DNA from: an uncultured Clostridium sp. | GTDB lineage: Bacteria > Bacillota_I > Bacilli_A > Acholeplasmatales > Anaeroplasmataceae | Length of the DNA stretch: 64,000 nucleotides | Direction: 5' to 3' | NCBI GenBank assembly: GCA_946540005.1 | Contig: CAMNHY010000001.1 | Location: forward strand, 62,001 to 126,000 | Shown here: positions 1-64,000 of the stretch, piece after piece | Numbering within the stretch: the stretch's first letter is position 1 | How the letters are laid out: the number at the start of each line of letters is the position of its first letter | Notes under the pieces: generated by a model | Seen by the model: only the letters and a program-made list of their open reading frames with translations | What the model was told of the DNA's origin: nothing | Database searches by the model: none | Position numbers and translations under genes: made by a program

Positions 1-1542
1 GCTAAGATTGATATTAAGCATTCTAATAATCCAAAAGGTAAGTTGGTATTAGTTACTGCAATTAATCCTACTCCTGCAGGAGAAGGTAAATCTACTACAA
101 CAATTGGACTTGCTGACGCTTTTAGTTTGTTAAATAAAAAAGTATGTGTTGCATTACGTGAACCAAGCTTTGGACCCGTACTTGGTGTAAAAGGTGGAGC
201 TTGTGGTGGTGGTTATAGCCAAGTTATTCCTATGGAAGATATTAATCTTCATTTTACAGGTGATTTCCATGCTATCACAACCGCAAATAATACAATTGCA
301 GCATTTTTAGATAATTCAATTTATCAAGGCAATGAGTTAAGAATTGATCCTACACGTATCATTTGGCATAGATGTCTTGATATGAATGACAGAGCTTTAA
401 GAAATGTTATTGTGGGTCTTGGTGGTTCTAGTAATGGTATTCCTCGTGAAGATCATTTTGATATTTCTGTTGCATCAGAAATAATGGCAGCATTATGCCT
501 TGCATCAGATTTTGATGATTTAAGAGATAGAATTGGAAGAATGATTGTTGCATATGATTATGATAAGAATCCTGTTACAGTTGACATGTTAAAAGCAACA
601 GGTTGTGTTCTTATGATTTTAAAAGATGCAATTAAACCTAATCTTGTTCAAACTCTAGCACATACACCTGCAATTATACATGGTGGACCATTCGCAAACA
701 TTGCCCATGGTTGTAATTCTGTTATTGCTACAAAGACAGCTCTAAGTTTAGCTGATATTGCAGTAACTGAGGCTGGTTTTGGAGCTGATTTAGGTGCTGA
801 AAAATTCTTTGATATTAAATGTAGACAAGCCAATTTAAAACCTAATTGTGTTGTAATAGTTGCTACTATTAGAGCGCTTAAGATGCATGGTGGAGTTCTT
901 AAAGAAGACCTTGCAAAAGAAAACGTTAGTGCATTACTTGATGGTGTTAAGAACTTAGAAAAACATATTGAAAATATTAAAAAGTTTGGATTATCTTATG
1001 TAATTGCAATTAACAAATTCTTAACAGATACCGATGAAGAAATAAACGCTTTATTAAATTGGGCTAAAGATAATAATCATCCAATTTCATTATCAGAAGT
1101 ATGGGCTAAAGGTGGAGAAGGTGCCATTGATTTAGCAAATAAAGTATTAAATGAAATGGATAAAGAGAATAATTTTAAATTCTTATACAATGAGGATGAT
1201 TCAATTAAAAAGAAAATTGAAACAATTTGTAAAGAAATATATGGAGCTTCAAGTGTTATATATACACAACAAGCTAAAAATGAAATTGCAAGAATGAAGA
1301 GATTAAACCTTACAAATTTACCAATTTGTATGGCAAAGACGCAATATTCATTATCAGATAATCCCAAGCTTTTAGGAAGACCTGAGGGCTTTGAAATAAC
1401 AATTAGAGAAATAAAACCTAGTGCTGGTGCAAAATTTTTAGTCGTTCTTACAGGAGATATACTAACTATGCCAGGACTACCAAAGGAACCCGCTGGAACA
1501 AAAATGGATGTTAAAGACGGTAAAATTGTGGGATTATTTTAA
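1..1542 (+). CDS. fhs: formate--tetrahydrofolate ligase (5' partial)
   Basis: ATP-dependent ligation of formate to tetrahydrofolate, giving 10-formyl-THF for purine and formyl-Met-tRNA synthesis. The frame is open at base 1, so the true start lies outside the window; about 40 N-terminal residues are missing compared with the usual ~555. The family P-loop [13 protein letters not shown] lies near residues 25-37 of the visible part, followed by the conserved [15 protein letters not shown]-type segment, and the C-terminus MPGLPKEPA is typical. It is the first visible gene of a folate C1 operon, with a P-loop protein 11 bases downstream (AAGGAG site between) and folD after that. A TTG at 43 could be misread as a start but falls inside the conserved core. 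Identity is secure. Confidence 0.96.
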
Positions 1543-1553
1543 GGAGAAACAAA

Positions 1554-3275
1554 ATGGAAAAGAAATTTGATATCACAAAAAGAAGTATTATTTTTAATTT
1601 TAGTGCAGCCTATGCTAAAAATGAAACTGAAGTATTATCAAGTGAAGCATTCAATTGTATTTTAAATAAATATATTGAGCATGTTAAAGAAATTGATAAT
1701 ACTAATTTACTTGAGGTTATTAATTTAGTTAATAATCCTGTAAAAGTATTAACAAATTTATTTAAATTGTTAATCAGTTTTGAAATTGATGAAATTAAAA
1801 CTGTTAATCCTGAATTTGATAAAGTTTTAAGTCACAGAGAACATTTATATGAATTAGTAGAAGATTTTTATGATTGGTGGCGTCATATGGAACGCTATGC
1901 AGTAGTAAAATCTCCTGCTGAAAGAGGAACTATTGAATCTGTTAACTTTATTGGAGAAACAGAAACATTTAACCAATTAATTTTAAAGACATATAGAGCT
2001 ATTGCACAAAAGCTTCAAGGTGTTGATTTCTATATTTATAGACAATTAACAGCAGGTGTAAATGCAAGTTTATCCATTTGTAACAATAAGTGGGCAAAAA
2101 AGGGAACAATTTATGAACAATTAAATAATTTACCATTTATTAATCATGTAGTTATTAGACCCCCATTTATCTATTATTCTGATAAGAATACTAGAAAAGG
2201 AATATTCCCAGAAGTATTAAAAAATCCAATGGAGGAATTTAATACTCTTTCACCAAATGATTGGTTCTGTTATCCTACAATGGTTGGTTCTAGTTTAACT
2301 TATGTATATTTCCATAAAGATTATATGGACCATGGGATTGCTTTAAGCAATTTATTTGAATTTGTTCATATAGAAGATTGTTTAAATAAAAAACCAGATT
2401 TAATAATCTTCTTTGGTGCACCGCTTGATGGTGAACCTAAATTCCATTATGATGCTGAAAATGATATCTATGTTGGTGTATGTCCTCATGGAGTTGAAAT
2501 AGACTATTTTGGATATATGAAGAAGATGTTATTAACATGTCATAATGTTAAAATGATTAAAGAAGGATATTTACCAATTCATGGAGCTGGTGTAGTTGTA
2601 AAGCTTAAATCAGGTATTGAAAAAATGCTTGTGCTTATGGGTGATTCTGGTGCTGGAAAGTCAGAAACATTAGAAGCTTTAAAAGCTTATGCTGGCAATG
2701 ATATTGTCTCTACAAAGACAATATTTGATGATATGGGTACATTTAAGATTAAAGATAATAAAGTATATGCATATGGTACTGAAACAGGTGCATTCGTTCG
2801 TTTAGACGATTTAGAGAATGGATATGCATATAAAGAAATGGATAGATCTATCTTTATGAATCCTAACCAAACAAATGCACGTTTAGTTATGCCTGTATCT
2901 ACTTATCATCAAATAATGAAAGGTTATCCTGTTGATATGTTCTTCTATGCGAATAATTATTCAGAAGATGAAGATATCATGGTTAAATTTAAAGATAAAG
3001 ATAGTGCTATAAAAGTATTTAGACAAGGTGCTAGAGTTGCAAAAGGTACTACAAGTGAAAAAGGCCTTGTAACAAGTTATTTTGCAAATCCATTTGGTCC
3101 AACACAAAAACAAGATTTATGTGATCCATTACTTGATAAATATTTCAATTTATTATTTGAAAATAATATTCCTGTTGGTGAGATTCATACAAGACTTGCG
3201 GTAAGTGGTATGGAACATGAAGGGCCTAGAAATGTTGCTAAATTTTTATTTGAATTAGTTAAAAATTTGAAATAG
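1554..3275 (+). CDS. HprK/PEPCK-like P-loop protein of unknown role
   Basis: A 573-residue soluble protein with no signal peptide or membrane segment. Residues ~362-371 read GDSGAGKSET, a Walker A of the HPr kinase / PEP carboxykinase type (HPr kinases have GDSGIGKSE). The C-terminal third therefore probably has the HprK/PEPCK nucleotide-binding fold; the N-terminal ~350 residues match nothing I recognise. At 573 residues it is far larger than HPr kinase (~310) and nearer to PEPCK (~530). It sits between fhs and folD with short gaps and an AAGGAG site, so it is co-transcribed with folate C1 enzymes. A role in controlling or supplying one-carbon metabolism is inference. Sure of the P-loop type, unsure of the substrate. 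Confidence 0.6.
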   Translation: MEKKFDITKRSIIFNFSAAYAKNETEVLSSEAFNCILNKYIEHVKEIDNTNLLEVINLVNNPVKVLTNLFKLLISFEIDEIKTVNPEFDKVLSHREHLYELVEDFYDWWRHMERYAVVKSPAERGTIESVNFIGETETFNQLILKTYRAIAQKLQGVDFYIYRQLTAGVNASLSICNNKWAKKGTIYEQLNNLPFINHVVIRPPFIYYSDKNTRKGIFPEVLKNPMEEFNTLSPNDWFCYPTMVGSSLTYVYFHKDYMDHGIALSNLFEFVHIEDCLNKKPDLIIFFGAPLDGEPKFHYDAENDIYVGVCPHGVEIDYFGYMKKMLLTCHNVKMIKEGYLPIHGAGVVVKLKSGIEKMLVLMGDSGAGKSETLEALKAYAGNDIVSTKTIFDDMGTFKIKDNKVYAYGTETGAFVRLDDLENGYAYKEMDRSIFMNPNQTNARLVMPVSTYHQIMKGYPVDMFFYANNYSEDEDIMVKFKDKDSAIKVFRQGARVAKGTTSEKGLVTSYFANPFGPTQKQDLCDPLLDKYFNLLFENNIPVGEIHTRLAVSGMEHEGPRNVAKFLFELVKNLK

Positions 3276-3280
3276 GAGAC

Positions 3281-3312
3281 TTATAAATTTAGCTAGCACA
3301 CTAAATTTATAA
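3281..3312 (+). promoter_or_regulatory. hairpin between Shine-Dalgarno and folD start
   Basis: A perfect 12-bp inverted repeat (TTATAAATTTAG at 3281-3292, loop 3293-3300, complement 3301-3312) lies between an AGGAG at 3274-3278 and the folD ATG at 3322. There is no other Shine-Dalgarno near that ATG. Folding the hairpin shortens the apparent 43-base spacing to about 11. No U-run follows, so it is not a terminator. Confidence 0.6.
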
Positions 3313-3321
3313 ATATTTATT

Positions 3322-4182
3322 ATGACAAAAATAATTAGTGGTAAGCTACTAGCTAAAAGTATTAAAGATGCGATTAAAGAAGAAATAGATTCTTTAGTTA
3401 ATAATGGTAAGCGTCGTCCTAAATTATCAGTTATACTTGTTGGTGATGATCCTGCAAGTAAATCTTATGTAAGTGGCAAATCAAAGGCTTGCGAAGAATG
3501 TGGTATTATAAATGAAACAATATTAATGCCACAAGATGTTAGTGAAGAAGAATTATTAAAAAAGATTGATGAATTAAATAATGATTCTAAAGTTGATGGT
3601 ATACTTGTTCAATTACCATTACCAAAGCATATTAATGAATCAAGAGTTATTGAAGCTGTTGAATATAAAAAAGATGTAGATGGATTCCATTCACAAAATG
3701 TTGCAAAACTTTATAGCAAAAAAGAATGTATTGAACCATGTACACCAAAAGGTATTATTAAATTAATTAAAAAAGCTAATGTTAATATGGACGGTGCAAA
3801 TGCTGTTGTAATTGGTAGATCTAATATTGTTGGTCAACCTGTTGCAAAACTTTTGATGAATGAAAATGCAACAGTTACTATTTGCCATTCTCATACAAAG
3901 AATATGAAACAAATTACTAAACATGCTGATATATTAGTAGTAGCTATTGGTAAAGCTAAATTTGTAGATAAGTCGTTTGTTAAGCATGATGCATGTGTAA
4001 TTGATGTTGGTGTTAATAGAGATAAAGAAACTGGTAAACTTTGTGGAGACTGTAATTTCGATAGTTTAAATGGCTATGTTAAGGTTTTAACAAAGGTTCC
4101 TGGTGGAGTTGGTCCTATGACAATTGCATCTCTTATGGAAAATACTTTAACATGTTATAAAAATCATGAAAATTTAAAATAA
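3322..4182 (+). CDS. folD: bifunctional methylene-THF dehydrogenase / methenyl-THF cyclohydrolase
   Basis: Interconverts 5,10-methylene-, methenyl- and 10-formyl-THF in the cytosol, using NADP+ in most members. The 286-residue length is normal. Family landmarks are visible: the SKSYVSGKSKACEE region with the catalytic Lys, the GILVQLPLPKHI motif near residue 94, PCTPKGI near 138, the nucleotide-binding GRSNIVGQPVAKLL near 166, and PGGVGPMTIASLMENT at the C-terminus. It follows fhs and the P-loop gene in the same orientation, making a C1-folate operon. The only credible ribosome site is 43 bases upstream, across a perfect hairpin, which suggests structure-dependent translation. Confidence 0.96.
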   Translation: MTKIISGKLLAKSIKDAIKEEIDSLVNNGKRRPKLSVILVGDDPASKSYVSGKSKACEECGIINETILMPQDVSEEELLKKIDELNNDSKVDGILVQLPLPKHINESRVIEAVEYKKDVDGFHSQNVAKLYSKKECIEPCTPKGIIKLIKKANVNMDGANAVVIGRSNIVGQPVAKLLMNENATVTICHSHTKNMKQITKHADILVVAIGKAKFVDKSFVKHDACVIDVGVNRDKETGKLCGDCNFDSLNGYVKVLTKVPGGVGPMTIASLMENTLTCYKNHENLK

Positions 4183-4200
4183 AAATAATATTTAAAAAAT

Positions 4201-4255
4201 GGGTCAAATTATCAAAAAATGAGGTGAATTTTTGTATAGTTTGGCCTATTTTTTT
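4201..4255 (+). terminator. possible intrinsic terminator after folD
   Basis: GGTCAAA at 4202-4208 can pair with TTTGGCC at 4240-4246 (one G-U pair), followed by a T-run at 4249-4255. The loop is long (31 bases), so the call is tentative. Confidence 0.4.
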
Positions 4256-4316
4256 GTTTTTAGTTTTATTATGTCGAAAAATGAAAAAATGCTTTAGGTA
4301 AAATGTTTTAAATCTA

Positions 4317-4345
4317 TTGACATGCATAAAATTTTGACATATAAT
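4317..4345 (+). promoter_or_regulatory. consensus sigma-A promoter of the pectin operon
   Basis: TTGACA at 4317-4322 and TATAAT at 4340-4345 are separated by exactly 17 bases, a perfect housekeeping promoter. The predicted transcription start is about 4352, inside the operator that follows. Confidence 0.9.
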
Positions 4346-4372
4346 GAAAACGATTTCAAGAAAACGCTTTTA
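4345..4372 (+). promoter_or_regulatory. cre-like (CcpA/LacI-family) operator pair
   Basis: TGAAAACGATTTCA at 4345-4358 fits the catabolite-responsive element consensus TGWAANCGNTNWCA completely. A second, weaker 14-mer (4359-4372, two mismatches) abuts it. The site begins on the last T of the -10 box and covers the start point, so binding should repress. The same geometry recurs before the PL1 pectate lyase at 23568. Confidence 0.75.
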
Positions 4373-4407
4373 TAGGAGTTTTTTGATAAAAAGGAGAAAA
4401 AAAGGAA

Positions 4408-7400
4408 ATGAAAAAAAGTTTAAAAGTATTAAGCGCTCTTGCTATCGCTGCAGCTGCAACTGCAACAGTAGCTTCTTGTAGTAAACCAAATACTACATCA
4501 ACACAAGAGCCTACACCAAGTGCTTCACAACCTGTAAGCACACCAACAAGTACTCCAACCAGTACACCAAGCTCAACAAATGGAGGACAACAAGAAGAGC
4601 TATCTATTTCATTAGATACAACAGCAGTAAAGACTCAATATATTATTGGTCAAGAATTTAGTGCTGAAGGTCTTGTTGTTACTGCATCAGATGGTACAGT
4701 ACTTGAACAAGGAATCGGAGATAAAACATATTCTGTTATTACAACAGGTGTTCAAATCGGTACAGTAGGTGAATATACAGTAACAATTGTAGGACGTTTA
4801 AATGGTAAGACAGCTACATCTACATATAAGATTACTGTAGTAGACGCAATTTGGGTTGATATCAACTCTGTAGAAGACTTCATGAAGATGCGTTCTGATA
4901 AGGACGAAAACGGATATAATGATAAGTCATATAGATTAACAGCAGACATTGATTTAAAGGATGTAACTATTGAAGATTCAGCAGTGATTTTCCGTGGTAC
5001 ATTTGATGGTAATGGACATACAATTAAGAATGCAACATATGCCGCAGGAACTTCAAAAGTAGGTTTATTATTCAAGCAATTAGCTGCAAATGCAGTTGTA
5101 AAGAATGTTCGTTTCTTCAACTGTAATCTAACTTCAAAGGAGGAATCTATCGCTCTTATTGCCGGTGAAATTAATGAAAAAGAATCAGATGTATTAGTTC
5201 AAAATGTTGAAGTTTCTATGTCTACAGTTGAAACTGATAACAGCTATGCTGCTGTATTAATTGCTAGAAATGAAACTAATGCAATTAATGTAACATTTGA
5301 TAGAATCACTGTTAAGAATTTCACATCAGTTAAGTGTACTTCTTATGGTGGAGGTTTATATGGTGACATTCTTGGAGGATCATCAATTAAAGTTATCAAC
5401 TCTGACATTGATTTAACATTTACAACTTCTCAAAATGGTTCTTATCTAGTAGGTAGAAATAGAGGAGCTAATATTGATGTTGAAAATGTAATTATTCGTG
5501 GTGATATAAAGGAAGGTAAGAATTCAACTGGTTATATAACTGGTGGTGGTAAAGCATGTAAGAATGCTATTATTAAAAATGTTTTAGTTCTAGGTACATC
5601 AGAAGCTACAGGTAATTTATTACTTGGTAATTCTACATTTGAAGCTATGGATGCAGCAAATAACTATTATGTAAATCAAGGATCAGCAAGTGCTGTAACT
5701 AATGCAACTCAAATTACTGCAGCTACATTTACAGCTGACTGGGCATTTACTACTTTAAAACTAGACAACACAATTTGGGAAGCAGATGATACTACTGTTG
5801 TTAAGCTAAAAGGTTCTAGCCAAAATACACCAGCTAGCGACGCTACAGTTAGCAAACTTGCTGTTTCAACTGCAGGTGTTAAGACAGAATTCTTTAAGAC
5901 AGAAACATTCAATACTACAGGTTTAGCTGTATCTATTATTTGGTCAGATGGATGCTTAACAAGCGCTGAAGATGGTAGTGTTTCAGTTAAGTTATTAAAT
6001 AAAGATGGTCAAGAAGTTAATAAGGATGATTTATCTCAATTAGCTATTGGTCAATATGTTGTTGAAGTTTCTGCAAGCGTTGAAGGTAAAGGTAGTGCTA
6101 AATATACTTATGACATTGATTTAGTTGAATATACTGCAACTAAGGTAGTTACAGATGATGCTAAATTAGTTTATACAGTAGGTGAGAAGTTATCATTCGA
6201 TAATTTATATGTATTTGCTGTAAAGTCTAACAAAAACCGTACTTTATTAAAGACTGGTGAATATACAGTTGTATTAAAAGATGCAGAAAGTAATGTAATT
6301 GACTCAACTAAGGCATTTGCAGCTAGCGGTGTATATAATGTTACAATTTCAGCTAACGAATTTAGCCAAGAATTTAGTGTTAATGTTGTAGCTCCTGAAG
6401 AGAATAAAGCATTAGTTCAAGTTATCGTTTCAAAGATAGCTGAAGATGGTAAGTGGACTGCTGCTGAAGGTAATGATCCAACTGCAGGACATTATTCATT
6501 CTCAACTATTGAAAAAGCTATTAACTATCTACAATCTCTATCTTTAGCAGAAGATGCTGTTAAGTTAGTTTATGTAGAAGATGGTACATATGAAGAAAAG
6601 ATTACTATTAATGTTCCAAATGTTACATTAGTAGGTCAAAGCAAAGATAAGACTATTATCACAAGTTCATTTGCTGAAGGTTCAAAGAGATTAAATGATA
6701 ATGGTACTTATGGTATGGATTGTGCAACATTAGTTGTTACATCAGCTGCTAAGGGATTCTCTATGTCTAACATCACTGTTAGAAATGACTTTGACTATAA
6801 GAATTCTACAATTGCTGATAAGCAAGCATTTGCAATGCAATGTGATGCTGATGAATCAACATTCAACAACTGCTATTTCTATGGTGTACAAGATACATTA
6901 TATGCAAATGATGGTCGTCAATATTATTATGGTTGCCGTATTGATGGTGCTGTTGACTTCATCTTTGGTCAAAAGGATGTAGCCGCAGTATTTGATAACT
7001 GTACAATTCACGCAGTAACTCGTTATAACACAGATGGTGTAACTCCAGCTGCAAATAATGGTTATGTATTCGCTCCAAAGAGCGTAGCTAATCCAGCTAA
7101 GGGATTAAAATATAACTATGTTGTAATCAATTCAAAATTTGAAGCTGATAGCAATACTGCTGATGGTTCAATGTCAGTTGCTCGTCCATGGGGTGCTGAA
7201 GGTGGTGTTGCAGTTCTTAACTCAACATTTACAAAGGCTTATTCAACAGCTGCATATGACGGTAAGGTTAAGTCTCGTTATGACGCAATGTCAGGTTCTT
7301 CACCAGAAAAAGCATTCTTCTTCGAATATAATAACACAGGTGACGGTGCATTAACTGCTGCTGTTAATGGTATGAAGATGTTAACTGAAGCAGAAGCACA

Positions 7401-8295
7401 AGAATATACTGTTGAAAATATTTTCAAGGTAGCAAATGGTGCTAAGACATTTGATAGAGATTGGAATCCAACAGGCTTCTATTCAGCAAATGAAGTAGTT
7501 TATGTTTCATATTATGAACCAAAGACTGCTTATACAGTAGGTGATGCATATACTGAATCATCAAAGGCATTCTATAGAGTTACATTTGATGCAATTGCAG
7601 GAACAACATTTACAATTGATGATTTAACTAGCGAAACTACTGAAAAGATTGTTAATAAAGACAATGCAGAAGTAACTAAGGAAAATATGGTTGCTACTGC
7701 TGGTGAATATACTCAACAATTAATTCATAATAATAAAGTTGTTGATAGTGCTAAGGTAGTTGTTAATGCAGCAGGTTTACAAGAATATACAACAGTAATT
7801 ACTGGTGATTCTCTTGCTGTAAAAGATCCAGCGTTGGTTTCTGGTACTGATGAAGGTAAGGAATATCAATTTGATGGTATTACTGTTTCATTCTGGACTA
7901 AGACATCTTCAGGTGCTCGTCAAACTGAAAAGGTTAATGGTGGAGCTCATGTAACAGTTGATGGTACTGAATATAAATATGCAGTTCAATTATCTGGTGG
8001 TAAAGCTGTTGTTTCCGCAACACAATGCGATAACTGTGCTAAGTTTGTTCTAGAACATGATAGTACTGTTACTATTATTTGTGGTGCAAAGAATAAAGAT
8101 AAGGAAATAGGAAAGAAACCTGCAATTTATAATTCTGAATACACTGTAGTTAAAGAATTTGGTGATTTCCCAACATTCGGTAATGGTTCAGCATTAGTAA
8201 TTACTCAAGAATTAAAGGCTGGTACATATTACTTTGGTGCATTCGGTGGAGATGGTTGCTACTTATATGCAATTAGCTGCACATATAAAGCATAA
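4408..8295 (+). CDS. cell-surface pectin methylesterase lipoprotein (CE8, multidomain)
   Basis: Removes methyl esters from pectin so lyases can act on the backbone. Domains: lipoprotein signal peptide with VASC box and Cys24; Ser/Thr/Pro linker to ~65; bacterial Ig-like domain ~67-145; beta-helix/GLUG-like region ~148-465; Ig-like domains ~480-570 and ~577-665; CE8 catalytic beta-helix ~668-1005; a further Ig-like unit ~1030-1125; C-terminal beta-sandwich module ~1130-1295 ending in a GTYYFGAFGG-type motif. The CE8 active-site set is intact: Gln806 (QAFAMQ), Gln828-Asp829 (QDTLY), Asp850 (DFIFG) and Arg926 (RPW). AAGGAG at 4391-4396 supports the ATG at 4408. First gene of an operon with a related lipoprotein and a PL9 lyase, behind a cre-controlled promoter. 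Anchoring to the cell surface is inferred from the lipobox. Confidence 0.92.
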   Translation: MKKSLKVLSALAIAAAATATVASCSKPNTTSTQEPTPSASQPVSTPTSTPTSTPSSTNGGQQEELSISLDTTAVKTQYIIGQEFSAEGLVVTASDGTVLEQGIGDKTYSVITTGVQIGTVGEYTVTIVGRLNGKTATSTYKITVVDAIWVDINSVEDFMKMRSDKDENGYNDKSYRLTADIDLKDVTIEDSAVIFRGTFDGNGHTIKNATYAAGTSKVGLLFKQLAANAVVKNVRFFNCNLTSKEESIALIAGEINEKESDVLVQNVEVSMSTVETDNSYAAVLIARNETNAINVTFDRITVKNFTSVKCTSYGGGLYGDILGGSSIKVINSDIDLTFTTSQNGSYLVGRNRGANIDVENVIIRGDIKEGKNSTGYITGGGKACKNAIIKNVLVLGTSEATGNLLLGNSTFEAMDAANNYYVNQGSASAVTNATQITAATFTADWAFTTLKLDNTIWEADDTTVVKLKGSSQNTPASDATVSKLAVSTAGVKTEFFKTETFNTTGLAVSIIWSDGCLTSAEDGSVSVKLLNKDGQEVNKDDLSQLAIGQYVVEVSASVEGKGSAKYTYDIDLVEYTATKVVTDDAKLVYTVGEKLSFDNLYVFAVKSNKNRTLLKTGEYTVVLKDAESNVIDSTKAFAASGVYNVTISANEFSQEFSVNVVAPEENKALVQVIVSKIAEDGKWTAAEGNDPTAGHYSFSTIEKAINYLQSLSLAEDAVKLVYVEDGTYEEKITINVPNVTLVGQSKDKTIITSSFAEGSKRLNDNGTYGMDCATLVVTSAAKGFSMSNITVRNDFDYKNSTIADKQAFAMQCDADESTFNNCYFYGVQDTLYANDGRQYYYGCRIDGAVDFIFGQKDVAAVFDNCTIHAVTRYNTDGVTPAANNGYVFAPKSVANPAKGLKYNYVVINSKFEADSNTADGSMSVARPWGAEGGVAVLNSTFTKAYSTAAYDGKVKSRYDAMSGSSPEKAFFFEYNNTGDGALTAAVNGMKMLTEAEAQEYTVENIFKVANGAKTFDRDWNPTGFYSANEVVYVSYYEPKTAYTVGDAYTESSKAFYRVTFDAIAGTTFTIDDLTSETTEKIVNKDNAEVTKENMVATAGEYTQQLIHNNKVVDSAKVVVNAAGLQEYTTVITGDSLAVKDPALVSGTDEGKEYQFDGITVSFWTKTSSGARQTEKVNGGAHVTVDGTEYKYAVQLSGGKAVVSATQCDNCAKFVLEHDSTVTIICGAKNKDKEIGKKPAIYNSEYTVVKEFGDFPTFGNGSALVITQELKAGTYYFGAFGGDGCYLYAISCTYKA

Positions 8296-8324
8296 TATAA
8301 TTAATTAAGTTCACTAAAATGGGC

Positions 8325-8349
8325 GGGAGTGTTCAATTTCAATACTCCC
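8325..8349 (+). terminator. intercistronic stem-loop, possible weak terminator
   Basis: GGGAGTGTT at 8325-8333 pairs with AATACTCCC at 8341-8349 around a 7-base loop. Only a short TTTTT follows a few bases later, so it may be an attenuator or RNA-stability element between the methylesterase and the next lipoprotein gene rather than a full stop. Confidence 0.45.
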
Positions 8350-8389
8350 CCTCATTTTTATGATAAAAAGAAAGCTAAAGGAGAAAATT

Positions 8390-9790
8390 ATGAGAGCGAA
8401 AAAAATAGTTTTACCAATACTAGCTGGTTTAGTTTTAGTTGGTAGTGCTTCTTGTCGTGGAACTATAGTTGATACTACAACAACTCCAGTAAACACATCT
8501 AGCCCTACTCCATCTACAAGCGTTGCTCCAAAACATAATGGAGCATTAACAGATATATTAGTAAGTACTAATAATGCTGTTACAAGCTACGTATTAGGTG
8601 AAGAATTTAGTGCGAATGGTTTAATTGTTAATGCTGTTTATTCAGACAATTCAATTGAAACAATTCGAGAAGGTTTTAGAGTAGATTCATCTGAATTTAA
8701 TTCTAAGATTGCCGGAACATATAACATTCATGTTATTTATATTGAGGGTCAAATCCGTAAAACATGTACATATCAAGTAACTGTTGCTTCATTACTTGAT
8801 TCATTAACAGTACCTTATTTATTAGGTATTAATGCGAGCGGAATGAAACTTGATTATGGTATTAATGAACAATTAGATACTACAGGATTAGTTGTAACAG
8901 CAACATATTCTGATGGTAGTGAAAAAGCAATTACTAATTTTACAACTGACTATTCTAGATTTAATTCAAAAGATATGGGAACATATATGTTAAAATTCTC
9001 ATATTCAGAGGATTATTCGTTAAATGGAAAGAAAGAAACAAAGCTAAGTGAAACATTCTTATTAGCTACAGTTGATGGTATTATTGCTGGTATACAATTT
9101 AAGTCAGGTACTACAACACTTGAACAAGATACAATTGGACCAGATGGTACAATGACTTCAATTGATACATCAGATTGGGTTGTAGAAGGTGTATTCTATG
9201 ATGCAACATATTCAACAACAGTTACAAAAGCAATTCCAAATGATGAATTAGTAATTACAGGATTTAATTCTGGTAGTGCTGGTGTACAAAAAGTAACTGT
9301 TTCATATACTCACAATGGAACAAAAGTAACTCTTAAGCAAGATATTACTGTTACTGCAATTGAAGCGCCAACTTATACATTCAATGCATCAGATATTGCT
9401 GGTGAGGATAGAACACTTGCAACAGCTGAACAATTTGACAGCATCATTGAATTTGGTGGAAAGTGCCAAGTTAAGAATGAAAATAGTCCAAAGACATTTG
9501 GTGATTTATCATTCACTAAACGTATTCAAACAAATGGTAAGGGTTCATCAACAGCTAACTATATTAAGTTTACATTAACTTCTGATTCTGTAGTTGCAAT
9601 CATTGGTAGAAGCCCTAAGGCTGCTACTGAAATTGGTTTCTATAATGAAGCTGGTACTGCAGTTACAAGTACAGGTACATATTCTGCAAATGATATTATG
9701 AAATATAAATATACATTAGCTGCAGGTACATATTACTTCTATGGTACACAAGCTATTCAAGTATATGGTATTCAAATTTGGTCTAAGTAG
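8390..9790 (+). CDS. surface lipoprotein with Ig-like repeats and carbohydrate-binding-type C-terminus
   Basis: A 466-residue exported protein. I start it at the ATG at 8390 because AAAGGAG at 8377-8383 sits 6 bases upstream; an upstream ATG at 8360 has no such site. The signal peptide ends in a SASC lipobox, followed by a Thr/Ser/Pro linker. About three Ig-like (Big_3-type) repeats follow, marked by YVLGEEFSANGLIV and similar lines, then a C-terminal beta-rich module whose last stretch (LAAGTYYFYG...YGIQIW) resembles the end of the upstream methylesterase. No catalytic domain is seen. It is probably a pectin-binding or scaffold partner of the enzymes on either side; that role is inferred from context and the shared module. 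Confidence 0.75.
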   Translation: MRAKKIVLPILAGLVLVGSASCRGTIVDTTTTPVNTSSPTPSTSVAPKHNGALTDILVSTNNAVTSYVLGEEFSANGLIVNAVYSDNSIETIREGFRVDSSEFNSKIAGTYNIHVIYIEGQIRKTCTYQVTVASLLDSLTVPYLLGINASGMKLDYGINEQLDTTGLVVTATYSDGSEKAITNFTTDYSRFNSKDMGTYMLKFSYSEDYSLNGKKETKLSETFLLATVDGIIAGIQFKSGTTTLEQDTIGPDGTMTSIDTSDWVVEGVFYDATYSTTVTKAIPNDELVITGFNSGSAGVQKVTVSYTHNGTKVTLKQDITVTAIEAPTYTFNASDIAGEDRTLATAEQFDSIIEFGGKCQVKNENSPKTFGDLSFTKRIQTNGKGSSTANYIKFTLTSDSVVAIIGRSPKAATEIGFYNEAGTAVTSTGTYSANDIMKYKYTLAAGTYYFYGTQAIQVYGIQIWSK

Positions 9791-9808
9791 GAAAGGAGAA
9801 AATTAAAT

Positions 9809-12800
9809 ATGAAAAAAAGAAAATTATTATTAGTATTATCTTCTCTAGCAGCTACTGGTGCCATTGCTGCAACAACAATTAACTTTTCAAGAGCTGATTC
9901 AGGAATTACTTCATCAATTCCTGAGTCAAACGAATTAGATGCAAAAGTCGATTTATATGACAACAAAGTTGCAGATACTATTTATGCTGATCCTAGTGTT
10001 GAAGTTGAATATGATTTTACAAAAGAAATAGAAGGAGAAGATCAAGATACTCCTAAGCATAAAGGTACTAAAGAAGACCCAATGGATATCTATACTGCAT
10101 TCCATAATATTGGTGCAGGAGATACAATCATCTTAAAGAATGGTACTTATAAGATGAAAGAGCGTATCACACTTCCACAAAGTGGTAACGCAAAGAGAAT
10201 GATTACTGTATTACCTGAAACTAAAGGTGAGGTTCATTTTGATTTTTCTGAACAAGAATTTGGTGTTCGTGGTATTCAATTAAATGGTAATTATTGGCAT
10301 TGGTACGGAATTGATATTTATGGTTCTGGTGACAATGGTATGTATATTGGTGGTAGCAACAATAAGATTGAAAGTTGCTTATTCCACGAAAACTCAGATA
10401 CAGGTTTACAATTAGGTCGTTCATCTGGTTCATTATCACTTGTTTCAGAATGGCCAAGCAATAACTTAATTTTAAACTGTACATCATACAATAACTATGA
10501 CAAAGAGACTTTAGGTGAAAATGCTGATGGTTTCGCTGCTAAGTTAACTGTTGGCGATGGTAATGTATTCGATGGTTGTATTGCATATAGAAACTCAGAT
10601 GATGGTTGGGATATGTATGCTAAACCAGATTCAGGTAATATCGGTACTATCACATTATTAAACTGTGTAGCATTTGAAAATGGTTGGGTTTTAAATAAAA
10701 CTAAATCATATACAAAAGATGCAAATGGTGAATATATTGATTCATATATGAGCCAAAATGGTGATGGTAATGGATTTAAATTAGGTGGTTCTGCAATGAC
10801 TGGTGATATGGTTCTTAAGAACTGTATGGCATTCAATAACCGTATGGGTGGTTTTGCAGATAACTCAAACCCAGGTGTATTATCACTTTATAACTGTACA
10901 TCATTTAATAACTCAGTTTATATGTCAATGACATCAAAGAAGACTGGTCTTATTGATGAAACTGGTGATACAGGTGTATTTAAAGCTAATGATGGAGAAT
11001 CTGAAAACTTTGCAATGGCAAGAACAGAAGCTTCATATAACACATTCTATGGTTGTCTATCATATATTTCTAATATGACTGATGAAACAGTTGCATATGG
11101 TAATTATGATGAATATAGAGGTGCAGCTAGTTATTCAATATTTGCTACAGGTAAAGATCAATATACACAAATCACTACACCTATTGATGCTTCAAGCTAT
11201 GAATCTAGCAAGAAGGGTAGCAAGTATAACGGTACAATTAATGATTCAACATTCAAAGCTGTAAGCCTTGGTGTTGAAATGAATGGTAATACTGAAATTG
11301 ATTCATTATATAGAAATGAAGATGGTTCAGTTAATATGCATGATATGCTTGCATTAAATGATCAAGCATTATTAACATTCTGCTCAGGTAAATCTATTGG
11401 TTGTACATTAAATAAGACTAAGATGGAAGATTATGAACACGTTGATTGGAAAGATCTAACAGGTGTTTCAACTTCTAAGGATTATACTTATGCATTAAGA
11501 GGTTTAGAAGCCTTAACAGTTGCATGCAATGAAGATTATGTATTCCAAGATGTAAACTTAATCACAAAGATTAATGGTTTAGCTGTATCTTGGTATTCAT
11601 CAAATGAAGATGTATTATCAATTGGTTATTATACAGTTGAATCTGTATCTAATCGTGATTACTTAATAGGTAATGTTAAGAGAAGTAGAGAAAAAGATGA
11701 AGTTGTTGATTTAGTTGCAACTGTATCTAGTGGCTCTGTTACTTTAAGCAAAACATTTAGATTAACAATTAAGAAAGAAGTTGCTGGTGTTGGTAGTGTT
11801 ACAGGATTTGAACCAAAGTATATTGTTTCACAATATTCAGTTTGGAATAATCCTGAAATCGTAGTAACTGACAAGGCATCTTATAGTGGTAATGCATTAA
11901 CTATTGATAAAGATTATAAGCTTGAATTAAGCTATGAATATGCTGTAAATACTTCATCAAAGTTCTATGAAGTAGATGGTATATATACAACAGTTCCTGG
12001 TGTTTATAAAGTAAACTATGTAGTTGATTCATTACTAGGTGATGGTTATGAATTAAGTGGTAGCTATTTAGTTTATGTATTAAGCGAAACAGCTTCAATT
12101 GACTTATCACAAAATCTAAATCTAGCAATGCAATATGCAATTAACCAAACAGATGGTTATGATTACATGGTTAATGCTTCTCGTGATGGTGTTAAGGTAA
12201 GTGCTGTATTCAATGCTACATACGGATATATGTATATTGCTACATCAAAAGATCAAGCAGAAATGTCAGTGGCAGATGTAGTAGCAAATGGTACTAAAGT
12301 AGAAATCAATGATGAATATGCTGAAGGATTTGCACCAAATGAAAATACAGATGGTTACTATGTACACGTTGTTGTTGCAAATAGAACAGATATTAAGTCA
12401 AAGCAATTATTCTCTAAGGTATATACAACTACAATTGAAACTAAAGACGTTACTAATGAAGAAGATTTCTATAAATTAGCTACAGGTAGTGGCGAAGTAT
12501 TAGCTAATACAATTTATAAGTTAACTGCTGATCTTGATTTCACAGGATTTACTAAAGATTGGACTACAAACACAAGTGGATTTGCAGGTCTATTAAATGG
12601 TTGTGGCCATACTGTTAAGAATGTTGAAATATCAAATGAAGCAGCTAATAAGGGATCTAATATGTTCTATAAGCTTTCAAATGGTACTATTATGAATATT
12701 AAGTTCGAAAACATTACTATTTTATCAACTAACCCAAATGATTCTTGTACAGGTCTTATTGGTCAAATGAATGGTGGTTATATCCATAATGTTTCATTAA

Positions 12801-13513
12801 AGAATATGAAAGTTGGTTCAAACTCAGCATCAATTGGTGCATTAGTTGGTCAAATAACTGGTCAAGATAACTATATTACTAACGTTTCATTAATTAACCC
12901 AATGGAAAAAGAAATGATCTATGGTACAAAGTACATTGGTGGTTTAGTTGGTAACATGCAAAAGGCAACAGATCAAAATAAGGTTACATTAACTATGACA
13001 AACTGCATGGTTAATGCTTATATCGGTAACCATGCTGACCAAGGATATATTGGTGGTATTGTAGGTAGAAATAAGAATGAATTTGAATCTTATTCATTAT
13101 CTATGGATCATTGCTATTTCTCAGGAGTAGTTGACACATATTATACTTACTCAGGTGGTATTGTAGGTTCAATTGACTCATCAGCAGGTCATGTAAGATT
13201 AATGTATAATGTATCAGATGCATTATTAATTTTAAAAGATACAACTCTTGATCCATTATCAACTGATATTGGTCAAAAGAATAATTCTCCAATTGTTGGT
13301 CGTTTCACATACGTAATTGATTTATGTCAATGTGGTGGTAACTTCGGTCCTTATAATGATTATCATCCTGAAATTGGAACAGATGCTTCTGACTTTAAAG
13401 AAAACATCGCGGATAGTCAATTCTGGACACGTATTGGATTCACTAAAGAAAACGGTTGGACATTTGTAGAAGACTCTCCTTACTGTTTATTAGAAAACTC
13501 TATTGAAAAATAA
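9809..13513 (+). CDS. secreted pectate lyase, family PL9
   Basis: Cleaves polygalacturonate by calcium-dependent beta-elimination. A Sec signal peptide without lipobox (cut near residue 28) is followed by a right-handed beta-helix at ~75-420. The PL9 signature is intact: Asp240 (NADGF), Asp264, Asp265 and Asp268 (DDGWD) match the calcium site of Pel9A with the same 24-residue spacing, and Lys324 (GFKLGG) fits the catalytic base. The rest (to residue 1234) holds an Ig-like segment near 585-650 and a second GLUG-like beta-helix at ~890-1150, resembling one in the upstream methylesterase. AAAGGAG precedes the ATG by a short gap. Last gene of the pectin operon, ended by a strong terminator. The lack of a visible anchor suggests it is released or held non-covalently. 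Confidence 0.93.
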   Translation: MKKRKLLLVLSSLAATGAIAATTINFSRADSGITSSIPESNELDAKVDLYDNKVADTIYADPSVEVEYDFTKEIEGEDQDTPKHKGTKEDPMDIYTAFHNIGAGDTIILKNGTYKMKERITLPQSGNAKRMITVLPETKGEVHFDFSEQEFGVRGIQLNGNYWHWYGIDIYGSGDNGMYIGGSNNKIESCLFHENSDTGLQLGRSSGSLSLVSEWPSNNLILNCTSYNNYDKETLGENADGFAAKLTVGDGNVFDGCIAYRNSDDGWDMYAKPDSGNIGTITLLNCVAFENGWVLNKTKSYTKDANGEYIDSYMSQNGDGNGFKLGGSAMTGDMVLKNCMAFNNRMGGFADNSNPGVLSLYNCTSFNNSVYMSMTSKKTGLIDETGDTGVFKANDGESENFAMARTEASYNTFYGCLSYISNMTDETVAYGNYDEYRGAASYSIFATGKDQYTQITTPIDASSYESSKKGSKYNGTINDSTFKAVSLGVEMNGNTEIDSLYRNEDGSVNMHDMLALNDQALLTFCSGKSIGCTLNKTKMEDYEHVDWKDLTGVSTSKDYTYALRGLEALTVACNEDYVFQDVNLITKINGLAVSWYSSNEDVLSIGYYTVESVSNRDYLIGNVKRSREKDEVVDLVATVSSGSVTLSKTFRLTIKKEVAGVGSVTGFEPKYIVSQYSVWNNPEIVVTDKASYSGNALTIDKDYKLELSYEYAVNTSSKFYEVDGIYTTVPGVYKVNYVVDSLLGDGYELSGSYLVYVLSETASIDLSQNLNLAMQYAINQTDGYDYMVNASRDGVKVSAVFNATYGYMYIATSKDQAEMSVADVVANGTKVEINDEYAEGFAPNENTDGYYVHVVVANRTDIKSKQLFSKVYTTTIETKDVTNEEDFYKLATGSGEVLANTIYKLTADLDFTGFTKDWTTNTSGFAGLLNGCGHTVKNVEISNEAANKGSNMFYKLSNGTIMNIKFENITILSTNPNDSCTGLIGQMNGGYIHNVSLKNMKVGSNSASIGALVGQITGQDNYITNVSLINPMEKEMIYGTKYIGGLVGNMQKATDQNKVTLTMTNCMVNAYIGNHADQGYIGGIVGRNKNEFESYSLSMDHCYFSGVVDTYYTYSGGIVGSIDSSAGHVRLMYNVSDALLILKDTTLDPLSTDIGQKNNSPIVGRFTYVIDLCQCGGNFGPYNDYHPEIGTDASDFKENIADSQFWTRIGFTKENGWTFVEDSPYCLLENSIEK

Positions 13514-13520
13514 ATTATTT

Positions 13521-13547
13521 GAAGGTGCACATGCACCTTCTTTTTTT
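13521..13547 (+). terminator. intrinsic terminator of the pectin operon
   Basis: A 9-bp perfect stem (GAAGGTGCA at 13521-13529 with its complement at 13532-13540) followed by seven Ts. Confidence 0.93.
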
Positions 13548-13604
13548 ATTTTTAAAATTTCAATAATAATGTTAGAATATATATAGAAGTTTGGAGTTAA
13601 TGAT

Positions 13605-14201
13605 ATGTGGAATAAAAATTTAAATGAACTTGAACAATATGTAGGAACTAAAACGCTATTACATGTAAGTGTTGATGAAATAAGATTATATGAAGACTTA
13701 TTTATTTCATGCGAACATATATATTCTAAAGTTAATGGAGAAGATGCTATCTCTAAAGTTATTAGAAGACAAGCATATAATATTATTAGAGCGGTATATA
13801 ATACACTTGAGGATGATATAAAAAATTTATATGCTAATCTTGAGGATGGATATAGACCTCAATATGCAACATTTGTAAAGCCTGAACATAGTGATTATAA
13901 GATTATTGAATTTAGTGATTATAAATTACCAATAATCGATGAAATTAAGAAATTAATTAATGAAAATAAGACTTTTGAAATTATTTCAAAAACTGATTTT
14001 CAAGGAACTAAAGTTAAGAAAATATTAGAATTTATTGGATTAAAGGGAAAGAATGAATTTGAAACAAAATATCCTTCTTTTATTATTAATAAAGATGGAT
14101 ATTATGATAAGTTTGTAGAAGACTTAGGAGAAAAAATAGATTTATCTATAAGCTATAATGGCTTAGAAGATATTAGTTTTGACAATTATCATAAGAGGTA
14201 A
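13605..14201 (+). CDS. hypothetical protein (198 residues)
   Basis: I do not recognise this protein. It is a soluble, charged polypeptide without signal peptide or membrane segment; the N-terminal half looks helical and the C-terminal half mixed. Coding character is supported by a GGAG site about ten bases before the ATG, base use like its neighbours, and overlap-style spacing with the MATE gene, whose start follows the stop by one base. It is probably co-transcribed with that transporter after the pectin-operon terminator. No conserved catalytic motif stands out, so I assign no function. Confidence 0.7.
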   Translation: MWNKNLNELEQYVGTKTLLHVSVDEIRLYEDLFISCEHIYSKVNGEDAISKVIRRQAYNIIRAVYNTLEDDIKNLYANLEDGYRPQYATFVKPEHSDYKIIEFSDYKLPIIDEIKKLINENKTFEIISKTDFQGTKVKKILEFIGLKGKNEFETKYPSFIINKDGYYDKFVEDLGEKIDLSISYNGLEDISFDNYHKR

Positions 14202-14202
14202 T

Positions 14203-15507
14203 ATGGAAAATTTATCAAGAAAATTTAGACAATTTATAATACCATCAATGATATCAAGTGTTATACTTGGTACATTTTCAATCATTGATGGTATGTTTAT
14301 TGGTAATAGAATAGGAGATATAGGACTTGCCGCAATTAACTTTGCATATCCTGTTACAGCATTTATCCAAAGTGTAGGATTTGGTTTAGGTACTGCAGGA
14401 GCAATTATGATGAGTATTGCGCTTGGAAAAGGAGAAGATGAGAAAAAATATATAAGTAATTCTTATATAGCATTTTTCGTCTCAATCCTTATTATGATTC
14501 CTCTTTTTTTAATATTAAACCCAATATTATTGTCTTTATTTGGCGCAAGCGGTGAAACTAAAGAAGAAGCTTTAACATACTTAAACACTATAGTATATTC
14601 AACCGCATTCCATGTATTAGCTCAAGGATTAGTTCCTATTGTAAGAAATAAAGGCTACAACAAAATAGTAATGTATGCGATTATATCAGGCCTTGTTGTA
14701 AATTTATTTTTAGATTGGTTATTTATATACCCTCTAAATTTATCATTATTTGGTGCAGCACTTGCGACAAATATTGCACAAGTTACTACAACAATAATCT
14801 GTGTAATTGCGTTATTCTTAAAACCATTTAGAATTAAGTTTAATTTTGATTTTAAAATATGCATAAGAATATTAAGATATAGTTTTTCTCCATTTGGAGT
14901 AAGTTTTGCAACAAACATAGTGCTAATATTAATAAATAAAGCTTGTTCAATATATGCTAATGATAAAGCTGTTGCAGCTTATACTGCAACTGCATATATT
15001 ACATTTATTGTACAAAGATTAATTCAAGGTGTAGGCGATGGTGTACAACCTTTATTAAGCTATGCAAAAGGAGAAAATAATACTAATTCACTTAGATATT
15101 ATCTAAAAAAGAGTTTAATAATAGGTATTATTATTTCAATAATTTCTACACTTGCTTCTATAATATTAAATAAATATTTAGGTAAGATATTTGGTTTATC
15201 TGATGGTGCATTATTATATTTTAAAGATGCAATAATAATATTTGCAATATCTTTTATTGGTCAAGCCATAACTCGTATTTCAATGAGTTATTTTTATAGT
15301 CAAGAAAATGATTTATATTCATTAATAATTGTTTACGGAGAACCATTATTAGTTTTACTTACATGTTTCTGGTTACCAAATATATTTGGTATAAATGGTA
15401 TTTGGTTAAGTATACCAATTACTCATTACATATTAAGTATAATTTCAGTAATTTTAATAATTAAAGATAAAAAGAAGAATAAATTAAATATAAACTTTAA
15501 TGCATAA
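14203..15507 (+). CDS. MATE family multidrug/cation antiporter
   Basis: A 434-residue integral membrane protein with about 12 hydrophobic segments in two similar halves, the MATE layout. The N-terminus (RKFRQFIIPSMISSVILGTF, then IDGMFIGNRIGDIGLAAINFAYP) is typical of the family, as is the central Leu/Ile-rich symmetry. These proteins export drugs or metabolites in exchange for Na+ or H+. I take the ATG at 14203, preceded by AAGAGGT, rather than the in-frame ATG at 14179 that overlaps the upstream gene. Substrate unknown; next to a hypothetical gene upstream and the YfhO cluster downstream. Confidence 0.9.
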   Translation: MENLSRKFRQFIIPSMISSVILGTFSIIDGMFIGNRIGDIGLAAINFAYPVTAFIQSVGFGLGTAGAIMMSIALGKGEDEKKYISNSYIAFFVSILIMIPLFLILNPILLSLFGASGETKEEALTYLNTIVYSTAFHVLAQGLVPIVRNKGYNKIVMYAIISGLVVNLFLDWLFIYPLNLSLFGAALATNIAQVTTTIICVIALFLKPFRIKFNFDFKICIRILRYSFSPFGVSFATNIVLILINKACSIYANDKAVAAYTATAYITFIVQRLIQGVGDGVQPLLSYAKGENNTNSLRYYLKKSLIIGIIISIISTLASIILNKYLGKIFGLSDGALLYFKDAIIIFAISFIGQAITRISMSYFYSQENDLYSLIIVYGEPLLVLLTCFWLPNIFGINGIWLSIPITHYILSIISVILIIKDKKKNKLNINFNA

Positions 15508-15564
15508 AAATTATAAATACTATATAATATAAATAGAGTTTATAAGAAAAGAGAAGGAATTGTT

Positions 15565-18500
15565 ATGGCTAAGAAGAGAGATAATTGGTTTAATTATCAA
15601 TTCAATAAGACAAAAGAATATATTAAAGATGCAAAAAAAGATTATAAAAAGGGATTTAATATATTAATTATTATTTCTATAGTAATGGTTTTTTTAATAT
15701 GCGTTTATCCATTCTATATGGGAACTTTTTATAACTGCAATAGTGATGATATAGTTCAATATTATCCATTTGTTGCTGGTTTCTTTGAAAGGATAAAAAC
15801 GAATACATTATCAATTTATGATACAACATTATTTGGTGGTGCATCATTTTTTGCATCCACATATTATATTCCAATTGATATATTCTTATTAATAGCTTTC
15901 ATATTAAGCTTTATTATGTCAATTGAAAGAGCTTATTTTATTTCTATATTATTAAAGATAATATGTGGCGGATATTTAATGTATTATGTCTTGGCACGAA
16001 AAAAAATTAAGCCATATGCAGCTATCTTAATATCATTAGCTTATATCGCAACAGGATTATTACAATCTTATATTATTTTTCCTGTATATTTAGGCATAAA
16101 TGTATATGTGCCAATCGCAATGATTTTAGTCTCATATTTCTTTGATGAAAATAAAAAATATTATGCATATTATTTAATACCTGTTTTTGTTGTAGTACTA
16201 GTAGTATTTGATTTTTACTGTGCATATATGATTTTAGCCTTTATGTCATTCTATTTTTTAATGGAATCACATCTATTATCTAAATCAAATTTATTCTTTA
16301 TAAAAAAGAAATTTTGGTCTAATTTCCTAACATTCTTTTCATTTGTAATTCTTGGTGTATTGTTATCTGTTGCATTCTTATTACCAAGTGCATTCTATAT
16401 TTTAAATGAATCTAGTAGATCAGGAAGTACACCAGATTATTTTTGGTATTATTCAACTGATTGTATAACCAAATCAGGAATATCTTGGAAACATTATTTT
16501 ACACAATTAATTAATTTCTATATTCCAAATAATCCAGCTAGATTATGTTTAGTTCCTGCAGGAGCCTATGTTAGAGAACATGCATCACTTTATATGACAT
16601 GTGGTGTACTTATTTATTTAGTTAAGTTCTTGTTTATGAGAGGCAAAGAAAATAACCAAATGAAATTTTGGGTATTATTCTTTAATCTAATTTATTTAAT
16701 ACCACTCGCTGCCATGATTTTTACATTTACTAAACAAGGATATTTAAGATGGTTCTTTATACCATACACATTTAATATGCTTGCAAGTGCTAAAGCTATG
16801 AGTGATACTGATTTTAAATTAAGTGAATCAAAAATTAGTAATGTATTTGCTATATTATCAATTGTATTAGGATTAGCTTTAGTATTATTTACATATATTT
16901 CTAACACAACTTTATTCATACATTATTCAAAAGGAGAAGAAGGTGAATATTTCTTTGAAGGTATATTAATACCATCAATTGTCTTCTTATCAATTTATTT
17001 AATAATATTATTAATACCATTTATATCTAGATATTTTAAAAAGAATTTAGATTTATTATATAAATCAATTCCTTGTTTAATTTTAGCTGAATTAATATTT
17101 TCAATTGTAGTTGTAGTAATATCTTTAGGTTCAACAGCTTATAGTTATGAATATAAGACATCAAATTCACAAATTAAATATTTAAGAAATAATAGTGACT
17201 ATAATTTTAGTGATGGATATAGAATTAATTTATATACAGATCAAAAATGTATCGCTAATAATAATACAATGTTCCTTGGTGTAAATTGTACTAACTTCTT
17301 CCAATCATTTTATAATACACAATTAGATACATATATGAAAGATATTAATATGGTTTCTAATTTAGGTTGGTCAAGAAGATCGATGTATGGTTATTCTTTA
17401 TTAAATGCTCCTATGTATAATAATAAGTACGTAATCACAAATGATTATGTACTAACAACAAATTTTACAGGACAAAAAGAAGCTGTTAGACCTGTAGTAT
17501 TACCTGAGAAATATTATAAGAAATATGGTACAGCTAATAGAGCTAATTATTATGGATTAACTAGCTTACCTCAATTTATCGTGTATGATTCAGTAATGTA
17601 TAATAATCAATCATCTATTGCAAATCAAACAACATTCCATAATGATTTATCATTATTAAATCATGGTTATGTAAAAGTTCCTAATCAAATATTTATGAGT
17701 AAATCTAAACTAAGCGTAGACGAATTAATGAATGATTATGATAATTACTATAGTGAATTATCTAAAAAAGAAGATAAAGAAGCTTTAGCAAATATTAAAT
17801 TATTATATGATAACGGTATTAAGTTTGTTACTAAACAAGAATCATATGATGAGATTAATAAATTAAAAAATATATCATTTAAGGAATTAAGATTATCTGG
17901 TGGTAAGATTGATGCTGTAAGCTTATATTTTAAATATGATCTAACACAATATTCTGATTTATCAGTCTTTACAGATTATGATGCAGTATATGCATATCCA
18001 TATGATTCAGATATTCCATCAACTGATCCATGGCCTAGCAGATATTTGATGTATCTAGGTACTGATGAAAAAGATCAAAATGATAATTATCAATTATATC
18101 CATTCCATTATAATGTAGGTTATGTTTCTGAAATGCTAAATCTTGCAGGAAATGAAAGAATTACTCCAACAAGATTTTATATGAAGGCTAATGGTAGATT
18201 AGATTCAAGTTATGTTAGATTATTTGGATTCAATTATGATATATATGATGATTTTATTGAATCACAAAATGAGTATACAAACAGATATTTTAAAATTAAT
18301 GGTAATGAAATTACATTAAAGTTTAAAAATGATGGAGATTCTAAAGTCATTAAAACTTCATACGCATATAGTAAAGATTGGCATATAAGAAACAATGATA
18401 AAGATTATAATATTGTTAATCTTGGTGGTTTCTTAGGAATTGTAGTGCCAAAGAATATTGAAAATGTTAATCTAGATCTTATATATTCACCACAAGGCCT

Positions 18501-18633
18501 AACTAATGGTTTATATATTTCTCAAATTGGTAGTATAATATATTTAAGTATCACTTCTGTTATTTTATTATTTGAAATTAAGAAAAAAATTAAAGGAAAA
18601 GATGGTGTGGATTTATGCAAAATATATCATTAA
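15565..18633 (+). CDS. YfhO-like multi-membrane glycosyltransferase (GT-C type)
   Basis: A 1022-residue membrane protein with about a dozen hydrophobic segments, mostly in the first ~520 residues, then a large extracytoplasmic domain and a final helix near the C-terminus. The early segment YNCNSDDIVQYYPFVAGFFE carries the acidic DD expected in the first external loop of GT-C enzymes, and the whole resembles YfhO of Bacilli. YfhO-type proteins move a sugar from undecaprenyl phosphate onto teichoic acid outside the cell. It overlaps the next gene, a DPM1/CsbB-like GT2, by 19 bases, and a GtrA flippase follows, so the three form one pathway. Acceptor is unknown; lipoteichoic acid or a surface protein is inference. 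Confidence 0.82.
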   Translation: MAKKRDNWFNYQFNKTKEYIKDAKKDYKKGFNILIIISIVMVFLICVYPFYMGTFYNCNSDDIVQYYPFVAGFFERIKTNTLSIYDTTLFGGASFFASTYYIPIDIFLLIAFILSFIMSIERAYFISILLKIICGGYLMYYVLARKKIKPYAAILISLAYIATGLLQSYIIFPVYLGINVYVPIAMILVSYFFDENKKYYAYYLIPVFVVVLVVFDFYCAYMILAFMSFYFLMESHLLSKSNLFFIKKKFWSNFLTFFSFVILGVLLSVAFLLPSAFYILNESSRSGSTPDYFWYYSTDCITKSGISWKHYFTQLINFYIPNNPARLCLVPAGAYVREHASLYMTCGVLIYLVKFLFMRGKENNQMKFWVLFFNLIYLIPLAAMIFTFTKQGYLRWFFIPYTFNMLASAKAMSDTDFKLSESKISNVFAILSIVLGLALVLFTYISNTTLFIHYSKGEEGEYFFEGILIPSIVFLSIYLIILLIPFISRYFKKNLDLLYKSIPCLILAELIFSIVVVVISLGSTAYSYEYKTSNSQIKYLRNNSDYNFSDGYRINLYTDQKCIANNNTMFLGVNCTNFFQSFYNTQLDTYMKDINMVSNLGWSRRSMYGYSLLNAPMYNNKYVITNDYVLTTNFTGQKEAVRPVVLPEKYYKKYGTANRANYYGLTSLPQFIVYDSVMYNNQSSIANQTTFHNDLSLLNHGYVKVPNQIFMSKSKLSVDELMNDYDNYYSELSKKEDKEALANIKLLYDNGIKFVTKQESYDEINKLKNISFKELRLSGGKIDAVSLYFKYDLTQYSDLSVFTDYDAVYAYPYDSDIPSTDPWPSRYLMYLGTDEKDQNDNYQLYPFHYNVGYVSEMLNLAGNERITPTRFYMKANGRLDSSYVRLFGFNYDIYDDFIESQNEYTNRYFKINGNEITLKFKNDGDSKVIKTSYAYSKDWHIRNNDKDYNIVNLGGFLGIVVPKNIENVNLDLIYSPQGLTNGLYISQIGSIIYLSITSVILLFEIKKKIKGKDGVDLCKIYH

Positions 18634-19553
18634 TTGTACCTTGTTACAATGAACATGAAACAATTGAAATATTTTATAATGAAGCTATAAAATATTTTGA
18701 TGAGGAGCATAATTTTAATATTATATTTGTAAACGATGGTTCAAAAGATAATTCTTTAGACATTATGAAAGAATTAGCTAAAAAAGATAAGAGAGTTAAA
18801 TATGTAGGATTCTCTAGAAATTTTGGTAAAGAAAGTGCTATGTATGCAGGTCTTGAAGCTGCAAAAACTCTTAATTCTGATGCGGCTATTATAATGGATG
18901 TAGATTTGCAAGATCCACCTTATCTATTACCTGAATTTTTGAAGAAGCATGATGAGGGTTATAACCTTATTTATGCAAGACAAAGAAATAGAAAAGGTGC
19001 TAAATTATTCTCTAAAATTTGTAGCCTAACTTTCTATAAAATATATTCTCATCTTACTGGTGATAAACAAATGTCAGGTGGTGCACGTGACTACTGTTTA
19101 CTTGATAGAAAGGTTATTGATGCATTCTTAAATATTAAGGACGCTAAACGTTTTACAAAAGGAATATATCATTATGTAGGATTTAAGACTACAACTATTA
19201 AATTTGATTATGAAAAAAGAGTAGCAGGAACTACTAAATGGAATTTTAGAAAATTATTAAAATACGCTTTTGTAGGTATTGATGAATTTTCAAGATTTTA
19301 TTTATATATTCCGAAAATAATTGGATTTATTTGGACTATTATTTGTGCATTAGATTTAGCTTATCAAATTAAAAGATGTGTAGAAATAAAAACTATAAAT
19401 GTATTCTCATGGAATGCGCTTAGAATTGATTTTGTCGTTATATCTTTATCAATAATTTCATTCTATATAATGAAATTATTATATGATGTACGTGATCAAT
19501 CTAGACAAAGAGCTATTTATATTTGTGAGGAAAGTAACATTGAATCAGAATAA
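18615..19553 (+). CDS. polyprenyl-phosphate glycosyltransferase, GT2 (CsbB/GtrB/DPM1-like)
   Basis: Loads a sugar from a nucleotide donor onto undecaprenyl phosphate on the cytoplasmic face. The N-terminus SLIVPCYNEHETIEIF is the GT2 opening, FVNDGSKDNS and DVDLQDPP (the metal-binding DxD region, residues ~96-103) follow, and two hydrophobic segments near residues 235-255 and 275-295 anchor it, as in CsbB. The 312-residue length fits. It overlaps the YfhO-like gene upstream by 19 bases and the GtrA gene downstream by 14, so translation is likely coupled. The sugar cannot be read from the sequence. Confidence 0.92.
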   Translation: MQNISLIVPCYNEHETIEIFYNEAIKYFDEEHNFNIIFVNDGSKDNSLDIMKELAKKDKRVKYVGFSRNFGKESAMYAGLEAAKTLNSDAAIIMDVDLQDPPYLLPEFLKKHDEGYNLIYARQRNRKGAKLFSKICSLTFYKIYSHLTGDKQMSGGARDYCLLDRKVIDAFLNIKDAKRFTKGIYHYVGFKTTTIKFDYEKRVAGTTKWNFRKLLKYAFVGIDEFSRFYLYIPKIIGFIWTIICALDLAYQIKRCVEIKTINVFSWNALRIDFVVISLSIISFYIMKLLYDVRDQSRQRAIYICEESNIESE

Positions 19554-20007
19554 AAAAGATATATTATTAGAAATATTAAGATTTTTAATAGTAGGTGGTA
19601 TAGCTACACTTGGTGATTATATTGTCTTTTATTTATTCAATATTGTTTTATTGAAACAAATTAATCCTGTAGTTAATTCTGCGATATCTACAACATTAGG
19701 TTTTATTACAGGACTTCTTATAAATTGGTTCTTATCTAAGTTTGTGTTTAAAGATGTTACAGATAATCAAATGCATTCAAAGGTTGTGTTTATTAAATAT
19801 GTTATTTTATCTCTTTTAGGATTTTTATTAACATTAATTGTAATGACTGCAACAACACCAATTCATGATAAATTGGTATTATCAGTATTTGGTTTATTTA
19901 CATTCCAATTTTGGAAATTATTCTTTAAAGTATTAATGACATTTATAGTTTTAGTTTTAAATTATTTAGGAAGAAAATTCTTTGTGTTCAAAAAAAGTTT
20001 TGAATAG
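19540..20007 (+). CDS. GtrA/GtcA family flippase-like membrane protein
   Basis: A 155-residue protein with four predicted membrane helices and the family opening EILRFLIVGGIATLGDYIVF. GtrA/GtcA proteins are thought to flip undecaprenyl-phosphate-sugars across the membrane. I choose the TTG at 19540 because GAGG at 19527-19530 sits a proper distance upstream and the family normally begins just before the first helix; an ATG at 19483 would add 19 residues with no ribosome site. It overlaps the GT2 stop by 14 bases and completes the YfhO-GT2-GtrA set. A terminator overlaps its stop codon. Confidence 0.88.
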   Translation: MNQNKKDILLEILRFLIVGGIATLGDYIVFYLFNIVLLKQINPVVNSAISTTLGFITGLLINWFLSKFVFKDVTDNQMHSKVVFIKYVILSLLGFLLTLIVMTATTPIHDKLVLSVFGLFTFQFWKLFFKVLMTFIVLVLNYLGRKFFVFKKSFE

Positions 20008-20036
20008 GTATGTTTGCTGACATACCTATTTTATTC
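20003..20036 (+). terminator. intrinsic terminator after gtrA
   Basis: AATAGGTATGT at 20003-20013 pairs perfectly with 20020-20030, followed by a T-rich stretch. The stem contains the gtrA stop codon. Confidence 0.88.
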
Positions 20037-20037
20037 T

Positions 20038-20051
20038 TTAAAGCGTTTACT
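20038..20051 (+). promoter_or_regulatory. cre-like site upstream of ptsI
   Basis: The 14-mer TTAAAGCGTTTACT differs from the cre pattern (TGAAAGCGTTTACA) only at positions 2 and 14. It lies about 45 bases upstream of a TATTAT -10 candidate at 20097-20102. Catabolite control of enzyme I is plausible but weakly supported. Confidence 0.4.
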
Positions 20052-20127
20052 TTATAAACTTTAAAAAAATTACTTTATAGAGTTTATGATTTGTGATATT
20101 ATATTTTTTGAAAAGAGGTTTTTGCAA

Positions 20128-21642
20128 ATGAAAGAGAAAAAATGTACTGTAATATCGGAAGGAATAGCTTACGGTAAGATAGTTAATATTAAAAACGATA
20201 ACCTTTTTATTTCAAATCGTAAAGCTTGTGATTTAGAGTTTGAAAAGAAAGCTATTAAGGAAAGTTTTGAATCAGTTATATCTGATTTAGAGGAATTACA
20301 AAAAACTTGTGATGATGAATTTTTAACTGTTCATATCATGATTTTAAAAGATCCTGCCTTAACAAAAGAAGTTTATTATGAAATTGATAATAATTATTAT
20401 GAAGCTAGTAAAGCCTTTGACATAGTTATTAATAGATATATTAAGCAATTTGAATCATCTAATTCTTTCTATCTTGAAGAAAGAAATCTTGATTTTAAAG
20501 ATATTAGAAGAAGAGTTTTAAAAACTTTAAATAATGATTATGTAGAACGTCTTGAACATGATAAAGTTATTATTGTATGTGATGAATTATATCCTAGTTT
20601 TTTATCAGAATTTAGAAATACAGTAGCAGGTGTTATTGCGAAAAAAGGTGGTACTACAAGTCATGGTGCAATTTTATGCAATGCACGTGAAATACCATTT
20701 GTATTATGCGATGATTTATATTTTGATGATGATTCAAATGTTGTAATAGATACTAGAAGTAAGAAAATCTATTATAATTGCGAGGATGATTTCGTCTTAA
20801 AATATAAAACATTTAAAAAAGATATATCACTTCGTGTTCGTTTAAGAGATTTTAGTGAACAAGGTGTAAAAGTTTTAGGTAATGTTAGCCAAAATGAAGA
20901 ATTATATAAAGTAAGAAAATATAAGCTTCATGGTGTAGGATTATATAGAACAGAATTTATCTTTATGAATAAAGATAGAGCTTTAACTGAAGATGAGCAA
21001 TATGAAATATATAATGATGCAGTTCTTGAGATGAAGCAAAGACCTATTACCTTTAGAACATTTGATATTGGTGATGATAAGCAATTATCATATCTTAAAG
21101 CGGATAAAAAAGGTGTAAGAAACTATAGAAATTATCCTGATTTATTTAAAGATCAAATTAAAGCTTTAATTAGAGCTAATAGATATCAAAATATGAAAAT
21201 AATGTTTCCTATGATAGAAACATATGAGGATTATTCATATTTGAGAGATTTAACTGTTAAATATAAAAAAGAATTAGGTTCTAAGCAATATTTAAGAATT
21301 GGTATGATGTTAGAAACTAAAGAAGCAATTAATAATCTTGATAGTTTTAAAGATGTTGATTTTATTTCACTTGGTACTAATGATTTAACTCACGAATTAT
21401 ATAATATAGATAGATCAAGTGTTAGCAATTATGAAAATTATATTGATGATTTAATGAATGTAATTGAAAAAGTTGTTAATCATTGTAAGAAATATAATAT
21501 TGAATTATCTATTTGTGGTGAAATAGCAGGTATTCCACAAATTACTGCAAAATTATTAGATGCAGGAATTAGAAATTTCTCTGTTTCTCCATCATTATGT
21601 AAATCAATTGAAGAAGCTATTGTAAGATATTATAATTTGTAA
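20128..21642 (+). CDS. ptsI: phosphoenolpyruvate-protein phosphotransferase (PTS enzyme I)
   Basis: Transfers phosphate from PEP to HPr, the first step of PTS sugar uptake. The ATG at 20128 is preceded by AGAGG; it gives 504 residues, somewhat short of the usual ~570. The phosphorylated His179 lies in GGTTSHGA, matching His189 of E. coli enzyme I. PEP-site landmarks follow: LYRTEFIFMNKDRALTEDEQ, TFDIGDDKQ, SLGTNDLTHE and the catalytic Cys463 in SICGEIAG. No HPr or EII gene is adjacent, so it stands alone between two terminators. The PEP-utilising family also includes PEP synthase and PPDK, but size and domain order favour enzyme I. The upstream cre-like site and the HprK-like protein at 1554 hint at carbon-source control. 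Confidence 0.88.
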   Translation: MKEKKCTVISEGIAYGKIVNIKNDNLFISNRKACDLEFEKKAIKESFESVISDLEELQKTCDDEFLTVHIMILKDPALTKEVYYEIDNNYYEASKAFDIVINRYIKQFESSNSFYLEERNLDFKDIRRRVLKTLNNDYVERLEHDKVIIVCDELYPSFLSEFRNTVAGVIAKKGGTTSHGAILCNAREIPFVLCDDLYFDDDSNVVIDTRSKKIYYNCEDDFVLKYKTFKKDISLRVRLRDFSEQGVKVLGNVSQNEELYKVRKYKLHGVGLYRTEFIFMNKDRALTEDEQYEIYNDAVLEMKQRPITFRTFDIGDDKQLSYLKADKKGVRNYRNYPDLFKDQIKALIRANRYQNMKIMFPMIETYEDYSYLRDLTVKYKKELGSKQYLRIGMMLETKEAINNLDSFKDVDFISLGTNDLTHELYNIDRSSVSNYENYIDDLMNVIEKVVNHCKKYNIELSICGEIAGIPQITAKLLDAGIRNFSVSPSLCKSIEEAIVRYYNL

Positions 21643-21647
21643 AAAAT

Positions 21648-21695
21648 ACGCTTTATAGTCGATTTTTAGAATAAAATCTATTATAAAGCGTTTTT
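21648..21695 (+). terminator. intrinsic terminator after ptsI
   Basis: ACGCTTTATA at 21648-21657 pairs perfectly with TATAAAGCGT at 21682-21691, followed by a run of Ts. Confidence 0.85.
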
Positions 21696-21754
21696 ATTAT
21701 GAATAAATCAAATTAACTCTTTATTTTCAAAATTTTAGTGATATAATTGAGATT

Positions 21755-21821
21755 AATAAGAAAATGTTTGATAACTAAAAACACAAAAATTTAAAGAGGA
21801 TACGGGATTTTCTTATTTTTT
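21755..21821 (+). promoter_or_regulatory. possible attenuator leader before the ABC exporter
   Basis: AATAAGAAAAT at 21755-21765 and its exact complement at 21807-21817 enclose a 41-base loop and are followed directly by a T-run. This looks like a terminator with an over-long loop placed between promoter and gene, as in attenuators. No known riboswitch class is recognised in the loop, which contains an AAAGAGGATACGGG segment. Confidence 0.45.
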
Positions 21822-21854
21822 AAAATATTATTTGGGTATTTAGAAGGTGGGTAT

Positions 21855-22130
21855 ATGGATATTAAAGAAATTAAAAAAATATGTAGAAGTTTTAAAATTG
21901 AAGCTATAGCGCTAATATTTTCTATTTTATTTAGTATTCTTTCTATTTTGATTGCGGTAGTAACTGAAAAAATTGTAAATAATATTGATAATATTGATAA
22001 TATTGATTATAAATATTTTTTAATACTTATTGGATTAATTGTATTTAGCGTTTTATTTGTTGGAATTGGACATTATTATATCAATAAATGTGATACCATT
22101 GCAGAAAAAAACTACATTTATATCTTGTAA
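21855..22130 (+). CDS. ABC exporter, N-terminal fragment (frame interrupted)
   Basis: The first 91 residues of an ABC exporter: two hydrophobic segments (~15-38 and ~53-74) and the start of the first long cytoplasmic helix (CDTIAEKN). The frame ends at TAA 22128-22130, 18 codons after a run of seven As (22105-22111). Reading on in the -1 frame from that run continues the protein without stops (EKKLHLYLVNKLIDKQECFF, typical of the family) straight into the downstream fragment at 22187. A perfect 9-base tandem repeat (three copies, 21981-22007) encodes Asn-Ile-Asp units in the first external loop. Sequencing error, a genuine broken gene, phase variation or programmed -1 frameshifting are all possible. 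Confidence 0.65.
   Translation: MDIKEIKKICRSFKIEAIALIFSILFSILSILIAVVTEKIVNNIDNIDNIDYKYFLILIGLIVFSVLFVGIGHYYINKCDTIAEKNYIYIL
22106..22112 (+). other. A AAA AAC slippery heptamer at the frame junction
   Basis: In the upstream reading frame the codons are GAA AAA AAC, so the bases 22106-22112 form the canonical X XXY YYZ heptamer A AAA AAC. A -1 slip here joins the two ABC fragments exactly. Only a weak 5-bp stem (CTTGT 22124-22128 with ACAAG 22147-22151) is seen downstream. Confidence 0.45.
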
Positions 22131-22186
22131 ATAAACTAATTGATAAACAAGAATGTTTCTTTGCTGAAAATCAAGATGGTAAATTA

Positions 22187-23452
22187 ATGAATTTATTAAA
22201 TAATGTGACAAGAAGAATTTCTTCTACTCTTACAGTTCATAAATTTATTTTAATTCAAGCTTCATTAACCGTTATTATATCATTTGCAGTTTTATTTTAT
22301 TATAGTTGGATTATGGCTTTAGCTACTGCGTTATTAATTATTATAATTATGTTGTTAAGTCAAAAGTTGGCAGGAAATATTGGAGAACTTTGTGCTGATA
22401 GTGATTTAAAAAAAGGTTATGTAGAAAATGGCATGTTAGAAATCATTCATAACATTTCTATGATTAAGTCTTTAAATAAACAGTCTTTTTTTAAGATTAA
22501 ATATTATGATAACTATGAAAAAAATAAGATAAAACCTGATTTAAAATATTATTTTGTTGAAACAATATATACATGTCTTGCGTATATATTAATGTATGCC
22601 CTTCCTTTGATTGCTATATGCGTTGAAATTGCATTTAAAAATTATAAAGCAATCACTGCTGGTATTATTTTTGCAGTATATCAAATAATTAATGGTATTC
22701 AAGAGCCCGTTAGAAATGTAATGACTACAATAGGTACTTTAAAGAGAGTAAAATCAACCATTCCATTACTTGATCCAATTCTTACATCTAATTTAAATGA
22801 TAATAGAAAAATGGTAGAAGACATTGAATTTAATAATATTTCATTTAAATCTGCTGGTTTTAAAACAGCAGAATCAAATATAATTCTTAAAGATGTTTCA
22901 TTTGAAATTAATAAAGGTGACTTTGTATCGATTAAAGGTGATAGTGGAAGCGGTAAATCAACAATATTTAAATTTATTAATGGATCATTAGATGATGATA
23001 ATGTTGATGTAAAAATTAATGATTTATCTCCTAAAGAATATAATTTTTATACTATGATTAAAATTGTAACTCAAAATAATTATATTTTAAATGATACAGT
23101 TATAAATAATATTTCATTAGGAGATAATTATGATAATGATTATTTAGATGAAATTATTAAAATATGTCAACTAGAAGAATTTGTTAAAAAATATGGTTAT
23201 GATAAAATTATTGATTCAACTTCATCAAATATAAGTGGTGGCGAAAAAGCTAGAATTAATATTGCAAGAATTTTAATAAGAAAGCCTGAAGTTTTATTAT
23301 TAGATGAAATATGTGCAGCACTTGATAAACATACAAGTGAAAAGCTTGCAAAAAATATTTATGATTTTGCTAAGAAAAATAATATTACAGTTATATCAAT
23401 TTCACATAAAGATGAATTTGAAAAATATTCAAATAAAATTATTAGTGTATAA
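22187..23452 (+). CDS. ABC exporter, main fragment (membrane helices 3-6 and ATPase)
   Basis: Carries the rest of a half-transporter: hydrophobic segments, then a nucleotide-binding domain with Walker A GDSGSGKST, Q-loop VTQNNYI, signature ISGGEKARINIARIL, Walker B VLLLDE and H-loop ISHK, all intact. So the ATPase is under selection or only recently separated. There is no ribosome site before the ATG at 22187, and the -1 frame is open upstream to the A-run at 22105; this is therefore the downstream part of one ~530-residue exporter with 21855-22130. Peptide or lipid export is typical of the family; the substrate is unknown. A terminator follows. Confidence 0.8.
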   Translation: MNLLNNVTRRISSTLTVHKFILIQASLTVIISFAVLFYYSWIMALATALLIIIIMLLSQKLAGNIGELCADSDLKKGYVENGMLEIIHNISMIKSLNKQSFFKIKYYDNYEKNKIKPDLKYYFVETIYTCLAYILMYALPLIAICVEIAFKNYKAITAGIIFAVYQIINGIQEPVRNVMTTIGTLKRVKSTIPLLDPILTSNLNDNRKMVEDIEFNNISFKSAGFKTAESNIILKDVSFEINKGDFVSIKGDSGSGKSTIFKFINGSLDDDNVDVKINDLSPKEYNFYTMIKIVTQNNYILNDTVINNISLGDNYDNDYLDEIIKICQLEEFVKKYGYDKIIDSTSSNISGGEKARINIARILIRKPEVLLLDEICAALDKHTSEKLAKNIYDFAKKNNITVISISHKDEFEKYSNKIISV

Positions 23453-23488
23453 AAATAATACATTAATATTATTATTGTATTGTAAAAT

Positions 23489-23526
23489 AAGACTTAAATT
23501 CAAAAAAGATTTAAGTCTTTTTTCTT
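23489..23526 (+). terminator. intrinsic terminator after the ABC exporter
   Basis: AAGACTTAAAT at 23489-23499 pairs with ATTTAAGTCTT at 23509-23519 and runs into a T-tract. Confidence 0.92.
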
Positions 23527-23562
23527 TGTGTTAATTTTTCCAAAACTCGAGTTTTAAAATAA

Positions 23563-23581
23563 TATAATGTAAACGCTATCA
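23563..23581 (+). promoter_or_regulatory. -10 box and overlapping cre operator of the PL1 gene
   Basis: TATAAT at 23563-23568 is followed by TGTAAACGCTATCA at 23568-23581, an exact fit to the cre consensus that starts on the last T of the -10 box. This is the same one-base overlap as at the pectin methylesterase promoter. The -35 region is poor. Confidence 0.75.
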
Positions 23582-23599
23582 TAAAAGGAGAAGATATGA

Positions 23600-25444
23600 A
23601 TGAATAAAAAATTATTTGGTCTTATTGCGATATCTAGTATTTTGTTAGCTTCTTGTGATTATCCTGTTACAAGTAGTACTAATACAGATAATAAAAATAT
23701 AATAAGCAGTAGTGAAGACAATAAAGAAACTAATAATAACAAAGAAAATAATAGCACAAGTGAAGTAACTGATAATACAAAAGGAGATAATAGTAGTATT
23801 AGTAGTTCTTCAGAAAAAGAAAAATTATTAAATTGTGGTGCATATGAAGAAGGTATGTTTGCATATTGGGAAGGTTCTATTAATAATTTAGTTAAGGTTG
23901 AATATGCAAATGCCTTAGATAGAAACTTTGTTGAAATTGATAAAGAATTAATTAGAGTAACCGATAATAATTTAATTAGAGCTGATGTTGTTGGTATTAG
24001 CGAAGGCGACTATATTTTAAGAGTTACTAAAGATAATGGTGTTATTATTGAAAGTGACGTTTTAAAAGTAGATAGCTATGACCGATCAGGTTATGCTCAT
24101 TTTGAATGTGAAAAAGACAATACAGGTGTAAATGTTAATGATGGTATTGGTGCATATACTAATAATGGTACATTAAAAGAAAATGCTAAAGTTTTATATG
24201 TAACTGATGACACAAAGAATAGTGTTAAATTAACTATTGAAGGAAAAGAATATGAAGGTTTATTAAATATATTGAATGCCCAACAATATTCAACAGTTCC
24301 TCTTGATGTAAGAATTCTAGGTTCAATTAAAACTGTTCAATGGAATAAAAAAGAAGCTTTAGTAGATGAGAATAAGGAAGCATATATGGTCGGAACTGAT
24401 GGTAAGATTTATAAAGAAACATTAACTGATGATCAAATTATTGAATATGGCATCAATTCTTATTCTGACGATTTAGCTAAAGGTATAACTAAATTAAATG
24501 GATTATCAAGTAAAGCTTCATATAGTAAAAAGGAATATGATTCTGCATGGAACAATGGCAATGTTAAAAATGCTCAAAATTTAACAGTTGAAGGTATTGG
24601 TAATGATGCTACTTTATTCCAATGGGGATTTACATGGAAAGCTTGTAAGAGCTTAGAAGTTCGTAATCTTATATTTGATGATTATACAGAGGATGCATGT
24701 GGTATTGAAGGAAGTGTATCTAGTACAAATATAGAGAATTTTGCAGAAGGTCATATTTGGGTTCATAATAATGTATTTGAACAAGGTGTAAATAATTGGG
24801 ATATTACTATGGAACAAGATAAGCATGAAGGTGATGGTGCTACAGACTTAAAGAAGATAGCATTTATTACTCTTTCATACAATCATTATCATAATAATCA
24901 TAAAACTGGTTTAGTTGGTGGTGGTAATACTCAATTAACATCATGTATCACTTTCCATCATAACTGGTATGAAAAGTGTTCATCTAGATTACCATTAGCT
25001 CGTGAAGCTAATATGCATATGTATAATAATTATTATGATGGTTCAACTGGTACAAATATGAGCTTAAGAGCTAATGCGTACGCCTTTATTGAAGGATGTT
25101 ATTTTGAAAACTGTAATAATCCTATATCAATTGATGAAAAGACTGGTAGTGGTCAAGGCGATAATAAGGATGAAGCAGGAAATAAGATTAAATTTGATTT
25201 CTATAAAGGACAAGCAAAGATTTATAATTGTGATTTTGTAGGATGTAAAGGTCAATTAGGCGGTGTATTTGCAAAGGTAAGAGAAGAAGCTGTTGAAAAT
25301 ACTAACTTATATTCACAAACATTTGATACAGACACTTCGATATTCTATTATGATAATACATCAAATAAAACAAACGCATATAGATTAACTTCAGCACTTA
25401 CTGCTAAAGATGATTGTATAAACTTAAGCGGTGTACATAGATAA
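23600..25444 (+). CDS. surface pectate lyase lipoprotein, family PL1
   Basis: Calcium-dependent pectate lyase. The signal peptide ends in a LASC lipobox (Cys19), followed by a long Asn/Ser/Asp/Glu linker (20-75) and an Ig-like N-terminal domain to ~150. The right-handed beta-helix (~310-600) carries the PL1 landmarks: VEGIGNDATLFQWG, the acidic calcium region near NNWDITMEQDKHEGDG, then FHHNWYEKC and the catalytic arginine loop RLPLAR (Arg463, Arg468) followed by NMHMYNNYYDG. AAAAGGAG at 23583-23590 supports the ATG at 23600; an ATG four bases earlier opens only a three-codon frame. A monocistronic unit with its own cre-controlled promoter and terminator, about 10 kb from the other pectinases, with which it should work on the cell surface. 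Confidence 0.93.
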   Translation: MNKKLFGLIAISSILLASCDYPVTSSTNTDNKNIISSSEDNKETNNNKENNSTSEVTDNTKGDNSSISSSSEKEKLLNCGAYEEGMFAYWEGSINNLVKVEYANALDRNFVEIDKELIRVTDNNLIRADVVGISEGDYILRVTKDNGVIIESDVLKVDSYDRSGYAHFECEKDNTGVNVNDGIGAYTNNGTLKENAKVLYVTDDTKNSVKLTIEGKEYEGLLNILNAQQYSTVPLDVRILGSIKTVQWNKKEALVDENKEAYMVGTDGKIYKETLTDDQIIEYGINSYSDDLAKGITKLNGLSSKASYSKKEYDSAWNNGNVKNAQNLTVEGIGNDATLFQWGFTWKACKSLEVRNLIFDDYTEDACGIEGSVSSTNIENFAEGHIWVHNNVFEQGVNNWDITMEQDKHEGDGATDLKKIAFITLSYNHYHNNHKTGLVGGGNTQLTSCITFHHNWYEKCSSRLPLAREANMHMYNNYYDGSTGTNMSLRANAYAFIEGCYFENCNNPISIDEKTGSGQGDNKDEAGNKIKFDFYKGQAKIYNCDFVGCKGQLGGVFAKVREEAVENTNLYSQTFDTDTSIFYYDNTSNKTNAYRLTSALTAKDDCINLSGVHR

Positions 25445-25450
25445 TAAATT

Positions 25451-25486
25451 ACTCATCTAGGAATTATTCTTAGATGAGTTTTTTTA
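25451..25486 (+). terminator. intrinsic terminator after the PL1 lyase
   Basis: ACTCATCTA at 25451-25459 pairs with TAGATGAGT at 25471-25479, followed by seven Ts. Confidence 0.93.
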
Positions 25487-25532
25487 ACAAAAATTAACTT
25501 TAAATTTGTGAAAGAAAAATTAAAAAAAGAGG

Positions 25533-25561
25533 TTGCTTTTAGAAAAAAGTAGTGATATAAT
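25533..25561 (+). promoter_or_regulatory. promoter of the S10 ribosomal operon
   Basis: TTGCTT at 25533-25538 and TATAAT at 25556-25561 with 17-base spacing, just upstream of the structured leader. Confidence 0.8.
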
Positions 25562-25567
25562 GGAAAG

Positions 25568-25660
25568 GCTCATGGATAAGAGAGCTTGGCTGTGAAGTGG
25601 AAGGTTGCCGATACGCCGAAAAGCGTTGTCATACAGCTGTATCGGGTTTTTCCATGGAGC
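25568..25660 (+). promoter_or_regulatory. S10 operon leader RNA with attenuator hairpin
   Basis: Nested structure before rpsJ. An outer helix joins GCTCATGGA (25568-25576) with TCCATGGAGC (25651-25660, one bulge). Inside, CCGATAC (25608-25614) pairs with GTATCGG (25639-25645) and is followed by GTTTTTCC, terminator-like. A palindromic ATACAGCTGTAT can compete. By analogy with S10 leaders bound by L4, it probably gives autogenous control; the binding protein here is inference. Confidence 0.65.
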
Positions 25661-25700
25661 AAGTCTATACAAGATTATAGGCGAAAGGAGTTTATATAAT

Positions 25701-26009
25701 ATGGCAAAAGAGAAAATTAGAATTCGTTTAAAATCTTATGATCACAGATTATTAGATCAATCTGCTCAAAAGATTGTAGAAAGCGTAAAGAAGGCAGGTT
25801 CAACAGTAAATGGACCAATTCCTCTTCCAACAGATAAGGAAATCTTCACTATCTTACGTTCTCCACACGTTAATAAGGACTCTCGTGAACAATTCGAGAG
25901 AAGAACTCATAAGAGATTAATCGAGATTGTGGATCCAAACCCACAAACAATTGACGCTTTAATGCACATCAACTTACCTTCAGGTGTTGACATCGTATTA
26001 AAGAAGTAA
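25701..26009 (+). CDS. rpsJ: 30S ribosomal protein S10
   Basis: A 102-residue S10 (also NusE) of normal length, opening [20 protein letters not shown] and ending GVDIVLKK. It is part of the 30S head and of the NusB-NusE antitermination complex. The ATG at 25701 has GAAAGGAG upstream; the frame also extends back through the structured leader, but that part is non-coding. First gene of the S10 operon, followed by rplC with a short gap. The [14 protein letters not shown] segment with the exposed loop is conserved. Confidence 0.98.
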
Positions 26010-26046
26010 TCAAAATTTATAATTATTAGAAAGGTGTAATTAACTC

Positions 26047-26697
26047 ATGGCTAAGGGAATCTTAGGAAGAAAATTGGGCATGACTCAAATTTTCGATGCA
26101 AAGGGAAATTTAATCCCTGTAACAATTATTGATTGTGCACAAAACGTTGTACTTCAACAAAAGACTGTTGAGTCTGACGGTTATGTTGCAACTAAAATCG
26201 GTTTCGTTGACAAACGTGAAAGCTTAGCAAACAATGCTGAAAAGGGTATTGCTAAGAAAGCTAACACTGCTCCTAAGCGCTTCGTAAAAGAGATTCGTTT
26301 CTCAGTACAAGCAAAGGGAGAAAATGCTCTAGCTGCTTATCAAGTTGGTCAAGAGATTAAGTGTGATATTTTCGCTGCTGGTGACATCATCGATGTTACT
26401 GGTACATCAAAAGGTAAAGGATTTGCTGGTACTATCAAGAGATATAACCACGCACGTCAACCAATGTCTCATGGTGTTTCAGCTTCTCACCGTGAAGTAG
26501 GTTCAATGGGACCTATCAAAGGTAACATGAAGGGTAAGAAGATGCCAGGACATATGGGTGTTGACCAAGTTACTTTACAAAATTTATCAATCGCTTCAGT
26601 TGATGCTGAAAGACAATTAATTTTAATTAAAGGTAATGTACCTGGACCAAAGAATGGTTTAGTTGAGATTAAGTCTGCAGTTAAGGCTAGCAAGTAA
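26047..26697 (+). CDS. rplC: 50S ribosomal protein L3
   Basis: A 216-residue L3, one of the first proteins to bind 23S rRNA. Opening [15 protein letters not shown] and the central [19 protein letters not shown] with VGSMGP are diagnostic; the Gln/His-rich loop reaches toward the peptidyl transferase centre. A GAAAGGTG site precedes the ATG. Second gene of the S10 operon, directly before rplD. Confidence 0.98.
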
Positions 26698-26716
26698 TTA
26701 GGAAGGAGATTTATTT

Positions 26717-27340
26717 ATGTTAAAAGTTACATTATTAAATCAAACTGGTGAAAAGGTTAAAGATTTAAAGTTAAATGAAGAAATCTTCGGTATTGAACCT
26801 AATCAACAAGTAGTTTATGACGTTGTAAATGCTCAAAGAGCTGCAATGAGACAAGGTACTCACGACACTAAGAACCGTTCAGAAGTTCGTGGTGGTGGTA
26901 AGAAGCCTTGGAGACAAAAAGGAACTGGACATGCTCGTCAAGGTTCTATCAATGCTCCACAATGGCGTCATGGTGGTATCGTATTCGGACCTACTCCAAG
27001 ATCATATGAAGTTAAGGTTAACAAGAAGGTAAGACAAATCGGATTAAAGTCTGCATTATCTTTCCATGCTGCTAACAATACTTTAACTTTAGTTGATGAC
27101 ATTAAGTTTGATACTATCAAGACTAAGAATTTCGGTAAGTTCTTAGAAGATATTAAAGTAAGTGGTAAGACATTAGTAGTAGTTTCAGAGTTAACTGCTG
27201 AAGTAGCATTATCTGCTAGAAACTTTGCTAACGTATTTGTTACTACAGCTGATCAAGCTTCAGTATTCGATATTCTTGCATTCAAGAATTTAGTATTAAC
27301 TGAAGGTGCAGTTAAGTATTATGAGGAGGCTCTAGCATAA
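26717..27340 (+). CDS. rplD: 50S ribosomal protein L4
   Basis: A 207-residue L4 with the extended internal loop (residues ~45-95, [19 protein letters not shown]) that lines the exit tunnel. In enteric bacteria L4 represses its own operon by binding the S10 leader; here the structured leader at 25568 is the candidate target. Preceded by AAGGAG; the next gene starts one base after its stop, so translation is coupled. Confidence 0.98.
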
Positions 27341-27341
27341 T

Positions 27342-27626
27342 ATGGAATTATACAATATTATTAAAGAACCAATTATTACTGAAAAGTCTATGGCATTAAA
27401 GGAAAAAGAAAACAAGTATGTTTTCGCTGTTGATGCTAAGGCTAACAAAATTGAAATTAAGAACGCAGTTGAAAAGTTCTTCAACGTTAAGGTTGTTTCA
27501 GTAGCAACTTTAAATGTAAAGCCAAGAGCTAAGAGAGTTGGACAATATGCTGGTTATACATCTGCATATAAGAAGGCTATCGTTAAGCTTGCTGAAGGTA
27601 ACAAGATCGCTGCTTTCGAGATCTAG
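27342..27626 (+). CDS. rplW: 50S ribosomal protein L23
   Basis: A 94-residue L23, which sits at the tunnel exit and docks trigger factor and SRP. Opening [20 protein letters not shown] and [17 protein letters not shown] are typical. The start lies one base past the rplD stop with GAGG in the end of rplD as ribosome site. A short gap with a palindromic AGATCT pair separates it from rplB. Confidence 0.97.
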
Positions 27627-27670
27627 TTTAAGATCTATAGATATATATAAATTAATATAGGAGAAATTTT

Positions 27671-28507
27671 ATGGCAATTAGAGTTTATAAACCAACTTCA
27701 AATGGTCACAGAAACATGTCAGTTTCTACATTCGAAGAAATTACAACAAGCACTCCTGAAAAGTCACTTTTAGCTCCATTAAAGAGCAAGGGTGGTAGAA
27801 ATAATACTGGTCTTATCACTGTTAGACACCAAGGTGCTGGTGAGAAGAAAAAGTATAGAATCATCGATTTCAAGAGAAATAAGGATAATATTCCTGGTAA
27901 GGTTGCTACTATTGAGTACGACCCAAATAGAACATCTCGTATCGCTTTAATCAACTATGCTGATGGTGAAAAGAGATATATTCTAGCTCCAGAAGGACTA
28001 GAAGTAGGTATGACAATCGTATCTAGCGCTGAAGGTGTAGACGTAAAAGTAGGTAATGCTGCTCCAATCGTTACAATTCCAGTAGGTACTGTTGTACACA
28101 ATATCGAGTTACATCCTGGTAAGGGTGGACAATTAGCTCGTTCAGCTGGTACTTCAGCTCAAATCCTTGGTCGTGAAGAGCGTTATGTTCTTGTACGTTT
28201 ATCAAGTGGTGAAGTACGTAAGGTTTTAAATACATGCCGTGCTACAGTTGGTGTAGTAGGTAATGGAGACCATAACTTAGTACGTATTGGTAAAGCTGGT
28301 CGTGCTAGACATATGGGATTACGTCCAGAAGTTCGTGGTTCAGTTATGAACCCAGTTGATCACCCACACGGTGGTGGAGAAGGTAAAGCACCAATTGGTC
28401 ACAAGGCACCAATGACTCCATGGGGTAAGAAGGCTCTAGGTGTTAAGACACGTAGAAACAAGAAGTCTTCAACAAAGCTAATCGTTCGTAGAAGAAACGG
28501 TAAGTAA
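27671..28507 (+). CDS. rplB: 50S ribosomal protein L2
   Basis: A 278-residue L2, essential for subunit joining and peptidyl transferase activity. RNA-binding core [15 protein letters not shown] and the near-invariant [15 protein letters not shown] with its functional His are present. A GGAG site precedes the ATG. Length and order within the S10 operon are standard. Confidence 0.98.
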
Positions 28508-28526
28508 TCGAAGGAGGATAACTTAA

Positions 28527-28799
28527 ATGGCTCGTTCAATTAAAAAAGGTCCATTCGTTGATGCTTCTCTTATGAAGAAAGTTGAAGCTCAAAATGAGGC
28601 TAATGAAAATAAAGTAATTCAAACATGGTCACGTCGTTCAGTAATTTACCCTTCATTTGTAGGTCATACATTTGGAGTTTATAACGGTCGTGAACATACA
28701 CCTGTTTATGTAACAGAAGATATGGTAGGTCACAAGTTAGGTGAGTTCGCTCCAACTCGTACTTTCCATGGTCACAAGGAACAAGATAAGGCTGCTTAA
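28527..28799 (+). CDS. rpsS: 30S ribosomal protein S19
   Basis: A 90-residue S19 of the 30S head, contacting S13 and the A-site tRNA region. [18 protein letters not shown] and the C-terminal [16 protein letters not shown] are family hallmarks. GAAGGAGG sits upstream of the start. Follows rplB and precedes rplV in the standard order with a short gap. Confidence 0.98.
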
Positions 28800-28814
28800 T
28801 AGGAGGATACAAAT

Positions 28815-29150
28815 ATGGATGTTAAAGCAATTTCAAAATCAATTCGTGTAACTCCTCGTAAGGCTCGTCTTGTTGCTGATTTAATTCGTGGCAAGAACGT
28901 TGCAGAAGCATTCGGTATCTTAAAGTATACAAACAAGAATGTTACTGAGGACGTTGAAAAGGTATTAAAGTCTGCAGTTGCTAATGCAGTAAACAATAAT
29001 AAGCTTGATGTAAACAAGCTATATGTTAAGGAAATTTATGTCGGTGATGCTATGCGTATGCGTAGAATGATGCCAAGAGCTAAGGGTAGCGGTGATATCG
29101 TTACTAAGAGACTTTCTAACATCACTGTTGTAGTTTCTGAGAAAGAGTAG
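28815..29150 (+). CDS. rplV: 50S ribosomal protein L22
   Basis: A 111-residue L22, whose beta-hairpin (residues ~80-100, [13 protein letters not shown]) lines the exit tunnel near the macrolide site. Opening [20 protein letters not shown] is typical. Preceded by TAGGAGG overlapping the end of rpsS. The hairpin shows no insertion of the kind linked to macrolide resistance. Confidence 0.98.
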
Positions 29151-29161
29151 GAGGACGCACA

Positions 29162-29959
29162 ATGGGTCAAAAGGTAAGTCCAAAAGGACTACGTATTGGT
29201 GTTAACCGTGAATGGGACGCTCAATGGTATGCTGGTAAGAATGATGTTGCCGACTTATTATTAGAAGATGTTAAGATTCGTAAGTATTTAGCTAATACAT
29301 ATGCTAAGGCTTCTGTTTCACGTGTTGTTATCGAACGTATCAAAGGTTCAAATAAAGATTTAGTTAGCATTACTATTTACACAGCTAAGCCAGGTGTTGT
29401 CATCGGTCGTGATGCTGAAACAAAGAATGCTACAGTTAAGGCTTTAGAGTCTTTAACTAAGAAGAATATTCGTTTAAATGTTGTTGAAGTAAGAAAGCCT
29501 GAATTAGATGCAACTTTAGTTGCTCGTTCAATTGCTGAACAACTTGAAGCTCGTGCTTCATTCCGTCGTGTTCAAAAGATTGCTCAACAAAGAGCTATGA
29601 AGGCTGGTGCTAAGGGTGTTAAGACTCTTATCTCAGGTCGTCTTGGTGGTGCTGAAATCGCTCGTGGTGAGGGATATTCAGTAGGTCAAGTTCCTCTTCA
29701 AACTCTACGTGCTGACATCGATTATGCACAAGATGAGGCTCATACTACATATGGTAAGTTAGGTGTTAAGGTATGGATCTATAAGGGTGAAGTTCTTAAC
29801 CTTAAGAAGGCTCAAGAAAAGAAGGCTTTAGAAGAAAAGGCAAATCGTGATGAACGTAACAAGCGTTTCAATAATCGTACTGGTAAGAAGGATGCAGCTA
29901 GACCAGCTCGTCGTCCTCATACTAACAATAATGACAAATCTTCTGAAGGAGGTAAGTAA
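29162..29959 (+). CDS. rpsC: 30S ribosomal protein S3
   Basis: A 265-residue S3, part of the mRNA entry channel. [12 protein letters not shown], the KH domain with PGVVIGRD (GxxG loop) and the C-terminal domain [13 protein letters not shown] are present. The tail beyond ~215 is a lengthened basic and Asn/Asp-rich extension ([13 protein letters not shown] and on), longer than in Bacillus (~218 residues) and probably disordered. GAGGACG precedes the ATG; rplP follows after two bases. Confidence 0.97.
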
Positions 29960-29961
29960 TT

Positions 29962-30369
29962 ATGTTAATGCCTAAAAGAGTTAAGTATCGTAGACCACAC
30001 AGAGTTTATTACCATGGTAAAGCTAAGGGTAATACAACTGTTGATTTCGGTACATATGGATTAATGGCAACTGAAGGATGCTGGTTAACTAATAACCAAC
30101 TTGAGGCTGCCCGTGTTGCTATCACACGTCAAATGGATCGTCAAGGAAAACTATGGATTAGAGTTTTCCCACAATTATCTAAGACAAAGAAGCCATTAGC
30201 TGTACGTATGGGTTCAGGTAAAGGTTCTCCAGAGTCTTGGGTAGCAGTAGTTAAGAAAAATACAATCTTATTCGAGGTTGCAGACGTATCAGAGGAAATC
30301 GCTCGTGAAGCATTCCGTTTAGCTGGACATAAGCTTCCTATCGGAACTAAGTTTGTTAAGAAAGCATAG
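29962..30369 (+). CDS. rplP: 50S ribosomal protein L16
   Basis: A 135-residue L16, which organises the A-site side of the 50S and the central protuberance. The start [11 protein letters not shown] matches the family, and AGGAGG inside the end of rpsC lies nine bases upstream. The [16 protein letters not shown] loop reaching toward the peptidyl transferase centre is intact. Coupled to rpsC by a two-base gap. Confidence 0.98.
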
Positions 30370-30378
30370 GTGACGAGT

Positions 30379-30576
30379 ATGAAGAATAACGAAATTCGTA
30401 ATCTTTCAGTAGAAGAGCTTAACAAGCAAATCGTTGAACTTAAGGATGAATTATTCAATCTTAAGCTTCAAGCTTCTCTAAATCAATTAACTAACACTGC
30501 TCGCATCGCGCAGGTTAAGAAGACTATCGCTAGAATGAAGACTATTCTAGCTGAAAAAAATCATGAAGTAAGATAA
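30379..30576 (+). CDS. rpmC: 50S ribosomal protein L29
   Basis: A 65-residue two-helix protein at the tunnel exit. I start at the ATG at 30379 (AGGTG seven bases upstream); a GTG at 30370 in frame would add three residues and overlap the ribosome site. [18 protein letters not shown] and [19 protein letters not shown] are typical. Lies between rplP and rpsQ in the standard order. Confidence 0.96.
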
Positions 30577-30589
30577 GGAGGATAAAAAC

Positions 30590-30853
30590 ATGGAAGAACG
30601 TAACAGTCGTAAGACATTTACTGGAGTTGTTACATCTGCTAAAAATGACAAGACAATTACAGTAGTTGTTGATACTTATAAGAAAGATAGATTATACGGT
30701 AAACGTGTTAGATTATCTAGTAAATTACATGCTCATGACGAAAACAATGTTGCTAAAGTTGGTGACACTGTTAAAATTATGGAAACTAGACCTTTATCAA
30801 AGACAAAGAGATACACTCTTGTTCAAGTGGTAAAGACTAGCGAGAATCTATAA
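30590..30853 (+). CDS. rpsQ: 30S ribosomal protein S17
   Basis: An 87-residue OB-fold protein and a primary 16S rRNA binder. [19 protein letters not shown] and the [11 protein letters not shown] motif near residue 64 are conserved. TAAGGAGG stands before the ATG. Last gene of the S10 unit in the classical division; transcription probably continues into rplN, as no terminator is seen. Confidence 0.97.
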
Positions 30854-30880
30854 TTTCGGTTCTTGAAAGGAGGCACTCTC

Positions 30881-31249
30881 ATGGTTCAACAAGAAACTAG
30901 ACTTGCAGTAGCTGATAATTCAGGTGCTCGTGAGTTATTAATAATTAAGATTTTAGGTGGTGCACTACATAGATATGCTTCAGTTGGAGATATCGTTGTT
31001 TGCACTGTAAAGGATGCCATCCCTAACGCATCTGTTAAGAAAGGTGACGTTGTAAAGGCAGTTATCGTACGTACTAAGGCTGGTTTAAGAAGAGCTGATG
31101 GTTCTTATATTAAATTTGATGAAAACGCAGCAGTTTTAATCAATGCTGATAAGAATCCAAAGGGAACTCGTATTTTCGGACCAGTTGCTCGTGAGCTACG
31201 TGATTATGGATATATGAAGATCGTATCACTTGCTCCTGAAGTACTATAA
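30881..31249 (+). CDS. rplN: 50S ribosomal protein L14
   Basis: A 122-residue L14, at the subunit interface. The ATG at 30881 has AAAGGAGG at 30867-30874; a TTG at 30863 in frame is upstream of the ribosome site and is rejected. [20 protein letters not shown] and [14 protein letters not shown] are diagnostic. First gene of the spc part, with rplX following closely. Confidence 0.98.
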
Positions 31250-31262
31250 GGAGGTTCACTAT

Positions 31263-31604
31263 ATGAATATTAAAAAAGGTGACACAGTCGTTGTTATTTC
31301 TGGTGCTGACAAGTACCAAATAGATAATAAGGGTAACAAGACTTTAAAAACTGGTAAAGTTTTAAAGGCTAACCCAAAAGATAATACAGTAGTTGTTGAA
31401 GGTGTTAATAAAGTTAAGAAGCACGTTAAACCTACTCAAGCAAACCAAACTGGTAGCATCGTTGAAGTTGAAGCTCCAATCAATGTTAGCAAGGTTGCTA
31501 TTCTAGATCCAAAGAAGAACGTTCCAACTCGTGTTTCAATCAAAATTGATGAAAATGGAAACAAAGTTAGAGTTACTAAGAAGTCTGGAACAATTTTAAA
31601 GTAA
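31263..31604 (+). CDS. rplX: 50S ribosomal protein L24
   Basis: A 113-residue L24, an early assembly initiator. [14 protein letters not shown] is the KOW-type opening and [16 protein letters not shown] the RNA-binding loop. Starts at ATG 31263, with AAGGAGG at the rplN stop; an in-frame TTG at 31230 inside rplN is rejected. Slightly longer than usual because of a [10 protein letters not shown] insertion near residue 20. Confidence 0.96.
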
Positions 31605-31619
31605 TAGGAGGTAACAGTT

Positions 31620-32162
31620 ATGAATCGTTTACAAGAAAAGTATGAAAATACAGTTAAACCTGAACTTCAAAAGAAGTTTAACTACAGTTCACCAATGGAA
31701 ACTCCAAAGCTAGTTAAAATTGTTATCAATATGGGTCTTGGTGATGCAGTAGCTAACTCTAAGGTTTTAGATGAAGCAGTTGAAGAATTAACTTTAATTG
31801 CTGGTCAAAAGCCAGTTGTTACTAAAGCTAAGAAGTCAATCGCTAGCTTCAAGCTTCGTGAAGGAATGCCAATCGGTGCAAAGGTAACATTAAGAGGAGA
31901 AAGAATGTACGAGTTCTTAGATAAGCTTGTATCAATCGCTCTTCCACGTGTTCGTGATTTCCGTGGTATTTCTGCTGATTCATTCGATGGTCGTGGTAAT
32001 TATACATTAGGTGTAAAGGAACAATTAATCTTCCCAGAAATTAACTTTGATAAGGTTAAGAAGGTTCGTGGAATGGACATTGTTATCGTTACAACTGCTA
32101 AGACTGATGAAGAAGGTCGTACACTATTAAGTTTACTAGGTATGCCTTACAAGAAGAGATAA
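31620..32162 (+). CDS. rplE: 50S ribosomal protein L5
   Basis: A 180-residue L5, binding 5S rRNA and contacting the P-site t[31 protein letters not shown] and the RDFRGIS segment are conserved. TAGGAGG precedes the ATG. Part of spc, between rplX and the zinc-type rpsN. Confidence 0.98.
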
Positions 32163-32181
32163 TAGTTGAAAGGATAATATT

Positions 32182-32367
32182 ATGGCAAAAACTTCACAAA
32201 TTGTTAGAAACCATAGAAAAGCTAAATTCGGTGTTCGTGAATATACTCGTTGCGAGCGTTGCGGACGTCCACACGCTGTTTATGGTAAGTTTAAATTATG
32301 CCGTGTATGCTTCCGTGAGTTAGCATATAAGGGTGAAATCCCAGGCGTAAAAAAAGCAAGTTGGTAA
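32182..32367 (+). CDS. rpsN: 30S ribosomal protein S14, zinc-binding type
   Basis: A 61-residue S14 of the short C+ type, with four cysteines in CERCGRP and CRVCF that bind zinc (residues ~24-43). No C-minus paralogue is seen in the window. AAAGGAT before the ATG is a modest ribosome site. The type is common in Bacilli and Mollicutes, in line with the rest of the window. Confidence 0.98.
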
Positions 32368-32403
32368 TCATTTTTTCCAATATATGGAAGGAGGACAATA
32401 ATT

Positions 32404-32802
32404 ATGAGTATGACAGATCCAATCGCAGATATGCTTACACGTATTAGAAATGCAAGCAGAATGCGTCAAGAAACAGTTTCTATGCCTGCTTCAAACTTTA
32501 AGTCTGCTATTTTAGACGTTTTAGTTAAAGAAGGTTTTGTAGACAGCTACAAGAACGAAACTACAGATAATAAGACAACAACTACAGTAACTTTAAAGTA
32601 TACTGCAGGACATGAAAGCGTAATTAAAGGCTTAAAGAAGATCTCTAAGGTTGGTTTAAGAGTTTACGCTCAAGCTGATGAACTTCCACAAGTATTAAAT
32701 GGTTTAGGTGTTGCAATCATTTCAACTTCAAAAGGTGTTATGACTGACAGAGAAGCACGTAAGCAAAAGCTTGGTGGAGAAGTTGTAGCTTACATTTGGT
32801 AA
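32404..32802 (+). CDS. rpsH: 30S ribosomal protein S8
   Basis: A 132-residue S8, a primary binder of helix 21 of 16S rRNA and in E. coli the repressor of spc. MTDPIADMLTRIRNASRM and the C-terminal STSKGVMTDREARKQKLGGE are hallmarks. GAAGGAGG lies upstream. A 36-base gap before it shows no clear S8-type target that I can identify. Confidence 0.98.
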   Translation: MSMTDPIADMLTRIRNASRMRQETVSMPASNFKSAILDVLVKEGFVDSYKNETTDNKTTTTVTLKYTAGHESVIKGLKKISKVGLRVYAQADELPQVLNGLGVAIISTSKGVMTDREARKQKLGGEVVAYIW

Positions 32803-32820
32803 TATTAGGAGGAATTAGAA

Positions 32821-33360
32821 ATGTCTCGTATCGGTAAGAAGATCATTACAATCCCTTCAGGTGTTACAGTAAGCCAAAACGGTGATGTAATCACTGTTAA
32901 GGGACCTAAGGGTGAACTTTCTCAAAAGGTTTCAAATTTAGTTAATTTTGAGATTAAAGAAAATGAAGTTGTTTTAACAGCTGACAACACAGATAAGTTA
33001 GCAAACACTTTACACGGTACAACTCGTGCAAACGTTGCTAACATGGTTGAAGGTGTTTCAACAGGATTCAAGAAAACATTAATCATCGTCGGTGTAGGTT
33101 ACCGTGCAGAAGTTAAGGGTAAGACTCTTGACCTATCTCTAGGTTATTCACACCCAGTTGTATTCGATATTCCAGAAGGAATTAGCGTTGAAGTAGTAAA
33201 AGGTACTACAATTAACATTTCTGGTATCGATAAGCAAAAGGTTGGCCAATTTGCGGCAGAAGTTAGACATCAAAGAGAACCTGAACCATATCATGGAAAG
33301 GGTATTCACTATGATACTGAAACTGTACGTCGTAAAGAAGGTAAGACTGCTAAGAAGTAA
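32821..33360 (+). CDS. rplF: 50S ribosomal protein L6
   Basis: A 179-residue L6 with two similar halves, near the factor-binding site. SRIGKKIITIPSGVTV and the C-terminal RQREPEPYHGKGI-type segment (here HQREPEPYHGKGI) are typical. TAGGAGG precedes the start. Order rpsH-rplF-rplR is standard. Confidence 0.98.
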   Translation: MSRIGKKIITIPSGVTVSQNGDVITVKGPKGELSQKVSNLVNFEIKENEVVLTADNTDKLANTLHGTTRANVANMVEGVSTGFKKTLIIVGVGYRAEVKGKTLDLSLGYSHPVVFDIPEGISVEVVKGTTINISGIDKQKVGQFAAEVRHQREPEPYHGKGIHYDTETVRRKEGKTAKK

Positions 33361-33382
33361 TAGAAAGGAGTACTAAAGTAAT

Positions 33383-33742
33383 ATGATTAGTCAAACATCA
33401 AGTAATTCAAAGCGTATTAAAAGACACTTACGTATCAGACAAACTGTTTCTGGTACAGCTAGTAAGCCAAGATTAAACGTATTCCGTTCAAACAAGGCTA
33501 TCTATGCACAAATTATCAATGATGAAAATGGTACTACATTATGCAGTGCTTCTTCTCTTGATAAGGATGTAAATGCAAATGGTACTAAGGTAGAAGCTGC
33601 TACAGCTGTAGGAACTGCTATCGCTAAGAAGGCTCTTGCATTAAACATTGAAAACGTAGTATTTGACCGTGGTGGTTATTTATATCATGGTCGTGTAAAG
33701 GCATTAGCTGATGCTGCTAGAGCAGCTGGCTTAAAATTCTAG
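33383..33742 (+). CDS. rplR: 50S ribosomal protein L18
   Basis: A 119-residue 5S-rRNA-binding protein. [25 protein letters not shown] is the basic RNA-binding N-terminus and [28 protein letters not shown] the conserved C-terminus. AAAGGAG precedes the ATG. Acts with L5 to mount 5S rRNA on the 50S subunit. Confidence 0.98.
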
Positions 33743-33756
33743 AAGGAGGAAATCTC

Positions 33757-34278
33757 ATGTCTAAAGAACGCGAAGAAAATTTAGAAGTAAAGCAACCTGA
33801 AGAAGAATTTGAAGATAGAGTTGTTTCTATCGGTAGAGTTACTAAGGTTGTTAAGGGTGGTAAACGTTCTCGTTTCGCTGCTGTCGTAGTTATTGGTAAC
33901 AGAAAGGGCCAAGTTGGTTTCGGTGAAGGAAAGTCAACTGAAGTTCCTGATGCTATTAAGAAAGCTATCGAAAATGCAAAGAAGAACATCATCACTGTAT
34001 CTTTAAAGGGTACTACAATTCCTCACGCTGTTACTGGTAATTATGGTGCTGGTCAAGTTGTATTAAGACCTGCTGCTGCCGGTACAGGAATTATCGCCGG
34101 TGGTGCTGTACGTGCAGTACTAGAGCTTGCTGGTGTTACTGATATCCTTTCAAAGGTTATTGGTTCAAGAACTCCTATTAATGTAATTAGATCTACATTC
34201 ACTGGACTTGAGCAATTACAAACAGCTGAACAAGTTGCCGCTCGTCGTGGTAAGACAGTTGCTGAGATTTTGGAGTAA
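33757..34278 (+). CDS. rpsE: 30S ribosomal protein S5
   Basis: A 173-residue S5, involved in decoding fidelity and mRNA unwinding at the entry site. After a short acidic N-terminal stretch ([15 protein letters not shown]) come [19 protein letters not shown] and [13 protein letters not shown]. The loop around the spectinomycin site looks normal. AGAAGGAGG lies upstream. rpmD starts four bases after the stop. Confidence 0.98.
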
Positions 34279-34282
34279 GATT

Positions 34283-34462
34283 ATGAAGAAATATCAGATT
34301 ACATTAGTTAAATCAATCAACGGTCGTAAGCCAAACCAAGTTGCTACTGCTAAGACTTTAGGACTTACTCACATTGGTGACACTGTTGTTAAAGAAGAAA
34401 ATGCCGCTATTCGTGGTATGATCGTTACAATCGCTCACTTAGTTAAAGTTGTAGAACTTTAA
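34283..34462 (+). CDS. rpmD: 50S ribosomal protein L30
   Basis: A 59-residue L30, MKKYQITLVKSINGRKPNQ with LGLTHIGDTVVKEENAAIRGM. The ATG at 34283 matches the family start; the same frame is open upstream inside rpsE, which explains longer computed versions. The ribosome site is a weak GGAG within the rpsE end, suggesting coupled translation. A 79-base gap to rplO follows. Confidence 0.96.
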   Translation: MKKYQITLVKSINGRKPNQVATAKTLGLTHIGDTVVKEENAAIRGMIVTIAHLVKVVEL

Positions 34463-34492
34463 TTAAGTGTAGAATTGTTATAAAAAAAAGAG

Positions 34493-34498
34493 TATAAT
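34493..34498 (+). promoter_or_regulatory. possible internal promoter -10 box before rplO
   Basis: TATAAT in the 79-base gap between rpmD and rplO, the longest gap within spc. The matching -35 is poor (TAGAAT at 34470-34475), so this is only a candidate internal promoter for rplO-secY-adk. Confidence 0.3.
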
Positions 34499-34541
34499 TA
34501 AAGAGAAAAATAGAAAATTATATTAAGGAGGTGCCTATACT

Positions 34542-34979
34542 ATGTTAAATCAATTAGCCCCAGTTAAGGGAGCAAGACATGCCAAGAAGCGTAAAGGTTT
34601 CGGTATCGGTAGTGGTCTAGGTAAGACTGCCGGAAGAGGTATGAATGGTCAAAACAGCCGTTCAGGTGGAGGAACTCGTCCAGGTTTTGAAGGTGGTCAA
34701 ATCCCATTCTTCCAACGTTTACCAAAGCGTGGTTTCAAGAATGTAAACAAGAGAGAATATGCAATTGTTAACGTTTCAGATTTAAATGTATTTGAAAATG
34801 GTACAGTTGTAACACTAGAGAATTTAATCCAAGCTGGTTTAGTAAAGAAAGTATTCGATGGTGTTAAGGTTCTTGGAAACGGAAAGCTTGAAAAGAAGCT
34901 TACTGTTAGAGCAAATAAGTTCTCTGAGTCAGCAAAGAATGCTATTGCATCTGTTGGCGGAACAGCAGAGGAGATCTAA
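34542..34979 (+). CDS. rplO: 50S ribosomal protein L15
   Basis: A 145-residue L15, a late-assembly protein reaching into 23S rRNA. The Gly/Arg-rich N-terminal extension ([21 protein letters not shown]) and [18 protein letters not shown] are diagnostic. TAAGGAGG precedes the ATG. secY follows six bases after the stop. Confidence 0.98.
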
Positions 34980-34985
34980 TAACTC

Positions 34986-36281
34986 ATGTTCTCAAAGTTT
35001 AAAAAGATTCTAAGTGACCCTGAGATTATAAAGCATTTAGCTTTTACAATTTTAATTCTATTAGTTTTTAAAATTGGCACATTTATTCCTGTCCCACTAA
35101 TTGACATTAATGGTATAAAGAATACTTTGGCAGGAAATGACTTTCTAACAATCCTAAACACTTTCTCAGGTGGTGGATTGTCAAGCTTTTCTATTTTGTC
35201 ACTAGGAATATCTCCATACATCACTTCCTCAATCATTGTACAAATGTTACAAATGATTATTCCTGGAATGAAGGATTGGCAAGAGATGGGAGATATAGGA
35301 AAACAAAAATCCAATAGAGTAACACGTTATTTAACTGTTGTTATTGCTATGGTACAAGGTTTAGCCCTATTACTTGGTCTTGGCTCTCGTGCTGAGAACA
35401 TTTTCTGGGTTAAAGCTTTCCCAGTAAATGCATTCTACTACATTTACATGGCAGTTGTAATTACTGCTGGTTCTGCATTCACTATGTGGTTAGCAGATTT
35501 AATTACAAAGCATGGTATCGGTAATGGATCATCAATGATTATCTGTGCTGGTATCGTTGCATCATTACCTTCAATGTTCGCAACATTAGGTAATACATAT
35601 TTAGGTTCTAACTTCTCAGCTGGAAACCTTGCTAAATTTATTTCTATCATTGTAATATATGTATTAATGATTTTAGCTATTATTTGGTTTGAAGGTGCAA
35701 GAAGAAGAATCCCTGTACAATATGCAAATAGACAAGGTACTGAGAGATCAGATATTCCACTTAAGTTGAATAGTGCTGGTGTTATCCCAGTTATCTTTGC
35801 CCAAACATTATTGTCAATACCTACAACTATTATAGGTATGATGGGTCTTACAAAAGACTCAAGTACAGCAGCATACTGGATTGATCAAGTATTTACTACA
35901 ACTAATCCAATTGGTATGGTACTATACTCATTAATGATAATATTCTTCACTTATTTCTATGCGTTCTTAACTATAGACCCAGAAAAAATTGGTGATAATT
36001 TATCAAAACAAAATGCCTTCGTACCTGGTTTTAAACCTGGTGAGGAGACTAAAACTCAAATTTCGAATATTTTATTTAGAGTTACTACAATTGGTGCAAT
36101 CGGAATTACATTAATTGCGCTTGTTCCAATTATTGTTCAATTGTCATTTGGTGCTTCTAACTCAGTTACAATGGGTGGTACATCTCTACTAATCATTGTA
36201 GGTGTTGCGATTGAAACATCTATGCAAATTGAAACTGCAGCTGACAATAAGGATTCTTATAAACCAACTATCATTGGTTAG
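34986..36281 (+). CDS. secY: preprotein translocase subunit SecY
   Basis: The channel subunit of the Sec translocon: 431 residues, ten hydrophobic segments, with GIGNGSSMIICAGI and RRIPVQYANRQ typical of the family. It would handle the many signal-peptide and lipoprotein substrates in this window (pectinases, TasA-like proteins). Starts six bases after rplO with its ribosome site inside that gene. Followed by adk, the usual spc arrangement. Confidence 0.98.
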   Translation: MFSKFKKILSDPEIIKHLAFTILILLVFKIGTFIPVPLIDINGIKNTLAGNDFLTILNTFSGGGLSSFSILSLGISPYITSSIIVQMLQMIIPGMKDWQEMGDIGKQKSNRVTRYLTVVIAMVQGLALLLGLGSRAENIFWVKAFPVNAFYYIYMAVVITAGSAFTMWLADLITKHGIGNGSSMIICAGIVASLPSMFATLGNTYLGSNFSAGNLAKFISIIVIYVLMILAIIWFEGARRRIPVQYANRQGTERSDIPLKLNSAGVIPVIFAQTLLSIPTTIIGMMGLTKDSSTAAYWIDQVFTTTNPIGMVLYSLMIIFFTYFYAFLTIDPEKIGDNLSKQNAFVPGFKPGEETKTQISNILFRVTTIGAIGITLIALVPIIVQLSFGASNSVTMGGTSLLIIVGVAIETSMQIETAADNKDSYKPTIIG

Positions 36282-36296
36282 TAAGAAGGAGGAAAT

Positions 36297-36941
36297 ATGA
36301 GATTATTAATCATGGGAAGACCTGGTGCTGGTAAAGGTACTCAAGCCTTCAACATTAAAAATTATTATAACATTCCACATATTTCTACTGGAGATATGTT
36401 TAGAGATGCTATAAAGAATGGTACTGATCTTGGTAAATTAGCTAAGAGTTATATGGATAAGGGTGCTTTAGTACCTGATGAAGTAACAATCGGTATCGTT
36501 AGAGAGAGACTTCAAGCAGATGATGTTAAGAACGGATTCTTACTTGATGGTTTCCCAAGAAATGTTTCTCAAGCTGAAGCTTTAGATAACATTTTAAGCG
36601 AGAACAACGTTAAGCTTGATGCTGTTCTTGATGTAAATGTAGAACCACAAATTCTTATTAACAGAATCGTTGGAAGACGTATTTGCAAGAATTGTGGTGC
36701 AACATTCCATGTTGAATTTAATAAGCCTAAGAAAGACGGCATCTGTGACAACTGTGGATCACCACTTGTTCAAAGAGCTGATGATACAGTTGAAACAGCT
36801 GGTTCTCGTTTAAAGGTATACGATGACTCTACAGCTCCTGTATTAGCTTATTATCAGAAACAAGATTTACTTAAGACTGTTAACGGCGACCAAGCAGTTG
36901 ACAAGGTTTTTGAAGATATCAAAAACGTATTAGCTAAGTAA
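36297..36941 (+). CDS. adk: adenylate kinase, zinc-lid type
   Basis: Converts ATP + AMP to 2 ADP. A 214-residue long form: P-loop GRPGAGKGTQ at residues 7-16 and a LID domain with CKNC and CDNC that forms a structural zinc site (residues ~130-153), typical of Gram-positives. DGFPRNVSQAEALD is conserved. AAGGAGG precedes the ATG. Methionine aminopeptidase (map), often the next gene, is absent here; a structured non-coding stretch follows instead. Confidence 0.98.
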   Translation: MRLLIMGRPGAGKGTQAFNIKNYYNIPHISTGDMFRDAIKNGTDLGKLAKSYMDKGALVPDEVTIGIVRERLQADDVKNGFLLDGFPRNVSQAEALDNILSENNVKLDAVLDVNVEPQILINRIVGRRICKNCGATFHVEFNKPKKDGICDNCGSPLVQRADDTVETAGSRLKVYDDSTAPVLAYYQKQDLLKTVNGDQAVDKVFEDIKNVLAK

Positions 36942-36946
36942 TTAAT

Positions 36947-37069
36947 AAATAATAATTGTCAGAGGCATTAGCCCCTGACTAGCCGCAAGGCGGCTTGATT
37001 GTTTGAACAGTTAAGTAAAACAAGCTAGTGATCATTGGCTGTTGGACTTAGTTCAATAGTTCATTATTT
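36947..37069 (+). ncRNA. unassigned structured RNA, probable infA leader
   Basis: The adk-infA gap holds three consecutive hairpins enclosed by a closing helix. Outer helix: AAATAAT (36947-36953) with ATTATTT (37063-37069). Hairpin 1: GTCAG...CTGAC at 36958-36979. Hairpin 2: AGCCG...CGGCT at 36981-36995. Hairpin 3: TTGAAC/TAAGT (37003-37016, 3-base bulge) with ACTTA-GTTCAA (37046-37056). The first two are G+C-rich against AT-rich surroundings. There is no U-run, and the structure ends just before the infA ribosome site, so cis-control of translation is likely. It matches no class I recognise. Confidence 0.6.
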
Positions 37070-37083
37070 AATGGAGGTTTTTT

Positions 37084-37305
37084 ATGGCAAAGGAAGACAA
37101 TGTCATTGAGTTCCAAGGTGTAGTCGTTGACGTATTACCTAACACTCAATTTATAGTAAAACTTGAAAATGATCATGAAATATTAGCCCACGTTTCTGGT
37201 AAAATCCGCATGCATAACATACGCATTTTACCAGGTGACAAAGTAACAGTTGAAATGTCAACCTACGATTTAACACGTGGAAGAATTACATACAGACACA
37301 AGTAA
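37084..37305 (+). CDS. infA: translation initiation factor IF-1
   Basis: A 73-residue OB-fold protein that occupies the A site during initiation. [18 protein letters not shown] and the C-terminal [12 protein letters not shown] are hallmarks. GGAGG at 37073-37077 precedes the ATG, immediately downstream of the structured RNA element, which could therefore control its translation. rpmJ follows 19 bases later. Confidence 0.98.
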
Positions 37306-37324
37306 TACATATGGAGGTATTAAT

Positions 37325-37438
37325 ATGAAAGTTAGACCATCAGTAAAACCTATCTGTGATAAGTGTAAAGTAATTAAGCGTAAAGGCCGTGTAATGGTTA
37401 TTTGCGAAAATCCAAAGCACAAACAAAGACAAGGTTAA
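37325..37438 (+). CDS. rpmJ: 50S ribosomal protein L36
   Basis: A 37-residue protein too short for many gene finders. It opens [16 protein letters not shown] and ends KHKQRQG. The zinc ligands CDKC, Cys27 and His32 are present, so this is the zinc-binding form. GGAGG stands before the ATG. It lies between infA and rpsM, its normal place. Confidence 0.97.
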
Positions 37439-37462
37439 TAGAAAGAAAGAGGTTATTAGACT

Positions 37463-37834
37463 ATGGCACGTTTTGCTGGAGTAGATATTCCAAGAGATAA
37501 AAGAATTGTTGTAGCTCTTACTTATATTTATGGTATTGGACTAGCAACATCAAAACAAATTTTAAAGGCTGCTAACGTATCTGAGGATACTAGAACTAAG
37601 GATTTAACTGAAGAAGAGGAAGGTAGAATCCGTACTCAATTAGCTAATTTCCAAGTTGAAGGTGATCTTCGTAGAGAAACAGCTCTAAACATTAAGCGTC
37701 TAATGGAAATTGGATGCTATAGAGGTATCAGACATAGAAAGGGTCTTCCAGTTCATGGTCAAAGAACAAAGACTAATGCTAGAACTCGTAAAGGACCTAA
37801 GCATACCATCGCAAACAAGAAGAAAGCAGCATAG
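37463..37834 (+). CDS. rpsM: 30S ribosomal protein S13
   Basis: A 123-residue S13 of the 30S head, forming bridge B1 with L5. [25 protein letters not shown] and the C-terminal [21 protein letters not shown] are typical; the basic tail touches P-site tRNA. An AAAGAGG site precedes the ATG. First of the rpsM-rpsK-rpoA-rplQ group. Confidence 0.98.
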
Positions 37835-37848
37835 GAGGTAAATAGATT

Positions 37849-38226
37849 ATGGCAGTTAGTAAGCGTCGTGTGAAGAAGAACGTTCCTGTTGGTACAGCTC
37901 ACATTCACTCAACATTTAATAATACAATTATTTCAATTACAGACCCAGCTGGTAATGTAATTTCATGGGCATCTGCAGGTACTTGCGGATTCAAGGGTAG
38001 TCGTAAATCAACTCCATTCGCAGCTCAAACAGCTAGCGAAGCATGTGCAAAAGCTGCAATTTTAGCAGGTGTACAAAAGGTTGAAGTTGAGGTTAAGGGA
38101 CCAGGACCTGGTCGTGAATCAGCTATCAGATCATTAAGCGTTGCAGGTTTAGAAGTAACTGCAATCACTGATGTAACACCAGTTCCACATAATGGTTGCC
38201 GCCCACCAAAGCGCCCACGTGGTTAA
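37849..38226 (+). CDS. rpsK: 30S ribosomal protein S11
   Basis: A 125-residue S11 of the platform, close to the E site and mRNA exit. [32 protein letters not shown] and the C-terminal [13 protein letters not shown] are diagnostic. TAGGAGG precedes the start. A 42-base gap leads into rpoA. Confidence 0.98.
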
Positions 38227-38268
38227 TTGATGACTATTTTAAAAATTACTTATTAGAGGAGGCTCATT

Positions 38269-39225
38269 ATGAAGGAATTAAAGTTCGTTAAACCAAGTAG
38301 TTCTGTTGAAGAAATCGCTAACGAAGGTAAATATGCTAAGTTCGTTATTTCACCACTTGAAAGAGGATTTGGTATTACTATTGGTAATGCTTTACGTCGT
38401 ACACTATTATCTTCACTTCCAGGTGCTGCATTCGTTAACTTTAAGTTAGAGGGTGCTCAACACGAATTCCAAAGTGTAGCAGGTATAGTTGAAGATGTTA
38501 TTACTATCGTTTTAAATTTAAAGCGTGTAATATTAAAAGTAGATTCTGATGACTACGATTTCCAAACAACAGTAGAAATCCATCATGGTGAAGGTGAAGT
38601 CACTGCTGGTGACATTATTCACGGTAATGAAGTAGAAGTAATTAATCCTGAACAACATATTTGTACTGTTGCTCCAGGTGGATCATGCGATATGGTTCTT
38701 ACTATTCGTAGAGGCGTTGGATACGTTAATGCAAACGATAATAAGGTATATAATGATACAACTGGTGATGTTATCGCTATCGACTCAATTTATACACCTG
38801 TAACTAACGTTGCATTCCATGTTGACAAGACTCGTGTAGACAACGAGGCTAACTTCGACAAGTTAACTATCGAAGTTGAAACAAACGGATCAATTGATGC
38901 AAAAGAGGCTTTAGCAATCGCATCAAAGATGATGATTGAACATTTAAATGTTCTAGTTGAACTTTCTGAAACAGCTTCATCTACTGATTACATGATTGAA
39001 CCTAATAATGACCAAGCAAATTCTGATCTTAATAAGTCAGTTGAAGAATTAGACCTTTCTGTACGTTCTTATAACTGCTTAAAGAGAGCATCAATTAACA
39101 CTGTTTCTGACTTAACAGACATGACTGAAGAAGAAATGATGAAGGTTAGAAATCTAGGACGTAAGTCATTAAAGGAAATCAAGGAAAAATTAGAGGGAAT
39201 GGGTTTAGGTTTTAAGAAAAACTAA
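38269..39225 (+). CDS. rpoA: RNA polymerase alpha subunit
   Basis: A 318-residue alpha subunit. The N-terminal assembly domain has LERGFGITIGNALRRTLLSSLPG; an acidic linker near 235-250 leads to the C-terminal domain (DLSVRSYNCLKRA to GLGFKKN) with the two helix-hairpin-helix elements that bind UP elements and activators. AGAGGAGG precedes the ATG. Length is normal for Bacilli. Confidence 0.98.
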   Translation: MKELKFVKPSSSVEEIANEGKYAKFVISPLERGFGITIGNALRRTLLSSLPGAAFVNFKLEGAQHEFQSVAGIVEDVITIVLNLKRVILKVDSDDYDFQTTVEIHHGEGEVTAGDIIHGNEVEVINPEQHICTVAPGGSCDMVLTIRRGVGYVNANDNKVYNDTTGDVIAIDSIYTPVTNVAFHVDKTRVDNEANFDKLTIEVETNGSIDAKEALAIASKMMIEHLNVLVELSETASSTDYMIEPNNDQANSDLNKSVEELDLSVRSYNCLKRASINTVSDLTDMTEEEMMKVRNLGRKSLKEIKEKLEGMGLGFKKN

Positions 39226-39244
39226 TCCAAGGAGGAATTGAAAT

Positions 39245-39604
39245 ATGGCATATTCTAAATTACGTCGTTGCGGTGCAGCTCGTAAGGCTTTAATCCGTGA
39301 CTTAGTTACCGATTTAATCCTTAATGGACAAATTGAAACTACTGAAGCTAAGGCTAAAGAACTTAGAAAGTTAGCTGATAGAATGGTTACATTAGCTAAG
39401 GTTAATACATTAGCTAGCCGTCGTCAAGCTGCTACATTAGTTCGTTTTGAAAAGGATGAAAAGGGTCAATTCGCTATTCAAAAATTATTTAGCGAAATTG
39501 GACCTAAGTTCGCTGATAGAAACGGTGGATACACTAGAATTATTAAGACTGGTTTCCGTCGTGGTGATGCAGCATCAAAGGCTATCATCGCTTTTGTTGA
39601 CTAA
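39245..39604 (+). CDS. rplQ: 50S ribosomal protein L17
   Basis: A 119-residue L17, near the exit tunnel. The opening [21 protein letters not shown] (compare the usual LGR-HR-ALLRNL form) and the C-terminal [15 protein letters not shown] are typical. AAGGAGG lies upstream. Last gene of the ribosomal block; a strong terminator follows 18 bases later. Confidence 0.97.
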
Positions 39605-39621
39605 TTATACGAATAAAATTT

Positions 39622-39649
39622 AGAGGTACTTTTTGTACCTCTTTTTTTT
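39622..39649 (+). terminator. intrinsic terminator of the ribosomal block
   Basis: AGAGGTAC at 39622-39629 pairs with GTACCTCT at 39635-39642 and runs into seven to eight Ts. Confidence 0.94.
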
Positions 39650-39775
39650 AGTATGACGGCATGTTATAAATCTAGGGTGAAAGTCCTAAGAGAGTATTAT
39701 TGATGGATTAAAACATAATAAAATAAGCATCGTTAATCAAATAAAATTTACAAATGATGAATCAATAAAATAATA

Positions 39776-39804
39776 TTTACTTTTTATTTACAAGAACTTA
39801 TAAT
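39776..39804 (+). promoter_or_regulatory. promoter of the small lipoprotein gene
   Basis: TTTACT at 39776-39781 and TATAAT at 39799-39804 with 17-base spacing. Confidence 0.6.
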
Positions 39805-39813
39805 AAAATTATA

Positions 39814-39836
39814 AATAAAAAAGGTGGGATAGGTAT
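39814..39836 (+). repeat. 23-base direct repeat, copy 1 (lipoprotein ribosome site)
   Basis: Covers the ribosome site (AAGGTGGGATAGG) and the first two bases of the start codon of the lipoprotein at 39835. An identical copy lies at 40384-40406. Confidence 0.8.
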
Positions 39837-40353
39837 GAAGAAAATAAGATTATTAATTATCATTATGATATCTTTAATATTTATATCTTGTAATAAAGAA
39901 AATAATACTTCTAGTGTAGACATGAGTATAATTGACAGCATTACAGATGATAATACAAGTTCAAGTAAGCCTCGAAGCAATGCAAATACAAATAAATTTA
40001 TAATAGGAAGAGTTGGTGATGTGACAAGTATTCACATGTATCCTTTCAAATATTCTAGTTGGATAGATTTGTTTTATGATGAAGAATCTATAATTCAAAT
40101 ATTAGATGAATTGATAGGGGAAGAAACAACTCTATATTTAATGACTAAAGATGAAGAACTACATACTAGTAACAAAGATATTATGATTCAATTATGGAGT
40201 ATGGACGAGTTATATGAATTTTATGTAAATAAAGATGGAACGTTATACTATGAAAACTATAACATGGAGAATTCTGTTATGTATAGAACAGCACCTGGTT
40301 ATTCAAATTATGAAGCACTTGTAAAACATTTTACATGTAAATGGAATTTTTAA
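39835..40353 (+). CDS. small lipoprotein of unknown function
   Basis: A 172-residue exported protein with a short, hydrophobic signal peptide ending in the lipobox FISC (Cys ~19), an Asn/Ser/Asp-rich linker to about residue 55, and a globular domain to the end. I recognise no family. An upstream promoter and a downstream terminator make it a single-gene unit between the ribosomal block and the ECF transporter. The 23-base stretch over its ribosome site is repeated exactly after its stop codon, where the ATG has become ATA; this suggests a former tandem duplicate. Lineage-specific surface lipoprotein is the safest description. Confidence 0.75.
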   Translation: MKKIRLLIIIMISLIFISCNKENNTSSVDMSIIDSITDDNTSSSKPRSNANTNKFIIGRVGDVTSIHMYPFKYSSWIDLFYDEESIIQILDELIGEETTLYLMTKDEELHTSNKDIMIQLWSMDELYEFYVNKDGTLYYENYNMENSVMYRTAPGYSNYEALVKHFTCKWNF

Positions 40354-40383
40354 GAATTATTAGAATATTAATATTTTGTAAGG

Positions 40384-40406
40384 AATAAAAAAGGTGGGAT
40401 AGGTAT
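40384..40406 (+). repeat. 23-base direct repeat, copy 2 (orphan)
   Basis: Exact copy of 39814-39836, 570 bases downstream. Here the start codon position reads ATA and no reading frame follows. An inverted repeat (TATCTTC ... GAAGATA, about 40410-40438) and a terminator come after it. Confidence 0.8.
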
Positions 40407-40470
40407 AAAATATCTTCCTCCAATTATAAAAAGAAGATAAATAAAAACTATTAAAATAAATAACACAATT

Positions 40471-40496
40471 TAAGCAGGTTTACCTGCTTATTTTTT
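40471..40496 (+). terminator. intrinsic terminator before the ECF operon
   Basis: TAAGCAGG at 40471-40478 pairs with CCTGCTTA at 40483-40490 around a TTTA loop, followed by six Ts. Confidence 0.92.
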
Positions 40497-40586
40497 ATAT
40501 TCTATAATTTATGAATGTAATTATATTATATGTTTAAAATATGATAAATATGGTAAAATATTAAAAGTAAGGAGATGTGATTAATT

Positions 40587-41390
40587 GTGATAAAAGTAGA
40601 AAATTTAGACTATAGTTATACACAACAAGATCATGCACTTAAAGGTGTCTCATTTAATGTAGCCGAAGGTGAATGGCTATCAATTATTGGACACAATGGA
40701 AGTGGGAAATCAACATTATCTAAATTACTTGTTGGACTTATTAAAGCTGACAAAGGTAATATTTATATTGATGATGAATTACTTGATGAAAATAGTGTAG
40801 ATAATATACGCCAAAAAATTGGTATCGTATTTCAAAATCCAGATAATCAATTTGTTGGCGTTAATGTTAAATATGATATTGCATTCGGACTTGAAAATAG
40901 ACAAGTTCCAAGAGAAAAAATGTTGGAATTAATTGATGAGTATTCAACAAAGGTAGGAATGCATGAATTTTTAGATAGACAACCAGAAAGTTTATCAGGT
41001 GGTCAGAAACAAAGAGTAGCGATAGCAGGTATATTAGCACTTGATTGTAAATATATTATTTTAGATGAAGCTACATCAATGTTAGATCCTGAAGGAGTTA
41101 AAGATATTACTAATTTAATCATTGAGTTAAAAGAAAAGTATAATAAAACTATTATTACAATTACTCATGATTTAAATTTAGCCGCATTATCAGATAGAAT
41201 TATCGTAATGAAAGATGGTAATGTAATAGGAGAAGGTAAGCCTTTAGATATTTTTAAAGATGAAACAATATTAAAGAGTTCTCATCTTGATATGCCATTT
41301 AATTTAAAATTATATAAAGACATTAAGGCTGATCCAAAATTAGGTAAATGCGAAAGGTTGGTGAATGCGTTATGGAAATTAAATTCATAA
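40587..41390 (+). CDS. ecfA1: ECF transporter ATPase, A1 subunit
   Basis: One of the paired ATPases of an energy-coupling-factor vitamin/metal importer. 267 residues with Walker A GHNGSGKST (residues ~38-46), Q-loop FQNPDNQFVG (the NPD form is typical of EcfA), signature LSGGQKQRVAIAG, Walker B IILDEAT and H-loop ITHD. It starts at GTG 40587 with AAGGAG at 40569-40574, a slightly long spacing. Forms an operon with ecfA2 and ecfT; no substrate-binding S component is adjacent, so this is the shared group II module that serves several S components encoded elsewhere. Confidence 0.95.
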   Translation: MIKVENLDYSYTQQDHALKGVSFNVAEGEWLSIIGHNGSGKSTLSKLLVGLIKADKGNIYIDDELLDENSVDNIRQKIGIVFQNPDNQFVGVNVKYDIAFGLENRQVPREKMLELIDEYSTKVGMHEFLDRQPESLSGGQKQRVAIAGILALDCKYIILDEATSMLDPEGVKDITNLIIELKEKYNKTIITITHDLNLAALSDRIIVMKDGNVIGEGKPLDIFKDETILKSSHLDMPFNLKLYKDIKADPKLGKCERLVNALWKLNS

Positions 41391-42235
41391 ACACATCTCA
41401 CAATTATAAAGGTTTATCTAAACATGATATTGTTGCGGCAATCGATAATGTTAACTTAAGCATTAATGAAAAAGATGAGTTTATCGCAATCGTTGGTAAA
41501 ACAGGTAGTGGTAAATCAACTTTAATCCAACACATTAATGGCCTATTATTACCAACTAGTGGAAGTGTTGATGTTTTAGGAAATGTATTGACACCAAAAA
41601 AGAAAAAGAATCCTAAGTTGATGCCTATTCGTAAAAAAATAGGATTTGTATTTCAATTTCCAGAATATCAATTATTTGAAGAAACAGTTTTAAGAGATAT
41701 TGAATTTGCACCTAAAAATTTCGGTTCTAGCCAAAAGGAAGCTAATGCGCACGCATTAGAAGCTGCAAAAATTGTTAATTTAGATCCAAAATTATTAAAT
41801 AAATCACCATTTAATTTATCAGGTGGACAAATGAGAAAAGTAGCTATTGCTGGTATTTTATCATATAACCCTGATGTATTAGTCCTTGATGAACCAACTC
41901 GTGGACTTGATCCTCAAGGTAGTGACGAGGTTATGGATTTATTTTATAGAATAAACCAAAAGATGCATAAGACAGTAATCTTAATATCACACTCAATGGA
42001 TAATGTATATAAATATGCATCAAGAGTTATTGTTATGGATAATGGTAAAGTTCAATATGATGGAGATAAATATACTTTATTTAAATCAAATTTATATGAG
42101 AAATTCCATTTAGAAAAACCAGATGTATTAAAAGCTATTGATTATTTAAATAAAGAATTAAATTTAAATATAGATTATACTCCAACCTCTCTTGAGGAAC
42201 TTGAAGAAAAATTAAGGGAGGTATATCATGAATAA
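41372..42235 (+). CDS. ecfA2: ECF transporter ATPase, A2 subunit
   Basis: Second ATPase of the ECF module, 287 residues from the ATG at 41372, overlapping ecfA1 by 19 bases. An upstream in-frame start at 41348 is less likely since it precedes the AAAGGTTGG ribosome site. Walker A GKTGSGKST, FQFPEYQLFEETV (the Q-loop form specific to A2), signature LSGGQMRKVAIAG, Walker B VLVLDEPTRGLDP and H-loop ISHS are intact. Ends in an overlap with the ecfT start (ATGAATAA), so the three are translationally coupled. Confidence 0.95.
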   Translation: MEIKFINTSHNYKGLSKHDIVAAIDNVNLSINEKDEFIAIVGKTGSGKSTLIQHINGLLLPTSGSVDVLGNVLTPKKKKNPKLMPIRKKIGFVFQFPEYQLFEETVLRDIEFAPKNFGSSQKEANAHALEAAKIVNLDPKLLNKSPFNLSGGQMRKVAIAGILSYNPDVLVLDEPTRGLDPQGSDEVMDLFYRINQKMHKTVILISHSMDNVYKYASRVIVMDNGKVQYDGDKYTLFKSNLYEKFHLEKPDVLKAIDYLNKELNLNIDYTPTSLEELEEKLREVYHE

Positions 42236-43235
42236 TATCACAATTGGTCAATATGTACCAGGTAATTCTTGGATATATAAAGTTGATCCAAGATTGAAGA
42301 TTGTACTTGCAATTTTTTGGATTGTATTATTATTTATACTTCCATTAAATATATATGCAATGCTAGGATTTTTTGCAGTAGTGTTATTAGTAATAATTAC
42401 TACAAGAATTCCATTATTGAAAATGTTAAATGGGTTAAAACCTGTTATATTTATTTCAATATTTACATTTGTATTGCAGTTAGCATTAATAGAACCTGTT
42501 CCAAATAGCATTTTATTAAAAGAATTTAATTTTACTATTGGATTATATCCTACATTAGTAATAATTGGTTTAGTACTTATAGGATTATTATTCTCTAAAA
42601 AAGTATATAGTAAGATGCTATGGTGGATTATTATACTATTATTATGCTTTGTGGTTCAATCTAATGAATTAGTTCAAAGATTAAATATTATGCCATATTT
42701 GAATAATTTAAAGTGGAATACATATAAGTTAAATATTTATGATACTAATTTATTAAGAGCTACATCTATTGTAATTAGAATCATTTTAATGATTTCTATT
42801 ACATCACTATTAACATTTACTACAAGATATCAAGAGATTAATCAAGGATTCACATCTTTATTATCTCCATTAAGAATATTTAAAGTTCCTGTTGGTACAT
42901 TTAGTATGATGTTATCTCTATCCCTTCGTTTTATTCCAACGTTAGTTCAAGAAACTAATAAGATAATTAAAGCGCAAGCTAGTAGAGGAGTAGATTTTAC
43001 AGAAGCGAATTTTAAACAAAAAATAAATCAAATTATTTCATTGCTAGTACCTCTGTTTATTGTATCATTCAAAAAAGCTGATGATTTAGCAAACGCTATG
43101 GAAGCTAGAGGTTATATAATGGAAGGTAAGAGAACTAATGTCGATAAATTATCATTTAAAGCTATCGATTTAGTTGCATCTATATTTACATTATGTGTAT
43201 TGGCAGGTGTTATAGTTGCAAAAATATATTTATAA
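42228..43235 (+). CDS. ecfT: ECF transporter transmembrane subunit T
   Basis: The membrane scaffold joining the ATPases to S components. 335 residues, longer than the usual ~265, because of an extra segment of about 70 residues near 95-170 with two more hydrophobic stretches and a soluble loop. The coupling helices carry the conserved Ala-Arg-Gly motifs, seen here as QASRGVDF and NAMEARGY. Starts inside the ecfA2 stop and overlaps truA by 20 bases. Energy comes from the paired ATPases upstream. Confidence 0.92.
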   Translation: MNNITIGQYVPGNSWIYKVDPRLKIVLAIFWIVLLFILPLNIYAMLGFFAVVLLVIITTRIPLLKMLNGLKPVIFISIFTFVLQLALIEPVPNSILLKEFNFTIGLYPTLVIIGLVLIGLLFSKKVYSKMLWWIIILLLCFVVQSNELVQRLNIMPYLNNLKWNTYKLNIYDTNLLRATSIVIRIILMISITSLLTFTTRYQEINQGFTSLLSPLRIFKVPVGTFSMMLSLSLRFIPTLVQETNKIIKAQASRGVDFTEANFKQKINQIISLLVPLFIVSFKKADDLANAMEARGYIMEGKRTNVDKLSFKAIDLVASIFTLCVLAGVIVAKIYL

Positions 43236-43959
43236 TGTTAAATGTATCGTCGAATATGATGGTACAAGATATGCTGGGTTTCAAATTCAGCCTAATGCTG
43301 ATACAATTGAGGCTCATTTAATAGAAGTTTTATCTTTAATAACTAAAGATGAAATAAAAATATATGGCTCAGGAAGAACTGATAAAGGCGTACACGCTAA
43401 AGGTCAGGTATTTAATTTTTACACTAATAAAAAAATACCTGCAGAAAGATTTATATACGCTATAAATAATCAACTTCCCTTAGACATAAGAATTAAAAAA
43501 CTAAACTACGTGAAAATGGATTTTCACGCAAGATTTAGTGCTAAGAAAAAGGAATATAGATACTTTATTAAAACTAAAGATTTTAACGCATTTGATGTGA
43601 ATTATATGGATTATCAAAAAAATCTAGATGTTAATTTAATGAAAAATGCGTTAAAATTATTAGTAGGTACACATAACTTTAAAGGATTTTGTTCAGTAGA
43701 TGTACATCCTTTAAAAGATTTTGTAAAAACAATCTTTGAAGCTGAATTAGTTGAACATAGGAATAAATTAGAATTTAGATTTCAAGGTACTGGATTTTTA
43801 AAGTATCAAATAAGAAGAATGATGGCATTAATCATAGCCATAGGTAAACACGAGGAAGAAGAGAAGACTATTATTGATATATTAGAGAAAAAAGATCCTT
43901 TTATATTTACTAAAGTTGCAAATCCATGTGGTTTATATTTATGGCATGTTTATTACTAG
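43216..43959 (+). CDS. truA: tRNA pseudouridine(38-40) synthase
   Basis: Makes pseudouridine at positions 38-40 of the tRNA anticodon arm. Catalytic Asp lies in GSGRTDKGVHAKGQ (residues ~50-63); VEYDGTRYAGFQIQP is the family opening. I use the TTG at 43216, within the end of ecfT, since AGGTG lies seven bases upstream and no ATG occurs before the conserved core. 247 residues, normal. The ecfA1-ecfA2-ecfT-truA order is common in Bacilli, where it usually follows the rplQ region, as here. Confidence 0.95.
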   Translation: MQKYIYNVKCIVEYDGTRYAGFQIQPNADTIEAHLIEVLSLITKDEIKIYGSGRTDKGVHAKGQVFNFYTNKKIPAERFIYAINNQLPLDIRIKKLNYVKMDFHARFSAKKKEYRYFIKTKDFNAFDVNYMDYQKNLDVNLMKNALKLLVGTHNFKGFCSVDVHPLKDFVKTIFEAELVEHRNKLEFRFQGTGFLKYQIRRMMALIIAIGKHEEEEKTIIDILEKKDPFIFTKVANPCGLYLWHVYY

Positions 43960-43971
43960 AGGTGTTTTTAT

Positions 43972-44592
43972 ATGAAGAAAGGTTTATTTATTACATTTGA
44001 AGGCGGAGAAGGTAGCGGAAAAACTACTATTATTAATAGATTAGTAGAACTACTTTCTAAAGATGTAGAGGTTGTCACAAGCAGAGAACCAGGTGGAGTT
44101 CGTATTGCGGAAGAAATTAGAAATATAATATTAGATCCAAATAATACAGAGATGTGCAGTGAAACAGAAGCTTTATTATTTGCAGCAAGTCGTATGCAAC
44201 ATTTAAAAGAAAAGGTTATTCCTGCTCTTTTAGATAATAAACTATTCATTTGTGATAGATATCTTGATTCATCATTAGTTTATCAAGGTTATTGCAGAGG
44301 ATTAGGATTTGATAAAGTTTTGTCTTGTAATTCTTTTGCTCTAGATTATTTACCTGATTTAACATTTTTTATCGATGTAACACCTGAAGTAGGACTTAAG
44401 AGATTAAAAGATAGAAGTGGAAAAATTGATAGACTAGATAAAGAAACAATTTCTTTCCATCAAAAAGTATATGATGGATATGTCTTACTTGCTAAAAAAT
44501 ATCCTGAACGTATCGTAAGAGTAGATGGAAATAGAAATGTTGAAGAAATAGTTAAAGACATTTATAATAAAGTTATGCCATTAATTAAATAG
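43972..44592 (+). CDS. tmk: thymidylate kinase
   Basis: Phosphorylates dTMP to dTDP. 206 residues; P-loop EGGEGSGKTT at ~7-16, the DR-loop DRYLDSSLVYQG near 95 and SREPGG near 36 are all present. A GAGGTG site precedes the ATG. Begins the tmk-holB-ricT-yabB-rsmI cluster known from Bacilli, here directly downstream of truA. Confidence 0.97.
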   Translation: MKKGLFITFEGGEGSGKTTIINRLVELLSKDVEVVTSREPGGVRIAEEIRNIILDPNNTEMCSETEALLFAASRMQHLKEKVIPALLDNKLFICDRYLDSSLVYQGYCRGLGFDKVLSCNSFALDYLPDLTFFIDVTPEVGLKRLKDRSGKIDRLDKETISFHQKVYDGYVLLAKKYPERIVRVDGNRNVEEIVKDIYNKVMPLIK

Positions 44593-44602
44593 TGGAGGCA
44601 TT

Positions 44603-45559
44603 ATGAATTTAGATTTACTTGATAATCAAAAGAATATAATAGATTTTTTAAATAATGCTAAGTCTAAAGATAGACTTGCACATGCTTATATTTTTGAAGG
44701 AAAAAAGGGAGTAGGTAAGAATGAACTTGCTCATTATTTTGCATGCATGTTATATTCAAATGGTGAAGTAAATTTTAATGATAATATATCTAGACTTATA
44801 TTAGAAGATCAATTTTTAAATTTATTTGTAATATATCCTGATGGTAAATTTATAAAAAAGGAACAAATCACATCACTACAAGAAGAGTTCTCTAAGACAA
44901 GTCAATTAGAAGGACCAAGAATTTATATTATAAACGATGCTGATAAGATGAATACACAAAGTCAAAATAGTTTGTTAAAATTTATAGAAGAACCACCAGC
45001 TAATGTATATGGTATATTATGTAGTACTAATGCTAATCAAATTTTGCCTACAATATTATCACGTTGTCAAAAGATAAGACTTAAAGAATTAGATAATAAT
45101 ATTGTAAGAAAAATATTAATAAAAAAAGGTGTTAATAAAGAAATTGCAACTTTATTATCATTTATTACAAATGATATTGAAGATGGTTATAATTTATCAC
45201 TTGATAGTAATATATTAAAAATGTTTGAATTATTTAAGAACTACTTTAAAATTAAAAATGATAAAGATAGTAATAAAAATTTCTTAGAAATAAATAAATT
45301 TTTATCTGATAATAACATTTTAAAATATTATGTTTCATTATTAATAATTTTATATGAAGATTTAATTTATTTGTATAAAGGAAATCTTTCAATCAAATTA
45401 GAAATATATGCTGATAAAATTGAAAAATTAAAAGAAAAGATTACAGAGGAAAAGGCTATATCAAGTATTGAATATCTATATAAGATAAGTAATATGCTTG
45501 ATAATAGTAATGTTAGTGTTAAAAATGTCATTACTAATCTTACCTTTAATCTATTATAG
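44603..45559 (+). CDS. holB: DNA polymerase III delta' subunit
   Basis: A 318-residue AAA+ clamp-loader subunit. Walker A GKKGVGKNE is altered at the last residues, as usual for the non-hydrolysing delta'; the sensor region LLKFIEEPPANVYGILCSTN with SRCQ is diagnostic. No zinc-binding cysteine cluster is seen, which is present in many other delta' proteins. The AT-rich C-terminal third is poorly conserved. GGAGG precedes the ATG; ricT follows by nine bases. Confidence 0.92.
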   Translation: MNLDLLDNQKNIIDFLNNAKSKDRLAHAYIFEGKKGVGKNELAHYFACMLYSNGEVNFNDNISRLILEDQFLNLFVIYPDGKFIKKEQITSLQEEFSKTSQLEGPRIYIINDADKMNTQSQNSLLKFIEEPPANVYGILCSTNANQILPTILSRCQKIRLKELDNNIVRKILIKKGVNKEIATLLSFITNDIEDGYNLSLDSNILKMFELFKNYFKIKNDKDSNKNFLEINKFLSDNNILKYYVSLLIILYEDLIYLYKGNLSIKLEIYADKIEKLKEKITEEKAISSIEYLYKISNMLDNSNVSVKNVITNLTFNLL

Positions 45560-45568
45560 AGGTGTGTT

Positions 45569-46426
45569 ATGCAAGCTATTAGAGTGCAATTTAAAGAAAC
45601 TGGTAAGAGATATTATTTCTCACCTGGAAAACTTAATATTTCTGATAAAGATAAGGTTATTGTATCTACTATAAGAGGAGTAGAACTTGGTATAGTTAAC
45701 GGAAGTCCTGTTGAAATCAATGAAAAAGATTTAGAGACTGAGTTAAAAGAAATAATTAGAAAAGCTACTGATAAAGATATTGAAAATTATGAAAGAAATA
45801 AAGCTTTAGCTCCTGAAATTGTTAAGACTACTAAGCAATATGCAATGCGTCTTGGTCTTGATATGAAGGTATTACAAGCAGAATATACTTTAGATAAGAC
45901 TAAACTAATTATTTATTTTGAATCAGATTCAAGAATTGATTTTAGAGAATTAGTTAGAAATTTAGCAGAGTGTTACCATACAAGAATTGAATTAAGACAG
46001 GTTGGTTCACGTGATGGCGCTAAAGAAATTGGAGGAATTGGTCCTTGTGGACTTGTAGTATGTTGTAAGACATTCTTAACTGAATTCCAAAATGTTTCTA
46101 TCAAGATGGCTAAAAATCAAGCATTATCTTTAAATCCTACTAAAATAAGTGGTGTTTGTGGTAAGCTTTTATGTTGTATAAATTATGAAAATGATTTTTA
46201 TACAGAATTAAGAAAAACAGCACCTGATATTTCAGATATTGTTGCAACTGAAAAAGGTAATGCGAAAGTTTTAAGTGTAGACGTATTAAATAAAACATGT
46301 AAGATTAAATACTTAGATGATGATTCTTTTGCATACCCTAAATTTGAAGAAGTTAAGATTGTAAAGAGAAAAAGATATCACGAAGAAGATAATAAAACTG
46401 ATAATTTATTAAAAGGATTAGAATAA
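45569..46426 (+). CDS. ricT: PSP1 domain protein RicT (YaaT)
   Basis: A 285-residue PSP1-family protein. In B. subtilis, RicT acts with RicA and RicF in a complex carrying Fe-S clusters and FAD that guides mRNA processing by RNase Y. Cysteine motifs GPCGLVVCC and GVCGKLLCC (residues ~160-208), used as cluster ligands, are intact. A GAGGTG site precedes the ATG, and the next gene starts right after its stop. Neither ricA nor ricF is in the window, so whether the full complex exists here is open. Confidence 0.9.
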   Translation: MQAIRVQFKETGKRYYFSPGKLNISDKDKVIVSTIRGVELGIVNGSPVEINEKDLETELKEIIRKATDKDIENYERNKALAPEIVKTTKQYAMRLGLDMKVLQAEYTLDKTKLIIYFESDSRIDFRELVRNLAECYHTRIELRQVGSRDGAKEIGGIGPCGLVVCCKTFLTEFQNVSIKMAKNQALSLNPTKISGVCGKLLCCINYENDFYTELRKTAPDISDIVATEKGNAKVLSVDVLNKTCKIKYLDDDSFAYPKFEEVKIVKRKRYHEEDNKTDNLLKGLE

Positions 46427-47163
46427 TGGAAGAAATCCATGAATTATTAGGTATTCCTAAAATTAAAATTTATCAAAATGATGAATTAAATTCCTTTAGT
46501 GTAGATTCAATGATTTTAGGCTCTTTTGCAACTATAAAAAAATCAACAAAACGTATTTTAGATTTGGGAACAGGTAATGCGCCAATACCTCTTTATTTAA
46601 CACTTAGAACTGATGCGAAAATATTTGGTGTTGAAATTCAACAAGAATTATACAAATTAGCAGTAAAAAGTGTTAAAATAAATATGAAGGAAGAACAAAT
46701 TAATTTAATTTGTGATGACTTAAAGAATATCTCTAATCATTTTGATCTACATTCATTTGATTTAGTAGTATCAAATCCTCCATTTTTTAAAGCTAATGAA
46801 GATAGCCATATTAATCCTAATGAAGTTAAAGCTATCGCTAGACATGAAATAAAAGCTAATTTAGATGATTTTATTAAATGTGCTAGTATGATGTTAAAAA
46901 ATGGTGGTTTCTTATCAATTGTTCATAGACCTGATAGACTTAGTGATATTATTTGTACAATGAGAAAGTACAAAATTGAACCAAAACGAATTAGATTCGT
47001 ATATCCTGATGAATATAGTGAAAGTAATCAAGTTTTGGTTGAAGGTATTTATTGTGGCAAACTTGATGGCTTAAAAATATTAAAGCCTTTATATATTCAT
47101 CCAAAAATTGATATCAACAAGGATGAAATCGTTGATATATATAATGGGGAACAAAAGGAGTGA
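46426..47163 (+). CDS. class I methyltransferase, YabB/TrmN6-like
   Basis: A 245-residue SAM-dependent methyltransferase. SAM-binding LDLGTGNAPIPLYL (residues ~46-59) and the N6-adenine-type catalytic motif SNPPFF (~115-120) place it with the tRNA1(Val) A37 N6-methyltransferase family, called YabB in Bacillus and in the same genomic slot. The start overlaps the ricT stop by one base. It ends in TGA, the only TGA stop among the intact genes here, and that TGA lies next to the ribosome site of the following gene. Confidence 0.88.
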   Translation: MEEIHELLGIPKIKIYQNDELNSFSVDSMILGSFATIKKSTKRILDLGTGNAPIPLYLTLRTDAKIFGVEIQQELYKLAVKSVKINMKEEQINLICDDLKNISNHFDLHSFDLVVSNPPFFKANEDSHINPNEVKAIARHEIKANLDDFIKCASMMLKNGGFLSIVHRPDRLSDIICTMRKYKIEPKRIRFVYPDEYSESNQVLVEGIYCGKLDGLKILKPLYIHPKIDINKDEIVDIYNGEQKE

Positions 47164-47168
47164 GGATT

Positions 47169-47579
47169 ATGTTCTTAAGCTTATTAAACAGAAAAGAAAA
47201 GTTAAAATTCTTAGATTTAGCAATCTATATGATTGACATTGATGGAGATCCTACAGATGCTGAAAAGAGATTATTAGCTAAAATTCAAGGTGAACTTGGT
47301 AGGGATATTGTTGATGAATATACATTCTCAAAGTCAAAGACTGTAGAAGAATCTATTGAATTCTTCAAAGATAAGTCTGAGGCTGTAAAGAATATAGTAT
47401 ATTTTAATCTTGTTGATATATCTATGCTAGAAGATTTATATAATACAAGTGAACATTTGTTCCTTGAAAAAATTGAAAAAGCATTCCCAATTAGCGCCTC
47501 AAAGAGAAAGCAATTGATTGGTATTGTATATGAATTCCGTGATTTAAGAGAGAAAGCATTAAGAGAAATTAAGTACTAG
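47169..47579 (+). CDS. small acidic protein, possibly TerB-like
   Basis: A 136-residue helical protein: MFLSLLNRKEKLKFLDLAIY, then IDIDGDPTDAEKRLLAKIQGELG, which recalls the acidic helix pair of TerB-like domains (a metal-binding DxD-type patch). That resemblance is loose and I give it only as a possibility. AAGGAG eight bases before the ATG at 47169 supports this start over the GTG at 47160. It sits where yabA or yazA would be expected in Bacillus, between the methyltransferase and rsmI, with one base to the next start. Function unknown. Confidence 0.65.
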   Translation: MFLSLLNRKEKLKFLDLAIYMIDIDGDPTDAEKRLLAKIQGELGRDIVDEYTFSKSKTVEESIEFFKDKSEAVKNIVYFNLVDISMLEDLYNTSEHLFLEKIEKAFPISASKRKQLIGIVYEFRDLREKALREIKY

Positions 47580-47580
47580 T

Positions 47581-48438
47581 ATGCAAAGGATTTATTCTTA
47601 TAAAAAGGATAAAGGTATATTGTACCTTGTAGCTACACCTATAGGTAATTTACTAGACATGACTTATAGAGCTGTAGAAACACTTAAAAATGTTGATATC
47701 ATATATGCAGAGGATACCAGAAATAGTGGTATCCTCCTTAATCATTTTGATATCAAAACAAAATTACTCTCATATCACGAATTCAATAAAGAACTAAAAG
47801 AAGAAGAAATTATTAACAGATTATTAAATGGTGAAAATGTAGCTATTATATCAGATGCAGGTTTACCTGTAATAAGCGATCCTGGATATGATATAGCTGT
47901 ATCAGCTATTAATCATGATATACCTGTAACACCAATTCCAGGTGCATCTGCAGGAATAAGTGCATTAATTGCAAGCGGATTAAGACCTCAACCTTTTACA
48001 TTTATAGGTTTCCTAGATAGTAAAACAGTTAAAAGATGCAAGCAATTAGAAGAATTTAAATATTATAAAGACACCTTAATTTTCCATGAAGCTCCTCATA
48101 GATTAAAAGAATTTTTAATTGATGTAAATAAAGTTCTTGGTAATAGAAGAATTGTAGTAGGAAGAGAACTTACTAAAAAATTTGAGGAATTTATTAGAGG
48201 AAATGTTGAAGAGATTATTGAGGTTGCAGATACATTTAAAGGTGAAATGATTGTCCTTGTTGAAGGCTATGTTGAAGAAATAAATGATGCTAAAGATCCA
48301 ATGAAGGAAATTGAATCTTTAATTAATTTAGGATACAAACCAAAGGAAGCAATTAAGGAAGTAAGTTCAATGTTAAATCTAAATAAACAAGAGCTTTATA
48401 AGCAATATATTTCCCATAAAGAAAAGAAAAATGTCTAA
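47581..48438 (+). CDS. rsmI: 16S rRNA (cytidine(1402)-2'-O)-methyltransferase
   Basis: Methylates the ribose of C1402 in the decoding centre. 285 residues, SAM-binding LYLVATPIGNLLDMTYRA and AEDTRNSG at the N-terminus, then ISDAGLPVISDPG and PIPGASAGISALIASG, all typical of RsmI. One base separates it from the preceding stop, so it is translationally coupled. Last gene of the tmk-rsmI cluster. No strong terminator is seen; tandem operator-like sites follow within 25 bases. Confidence 0.95.
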   Translation: MQRIYSYKKDKGILYLVATPIGNLLDMTYRAVETLKNVDIIYAEDTRNSGILLNHFDIKTKLLSYHEFNKELKEEEIINRLLNGENVAIISDAGLPVISDPGYDIAVSAINHDIPVTPIPGASAGISALIASGLRPQPFTFIGFLDSKTVKRCKQLEEFKYYKDTLIFHEAPHRLKEFLIDVNKVLGNRRIVVGRELTKKFEEFIRGNVEEIIEVADTFKGEMIVLVEGYVEEINDAKDPMKEIESLINLGYKPKEAIKEVSSMLNLNKQELYKQYISHKEKKNV

Positions 48439-48442
48439 TTTT

Positions 48443-48477
48443 TGAAATTGCTTTCACATTTTGTGAAATCGCTTTTA
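48443..48477 (+). promoter_or_regulatory. two cre-like operators in tandem
   Basis: TGAAATTGCTTTCA (48443-48456) and TGAAATCGCTTTTA (48464-48477) each differ from the cre consensus at one base. Their starts are exactly 21 bases apart, two DNA turns. They lie upstream of the -35 box (centres about -81 and -60), the position CcpA uses when it activates. Confidence 0.6.
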
Positions 48478-48495
48478 AAAAATGAGCATTTTGGT

Positions 48496-48524
48496 TTGAC
48501 AAATTAAAAACATATAGTTATAAT
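48496..48524 (+). promoter_or_regulatory. consensus promoter of the DUF6273-like lipoprotein
   Basis: TTGACA at 48496-48501 and TATAAT at 48519-48524 with 17-base spacing, both perfect. Confidence 0.88.
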
Positions 48525-48551
48525 TTAGTTATTGGAAAGGTGTGAAATGCG

Positions 48552-49526
48552 ATGAAAAAACACGTTAGAAAGATTATGTTAATGTCTACATTAGTAGCTG
48601 GTGTTGCAACTGTTGCTTCATGTGCTAAGAATGAGACATATATTACATATAAGCAACCAGAAGAAGCAAAATTAGTTACATTTGGTAACGCTCCACAAAA
48701 ATTAGTAGAGGATAAAACATTATTAGCAAAATTAGCTGATGAAAACACAGTATATGATGAAGAAACATTAACTACTGTTGTTGATAATAAAGTTTATTAC
48801 AAATTAGAAAGTGCTACTCCTTTAACAGAAATAGCTAAGTCTGATTCAGGCAATACAACTTTTGCTACTAAAGAAACTTATTATTTTGAAGTTGAACCAG
48901 TTAAATGGAGAATTTTAGCTGAAGAAGATAATAATTATGTTTTAATGAGTGAAAAAATTATTTCTGCAGGTTCAATTTATAAAGGTGATGTTGTAGCTAA
49001 TCAAGAAGCTGAAGCAAATAGTGCTAAATCATTCACACAAAGCACTGCAAAAGGATCTCAAAATCGTATTTTAAAGGAATTAGTTGAAAATACAAAATTC
49101 TTTGATTCAACTAAGCTTACTTCATATTCAGTAACTGAAGGTTATATTTTACAAAATAAGAAGACTGATAAATTTGGTACATATAAAGAAGAAACAAAGA
49201 ATGTTACTTATTGTGCAGCATCAAAAGATGATGTTACAAATACAGCATATGGATTCTCAAGTTCTTCTGATGCTGATTCAAATAGAATTGCATTAACTAC
49301 AGATTATGCTCGTGCAGTTGGTGCTTGGACAGCAGTTAATGATCAAATTAAAGGTTATGGTGTTTATGCAACACGTACTTTAACATTCAATGCTGAGAAT
49401 AACTGGTATTCAGGATTCACTTATGTTGTTGATGAACAAGGTAGAGTTAAGCTTGATTATGCAGCAAACAAATATCTTGGTATTCGTCCTGTAATTAAAG
49501 TTGCTAAGACTAATGTTAATGCTTAA
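48552..49526 (+). CDS. surface lipoprotein, DUF6273-like
   Basis: A 324-residue exported protein with lipobox VASC (Cys ~24). The mature part begins with a short region of unknown type; then YYFEVEPVKWRILAEEDN (near residue 115) and the closing YLGIRPVIKV are characteristic of DUF6273 domains found on many Firmicutes surface proteins. The biochemical role of that domain is not known. AAAGG before the ATG, a perfect promoter and a strong terminator show an independent, probably strongly expressed gene, under likely carbon-source control through the tandem operators upstream. Confidence 0.8.
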   Translation: MKKHVRKIMLMSTLVAGVATVASCAKNETYITYKQPEEAKLVTFGNAPQKLVEDKTLLAKLADENTVYDEETLTTVVDNKVYYKLESATPLTEIAKSDSGNTTFATKETYYFEVEPVKWRILAEEDNNYVLMSEKIISAGSIYKGDVVANQEAEANSAKSFTQSTAKGSQNRILKELVENTKFFDSTKLTSYSVTEGYILQNKKTDKFGTYKEETKNVTYCAASKDDVTNTAYGFSSSSDADSNRIALTTDYARAVGAWTAVNDQIKGYGVYATRTLTFNAENNWYSGFTYVVDEQGRVKLDYAANKYLGIRPVIKVAKTNVNA

Positions 49527-49537
49527 TAACATTTCTT

Positions 49538-49568
49538 AAAGAATGGCTTTTTTCGCCATTCTTTTTTT
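49538..49568 (+). terminator. intrinsic terminator after the lipoprotein
   Basis: AAAGAATGGC at 49538-49547 pairs perfectly with GCCATTCTTT at 49555-49564, followed by Ts. Confidence 0.94.
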
Positions 49569-49583
49569 ACGTCTTTGGAAGAC

Positions 49584-49613
49584 TTGTAAAAATTAGTTTA
49601 TAAATGGTATAAT
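49584..49613 (+). promoter_or_regulatory. promoter of the GGDEF-EAL gene
   Basis: TTGTAA at 49584-49589 and TATAAT at 49608-49613 with 18-base spacing. No riboswitch is seen in the leader, unlike the later cyclic-dinucleotide genes. Confidence 0.55.
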
Positions 49614-49658
49614 AAATTAAGCAAAAATATTTAGAAAAGAAAAAGTTGGATGGTTTTT

Positions 49659-52379
49659 ATGAGCAATAAAATGGAATCTTTATTAAAATTGCTAACAGGA
49701 TATTATGGTTGGATTGATACTAAAAATAAAATTGTTTTAAAAGTTTATAAAAACGATGAATTATTTATGGAGAATGCTTCATACATTGATTTTATTAATT
49801 ATTTTGAGAAAGGTGAACATATTGACCCTTTAAGCTATGATAGAACAATGATTTTAGAATGGCTTACTAGATTTTTAAATGATAGATCTGTTGGTATTTC
49901 TTTTAAGACTATTGATAAAAAAACTAAAGAATTTGTAATTAGATTTCAGGATAATATAGAAGACGGTTACAAATATTTTTATGCTACTCCTACAGAGTCT
50001 TTTTCTAATTCATTTCAATTACAAGATTCATTAACACATTTATACCTAAGAAATGGTATAGAGACAATGATTAAGAATGAAATTAATGCTGATAATCCAC
50101 GTCCTTTTAATATGATTATAGTGGATATGGATAATTTCAAAACAATGAATGATTTATATGGTCATTTATTTGGAGATCATATATTAAAAACATTAGCACT
50201 TGTATTAAAAACTTTCTCACCTGATTGTTATGTTGGTAGAATTGGTGGAGATGAATTTTTAATTATTGATTATACTTCAACAGATTATGATCAATTATGG
50301 AATAAGCTTCATGTTATGCTAGATACTATTAGACATACTGATTTTACTAAAGTTGAAGAAAAAGTTTTAGCTAATGTATCACAAAATTATAAATTAGCTA
50401 ATTTCCATGCATCAGTTACTGCTGGAGTTGTTAGATTTCCTATTGATGGAAATGATTATGACACTCTATTTATGAAAGCTGATAAAGCTTTATATAGAGG
50501 TAAAAGAAAAGGTAGAAATTGTTACATCATTTATAATGATGAAAAACATAAGAATATTAATGTTGAACGCGAAAATGATTTAGATATTGTTAGTTCAAGA
50601 GATACTTTAATCTATGAAACATTAATTAGTAATGGTCTTGAGGAATTAGAAAATAGTAATTCTTTGAATGAAGCTGTATATAATTTTATTAAGGTTTTTG
50701 GAGAATATTTATCAATTGATAGAATTGTTGCATATCGTCATGAAGAAGCTTTCTTAGATAAACTTATTACTTGCTATGCCAATCCAAATATTCCTGAAGC
50801 AAGTGAAAAATATGTTGATAAAATTGTTCATGAGTCAGATGATTCAAGAACTATGGATTTAAAATTAACATATAAGAGAAGCAATGCTGAAAGATTGAAG
50901 ACACTAAGACCAGGTATATATGAATATATTAGAAAACAAAATGTTAAATCATTTATTCAAATGCCTCTAGCATATGAAGGTACATTATATGGTTTCTTAC
51001 GTTTTGATGCTTGCCAAGAAATAAAGAATTGGAAAGAGGAAGAAGAAGTTTTATACAAGATAATGGCTAAGATTTTATCTATGTATTTCTATAATTATGA
51101 ACAAGCATTTGTAAATACTAGTTCTAATGGTAAAGATAATTTAACAGGTTTATTAGATTATAAGACATCAATTGAAAAATTATCTCATCTATTATCTGAT
51201 TCAACTTGTGAACAGGTTGTAATATATGCTAATTTAAATAAATTTAGATTTTATAATGATAATTTCGGATATCAAGCAGGAGATAATATTTTAAGAATAT
51301 TATCTAAAGTAATTAATGATGCAAATGCCAAACTTGTAGCTAGACTTACAGGTGATCATTTTATTCTATTATTTGATTTTGTTTCTTTATATGATATTAA
51401 AGAAAAAATAGAAAGAATAACTAATGAATTTAATAAAGAAATTTATTCTATGCTTGGTAAAGATGAAATATCAGTTAAGTTTGGTGTATATATAACAGAT
51501 GGTACCGAAACTAACCCAAGAGCTTGTATAGATAAAGCTAGACTTGCGCTTGTAAATATAAAATCAAATCAAACATCAAATTATAGAATTTTTGATAATG
51601 AAATTAATTTAAATTATTTAGCTCAAAAGAATATTTTAAAAGTATTTAATTCTGATATTAAAAATAATAAATTTGAAGTATTCTTACAACCAAAGATTGA
51701 TGCTAAACATGATAAATTAATTGGTGCAGAAGCATTATCAAGATGGAAATATGAAGATACATATTTAAATCCTGATGCATATATTGAAACACTTGAAAAT
51801 TATAATTTAATAGCATTATTAGATTTATATGTATTTGAAACTGTATTAAAGTTTATGTCTAATCTAAAAGAAAATAATAAAGAATTATTCCCTATTTCTG
51901 TTAATTTATCTAAAAAACAAAAAGAAGTTAGCAAATATGTAGATAAATTAGAAGGATTAAGAAAAAAATATGATATAGATCCTAAATATTTAGAAATAGA
52001 AGTTACTGAAACTGCATTCTTAAATAATTATAGTGATACAATGCTTGCGATAAAGAAATTGAAAGAATATGGCTTTATTGTAGATATGGATGATTTTGGT
52101 ACAGGTTATTCTAATTTAAATTTATTATCAAAAGGTGTATTTGATGTAATAAAATTTGATAAGTCATTGATACAAGGTATTGAAGATAAAAATACAAGTA
52201 AGATATTATTCCATTCAATTGAATTAGCTAAATCACTTGGAATGTCTATAGTATGCGAAGGCGTAGAAACTTCTAAACAAAAAGAATTAATTTTAGCTAA
52301 TGGTGGAATTGTTGTACAAGGTTTCTATTATTCTAAGCCTTTATCTATACCAGATTTTATAGAAAAATATTTAAAATAA
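49659..52379 (+). CDS. GGDEF-GAF-GGDEF-EAL protein, likely bifunctional c-di-GMP enzyme
   Basis: A cytosolic 906-residue signalling protein. N-terminal ~120 residues unassigned; first GGDEF (~125-295) with DSLTHLYLRNG, the metal-site DMDNFKTMND and an intact GRIGGDEFLI, and Asp in GHLFGD, as in c-di-GMP (not cGAMP) synthases. Then a GAF-like domain (~310-485), a second GGDEF whose motif is degenerate (RLTGDHFILL), and an EAL domain with all catalytic motifs: EALSRW (~690), NLSKKQ, EVTET, DMDDFGTGYSN, CEGVETS and QGFYYSKP. Both synthesis and breakdown of c-di-GMP are possible, perhaps switched by the GAF domain. I start at 49659, where GGA lies nine bases upstream; 49650 is an alternative. A single-gene unit with terminators on both sides. 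Confidence 0.9.
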   Translation: MSNKMESLLKLLTGYYGWIDTKNKIVLKVYKNDELFMENASYIDFINYFEKGEHIDPLSYDRTMILEWLTRFLNDRSVGISFKTIDKKTKEFVIRFQDNIEDGYKYFYATPTESFSNSFQLQDSLTHLYLRNGIETMIKNEINADNPRPFNMIIVDMDNFKTMNDLYGHLFGDHILKTLALVLKTFSPDCYVGRIGGDEFLIIDYTSTDYDQLWNKLHVMLDTIRHTDFTKVEEKVLANVSQNYKLANFHASVTAGVVRFPIDGNDYDTLFMKADKALYRGKRKGRNCYIIYNDEKHKNINVERENDLDIVSSRDTLIYETLISNGLEELENSNSLNEAVYNFIKVFGEYLSIDRIVAYRHEEAFLDKLITCYANPNIPEASEKYVDKIVHESDDSRTMDLKLTYKRSNAERLKTLRPGIYEYIRKQNVKSFIQMPLAYEGTLYGFLRFDACQEIKNWKEEEEVLYKIMAKILSMYFYNYEQAFVNTSSNGKDNLTGLLDYKTSIEKLSHLLSDSTCEQVVIYANLNKFRFYNDNFGYQAGDNILRILSKVINDANAKLVARLTGDHFILLFDFVSLYDIKEKIERITNEFNKEIYSMLGKDEISVKFGVYITDGTETNPRACIDKARLALVNIKSNQTSNYRIFDNEINLNYLAQKNILKVFNSDIKNNKFEVFLQPKIDAKHDKLIGAEALSRWKYEDTYLNPDAYIETLENYNLIALLDLYVFETVLKFMSNLKENNKELFPISVNLSKKQKEVSKYVDKLEGLRKKYDIDPKYLEIEVTETAFLNNYSDTMLAIKKLKEYGFIVDMDDFGTGYSNLNLLSKGVFDVIKFDKSLIQGIEDKNTSKILFHSIELAKSLGMSIVCEGVETSKQKELILANGGIVVQGFYYSKPLSIPDFIEKYLK

Positions 52380-52387
52380 AATAAATT

Positions 52388-52419
52388 GGCTGGAATTTGA
52401 TTTATTCTAGCCTTTTTTT
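52388..52419 (+). terminator. intrinsic terminator after the GGDEF-EAL gene
   Basis: GGCTGGAAT at 52388-52396 pairs with ATTCTAGCC at 52404-52412 (one G-U), followed by seven Ts. Confidence 0.9.
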
Positions 52420-52476
52420 GCTTTTTAAATTTACAAGTTTGTTGTATAATATTCAAGTATGAAAGAGGTAGTTAAA

Positions 52477-54438
52477 ATGGACAAAAAGAAATTTTACTTA
52501 TCAACAGCAATTGCTTATACTTCAGCAACTCCTCACATTGGTAATGTTTATGAGGCTATATTAGCTGATGCTATATGCAGAATGAAAAGAATTGAAGGCT
52601 ATGATGTATATTTTCAAACTGGTACAGATGAACATGGCCAAAAAATAGAAAGAAAAGCTATCGCTCAAGGTGTTACTCCAAAAGAACATGTTGATAAAGT
52701 AGCAAATGAATTAAGAAATATTTATGATTTAATGGGTGTTTCATATGATAGATTCATTCGTACAACTGATGAAGATCATATGGAAGCTGTTAAGAAAATT
52801 TTTACAAGATTATATGAAAAAGGTGATATCTATAAAGGATATTATGAAGGTTATTATTGTGTAGCTGATGAATCATATTATCTTGAAAGAGATTTAGTTG
52901 ATGGTAAATGTCCTGATTGTGGTAGACCTGTTGAACTTACAAAGGAAGAAGCTTATTTTTTAAGATTGAAACCATATCAAGAACGTTTAATTAATCATAT
53001 TAAGACACATCCAGAGTTTATTCAACCTGAATCAAGAAAGAATGAAATGTTAAATAATTTCTTAAAAGATGATCTTCCTGATTTATGTGTATCTCGTACA
53101 AGCTATAAGTGGGGTATTCAAGTTCCATTTGATCCTAAGCATGTTACATATGTTTGGATTGATGCACTTTGCAACTATATCACAGGTATTGGATATGATC
53201 CTTCTAAGCCTTTAGAAGAACAAAATGAAAAGTTCTTAAAATATTGGCCTGCTGATGTACATTTAATTGGTAAGGATATTTTAAGATTCCATACAATTTA
53301 TTGGCCTATTATGTTAATGGCTCTAGACTTACCTCTACCAAAACAAATTTTCGGACATCCTTGGGTTCTATTTGGTGCTGATAAGATGTCTAAATCAAAA
53401 GGTAATATTATTTATGCACAAGATTTAGTTAAGAGATTTGGCGTAGATGCAGTTAGATATTATGTATTACATGAAATTCCATTTGCACAAGATGGTTCAA
53501 TCACATATGAATTATTATGTGAAAGATACAATAGTGATTTAGCTAATACATTAGGTAATTTAGTTTCTAGATCTCTTGCAATGACTAATAAGTATTTTGG
53601 TGGTACTGTTAAGTATCATGGTGCAAATACTACATTTGATAAAGAATTAGAAGAATTAGCTTCTGTTACTCGTGATGAACTAATTAAACATATGGATGCA
53701 TTTAAAACAGGTGATGCAATCGAAGATGTAATGAAGTTCTTAAGAAGAGCTAATAAATATGTTGATGAAACAGAACCATGGGCTTTAGCAAAAGATGAAT
53801 CTAAGAAAGATGAATTAGAGAATGTATTATATCATCTACTTGAAGCAATAAAGGAAGGAGCTATTATGCTTGAACCATTTATGCCTCAAACAAGTCAAAA
53901 GATTTATAAATTCTTAAATTTAACTAATACTTCATTTGCATATTTAGGTAACTTCAAGGCAGAAGGTCAATATACAATTGGAGAATATGAAAACTTATTC
54001 CAACGTCTTGATACTAAGAAAGTATTAGAAGAAATATATGCTGAACAAGCTAAGGCTCAAGAAGAAGCTAAAAAGAGTAATGAAAAGGCATTTGGTACTG
54101 ATACAAAAAAGGAAGAAATCTCAATTGATGATTTTGAAAAAATAGAGTTAGTTGTTGGTAAGATATTAGAAGCTAGAAAGCATCCTAAGGCTGATAAGCT
54201 TTTAGTATTTAAAGTAGATTTAGGAACAGAAACTAGACAAATAGTTTCAGGTATTGCTAAATGGTATGAACCTGAAAAACTAATCGGAAAGAAAGTAGTT
54301 GTAGTTAAGAACTTAAAGCCAATTAAACTTCGTGGTGAAGAATCTCGTGGTATGTTACTATGTGCTAGTGACAAGGAAGACAAGGTTCTTGAATTATTAA
54401 ATGTAGACGCATTAAATCCAGGAGATATCATTAGATAA
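52477..54438 (+). CDS. metG: methionyl-tRNA synthetase
   Basis: Charges tRNA-Met. From the ATG at 52477 (AAAGAGGT upstream; the in-frame ATG at 52459 precedes that site) the protein has 653 residues. Class I motifs: TPHIGN near residue 14 and KMSKSKG near 303. A CPDCGRP knuckle near 147 lies in the connective domain. The C-terminal ~105 residues (IDDFEKIELVVGKILEARKHP to GDIIR) are the EMAP-like tRNA-binding dimerisation domain. A TATAAT at 52445-52450 is a promoter candidate. The YitT gene starts two bases after the stop. Confidence 0.97.
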   Translation: MDKKKFYLSTAIAYTSATPHIGNVYEAILADAICRMKRIEGYDVYFQTGTDEHGQKIERKAIAQGVTPKEHVDKVANELRNIYDLMGVSYDRFIRTTDEDHMEAVKKIFTRLYEKGDIYKGYYEGYYCVADESYYLERDLVDGKCPDCGRPVELTKEEAYFLRLKPYQERLINHIKTHPEFIQPESRKNEMLNNFLKDDLPDLCVSRTSYKWGIQVPFDPKHVTYVWIDALCNYITGIGYDPSKPLEEQNEKFLKYWPADVHLIGKDILRFHTIYWPIMLMALDLPLPKQIFGHPWVLFGADKMSKSKGNIIYAQDLVKRFGVDAVRYYVLHEIPFAQDGSITYELLCERYNSDLANTLGNLVSRSLAMTNKYFGGTVKYHGANTTFDKELEELASVTRDELIKHMDAFKTGDAIEDVMKFLRRANKYVDETEPWALAKDESKKDELENVLYHLLEAIKEGAIMLEPFMPQTSQKIYKFLNLTNTSFAYLGNFKAEGQYTIGEYENLFQRLDTKKVLEEIYAEQAKAQEEAKKSNEKAFGTDTKKEEISIDDFEKIELVVGKILEARKHPKADKLLVFKVDLGTETRQIVSGIAKWYEPEKLIGKKVVVVKNLKPIKLRGEESRGMLLCASDKEDKVLELLNVDALNPGDIIR

Positions 54439-54440
54439 AT

Positions 54441-55370
54441 ATGAAAAAGTTTTTAGAAACTAAGACTGGTGATATGATATTTAGAATATCAGTAGTTATA
54501 ATTGCTAATATATTATTACAATTATCAACTATGTGGTTCTTAGAGCCTGCACATTTATATGCAGGAGGAGCTACAGGATTAGCTCAGTTAATATTAAGAG
54601 TTATATATGTTATAAATGGACTTGATTATGGTGGTGGAAATTATAACTATTTCCTAGCTTTAACAGTCTTTATCGTAAATATTCCATTCCTTATAATTGG
54701 TTGGAAATATGTTTCATATAAATTCGCATTATTTAGTTTTATTGCAGTAGCAATTCAAGTAATTGTATCAATCTTAGCACCTGCATCAAGTTCTCCATTT
54801 GCTGAATATGCTGATAATGGTTCAACTACTAATGTATTAGCATTAGCTTTAATGGGTGGTTTATTATCAGGTTTAGCAGCAGGATTTGCACTTAAATTTG
54901 GAACTTCTACAGGTGGTATTGATATTATTGCTCAAGCTGTTGCATTACATAAAGGTTTATCAATTGGTGTATTTACATTAATAGCTAATATTTTAATTGC
55001 TATTATTGGTGGTGGAATTGTTCAAGGTAGTTGGACTATTACAATGTATACATGTATTAGAATGATTATAAATTCACTTGTAACAGACAAAGTTCATACT
55101 GCATATACTTATTCTGCACTTAATATTTTTACATCTCATGATGATGAAATATCTAACACAATTATGAATCAATTAAACAGAGGATGTACTGTTATGAATG
55201 TAATGGGTGAATACACTCATGAACAACATAAAGAATTATATTGTGTAGTTTCAACATATGAAGTTGAAAAAGTTGTAAGCATTATTAAACAATATGATCC
55301 AAAAGCATTCGTTACTATTTCTCCTGTAAAGAGAGTTGTAGGTAATTTTATAAAAAAGACGATTGTATAA
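54441..55370 (+). CDS. YitT family membrane protein
   Basis: A 309-residue protein with about five hydrophobic segments and a soluble C-terminal DUF2179-type domain (HEQHKELYCVVSTYEVEKVVSIIKQYDPKAFVTI). PAHLYAGGATGLAQLI and the GTSTGGIDIIAQ loop identify the YitT/DUF161 family, whose transport role is not settled. It starts two bases after metG, with its ribosome site (AGGAG) inside that gene, so it is co-transcribed. No substrate can be inferred. Confidence 0.9.
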   Translation: MKKFLETKTGDMIFRISVVIIANILLQLSTMWFLEPAHLYAGGATGLAQLILRVIYVINGLDYGGGNYNYFLALTVFIVNIPFLIIGWKYVSYKFALFSFIAVAIQVIVSILAPASSSPFAEYADNGSTTNVLALALMGGLLSGLAAGFALKFGTSTGGIDIIAQAVALHKGLSIGVFTLIANILIAIIGGGIVQGSWTITMYTCIRMIINSLVTDKVHTAYTYSALNIFTSHDDEISNTIMNQLNRGCTVMNVMGEYTHEQHKELYCVVSTYEVEKVVSIIKQYDPKAFVTISPVKRVVGNFIKKTIV

Positions 55371-55382
55371 ACCAAATAATTG

Positions 55383-55427
55383 AATATCAAATTTGCTTAA
55401 TTTTAAACAAATTTGGTATTTTTTTTA
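55383..55427 (+). terminator. intrinsic terminator after the YitT gene
   Basis: AATATCAAATTTG at 55383-55395 pairs with CAAATTTGGTATT at 55408-55420 (one mismatch), followed by a run of Ts. Confidence 0.88.
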
Positions 55428-55461
55428 TGCATTTGGCATCTTAAGCTTTTATAAAATAATA

Positions 55462-55490
55462 TTGAAACAAAATTATCAAAGAGTTATAAT
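55462..55490 (+). promoter_or_regulatory. promoter of the anchored protein gene at 55531
   Basis: TTGAAA at 55462-55467 and TATAAT at 55485-55490 with 17-base spacing. Confidence 0.7.
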
Positions 55491-55530
55491 TACTTCAAGA
55501 TATATTTATAGTTTGTAATGGGAGAAGTAT

Positions 55531-56481
55531 ATGAAAAAAAGTGAAAGAATAACTCTTTTTATTATTATATCAGTATTTTTATTAGCATTTCTTGGCTATT
55601 ATGGATTTGAACATTTTCTGATGGAGGGAATTTATCTAGAAAAAGTTAGAAGTGTAGAAAAAACATGGGAATTAGATTATCTAGCTGTTCATACAAAGTG
55701 TATCGATTTTGTTGATGAATCGTATTATAATTCACTATATATAACAGAAGATTTAAGATATACTTATGAACTAAATGAAGAAACGATTAAAGTTAATATC
55801 ATAGGTAATGAGTCATTTGAAAAGATAATTGATGGTAAAATTAACCAAATTCAAGATGTATCAAGAATTATCTATTATGATAATTATTATTATACTATAA
55901 GCAATATAAACTCTATAAATAAATTGGTTAAATTCAATAAAGATAAAATTGAATATAGGGATTTATCAATAAGTGGTTATGCATACTTATTTTATGATTA
56001 TACACCATATATACTATCTACTAATGAAAATTCTACATCAGTATATGATTTTTCAGAAAATTTTATTGGTTCTGTAGATACAAAATATGAATCAATATTA
56101 TCACTTTATATAGATAATGATACAGTTTTGTTAAATAATGATTACTCAAAAGGCTATAGAAATGAAAAAGGAAAAGAATATTCAGCATTTAGATTCTATA
56201 ATGATTTATACGCATTTGGATGTAAAGACGGATATAATAGACATACATTTAGAAAATGTAATAGCTTTAAATATATTATAGGTAAGAATCATTTCATAGA
56301 ATTTAGTAATATTGAGAAAAATCTTGTTATTTTAGATTTTGAGATTGAAGATAAAGGTGCAAAGCCTAAAACATTTTATATGACGGGATATCATCTTGCT
56401 GATTATAATATAAAATCAAATGTTTTAATGGTTACTTTAAGTAATGATACTGATTTTAAAACAGTATACATTTCGTTATAA
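55531..56481 (+). CDS. membrane-anchored extracytoplasmic protein of unknown function
   Basis: 316 residues with an N-terminal hydrophobic anchor (residues ~8-27, no lipobox) and a large Tyr/Asn/Asp-rich outer domain. Regular short strands (for example IIYYDNYYYTISNINSINKLVKFN and ENSTSVYDFSENFIGSVD) suggest a beta-propeller-like fold, but I recognise no family. Single-gene unit with its own promoter; GGGAGAAG before the ATG. It lies just upstream of the first cyclic-dinucleotide riboswitch, yet that element points away from it, so a functional link is not shown. Confidence 0.7.
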   Translation: MKKSERITLFIIISVFLLAFLGYYGFEHFLMEGIYLEKVRSVEKTWELDYLAVHTKCIDFVDESYYNSLYITEDLRYTYELNEETIKVNIIGNESFEKIIDGKINQIQDVSRIIYYDNYYYTISNINSINKLVKFNKDKIEYRDLSISGYAYLFYDYTPYILSTNENSTSVYDFSENFIGSVDTKYESILSLYIDNDTVLLNNDYSKGYRNEKGKEYSAFRFYNDLYAFGCKDGYNRHTFRKCNSFKYIIGKNHFIEFSNIEKNLVILDFEIEDKGAKPKTFYMTGYHLADYNIKSNVLMVTLSNDTDFKTVYISL

Positions 56482-56501
56482 GGTATATAATTTTAAAAGA
56501 T

Positions 56502-56530
56502 TTGACACAATTAGACAAGTTTGTTAAAAT
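56502..56530 (+). promoter_or_regulatory. promoter of the phosphodiesterase operon
   Basis: TTGACA at 56502-56507 and TAAAAT at 56525-56530 with 17-base spacing, placing the start near 56537, at the edge of the aptamer. A TATAAT at 56486-56491 could serve a longer leader instead. Confidence 0.6.
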
Positions 56531-56535
56531 ATAAT

Positions 56536-56623
56536 CACAAGGGCAAAACAGGAGAAATCCTGTGACGCAAAGCTAAAGGGCCTATTATTGGCAGCCAGTT
56601 ACGCATGTATCTGGCCTTTTTTT
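56536..56623 (+). promoter_or_regulatory. c-di-GMP-I (GEMM-I) riboswitch with terminator
   Basis: Aptamer core: AGGGCAAA, a P2 hairpin capped by GAAA (ACAGGA/TCCTGT), GACGCAAAGCTA, GGGCCT, and GCAGCCAGTTAC. Position 20 (middle G of GGG before CAAA) is G, position 47 is A and the C of TTAC is present, the c-di-GMP set. The 3' part of the aptamer (GCCAGTTAC, from 56594) is also the 5' arm of a terminator (CTGGC at 56611-56615, then seven Ts). Ligand binding should therefore block termination, making an ON switch for the GGDEF/EAL operon downstream. Confidence 0.9.
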
Positions 56624-56642
56624 AATTTTGGAGGTGATGGGC

Positions 56643-59066
56643 TTGAGAATAAGATTAAGAGAGTTCGCTCCACATATCATTGCGATGACTATCGCGTTTA
56701 TATTTATGGTTGGTGCAAGTATCTTTTATACTTCACTTGTCAAAACGACAATTATATCTTCATCATCTGACCAAGTAAAAAAATATGCACAAGCTCAAAT
56801 TAAAGGTTTTATAGGTGCATGTGAGGAAGAAAGAAAAGAATATTTATTAGATCCTTCAGGTTATGAAGTAGTAATTTTTGAGGATGAAGACTATTCTAAT
56901 CAATATGGTTTCTTTTTATTAAGTGAAAAAGAAGCTGAGAATATAAATTCTGAAGATTTGTATTTCTATATTAGACTTGATCAAAATTCAAATAAATATA
57001 TAAAGAAATCATATAATTCAATTTATAAATTAGTTCCTATGTATAATGCTGAAAAATTTGGTGCTGTATCAAGTGATGGCCTAATTTATGAAGGTCATGA
57101 TTTAGCATCTAATAGTACTTTTTATCAACAATTATTAGATAGTCGTACTAGCAATGAAATTAAGGATGATTTCAAATCCTTTATGGCAGACAATTCAAGA
57201 ACTGTTAATGTTGTAGAAAGTTCATATTCTAATTTAGCTAATTTAAAAGGTAATGAATATTATATTGGTGTATCTCGTATTAGTAGAAGTATGTACTTTG
57301 TTACTTTATTTGATGCAAAAAGTTATGAAGGCTTAATAATTAAATCTAATAATCTTAACCTTGTATATGCATTTACATTAGCATTAACATTCTCTATTAT
57401 ATTTGTAGATTTAGCTTTGATTGTATTAAGATCTAATAGAATATTAACAATTCGTTCATCAGCATCAGCTCGTCATGGTACTGCAATTATTAGAATAAAT
57501 AAAAAAGGTAAAGTTAAATTTTATGCTAGAGGAAGAGATTCATTTGGTATTGAAGTTAATGATTTAAATATATTTATTCCTGTAAGTGGTAAAACATTTG
57601 AAGAATCATTAAAGACAGAAAATAGATTTATTGCATCATATGAAGATGATGCAAATGAAACTCAATATGCAGAATTTGTTATCGTACCACACCAAGGTGG
57701 TTATGTAGTAATATCTAATATTATTACACAAGATTATAAGAAGGATGTTGAGTTAAAGCAATTAACTGAACATAACCAAATTTCTAATTTACCTAACCGT
57801 AATGCATTATTTAAAGACTTTGAGAGTTTAAAGGGTCAATTCTTTAAACAACAAGTTACTCTTGCAAAGATTAAATTAGTAGAATTTGAATCAGTATCTA
57901 AGACATTAGGTTATTCCAGTGGTGATAAATTATTACTTGAAGCTATTAAAATTATTCAAGGTTCACTTGATAAAAATTCGTTTATTTATCAAGATGAAAA
58001 CGATACGTTAATTGTTATTTTAACAGGTACATATCAAAGAAATGATCAAGTAATTAATAAATTTTTAAATTTATTTAATAAGCCAATTCAATTGGTTAAA
58101 TCTACAATATTTGTACATTTAAAAATTGGTACAATTGAATTAAAGAATGTATTTAATAATGATTTTGATTTAAAGGATGCCTTAGAAAAAGTTTCTGTAG
58201 CCCTAAATTATGCACAGGAAAAAGTATCTGTATCTGTTGTTAAATATGACTCTAATCTAGAGATATATATTAATTATCGTAACCAAATGGAAAAAGATAT
58301 GCGTGAAGCAATTGATTCAGATGAATTTGTAATGTATTATCAACCTCAATATAATATTCATGATAGAAGAATTGAAGGATTTGAATCTTTAATCCGTTGG
58401 GATAATCCAAAATATAAAGGTGTATCACCACAAGTTTATATCGAACTTGCAGAAAAGAATGGTGATATCGTTGAAATTGGTAGATTTATTAATAGAGAAG
58501 TATTTAAAGCTGCTAAAACATTTGAAAAATATGGTGTACATTTATCAATCAACGTATCTCCTGCACAATTAATTCAATCTGGTTTTATTGATGAACTACT
58601 AACTGAATTTAAGAAAAACGAATTAAAAAAAGGTTCAGTCTGCGTTGAAATTACTGAAACTTATGTCATGCAAAACTATACTCTAATGATTGAAAAATTA
58701 AACATTTTAAGAAACACAGGATTCTCAATTCACCTTGATGACTTTGGTACAGGTTATTCATCAATGTTATATTTGAAGGAATTACCTATTGATACGATTA
58801 AGACTGATATGGAATTTATTAGAAATCTTGAAAGTGACCAGGTATCTCAAGTTATTGAAAGTCAAGTTATTAAGATTGCAAAATCATTGGACCTAAAAGT
58901 TATTTGTGAAGGTGTTGAACGTCCTACACAAGTAGAATTATTACAAAAATATGGTGCTGATTACTTACAAGGTTATTTAGTAAGTAAAGCTGTACCGATG
59001 GAAAAAGCACTTGATATGGTAAGAAATGGAGTTACTATCCCAGGCCTTAAGGAAGGAAGTAGATAA
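56643..59066 (+). CDS. membrane GGDEF(degenerate)-EAL c-di-GMP phosphodiesterase
   Basis: An 807-residue sensor-type protein. I start at the TTG at 56643, eight bases after GGAGG (56630-56634). Transmembrane helix at ~10-33, external sensor domain to ~235, second helix near 238-262, a PAS-like or unassigned domain to ~375, a degenerate GGDEF (YQDENDTLIVIL in place of RxGGDEF) at ~380-535, and a C-terminal EAL domain. EAL motifs look functional: FESLIRW (ESL variant with the metal-binding Glu), NVSPAQL, EITET, LDDFGTGYSS, CEGVERP and QGYLVSK. It probably hydrolyses c-di-GMP in response to an external signal. The riboswitch upstream would raise its synthesis when c-di-GMP is high, a negative feedback loop. 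Confidence 0.9.
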   Translation: MRIRLREFAPHIIAMTIAFIFMVGASIFYTSLVKTTIISSSSDQVKKYAQAQIKGFIGACEEERKEYLLDPSGYEVVIFEDEDYSNQYGFFLLSEKEAENINSEDLYFYIRLDQNSNKYIKKSYNSIYKLVPMYNAEKFGAVSSDGLIYEGHDLASNSTFYQQLLDSRTSNEIKDDFKSFMADNSRTVNVVESSYSNLANLKGNEYYIGVSRISRSMYFVTLFDAKSYEGLIIKSNNLNLVYAFTLALTFSIIFVDLALIVLRSNRILTIRSSASARHGTAIIRINKKGKVKFYARGRDSFGIEVNDLNIFIPVSGKTFEESLKTENRFIASYEDDANETQYAEFVIVPHQGGYVVISNIITQDYKKDVELKQLTEHNQISNLPNRNALFKDFESLKGQFFKQQVTLAKIKLVEFESVSKTLGYSSGDKLLLEAIKIIQGSLDKNSFIYQDENDTLIVILTGTYQRNDQVINKFLNLFNKPIQLVKSTIFVHLKIGTIELKNVFNNDFDLKDALEKVSVALNYAQEKVSVSVVKYDSNLEIYINYRNQMEKDMREAIDSDEFVMYYQPQYNIHDRRIEGFESLIRWDNPKYKGVSPQVYIELAEKNGDIVEIGRFINREVFKAAKTFEKYGVHLSINVSPAQLIQSGFIDELLTEFKKNELKKGSVCVEITETYVMQNYTLMIEKLNILRNTGFSIHLDDFGTGYSSMLYLKELPIDTIKTDMEFIRNLESDQVSQVIESQVIKIAKSLDLKVICEGVERPTQVELLQKYGADYLQGYLVSKAVPMEKALDMVRNGVTIPGLKEGSR

Positions 59067-59067
59067 T

Positions 59068-60558
59068 ATGATTTTAATATCTAATCCAGGAGCAATAGTA
59101 TTAACAATATTCTCGTTAATTATTACTGCTGTAGTTATCTTTTTACTAATTATTAGTATTAGAAGACAAGAAAGAAAATTAAGAGAAGAAAATGCTGTAT
59201 TAGTTGATACAATGCTTACTAAATCAGCTATTAGAGAAGCAGTAAATACATATGCAACTAGAGTCGGTTCATTTGGTTCGTTTACACTTTTCTATATTAA
59301 GATTGATGAATTTGAAACACTAACTCAAATTTTAGGTCAAGATCCTGTAGAGAATATCGTTCGTGATATTGCTGAACGTTTAGTAAGAATGTTTAAAGGT
59401 GCAGCAAATATCGCTCAATTTGATGAAAATTCATTTTTAATCTTTGATAAGAAAGAATATAATTATGAAGATTTACAAGATGCAGCAGAAAGACTATTAG
59501 AATTAGTAAGTGATAATTCTACTTCAATTAGAAATAAAGCTATTAATGTAACAGCTTCAATTGGTGTAGCGATATATCCTACTTGTGGTATTACTTTTAA
59601 GGAATTATATTCAAACCTTGAACTTGCAACTTATATTGCAAATAGACAAGGTGGAAATAAATATTTAATTTATTATAATGAATTAAAGGAAGAAGAATCA
59701 GGTAATCTTGAATACTTTAATGAAGTTAGAGAAGCCATGAGTAAAGGTGAATTAACTTTGTATTATCAACCTATTGTATCTGTTAAAACAAAAGCCTTAT
59801 ATGGATTTGAAGCATTAATCAGATGGGAACATCCAATCCACGGTATTATTTCACCTGCTAAATTTATTCCAATATTGGAACAATCAGGTGATATAACATT
59901 CCTTGCAAAATGGTCACTTGAGCAAGTTATTCAAATGCAACAAGCATTAGAAAAAGTATATCCTAACAGAGATATTAAATTAACAATTAATTTATCAGTT
60001 AAGCAAATGATGGAAGAAGGAATGGCTGAAGATTTCAAAAAGATTATTAGAAAATATGGTGCAAATCCTTCAAAAATTATTCTTGAAGTTGCACAATATG
60101 CAATGTTTGAAAAAATGAACGCTGTCCGTGTTAATTTATTAAGATTACGTGACACAGGATTCTTAATTTCAACAGATGGTCTAGGTCTAGATTTTGCTGC
60201 AATTTCTCAAATTGAAAGTAAACCTATTGATATCTTAAAGCTTGATAAGGAATTCCTTGAAGATATTAATGATAATCAAATGCAAGAACGTTACGTTCAA
60301 ATGCTTGTTGAATCTAGTGAAAAAGCCGGAAGAATTGTTGTATCTGAAGGTGTTGAAAACTATGAAAAACTTGATTATATTAGAAAAAATAATATCGAAT
60401 ATATCCAAGGTTATTATATTTCAAAACCTTTCCCTGGTTCAGATGTTCAAGAATTTATTCATAATGAATCATGGGTAGAAAAGATTGATCATGATGTCAA
60501 TAATGAAGATAATATTGTTGATTTAAACAAGATTGAAAAAGATCTAAGAAGTGAATAA
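59068..60558 (+). CDS. membrane-anchored degenerate GGDEF-EAL protein, candidate c-di-GMP receptor
   Basis: 496 residues from the ATG at 59068 (AAGGAAG upstream), one base after the previous stop. A single transmembrane helix (~12-35), then GGDEF-like (~65-220) and EAL-like (~230-475) domains. Both active sites are eroded: the GGDEF motif reads FDENSF, and in the EAL domain DDFGTG has become TDGLGL and EVTE has become EVAQ, although EALIRW, the Lys of DILKLD, SEGVE and QGYYISKP remain. This pattern, binding pocket kept but catalysis lost, is seen in receptors such as LapD and FimX. Being in the phosphodiesterase operon, it could report local c-di-GMP to a partner, for example a protease or secretion component. 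No partner is encoded here. Confidence 0.85.
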   Translation: MILISNPGAIVLTIFSLIITAVVIFLLIISIRRQERKLREENAVLVDTMLTKSAIREAVNTYATRVGSFGSFTLFYIKIDEFETLTQILGQDPVENIVRDIAERLVRMFKGAANIAQFDENSFLIFDKKEYNYEDLQDAAERLLELVSDNSTSIRNKAINVTASIGVAIYPTCGITFKELYSNLELATYIANRQGGNKYLIYYNELKEEESGNLEYFNEVREAMSKGELTLYYQPIVSVKTKALYGFEALIRWEHPIHGIISPAKFIPILEQSGDITFLAKWSLEQVIQMQQALEKVYPNRDIKLTINLSVKQMMEEGMAEDFKKIIRKYGANPSKIILEVAQYAMFEKMNAVRVNLLRLRDTGFLISTDGLGLDFAAISQIESKPIDILKLDKEFLEDINDNQMQERYVQMLVESSEKAGRIVVSEGVENYEKLDYIRKNNIEYIQGYYISKPFPGSDVQEFIHNESWVEKIDHDVNNEDNIVDLNKIEKDLRSE

Positions 60559-60604
60559 AATATATTCGATTAATTCGTGTCGAAATATAATGTGATATAA
60601 AATA

Positions 60605-60633
60605 TTGACAAAACTTTACTTTTCACATATAAT
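60605..60633 (+). promoter_or_regulatory. consensus promoter of the tandem-riboswitch operon
   Basis: TTGACA at 60605-60610 and TATAAT at 60628-60633 with 17-base spacing, both perfect. The start near 60640 gives a leader of about 255 bases before the first gene. A small hairpin (CATAGA/TCTATG, about 60641-60658) lies at the leader's 5' end. Confidence 0.9.
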
Positions 60634-60670
60634 ATAGTTGCATAGAGGAGCATCTATGTATAAAAATTTA

Positions 60671-60750
60671 ATATTAGTAAAAGCAAAATAAGAGCAATCT
60701 TATGACGCAAAGCTATAGGGCCTAAATTAGGTAGCCAGTTGCAGTAATGT
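60671..60750 (+). promoter_or_regulatory. GEMM-I riboswitch aptamer A (tandem, A20 variant)
   Basis: Core: AAAAGCAAA, P2 ATAAGA-GCAA-TCTTAT with a GNRA cap, GACGCAAAGCTATAGGGCCT, GGTAGCCAGTTGC. P1 can form between ATATTA (60671-60676) and TAATGT (60745-60750, one G-U). Position 20 is A (60682), where the c-di-GMP form has G; A47 and the C of TTGC are kept. No terminator separates it from aptamer B. The A20 change is the one that shifts GEMM-I aptamers toward cGAMP or mixed binding. Confidence 0.85.
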
Positions 60751-60826
60751 AAAAAGCAAACCTAGAGAAATCTAGTGTACGCAAAGCTATAGGGCCTGAA
60801 TTTAAAAATGGTAGCCAGTTGCACAT
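60747..60826 (+). promoter_or_regulatory. GEMM-I riboswitch aptamer B (tandem, A20 variant)
   Basis: Core: AAAAAGCAAACC, P2 CTAGA-GAAA-TCTAG, GTACGCAAAGCTATAGGGCCT, GGTAGCCAGTTGC. Position 20 is again A (60755). One extra base (T) sits between the P2 helix and ACGCAAAGC compared with the other two aptamers. P1 is ATGT (60747-60750) with ACAT (60823-60826); those first four bases are also the 3' strand of aptamer A's P1, so the two helices exclude each other. Confidence 0.83.
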
Positions 60827-60853
60827 CATTTTAAATGATATGCAACTTTTTTT
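60818..60853 (+). terminator. riboswitch-controlled terminator
   Basis: GTTGCA (60818-60823) pairs with TGCAAC (60841-60846) and ATCATT (60825-60830) with AATGAT (60834-60839), then seven Ts. The 5' arm is the 3' core of aptamer B, so ligand-bound B and the terminator are mutually exclusive (ON switch). A further small hairpin follows at about 60851-60873, before the ribosome site. Confidence 0.9.
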
Positions 60854-60894
60854 ATTTCAATGCATGAAATAAAATACCTAAAGGAAGTGAGATT

Positions 60895-61632
60895 ATGAAG
60901 AAGCACAATGTACTTACCGTAGGTAAACTATGGACTAAAAAGAAATTAGTCACAGCTCTCTTAATTTTCTTCTTAGCGCTTTCGTCAATAATTGCATTGC
61001 TAACTTACTACGGACAAAATGTAGGTTGTTTCACAATTTCACTTTCTAAAGAAGTATCGAACCATAACATTTATATTTCAACCGATGAAGAATTCAAATC
61101 ATATTCACCTCGTTTGATTTGTGATAGTTTCACAAATGCCCAACAAATTACTTACCAAATTATAAATACAAATTATGTAAAAAATACAAATGGTATTTAT
61201 AAAGGTAATGGAAATACTTATGTTGGATATACCTATTACATAAAGAATATGGGTGATGAGACAGTTAATTTGAATTTTAGAATGAACATCGCTCAAGCAG
61301 AAAAAAATGCAGAAGATGTTATATGGGTATGGTATTTCGAAGGCGATGATGATAACAATGGTAGAATGTTCCAAAAGCAAGATGATTTAGAAAATGCACC
61401 TTCTGGCTGGGGTGGTTATGATTCTTCTTACAGAGAAAGAGAGTATTTCAAAAATAATACGACTGTATTTGATGGTAGAGTTAATGATTTAAAACCACAG
61501 GAAGTTAGAAAATATTCACTAATAATCTGGCTTGAAGGAGACGACCCTGATGTTAATGACCAAATAGTTGGCGGTAAGATTAACTTTAACGTAGAATATC
61601 ACTTATTTAATGAGGCTGATAAGAATGAATAA
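60895..61632 (+). CDS. exported TasA/camelysin-like protein, riboswitch-controlled
   Basis: A 245-residue protein with a basic N-terminus and one hydrophobic segment (~17-38) followed by a beta-rich domain: SLSKEVSNHNIYIS, YVGYTYYIKNMGDETVNLNFRMN, and a C-terminal IIWLEGDDPDVNDQIVGGKINFNVEYHLF. The layout recalls TasA/CalY-type fibre proteins exported by a SipW-like signal peptidase, but the match is by pattern only. The WLEG-DxDxxDxIVG motif recurs in the next gene. AAGGAAG precedes the ATG. First gene after the tandem riboswitch and overlaps the next by 8 bases. Confidence 0.72.
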   Translation: MKKHNVLTVGKLWTKKKLVTALLIFFLALSSIIALLTYYGQNVGCFTISLSKEVSNHNIYISTDEEFKSYSPRLICDSFTNAQQITYQIINTNYVKNTNGIYKGNGNTYVGYTYYIKNMGDETVNLNFRMNIAQAEKNAEDVIWVWYFEGDDDNNGRMFQKQDDLENAPSGWGGYDSSYREREYFKNNTTVFDGRVNDLKPQEVRKYSLIIWLEGDDPDVNDQIVGGKINFNVEYHLFNEADKNE

Positions 61633-62905
61633 GAATTTAAGAAAATTAATATTATTAAGTTTGTCATTGTTATTCTTACTTCTTACAACAGTAACATTTA
61701 CATTCTCATGGTTATCAATTAATACATCTGTTTTCGTAACAAATATTGAATTAGATATTTCTCAAGGAGATGGAATATTACTATCAGTTGATAATTTGTC
61801 TTATACAAGTGAAATATCTAATAAGCAAATTGAACATGCCATAGTTGCAAAAAAACTTGGTTATCAATATGTAAATGGTTCCTTAATAGATAGTGAAAAT
61901 AAAAAAGTTAGTCTAACTGACGAAGAATTTGACAATGAATTTAAAAAAATTAGATTTGGTACTGTAACAACCGATAAAGAAGGAAGAAATTTCTTTAATT
62001 ATGATGGAAGTAGTGCAAATCTAAAAGATGGTAAATATATTGAATTTGACTTATATTTTAAAGCCGAAAACGATGATACATCTATTTACTTTAATTATTC
62101 AAAAGCAAATTATGATAGCAATGGTAAATTAGTTAAGAATACAGGAATTGATGGAGTTAATGTATATACTTCAGCTGATTCAACAAATAATAGTTATTTA
62201 GAAACTAATTTAACTACATTAGATAGTTTTGGTAAACCTATAATTTATGAAAAAGGTCATGAAGGTCTTTTGTTCAATGGTAAAAATGCAATGAGATTCT
62301 TGACAAATGTTGATGATGAAATTAAGATTTATGAGCCAAACATTGGACGCGGTAGTTATGCAACAAACCTTGATAGTACAACATATGAAGATATGTTCCT
62401 AGAAGCTAGCTATTATGATTATAAGAAAAATGCGTCATTTACTTATCTAGATAATTTAAAGAAAGACGAGAAAAAACCTCTAAATTATCAAGACACACCA
62501 AAGACATTTAAAAACTTTAAAACTTATGAAGCATCCCATATTGGAGATATTTCAAAAAAGGATGATACGCTAAAGGTTACTTTTGTTTATTGGTTAGAAG
62601 GATATGATGCAGATTGCTTAGACGCAATAGTTGGTAAATCAACAACAATATCATTAGCTTTTACAACTAAAGCTGTTATATTGTATGAAAAATTAAAAAC
62701 AGTTAATTATCATGATGGCGATGAAGTAAAAACTATAAATTACTATGATTACTTTGATGTAACAAACGATTATTTTCCATTTAGTAGCGATGGTAAAATA
62801 TTTGGTGGTTGGTACACAAGTGAAGAATTTAATGAAAAGTTTGATTTTTCAAAAGTAAGAGGTAGTTTAGAGACAAGCTTTGATTGCTATGCTTTATGGA
62901 AATAA
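61625..62905 (+). CDS. exported surface protein with TasA-like N-terminus and InlB-type repeat
   Basis: 426 residues from ATG 61625 (GAGG nine bases upstream), overlapping the previous stop. Signal/anchor segment at ~8-30 ending in VTFTFSWLSINTSVF, close to the TFAWFTTN pattern of the third protein. The large middle part is beta-rich. A VYWLEGYDADCLDAIVGKSTT motif near 325-345 is shared with the first protein. The last ~70 residues (GKIFGGWYTSEEFNEKFDFS to CYALWK) match the InlB/Listeria-Bacteroides repeat, a surface adhesion module. It may be a capping or adhesin subunit of the same fibre. Confidence 0.75.
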   Translation: MNKNLRKLILLSLSLLFLLLTTVTFTFSWLSINTSVFVTNIELDISQGDGILLSVDNLSYTSEISNKQIEHAIVAKKLGYQYVNGSLIDSENKKVSLTDEEFDNEFKKIRFGTVTTDKEGRNFFNYDGSSANLKDGKYIEFDLYFKAENDDTSIYFNYSKANYDSNGKLVKNTGIDGVNVYTSADSTNNSYLETNLTTLDSFGKPIIYEKGHEGLLFNGKNAMRFLTNVDDEIKIYEPNIGRGSYATNLDSTTYEDMFLEASYYDYKKNASFTYLDNLKKDEKKPLNYQDTPKTFKNFKTYEASHIGDISKKDDTLKVTFVYWLEGYDADCLDAIVGKSTTISLAFTTKAVILYEKLKTVNYHDGDEVKTINYYDYFDVTNDYFPFSSDGKIFGGWYTSEEFNEKFDFSKVRGSLETSFDCYALWK

Positions 62906-62966
62906 TGGTTATAGTTCCGTATAAAACTAACAAATATTAAAAGTAATTTAAAGGAGATATAAAATT

Positions 62967-63950
62967 ATGAATAAGAAACTAGTTAGAAAATTAGCGCTTA
63001 GCGCAGTAACATTAGGCGTTGCAGCTTTATCTGTAACAACAACTACATTTGCATGGTTCACAACAAACGGATCAGCAACTGCAAGTGAAGTTAACGCAAC
63101 AGTTGTATCAAGTGATGCTAACTTAATGGTTAGATCATATGATTCAACTAAACAAACACCAGCATGGGATGGTTGGACTACAAGTGCAACATTACATACA
63201 CCTACTGGTACAAATTTAAAGCCAGTTTCAATTACTGGTGGCACTGGTACTACATATGATGAAACTAAATTCTATACTTTATCAAACAGCAACCAACAAT
63301 TTGCAGAAGCACAAGCTACTGATGTATTAGTATACAAGATTCAATATGCTATTACAGATATTCCTCAAAATAAGTACACAGATTTAAATATTTACTTCAG
63401 TGACTTTAAGTTCTCAACTGATGATACTCAAGGTGGCACACCTAATGAAAATAAGAAGAATCAATATTTATTAGTTGATGCAACAAAAACACCTACAACT
63501 GATACAAGTGCTGTTGCAGGTCAAACAGTTAAATTAGGTTTAGAAGAAGTATTAAATATGCGTGTAAGAACTGTTTATTCAGATCAAGCAGGTGAAGATT
63601 TAACTACAGGTAGTGGCGCAACATTTTTTAATTCAACACTAAGATATCAAACAGATGCTGCTAAAGACGGTTCAGATGCATTAGTTTATTATAATAATAT
63701 TTATGGTACAACATTAAATAGACCAGACTCAAATTATAATGACAAGTATGCTTCAAAGTTAATGTCTACAACAAGTGATTCAAGTACAGCATTAACTATT
63801 GCAACATTTGATGGTTCAGTTAGCAAAATCTATGCTACATCTTACATCTATTTCTTCATTGATGGTTGGGATTATCAATGCTTCAGCGCAATTGGTGGTT
63901 CTTCAATTACAGCTGGTAAGATTAAATTTGAAATAAAGACAAGATCTTAG
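62967..63950 (+). CDS. exported AWFT-type surface/matrix protein
   Basis: 327 residues, with a signal peptide (~1-30) running into TTTTFAWFTTNGSATASEVNA, the hallmark of TasA-like substrates cut by SipW-type peptidases. The mature part is Thr/Ser/Asp-rich and beta-strand-like. Near the C-terminus, YIYFFIDGWDYQCFSAIGGSSITAGKIKFEI aligns with the WLEG-DxDxxDxIVG motif of the two upstream proteins, so the three form a family. AAGGAG precedes the ATG after a 61-base gap with no terminator. Likely the major subunit, from its abundance-type composition; that is inference. Confidence 0.75.
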   Translation: MNKKLVRKLALSAVTLGVAALSVTTTTFAWFTTNGSATASEVNATVVSSDANLMVRSYDSTKQTPAWDGWTTSATLHTPTGTNLKPVSITGGTGTTYDETKFYTLSNSNQQFAEAQATDVLVYKIQYAITDIPQNKYTDLNIYFSDFKFSTDDTQGGTPNENKKNQYLLVDATKTPTTDTSAVAGQTVKLGLEEVLNMRVRTVYSDQAGEDLTTGSGATFFNSTLRYQTDAAKDGSDALVYYNNIYGTTLNRPDSNYNDKYASKLMSTTSDSSTALTIATFDGSVSKIYATSYIYFFIDGWDYQCFSAIGGSSITAGKIKFEIKTRS

Positions 63951-63995
63951 TTTTATCCAAAAAAAATTATATAATATTTTGAAAGGAGGAGTATC

Positions 63996-64000
63996 ATGAA
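63996..64000 (+). CDS. start of a further gene (cut by window end)
   Basis: AAAGGAGG at 63982-63989 stands seven bases before an ATG at 63996. Only five bases of the frame are visible. A fourth member of the surface-protein operon or its signal peptidase is likely from position, but nothing in the sequence shows which. Confidence 0.5.

Follow-up and report, generated by a model that had tools for sequence, protein, structure and literature searches.

How does a cell read a second messenger with two riboswitch aptamers that stand directly one behind the other, and which messenger is it? This question is raised by the leader of a putative matrix operon in an uncultured Clostridium sp., found close to the end of the window (the whole stretch of 64,000 nucleotides that was analysed). 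The leader contains two GEMM-I aptamers, here called A and B, and both carry a base that is known from riboswitches for 3′,3′-cGAMP.

Architecture of the leader and its operon

Both aptamers were identified with the RF01051 covariance model, with scores well above the gathering score of 35. In one search aptamer B was masked, solely because overlapping matches of the same clan are suppressed. The two matches overlap by 2 nt. By covariance score both belong to the c-di-GMP-I class, and with two complete aptamers in a single leader the locus is a one-class tandem riboswitch, as the preliminary description had stated from the letters alone. It had also correctly placed an A in both aptamers at the position equivalent to Vc2 position 20, just 5′ of the conserved GCAAA, and a G in the single aptamer further upstream. 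An A at this position is the sequence mark of GEMM-Ib, the cGAMP subclass. Aptamer B is not a perfect copy: it carries an additional nucleotide at the P2 base, in the 3′ half (UCUAG-U-G-UACGC), which is also present in B of the congener G001 (read by eye from the alignment).

Features of the tandem riboswitch locus (positions in the window)
Feature	Position	Strand	Remarks
Single GEMM-I aptamer	56532-56606	+	G20/C92; fronts two EAL genes (812 and 510 aa)
Promoter, sigma-A (sigma-70) type	60605-60633	+	TTGACA-17-TATAAT, 12/12 match
Aptamer A	60672-60746	+	A20 at 60682, C92 at 60742; RF01051 60.8 bits; compensatory P2/P3 changes relative to congener
Linker, C92 of A to A20 of B	60743-60754	+	12 nt; putative overlap of P1A 3′ strand and P1B 5′ strand
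Aptamer B	60745-60826	+	A20 at 60755, C92 at 60822; RF01051 57.8 bits; congener alignment
Intrinsic terminator	60817-60854	+	from folding; stem interrupted by a single C x A mismatch (60824/60840), then T-run
P245	60895-61632	+	opens the matrix-type operon; without a Pfam family; homologues in 25 family genomes
P431	61610-62905	+	secreted TasA/camelysin-like protein; FSWL signal
P327	62967-63950	+	secreted TasA/camelysin-like protein; FAWF signal

The terminator was taken from folding (hairpin 60817-60847 followed by T7, −12.7 kcal/mol), since a terminator scan, whose model needs an unbroken G+C-rich stem, listed none. In aptamer B, the P3 3′ strand, C92 and the 3′ strand of P1 all fall within the 5′ arm of this terminator. 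The interval between A and B contains neither a T-run nor a hairpin terminator, and the leader thus has one terminator that overlaps B only, in agreement with the preliminary description; it does not belong to the tandems with one platform per aptamer. In the minimum-energy fold calculated for the ligand-free leader, A pairs with B (CUAUAG with CUAUAG) and the terminator forms. The same fold contains a hairpin in the linker (UUGCA-GUAA-UGUAA, −2.4 kcal/mol); the congener uses a different pairing. A possible leader ORF of 11 codons (MYKNLILVKAK, 60656-60691) preceded by AGAGGAG lies in a 5′ hairpin and ends within aptamer A. As a leader peptide starting at the ATG at 60656 it was rejected, as inspection by eye revealed no ATG with a ribosome site in the congener.

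The operon continues past the end of the window with P333 (FAWY), a signal peptidase I, an AAA ATPase, a 725-aa protein and a second signal peptidase I. We regard it as a candidate matrix operon of the TasA/camelysin type; the names, including those of the genes beyond the window, were given by resemblance, and none of the family models matched the operon proteins. The matrix-type operon behind the tandem had been recognised in the preliminary description as well. Two GGDEF-EAL genes, headed by the single G20 aptamer, are located upstream of the tandem. The 510-aa EAL protein (59026-60558) has a degraded DDFGTG motif (STDGLG) as well as a degenerate GGDEF part, and is probably inactive as a phosphodiesterase. 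Elsewhere in the window, an S10-Clostridia ribosomal leader was found at 25584-25684 (RF03136, 41 bits).

Base readers of the binding pocket and the ligand

Altogether, 106 aptamers of the family were compared at positions 20 and 92 (two of them, L110 and L113, both G20/U92, were read by eye, and the B aptamers of window and congener were entered manually). The canonical G20/C92 was found in 62, A20/C92 in 26, G20/U92 in 17 and C20/C92 in one; A20 and U92 never occurred together (0 of 106, Fisher p = 0.005). Exactly one altered base reader, A20 or U92, is present in 20 of 25 matrix-operon leaders versus 19 of 74 others (odds ratio 11.6, p = 2.5e-6), a comparison in which related species are counted separately, so that Fisher p-values overstate independence, and in which the grouping into matrix and other leaders was noticed in the data that were tested. 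At the matrix operons, defined by a P245-like first gene, the proximal aptamer is A20/C92 in eight cases, G20/U92 in 12 and canonical in five; G031, at a contig end, was counted as G20/U92 because of its near-identity to G032. On the P245 tree (24 rows) the three states change at least nine times, and altered and canonical pockets at least four times. A20 and U92 have replaced one another repeatedly on this tree.

The pattern extends beyond the family. The strict G20/U92 pattern was found in 23 genomes among 395 of the class, and 18 of the 20 loci read (L193-L212) precede a P245-type operon, five of these 18 being loci of the same family that were already counted above; the remaining two (L200, L203) stand before small secreted FAYW proteins. 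A search for the A20 pattern in 160 genomes of the order, with C or U allowed at position 92, retrieved C only. Several relatives carry arrays of two to four aptamers before the operon, and most of the arrays that were read have a terminator after each aptamer. U92 thus looks like a usual form at the matrix operons of the order, and the lineage of the window has A20/C92 instead, together with a compact tandem. In G012 and G022 (L176 and L179) the P245 gene is present and no recognisable GEMM-I leader precedes it; the gene directly ahead of P245 appears, in L179, to encode an EAL protein.

The presence of A20 in both aptamers had been taken to point to cGAMP or to mixed c-di-GMP/cGAMP binding. 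The base is indeed there, and deriving cGAMP from it is doubtful. The genome itself encodes seven GGDEF domains; in the intact ones the Hypr position is occupied by the canonical Asp. With a strict motif, the 55 family genomes gave more than 160 canonical (Asp) matches among those listed, in 38 genomes; the Ser/Thr (Hypr) version of the same motif gave none in the 55 genomes, and SMODS-type CD-NTases were likewise found in none of the 55, a result to be read with a genome of the window that is 75.7% complete and a strict Hypr motif, which might miss an unusual cGAMP synthase. The phosphodiesterases adjoining the tandem are EAL proteins, and in the family some of these are preceded by the same aptamer type. 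Natural variants at G20 and C92 were reportedly found by Smith et al. in 2010 to bind c-di-GMP, more weakly. According to an NMR and mutational study, the G20-equivalent position acts as a selectivity factor and not as a hard filter, and a G-to-A mutant at this position retains c-di-GMP binding (PMC9262584). A20 alone is thus poor evidence for cGAMP here.

Nevertheless, the pattern of substitutions can be read in favour of cGAMP. The matrix operon might be controlled by 3′,3′-cGAMP, with A20/C92 and G20/U92 reading the near-symmetric ligand in opposite orientations and being interchangeable as equivalents. A mixed G/A ligand predicts that A20 and U92 exclude each other; this matches the matrix leaders with one changed reader and never both, and the repeated interchange on the P245 tree. 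Furthermore, A20 is known from cGAMP riboswitches in Geobacter, and it enhances the binding of cGAMP by an aptamer from Desulfobacca acetoxidans (PMC6456294, PMC9481103). Like the Geobacter GEMM-Ib riboswitches, some of which are tandems, the aptamers of the window combine A20 with C92 (PMC6456294); unlike them, they belong to another phylum, precede another operon and occur in a lineage in which neither a Hypr GGDEF nor a SMODS cyclase was found. The missing synthases, the neighbouring EAL proteins and the five canonical G20/C92 pockets among the 25 orthologous leaders, which are expected if all of them sense c-di-GMP, speak against this reading, and we consider it unlikely. Slightly less probable still is the full scenario, in which a lineage of Bacilli would run its matrix operon by 3′,3′-cGAMP made by an undescribed synthase, with mirror-image pockets replacing each other and the single-terminator tandem as a cooperative version. 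As a ligand, cGAMP is unproven and disfavoured.

The role of aptamer A

The congener G001 carries the tandem at the corresponding site; its linker is 11 nt long, and its terminator has the same C x A mismatch. Position 20 is an A in aptamer B of both genomes; in aptamer A it is an A in the window and a G in the congener, and A20 of aptamer A is therefore not fixed. This difference, together with a terminator that is contacted by B only, would fit a decaying duplicate without function, with B as the sole switch and A20 as near-neutral drift. We regard this as quite improbable, as all core motifs are kept in A, its covariance score is 60.8 bits and paired changes have accumulated in P2 and P3 between two genomes whose P245 proteins are about 55% identical. 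The conservation of the tandem together with these paired changes suggests that aptamer A is most likely functional.

Compact linkers of 6-12 nt were also found in Clostridia and in Bacillota MAGs (L132, L138, L139, L141, L142, L144), and the close-packed tandem therefore appears to be a recurrent architecture; 19 loci came up when compact tandems were scanned for, and several of them are probably due to chance. A compact GEMM-I tandem before the EAL operon (G025, L094, 399-551) has a C at position 20 of the second aptamer, which was seen nowhere else.

The preliminary description had proposed that A and B share P1 strands and compete for them, so that A could oppose B and, with unequal affinities, a band-pass or two-input response would result. 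The complementarities exist as quoted (60671-60676 with 60745-60750, and 60747-60750 with 60823-60826), and the recurrence of compact linkers would suit such competition. Pairing of P1 changes the fold energy by +0.1 (P1A) and +0.7 kcal/mol (P1B), and both helices are thus predicted to be thermodynamically neutral. In a control in which flanks were swapped between family aptamers, the mean P1 score was 8.5 for real and 7.75 for swapped flanks (n = 104 aptamers); the tandem of the window ranked at 0.043 (P1A) and 0.13 (P1B), that of the congener at 0.74 (P1A, absent) and 0.37 (P1B). The shared strands are thus present without rising above chance. Moreover, Cd1, another GEMM-I aptamer, binds c-di-GMP and no P1 signal was detected for it (PMC9262584). 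The preliminary description had itself made its proposal dependent on joined P1 strands and a conserved A20, and relatives depart from this in part: in addition to the G20 of the congener, other family tandems (G003, G023) have linkers of 17-24 nt with room for two separate P1 strands. Because of the energies, the swapped-flank ranks and the lack of P1A in the congener, P1 competition was rejected, and we consider it very improbable.

Taken from the aptamers, the promoter and terminator, their conservation and the pattern of pocket substitutions, the model that we favour, with fair though limited confidence, is a transcriptional ON switch that senses c-di-GMP through a detuned pocket and in which A helps B at a single terminator. 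Without ligand, the terminator would take up the P3 3′ strand, C92 and the 3′ strand of P1 from B and keep the matrix operon off; ligand on B would block the terminator and allow transcription of the operon. Aptamer A lacks its own platform. Ligand-bound A might keep its strands from mispairing with B (the linker hairpin and CUAUAG/CUAUAG) and would in this way steepen the response, as a helper or AND-like element and not as an opponent of B; this helper role is a possibility computed from fold energies. The ligand would likely be c-di-GMP. With one altered base reader in the pocket, and the lowered affinity expected from it, the threshold would probably be higher than in the cell's canonical G20/C92 sensors.

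Comparison with known tandems and implications

Tandem c-di-GMP-I riboswitches are known as 347 doublets and 12 triplets (PMC9481103), and the triple riboswitch Bc3-5 of B. thuringiensis has been characterised (PMC4759541). The locus of the window shares with them a 5′ leader with GEMM-I aptamers arranged head to tail, the intrinsic termination, the presumed ON direction and an operon for surface proteins. It differs from Bc3-5, which has a terminator for each aptamer, by two aptamers with one terminator and a 12-nt linker. The arrays of relatives in the order, among those read, mostly have one terminator per aptamer as well, and Table 1 of PMC9481103 appears to place c-di-GMP-I tandems under multiple expression platforms, whereas here one platform serves both aptamers. 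Two aptamers of the same class with one expression platform are also found in the glycine tandem riboswitch, which has a different fold and ligand; no sign of a conserved contact between the aptamers was seen here.

The riboswitch is of a known kind, and the pattern of altered readers at matrix operons is an unexpected and new comparative result. The compact tandem with one terminator offers a simple case of two aptamers that share a platform. If the pattern holds, it would represent a natural experiment, in which one regulatory site has repeatedly swapped one altered base reader for the other. It would then make two ideas testable: that the thresholds of sensors are set by a detuned riboswitch pocket, or that a second messenger so far unknown in this lineage controls the matrix operon.
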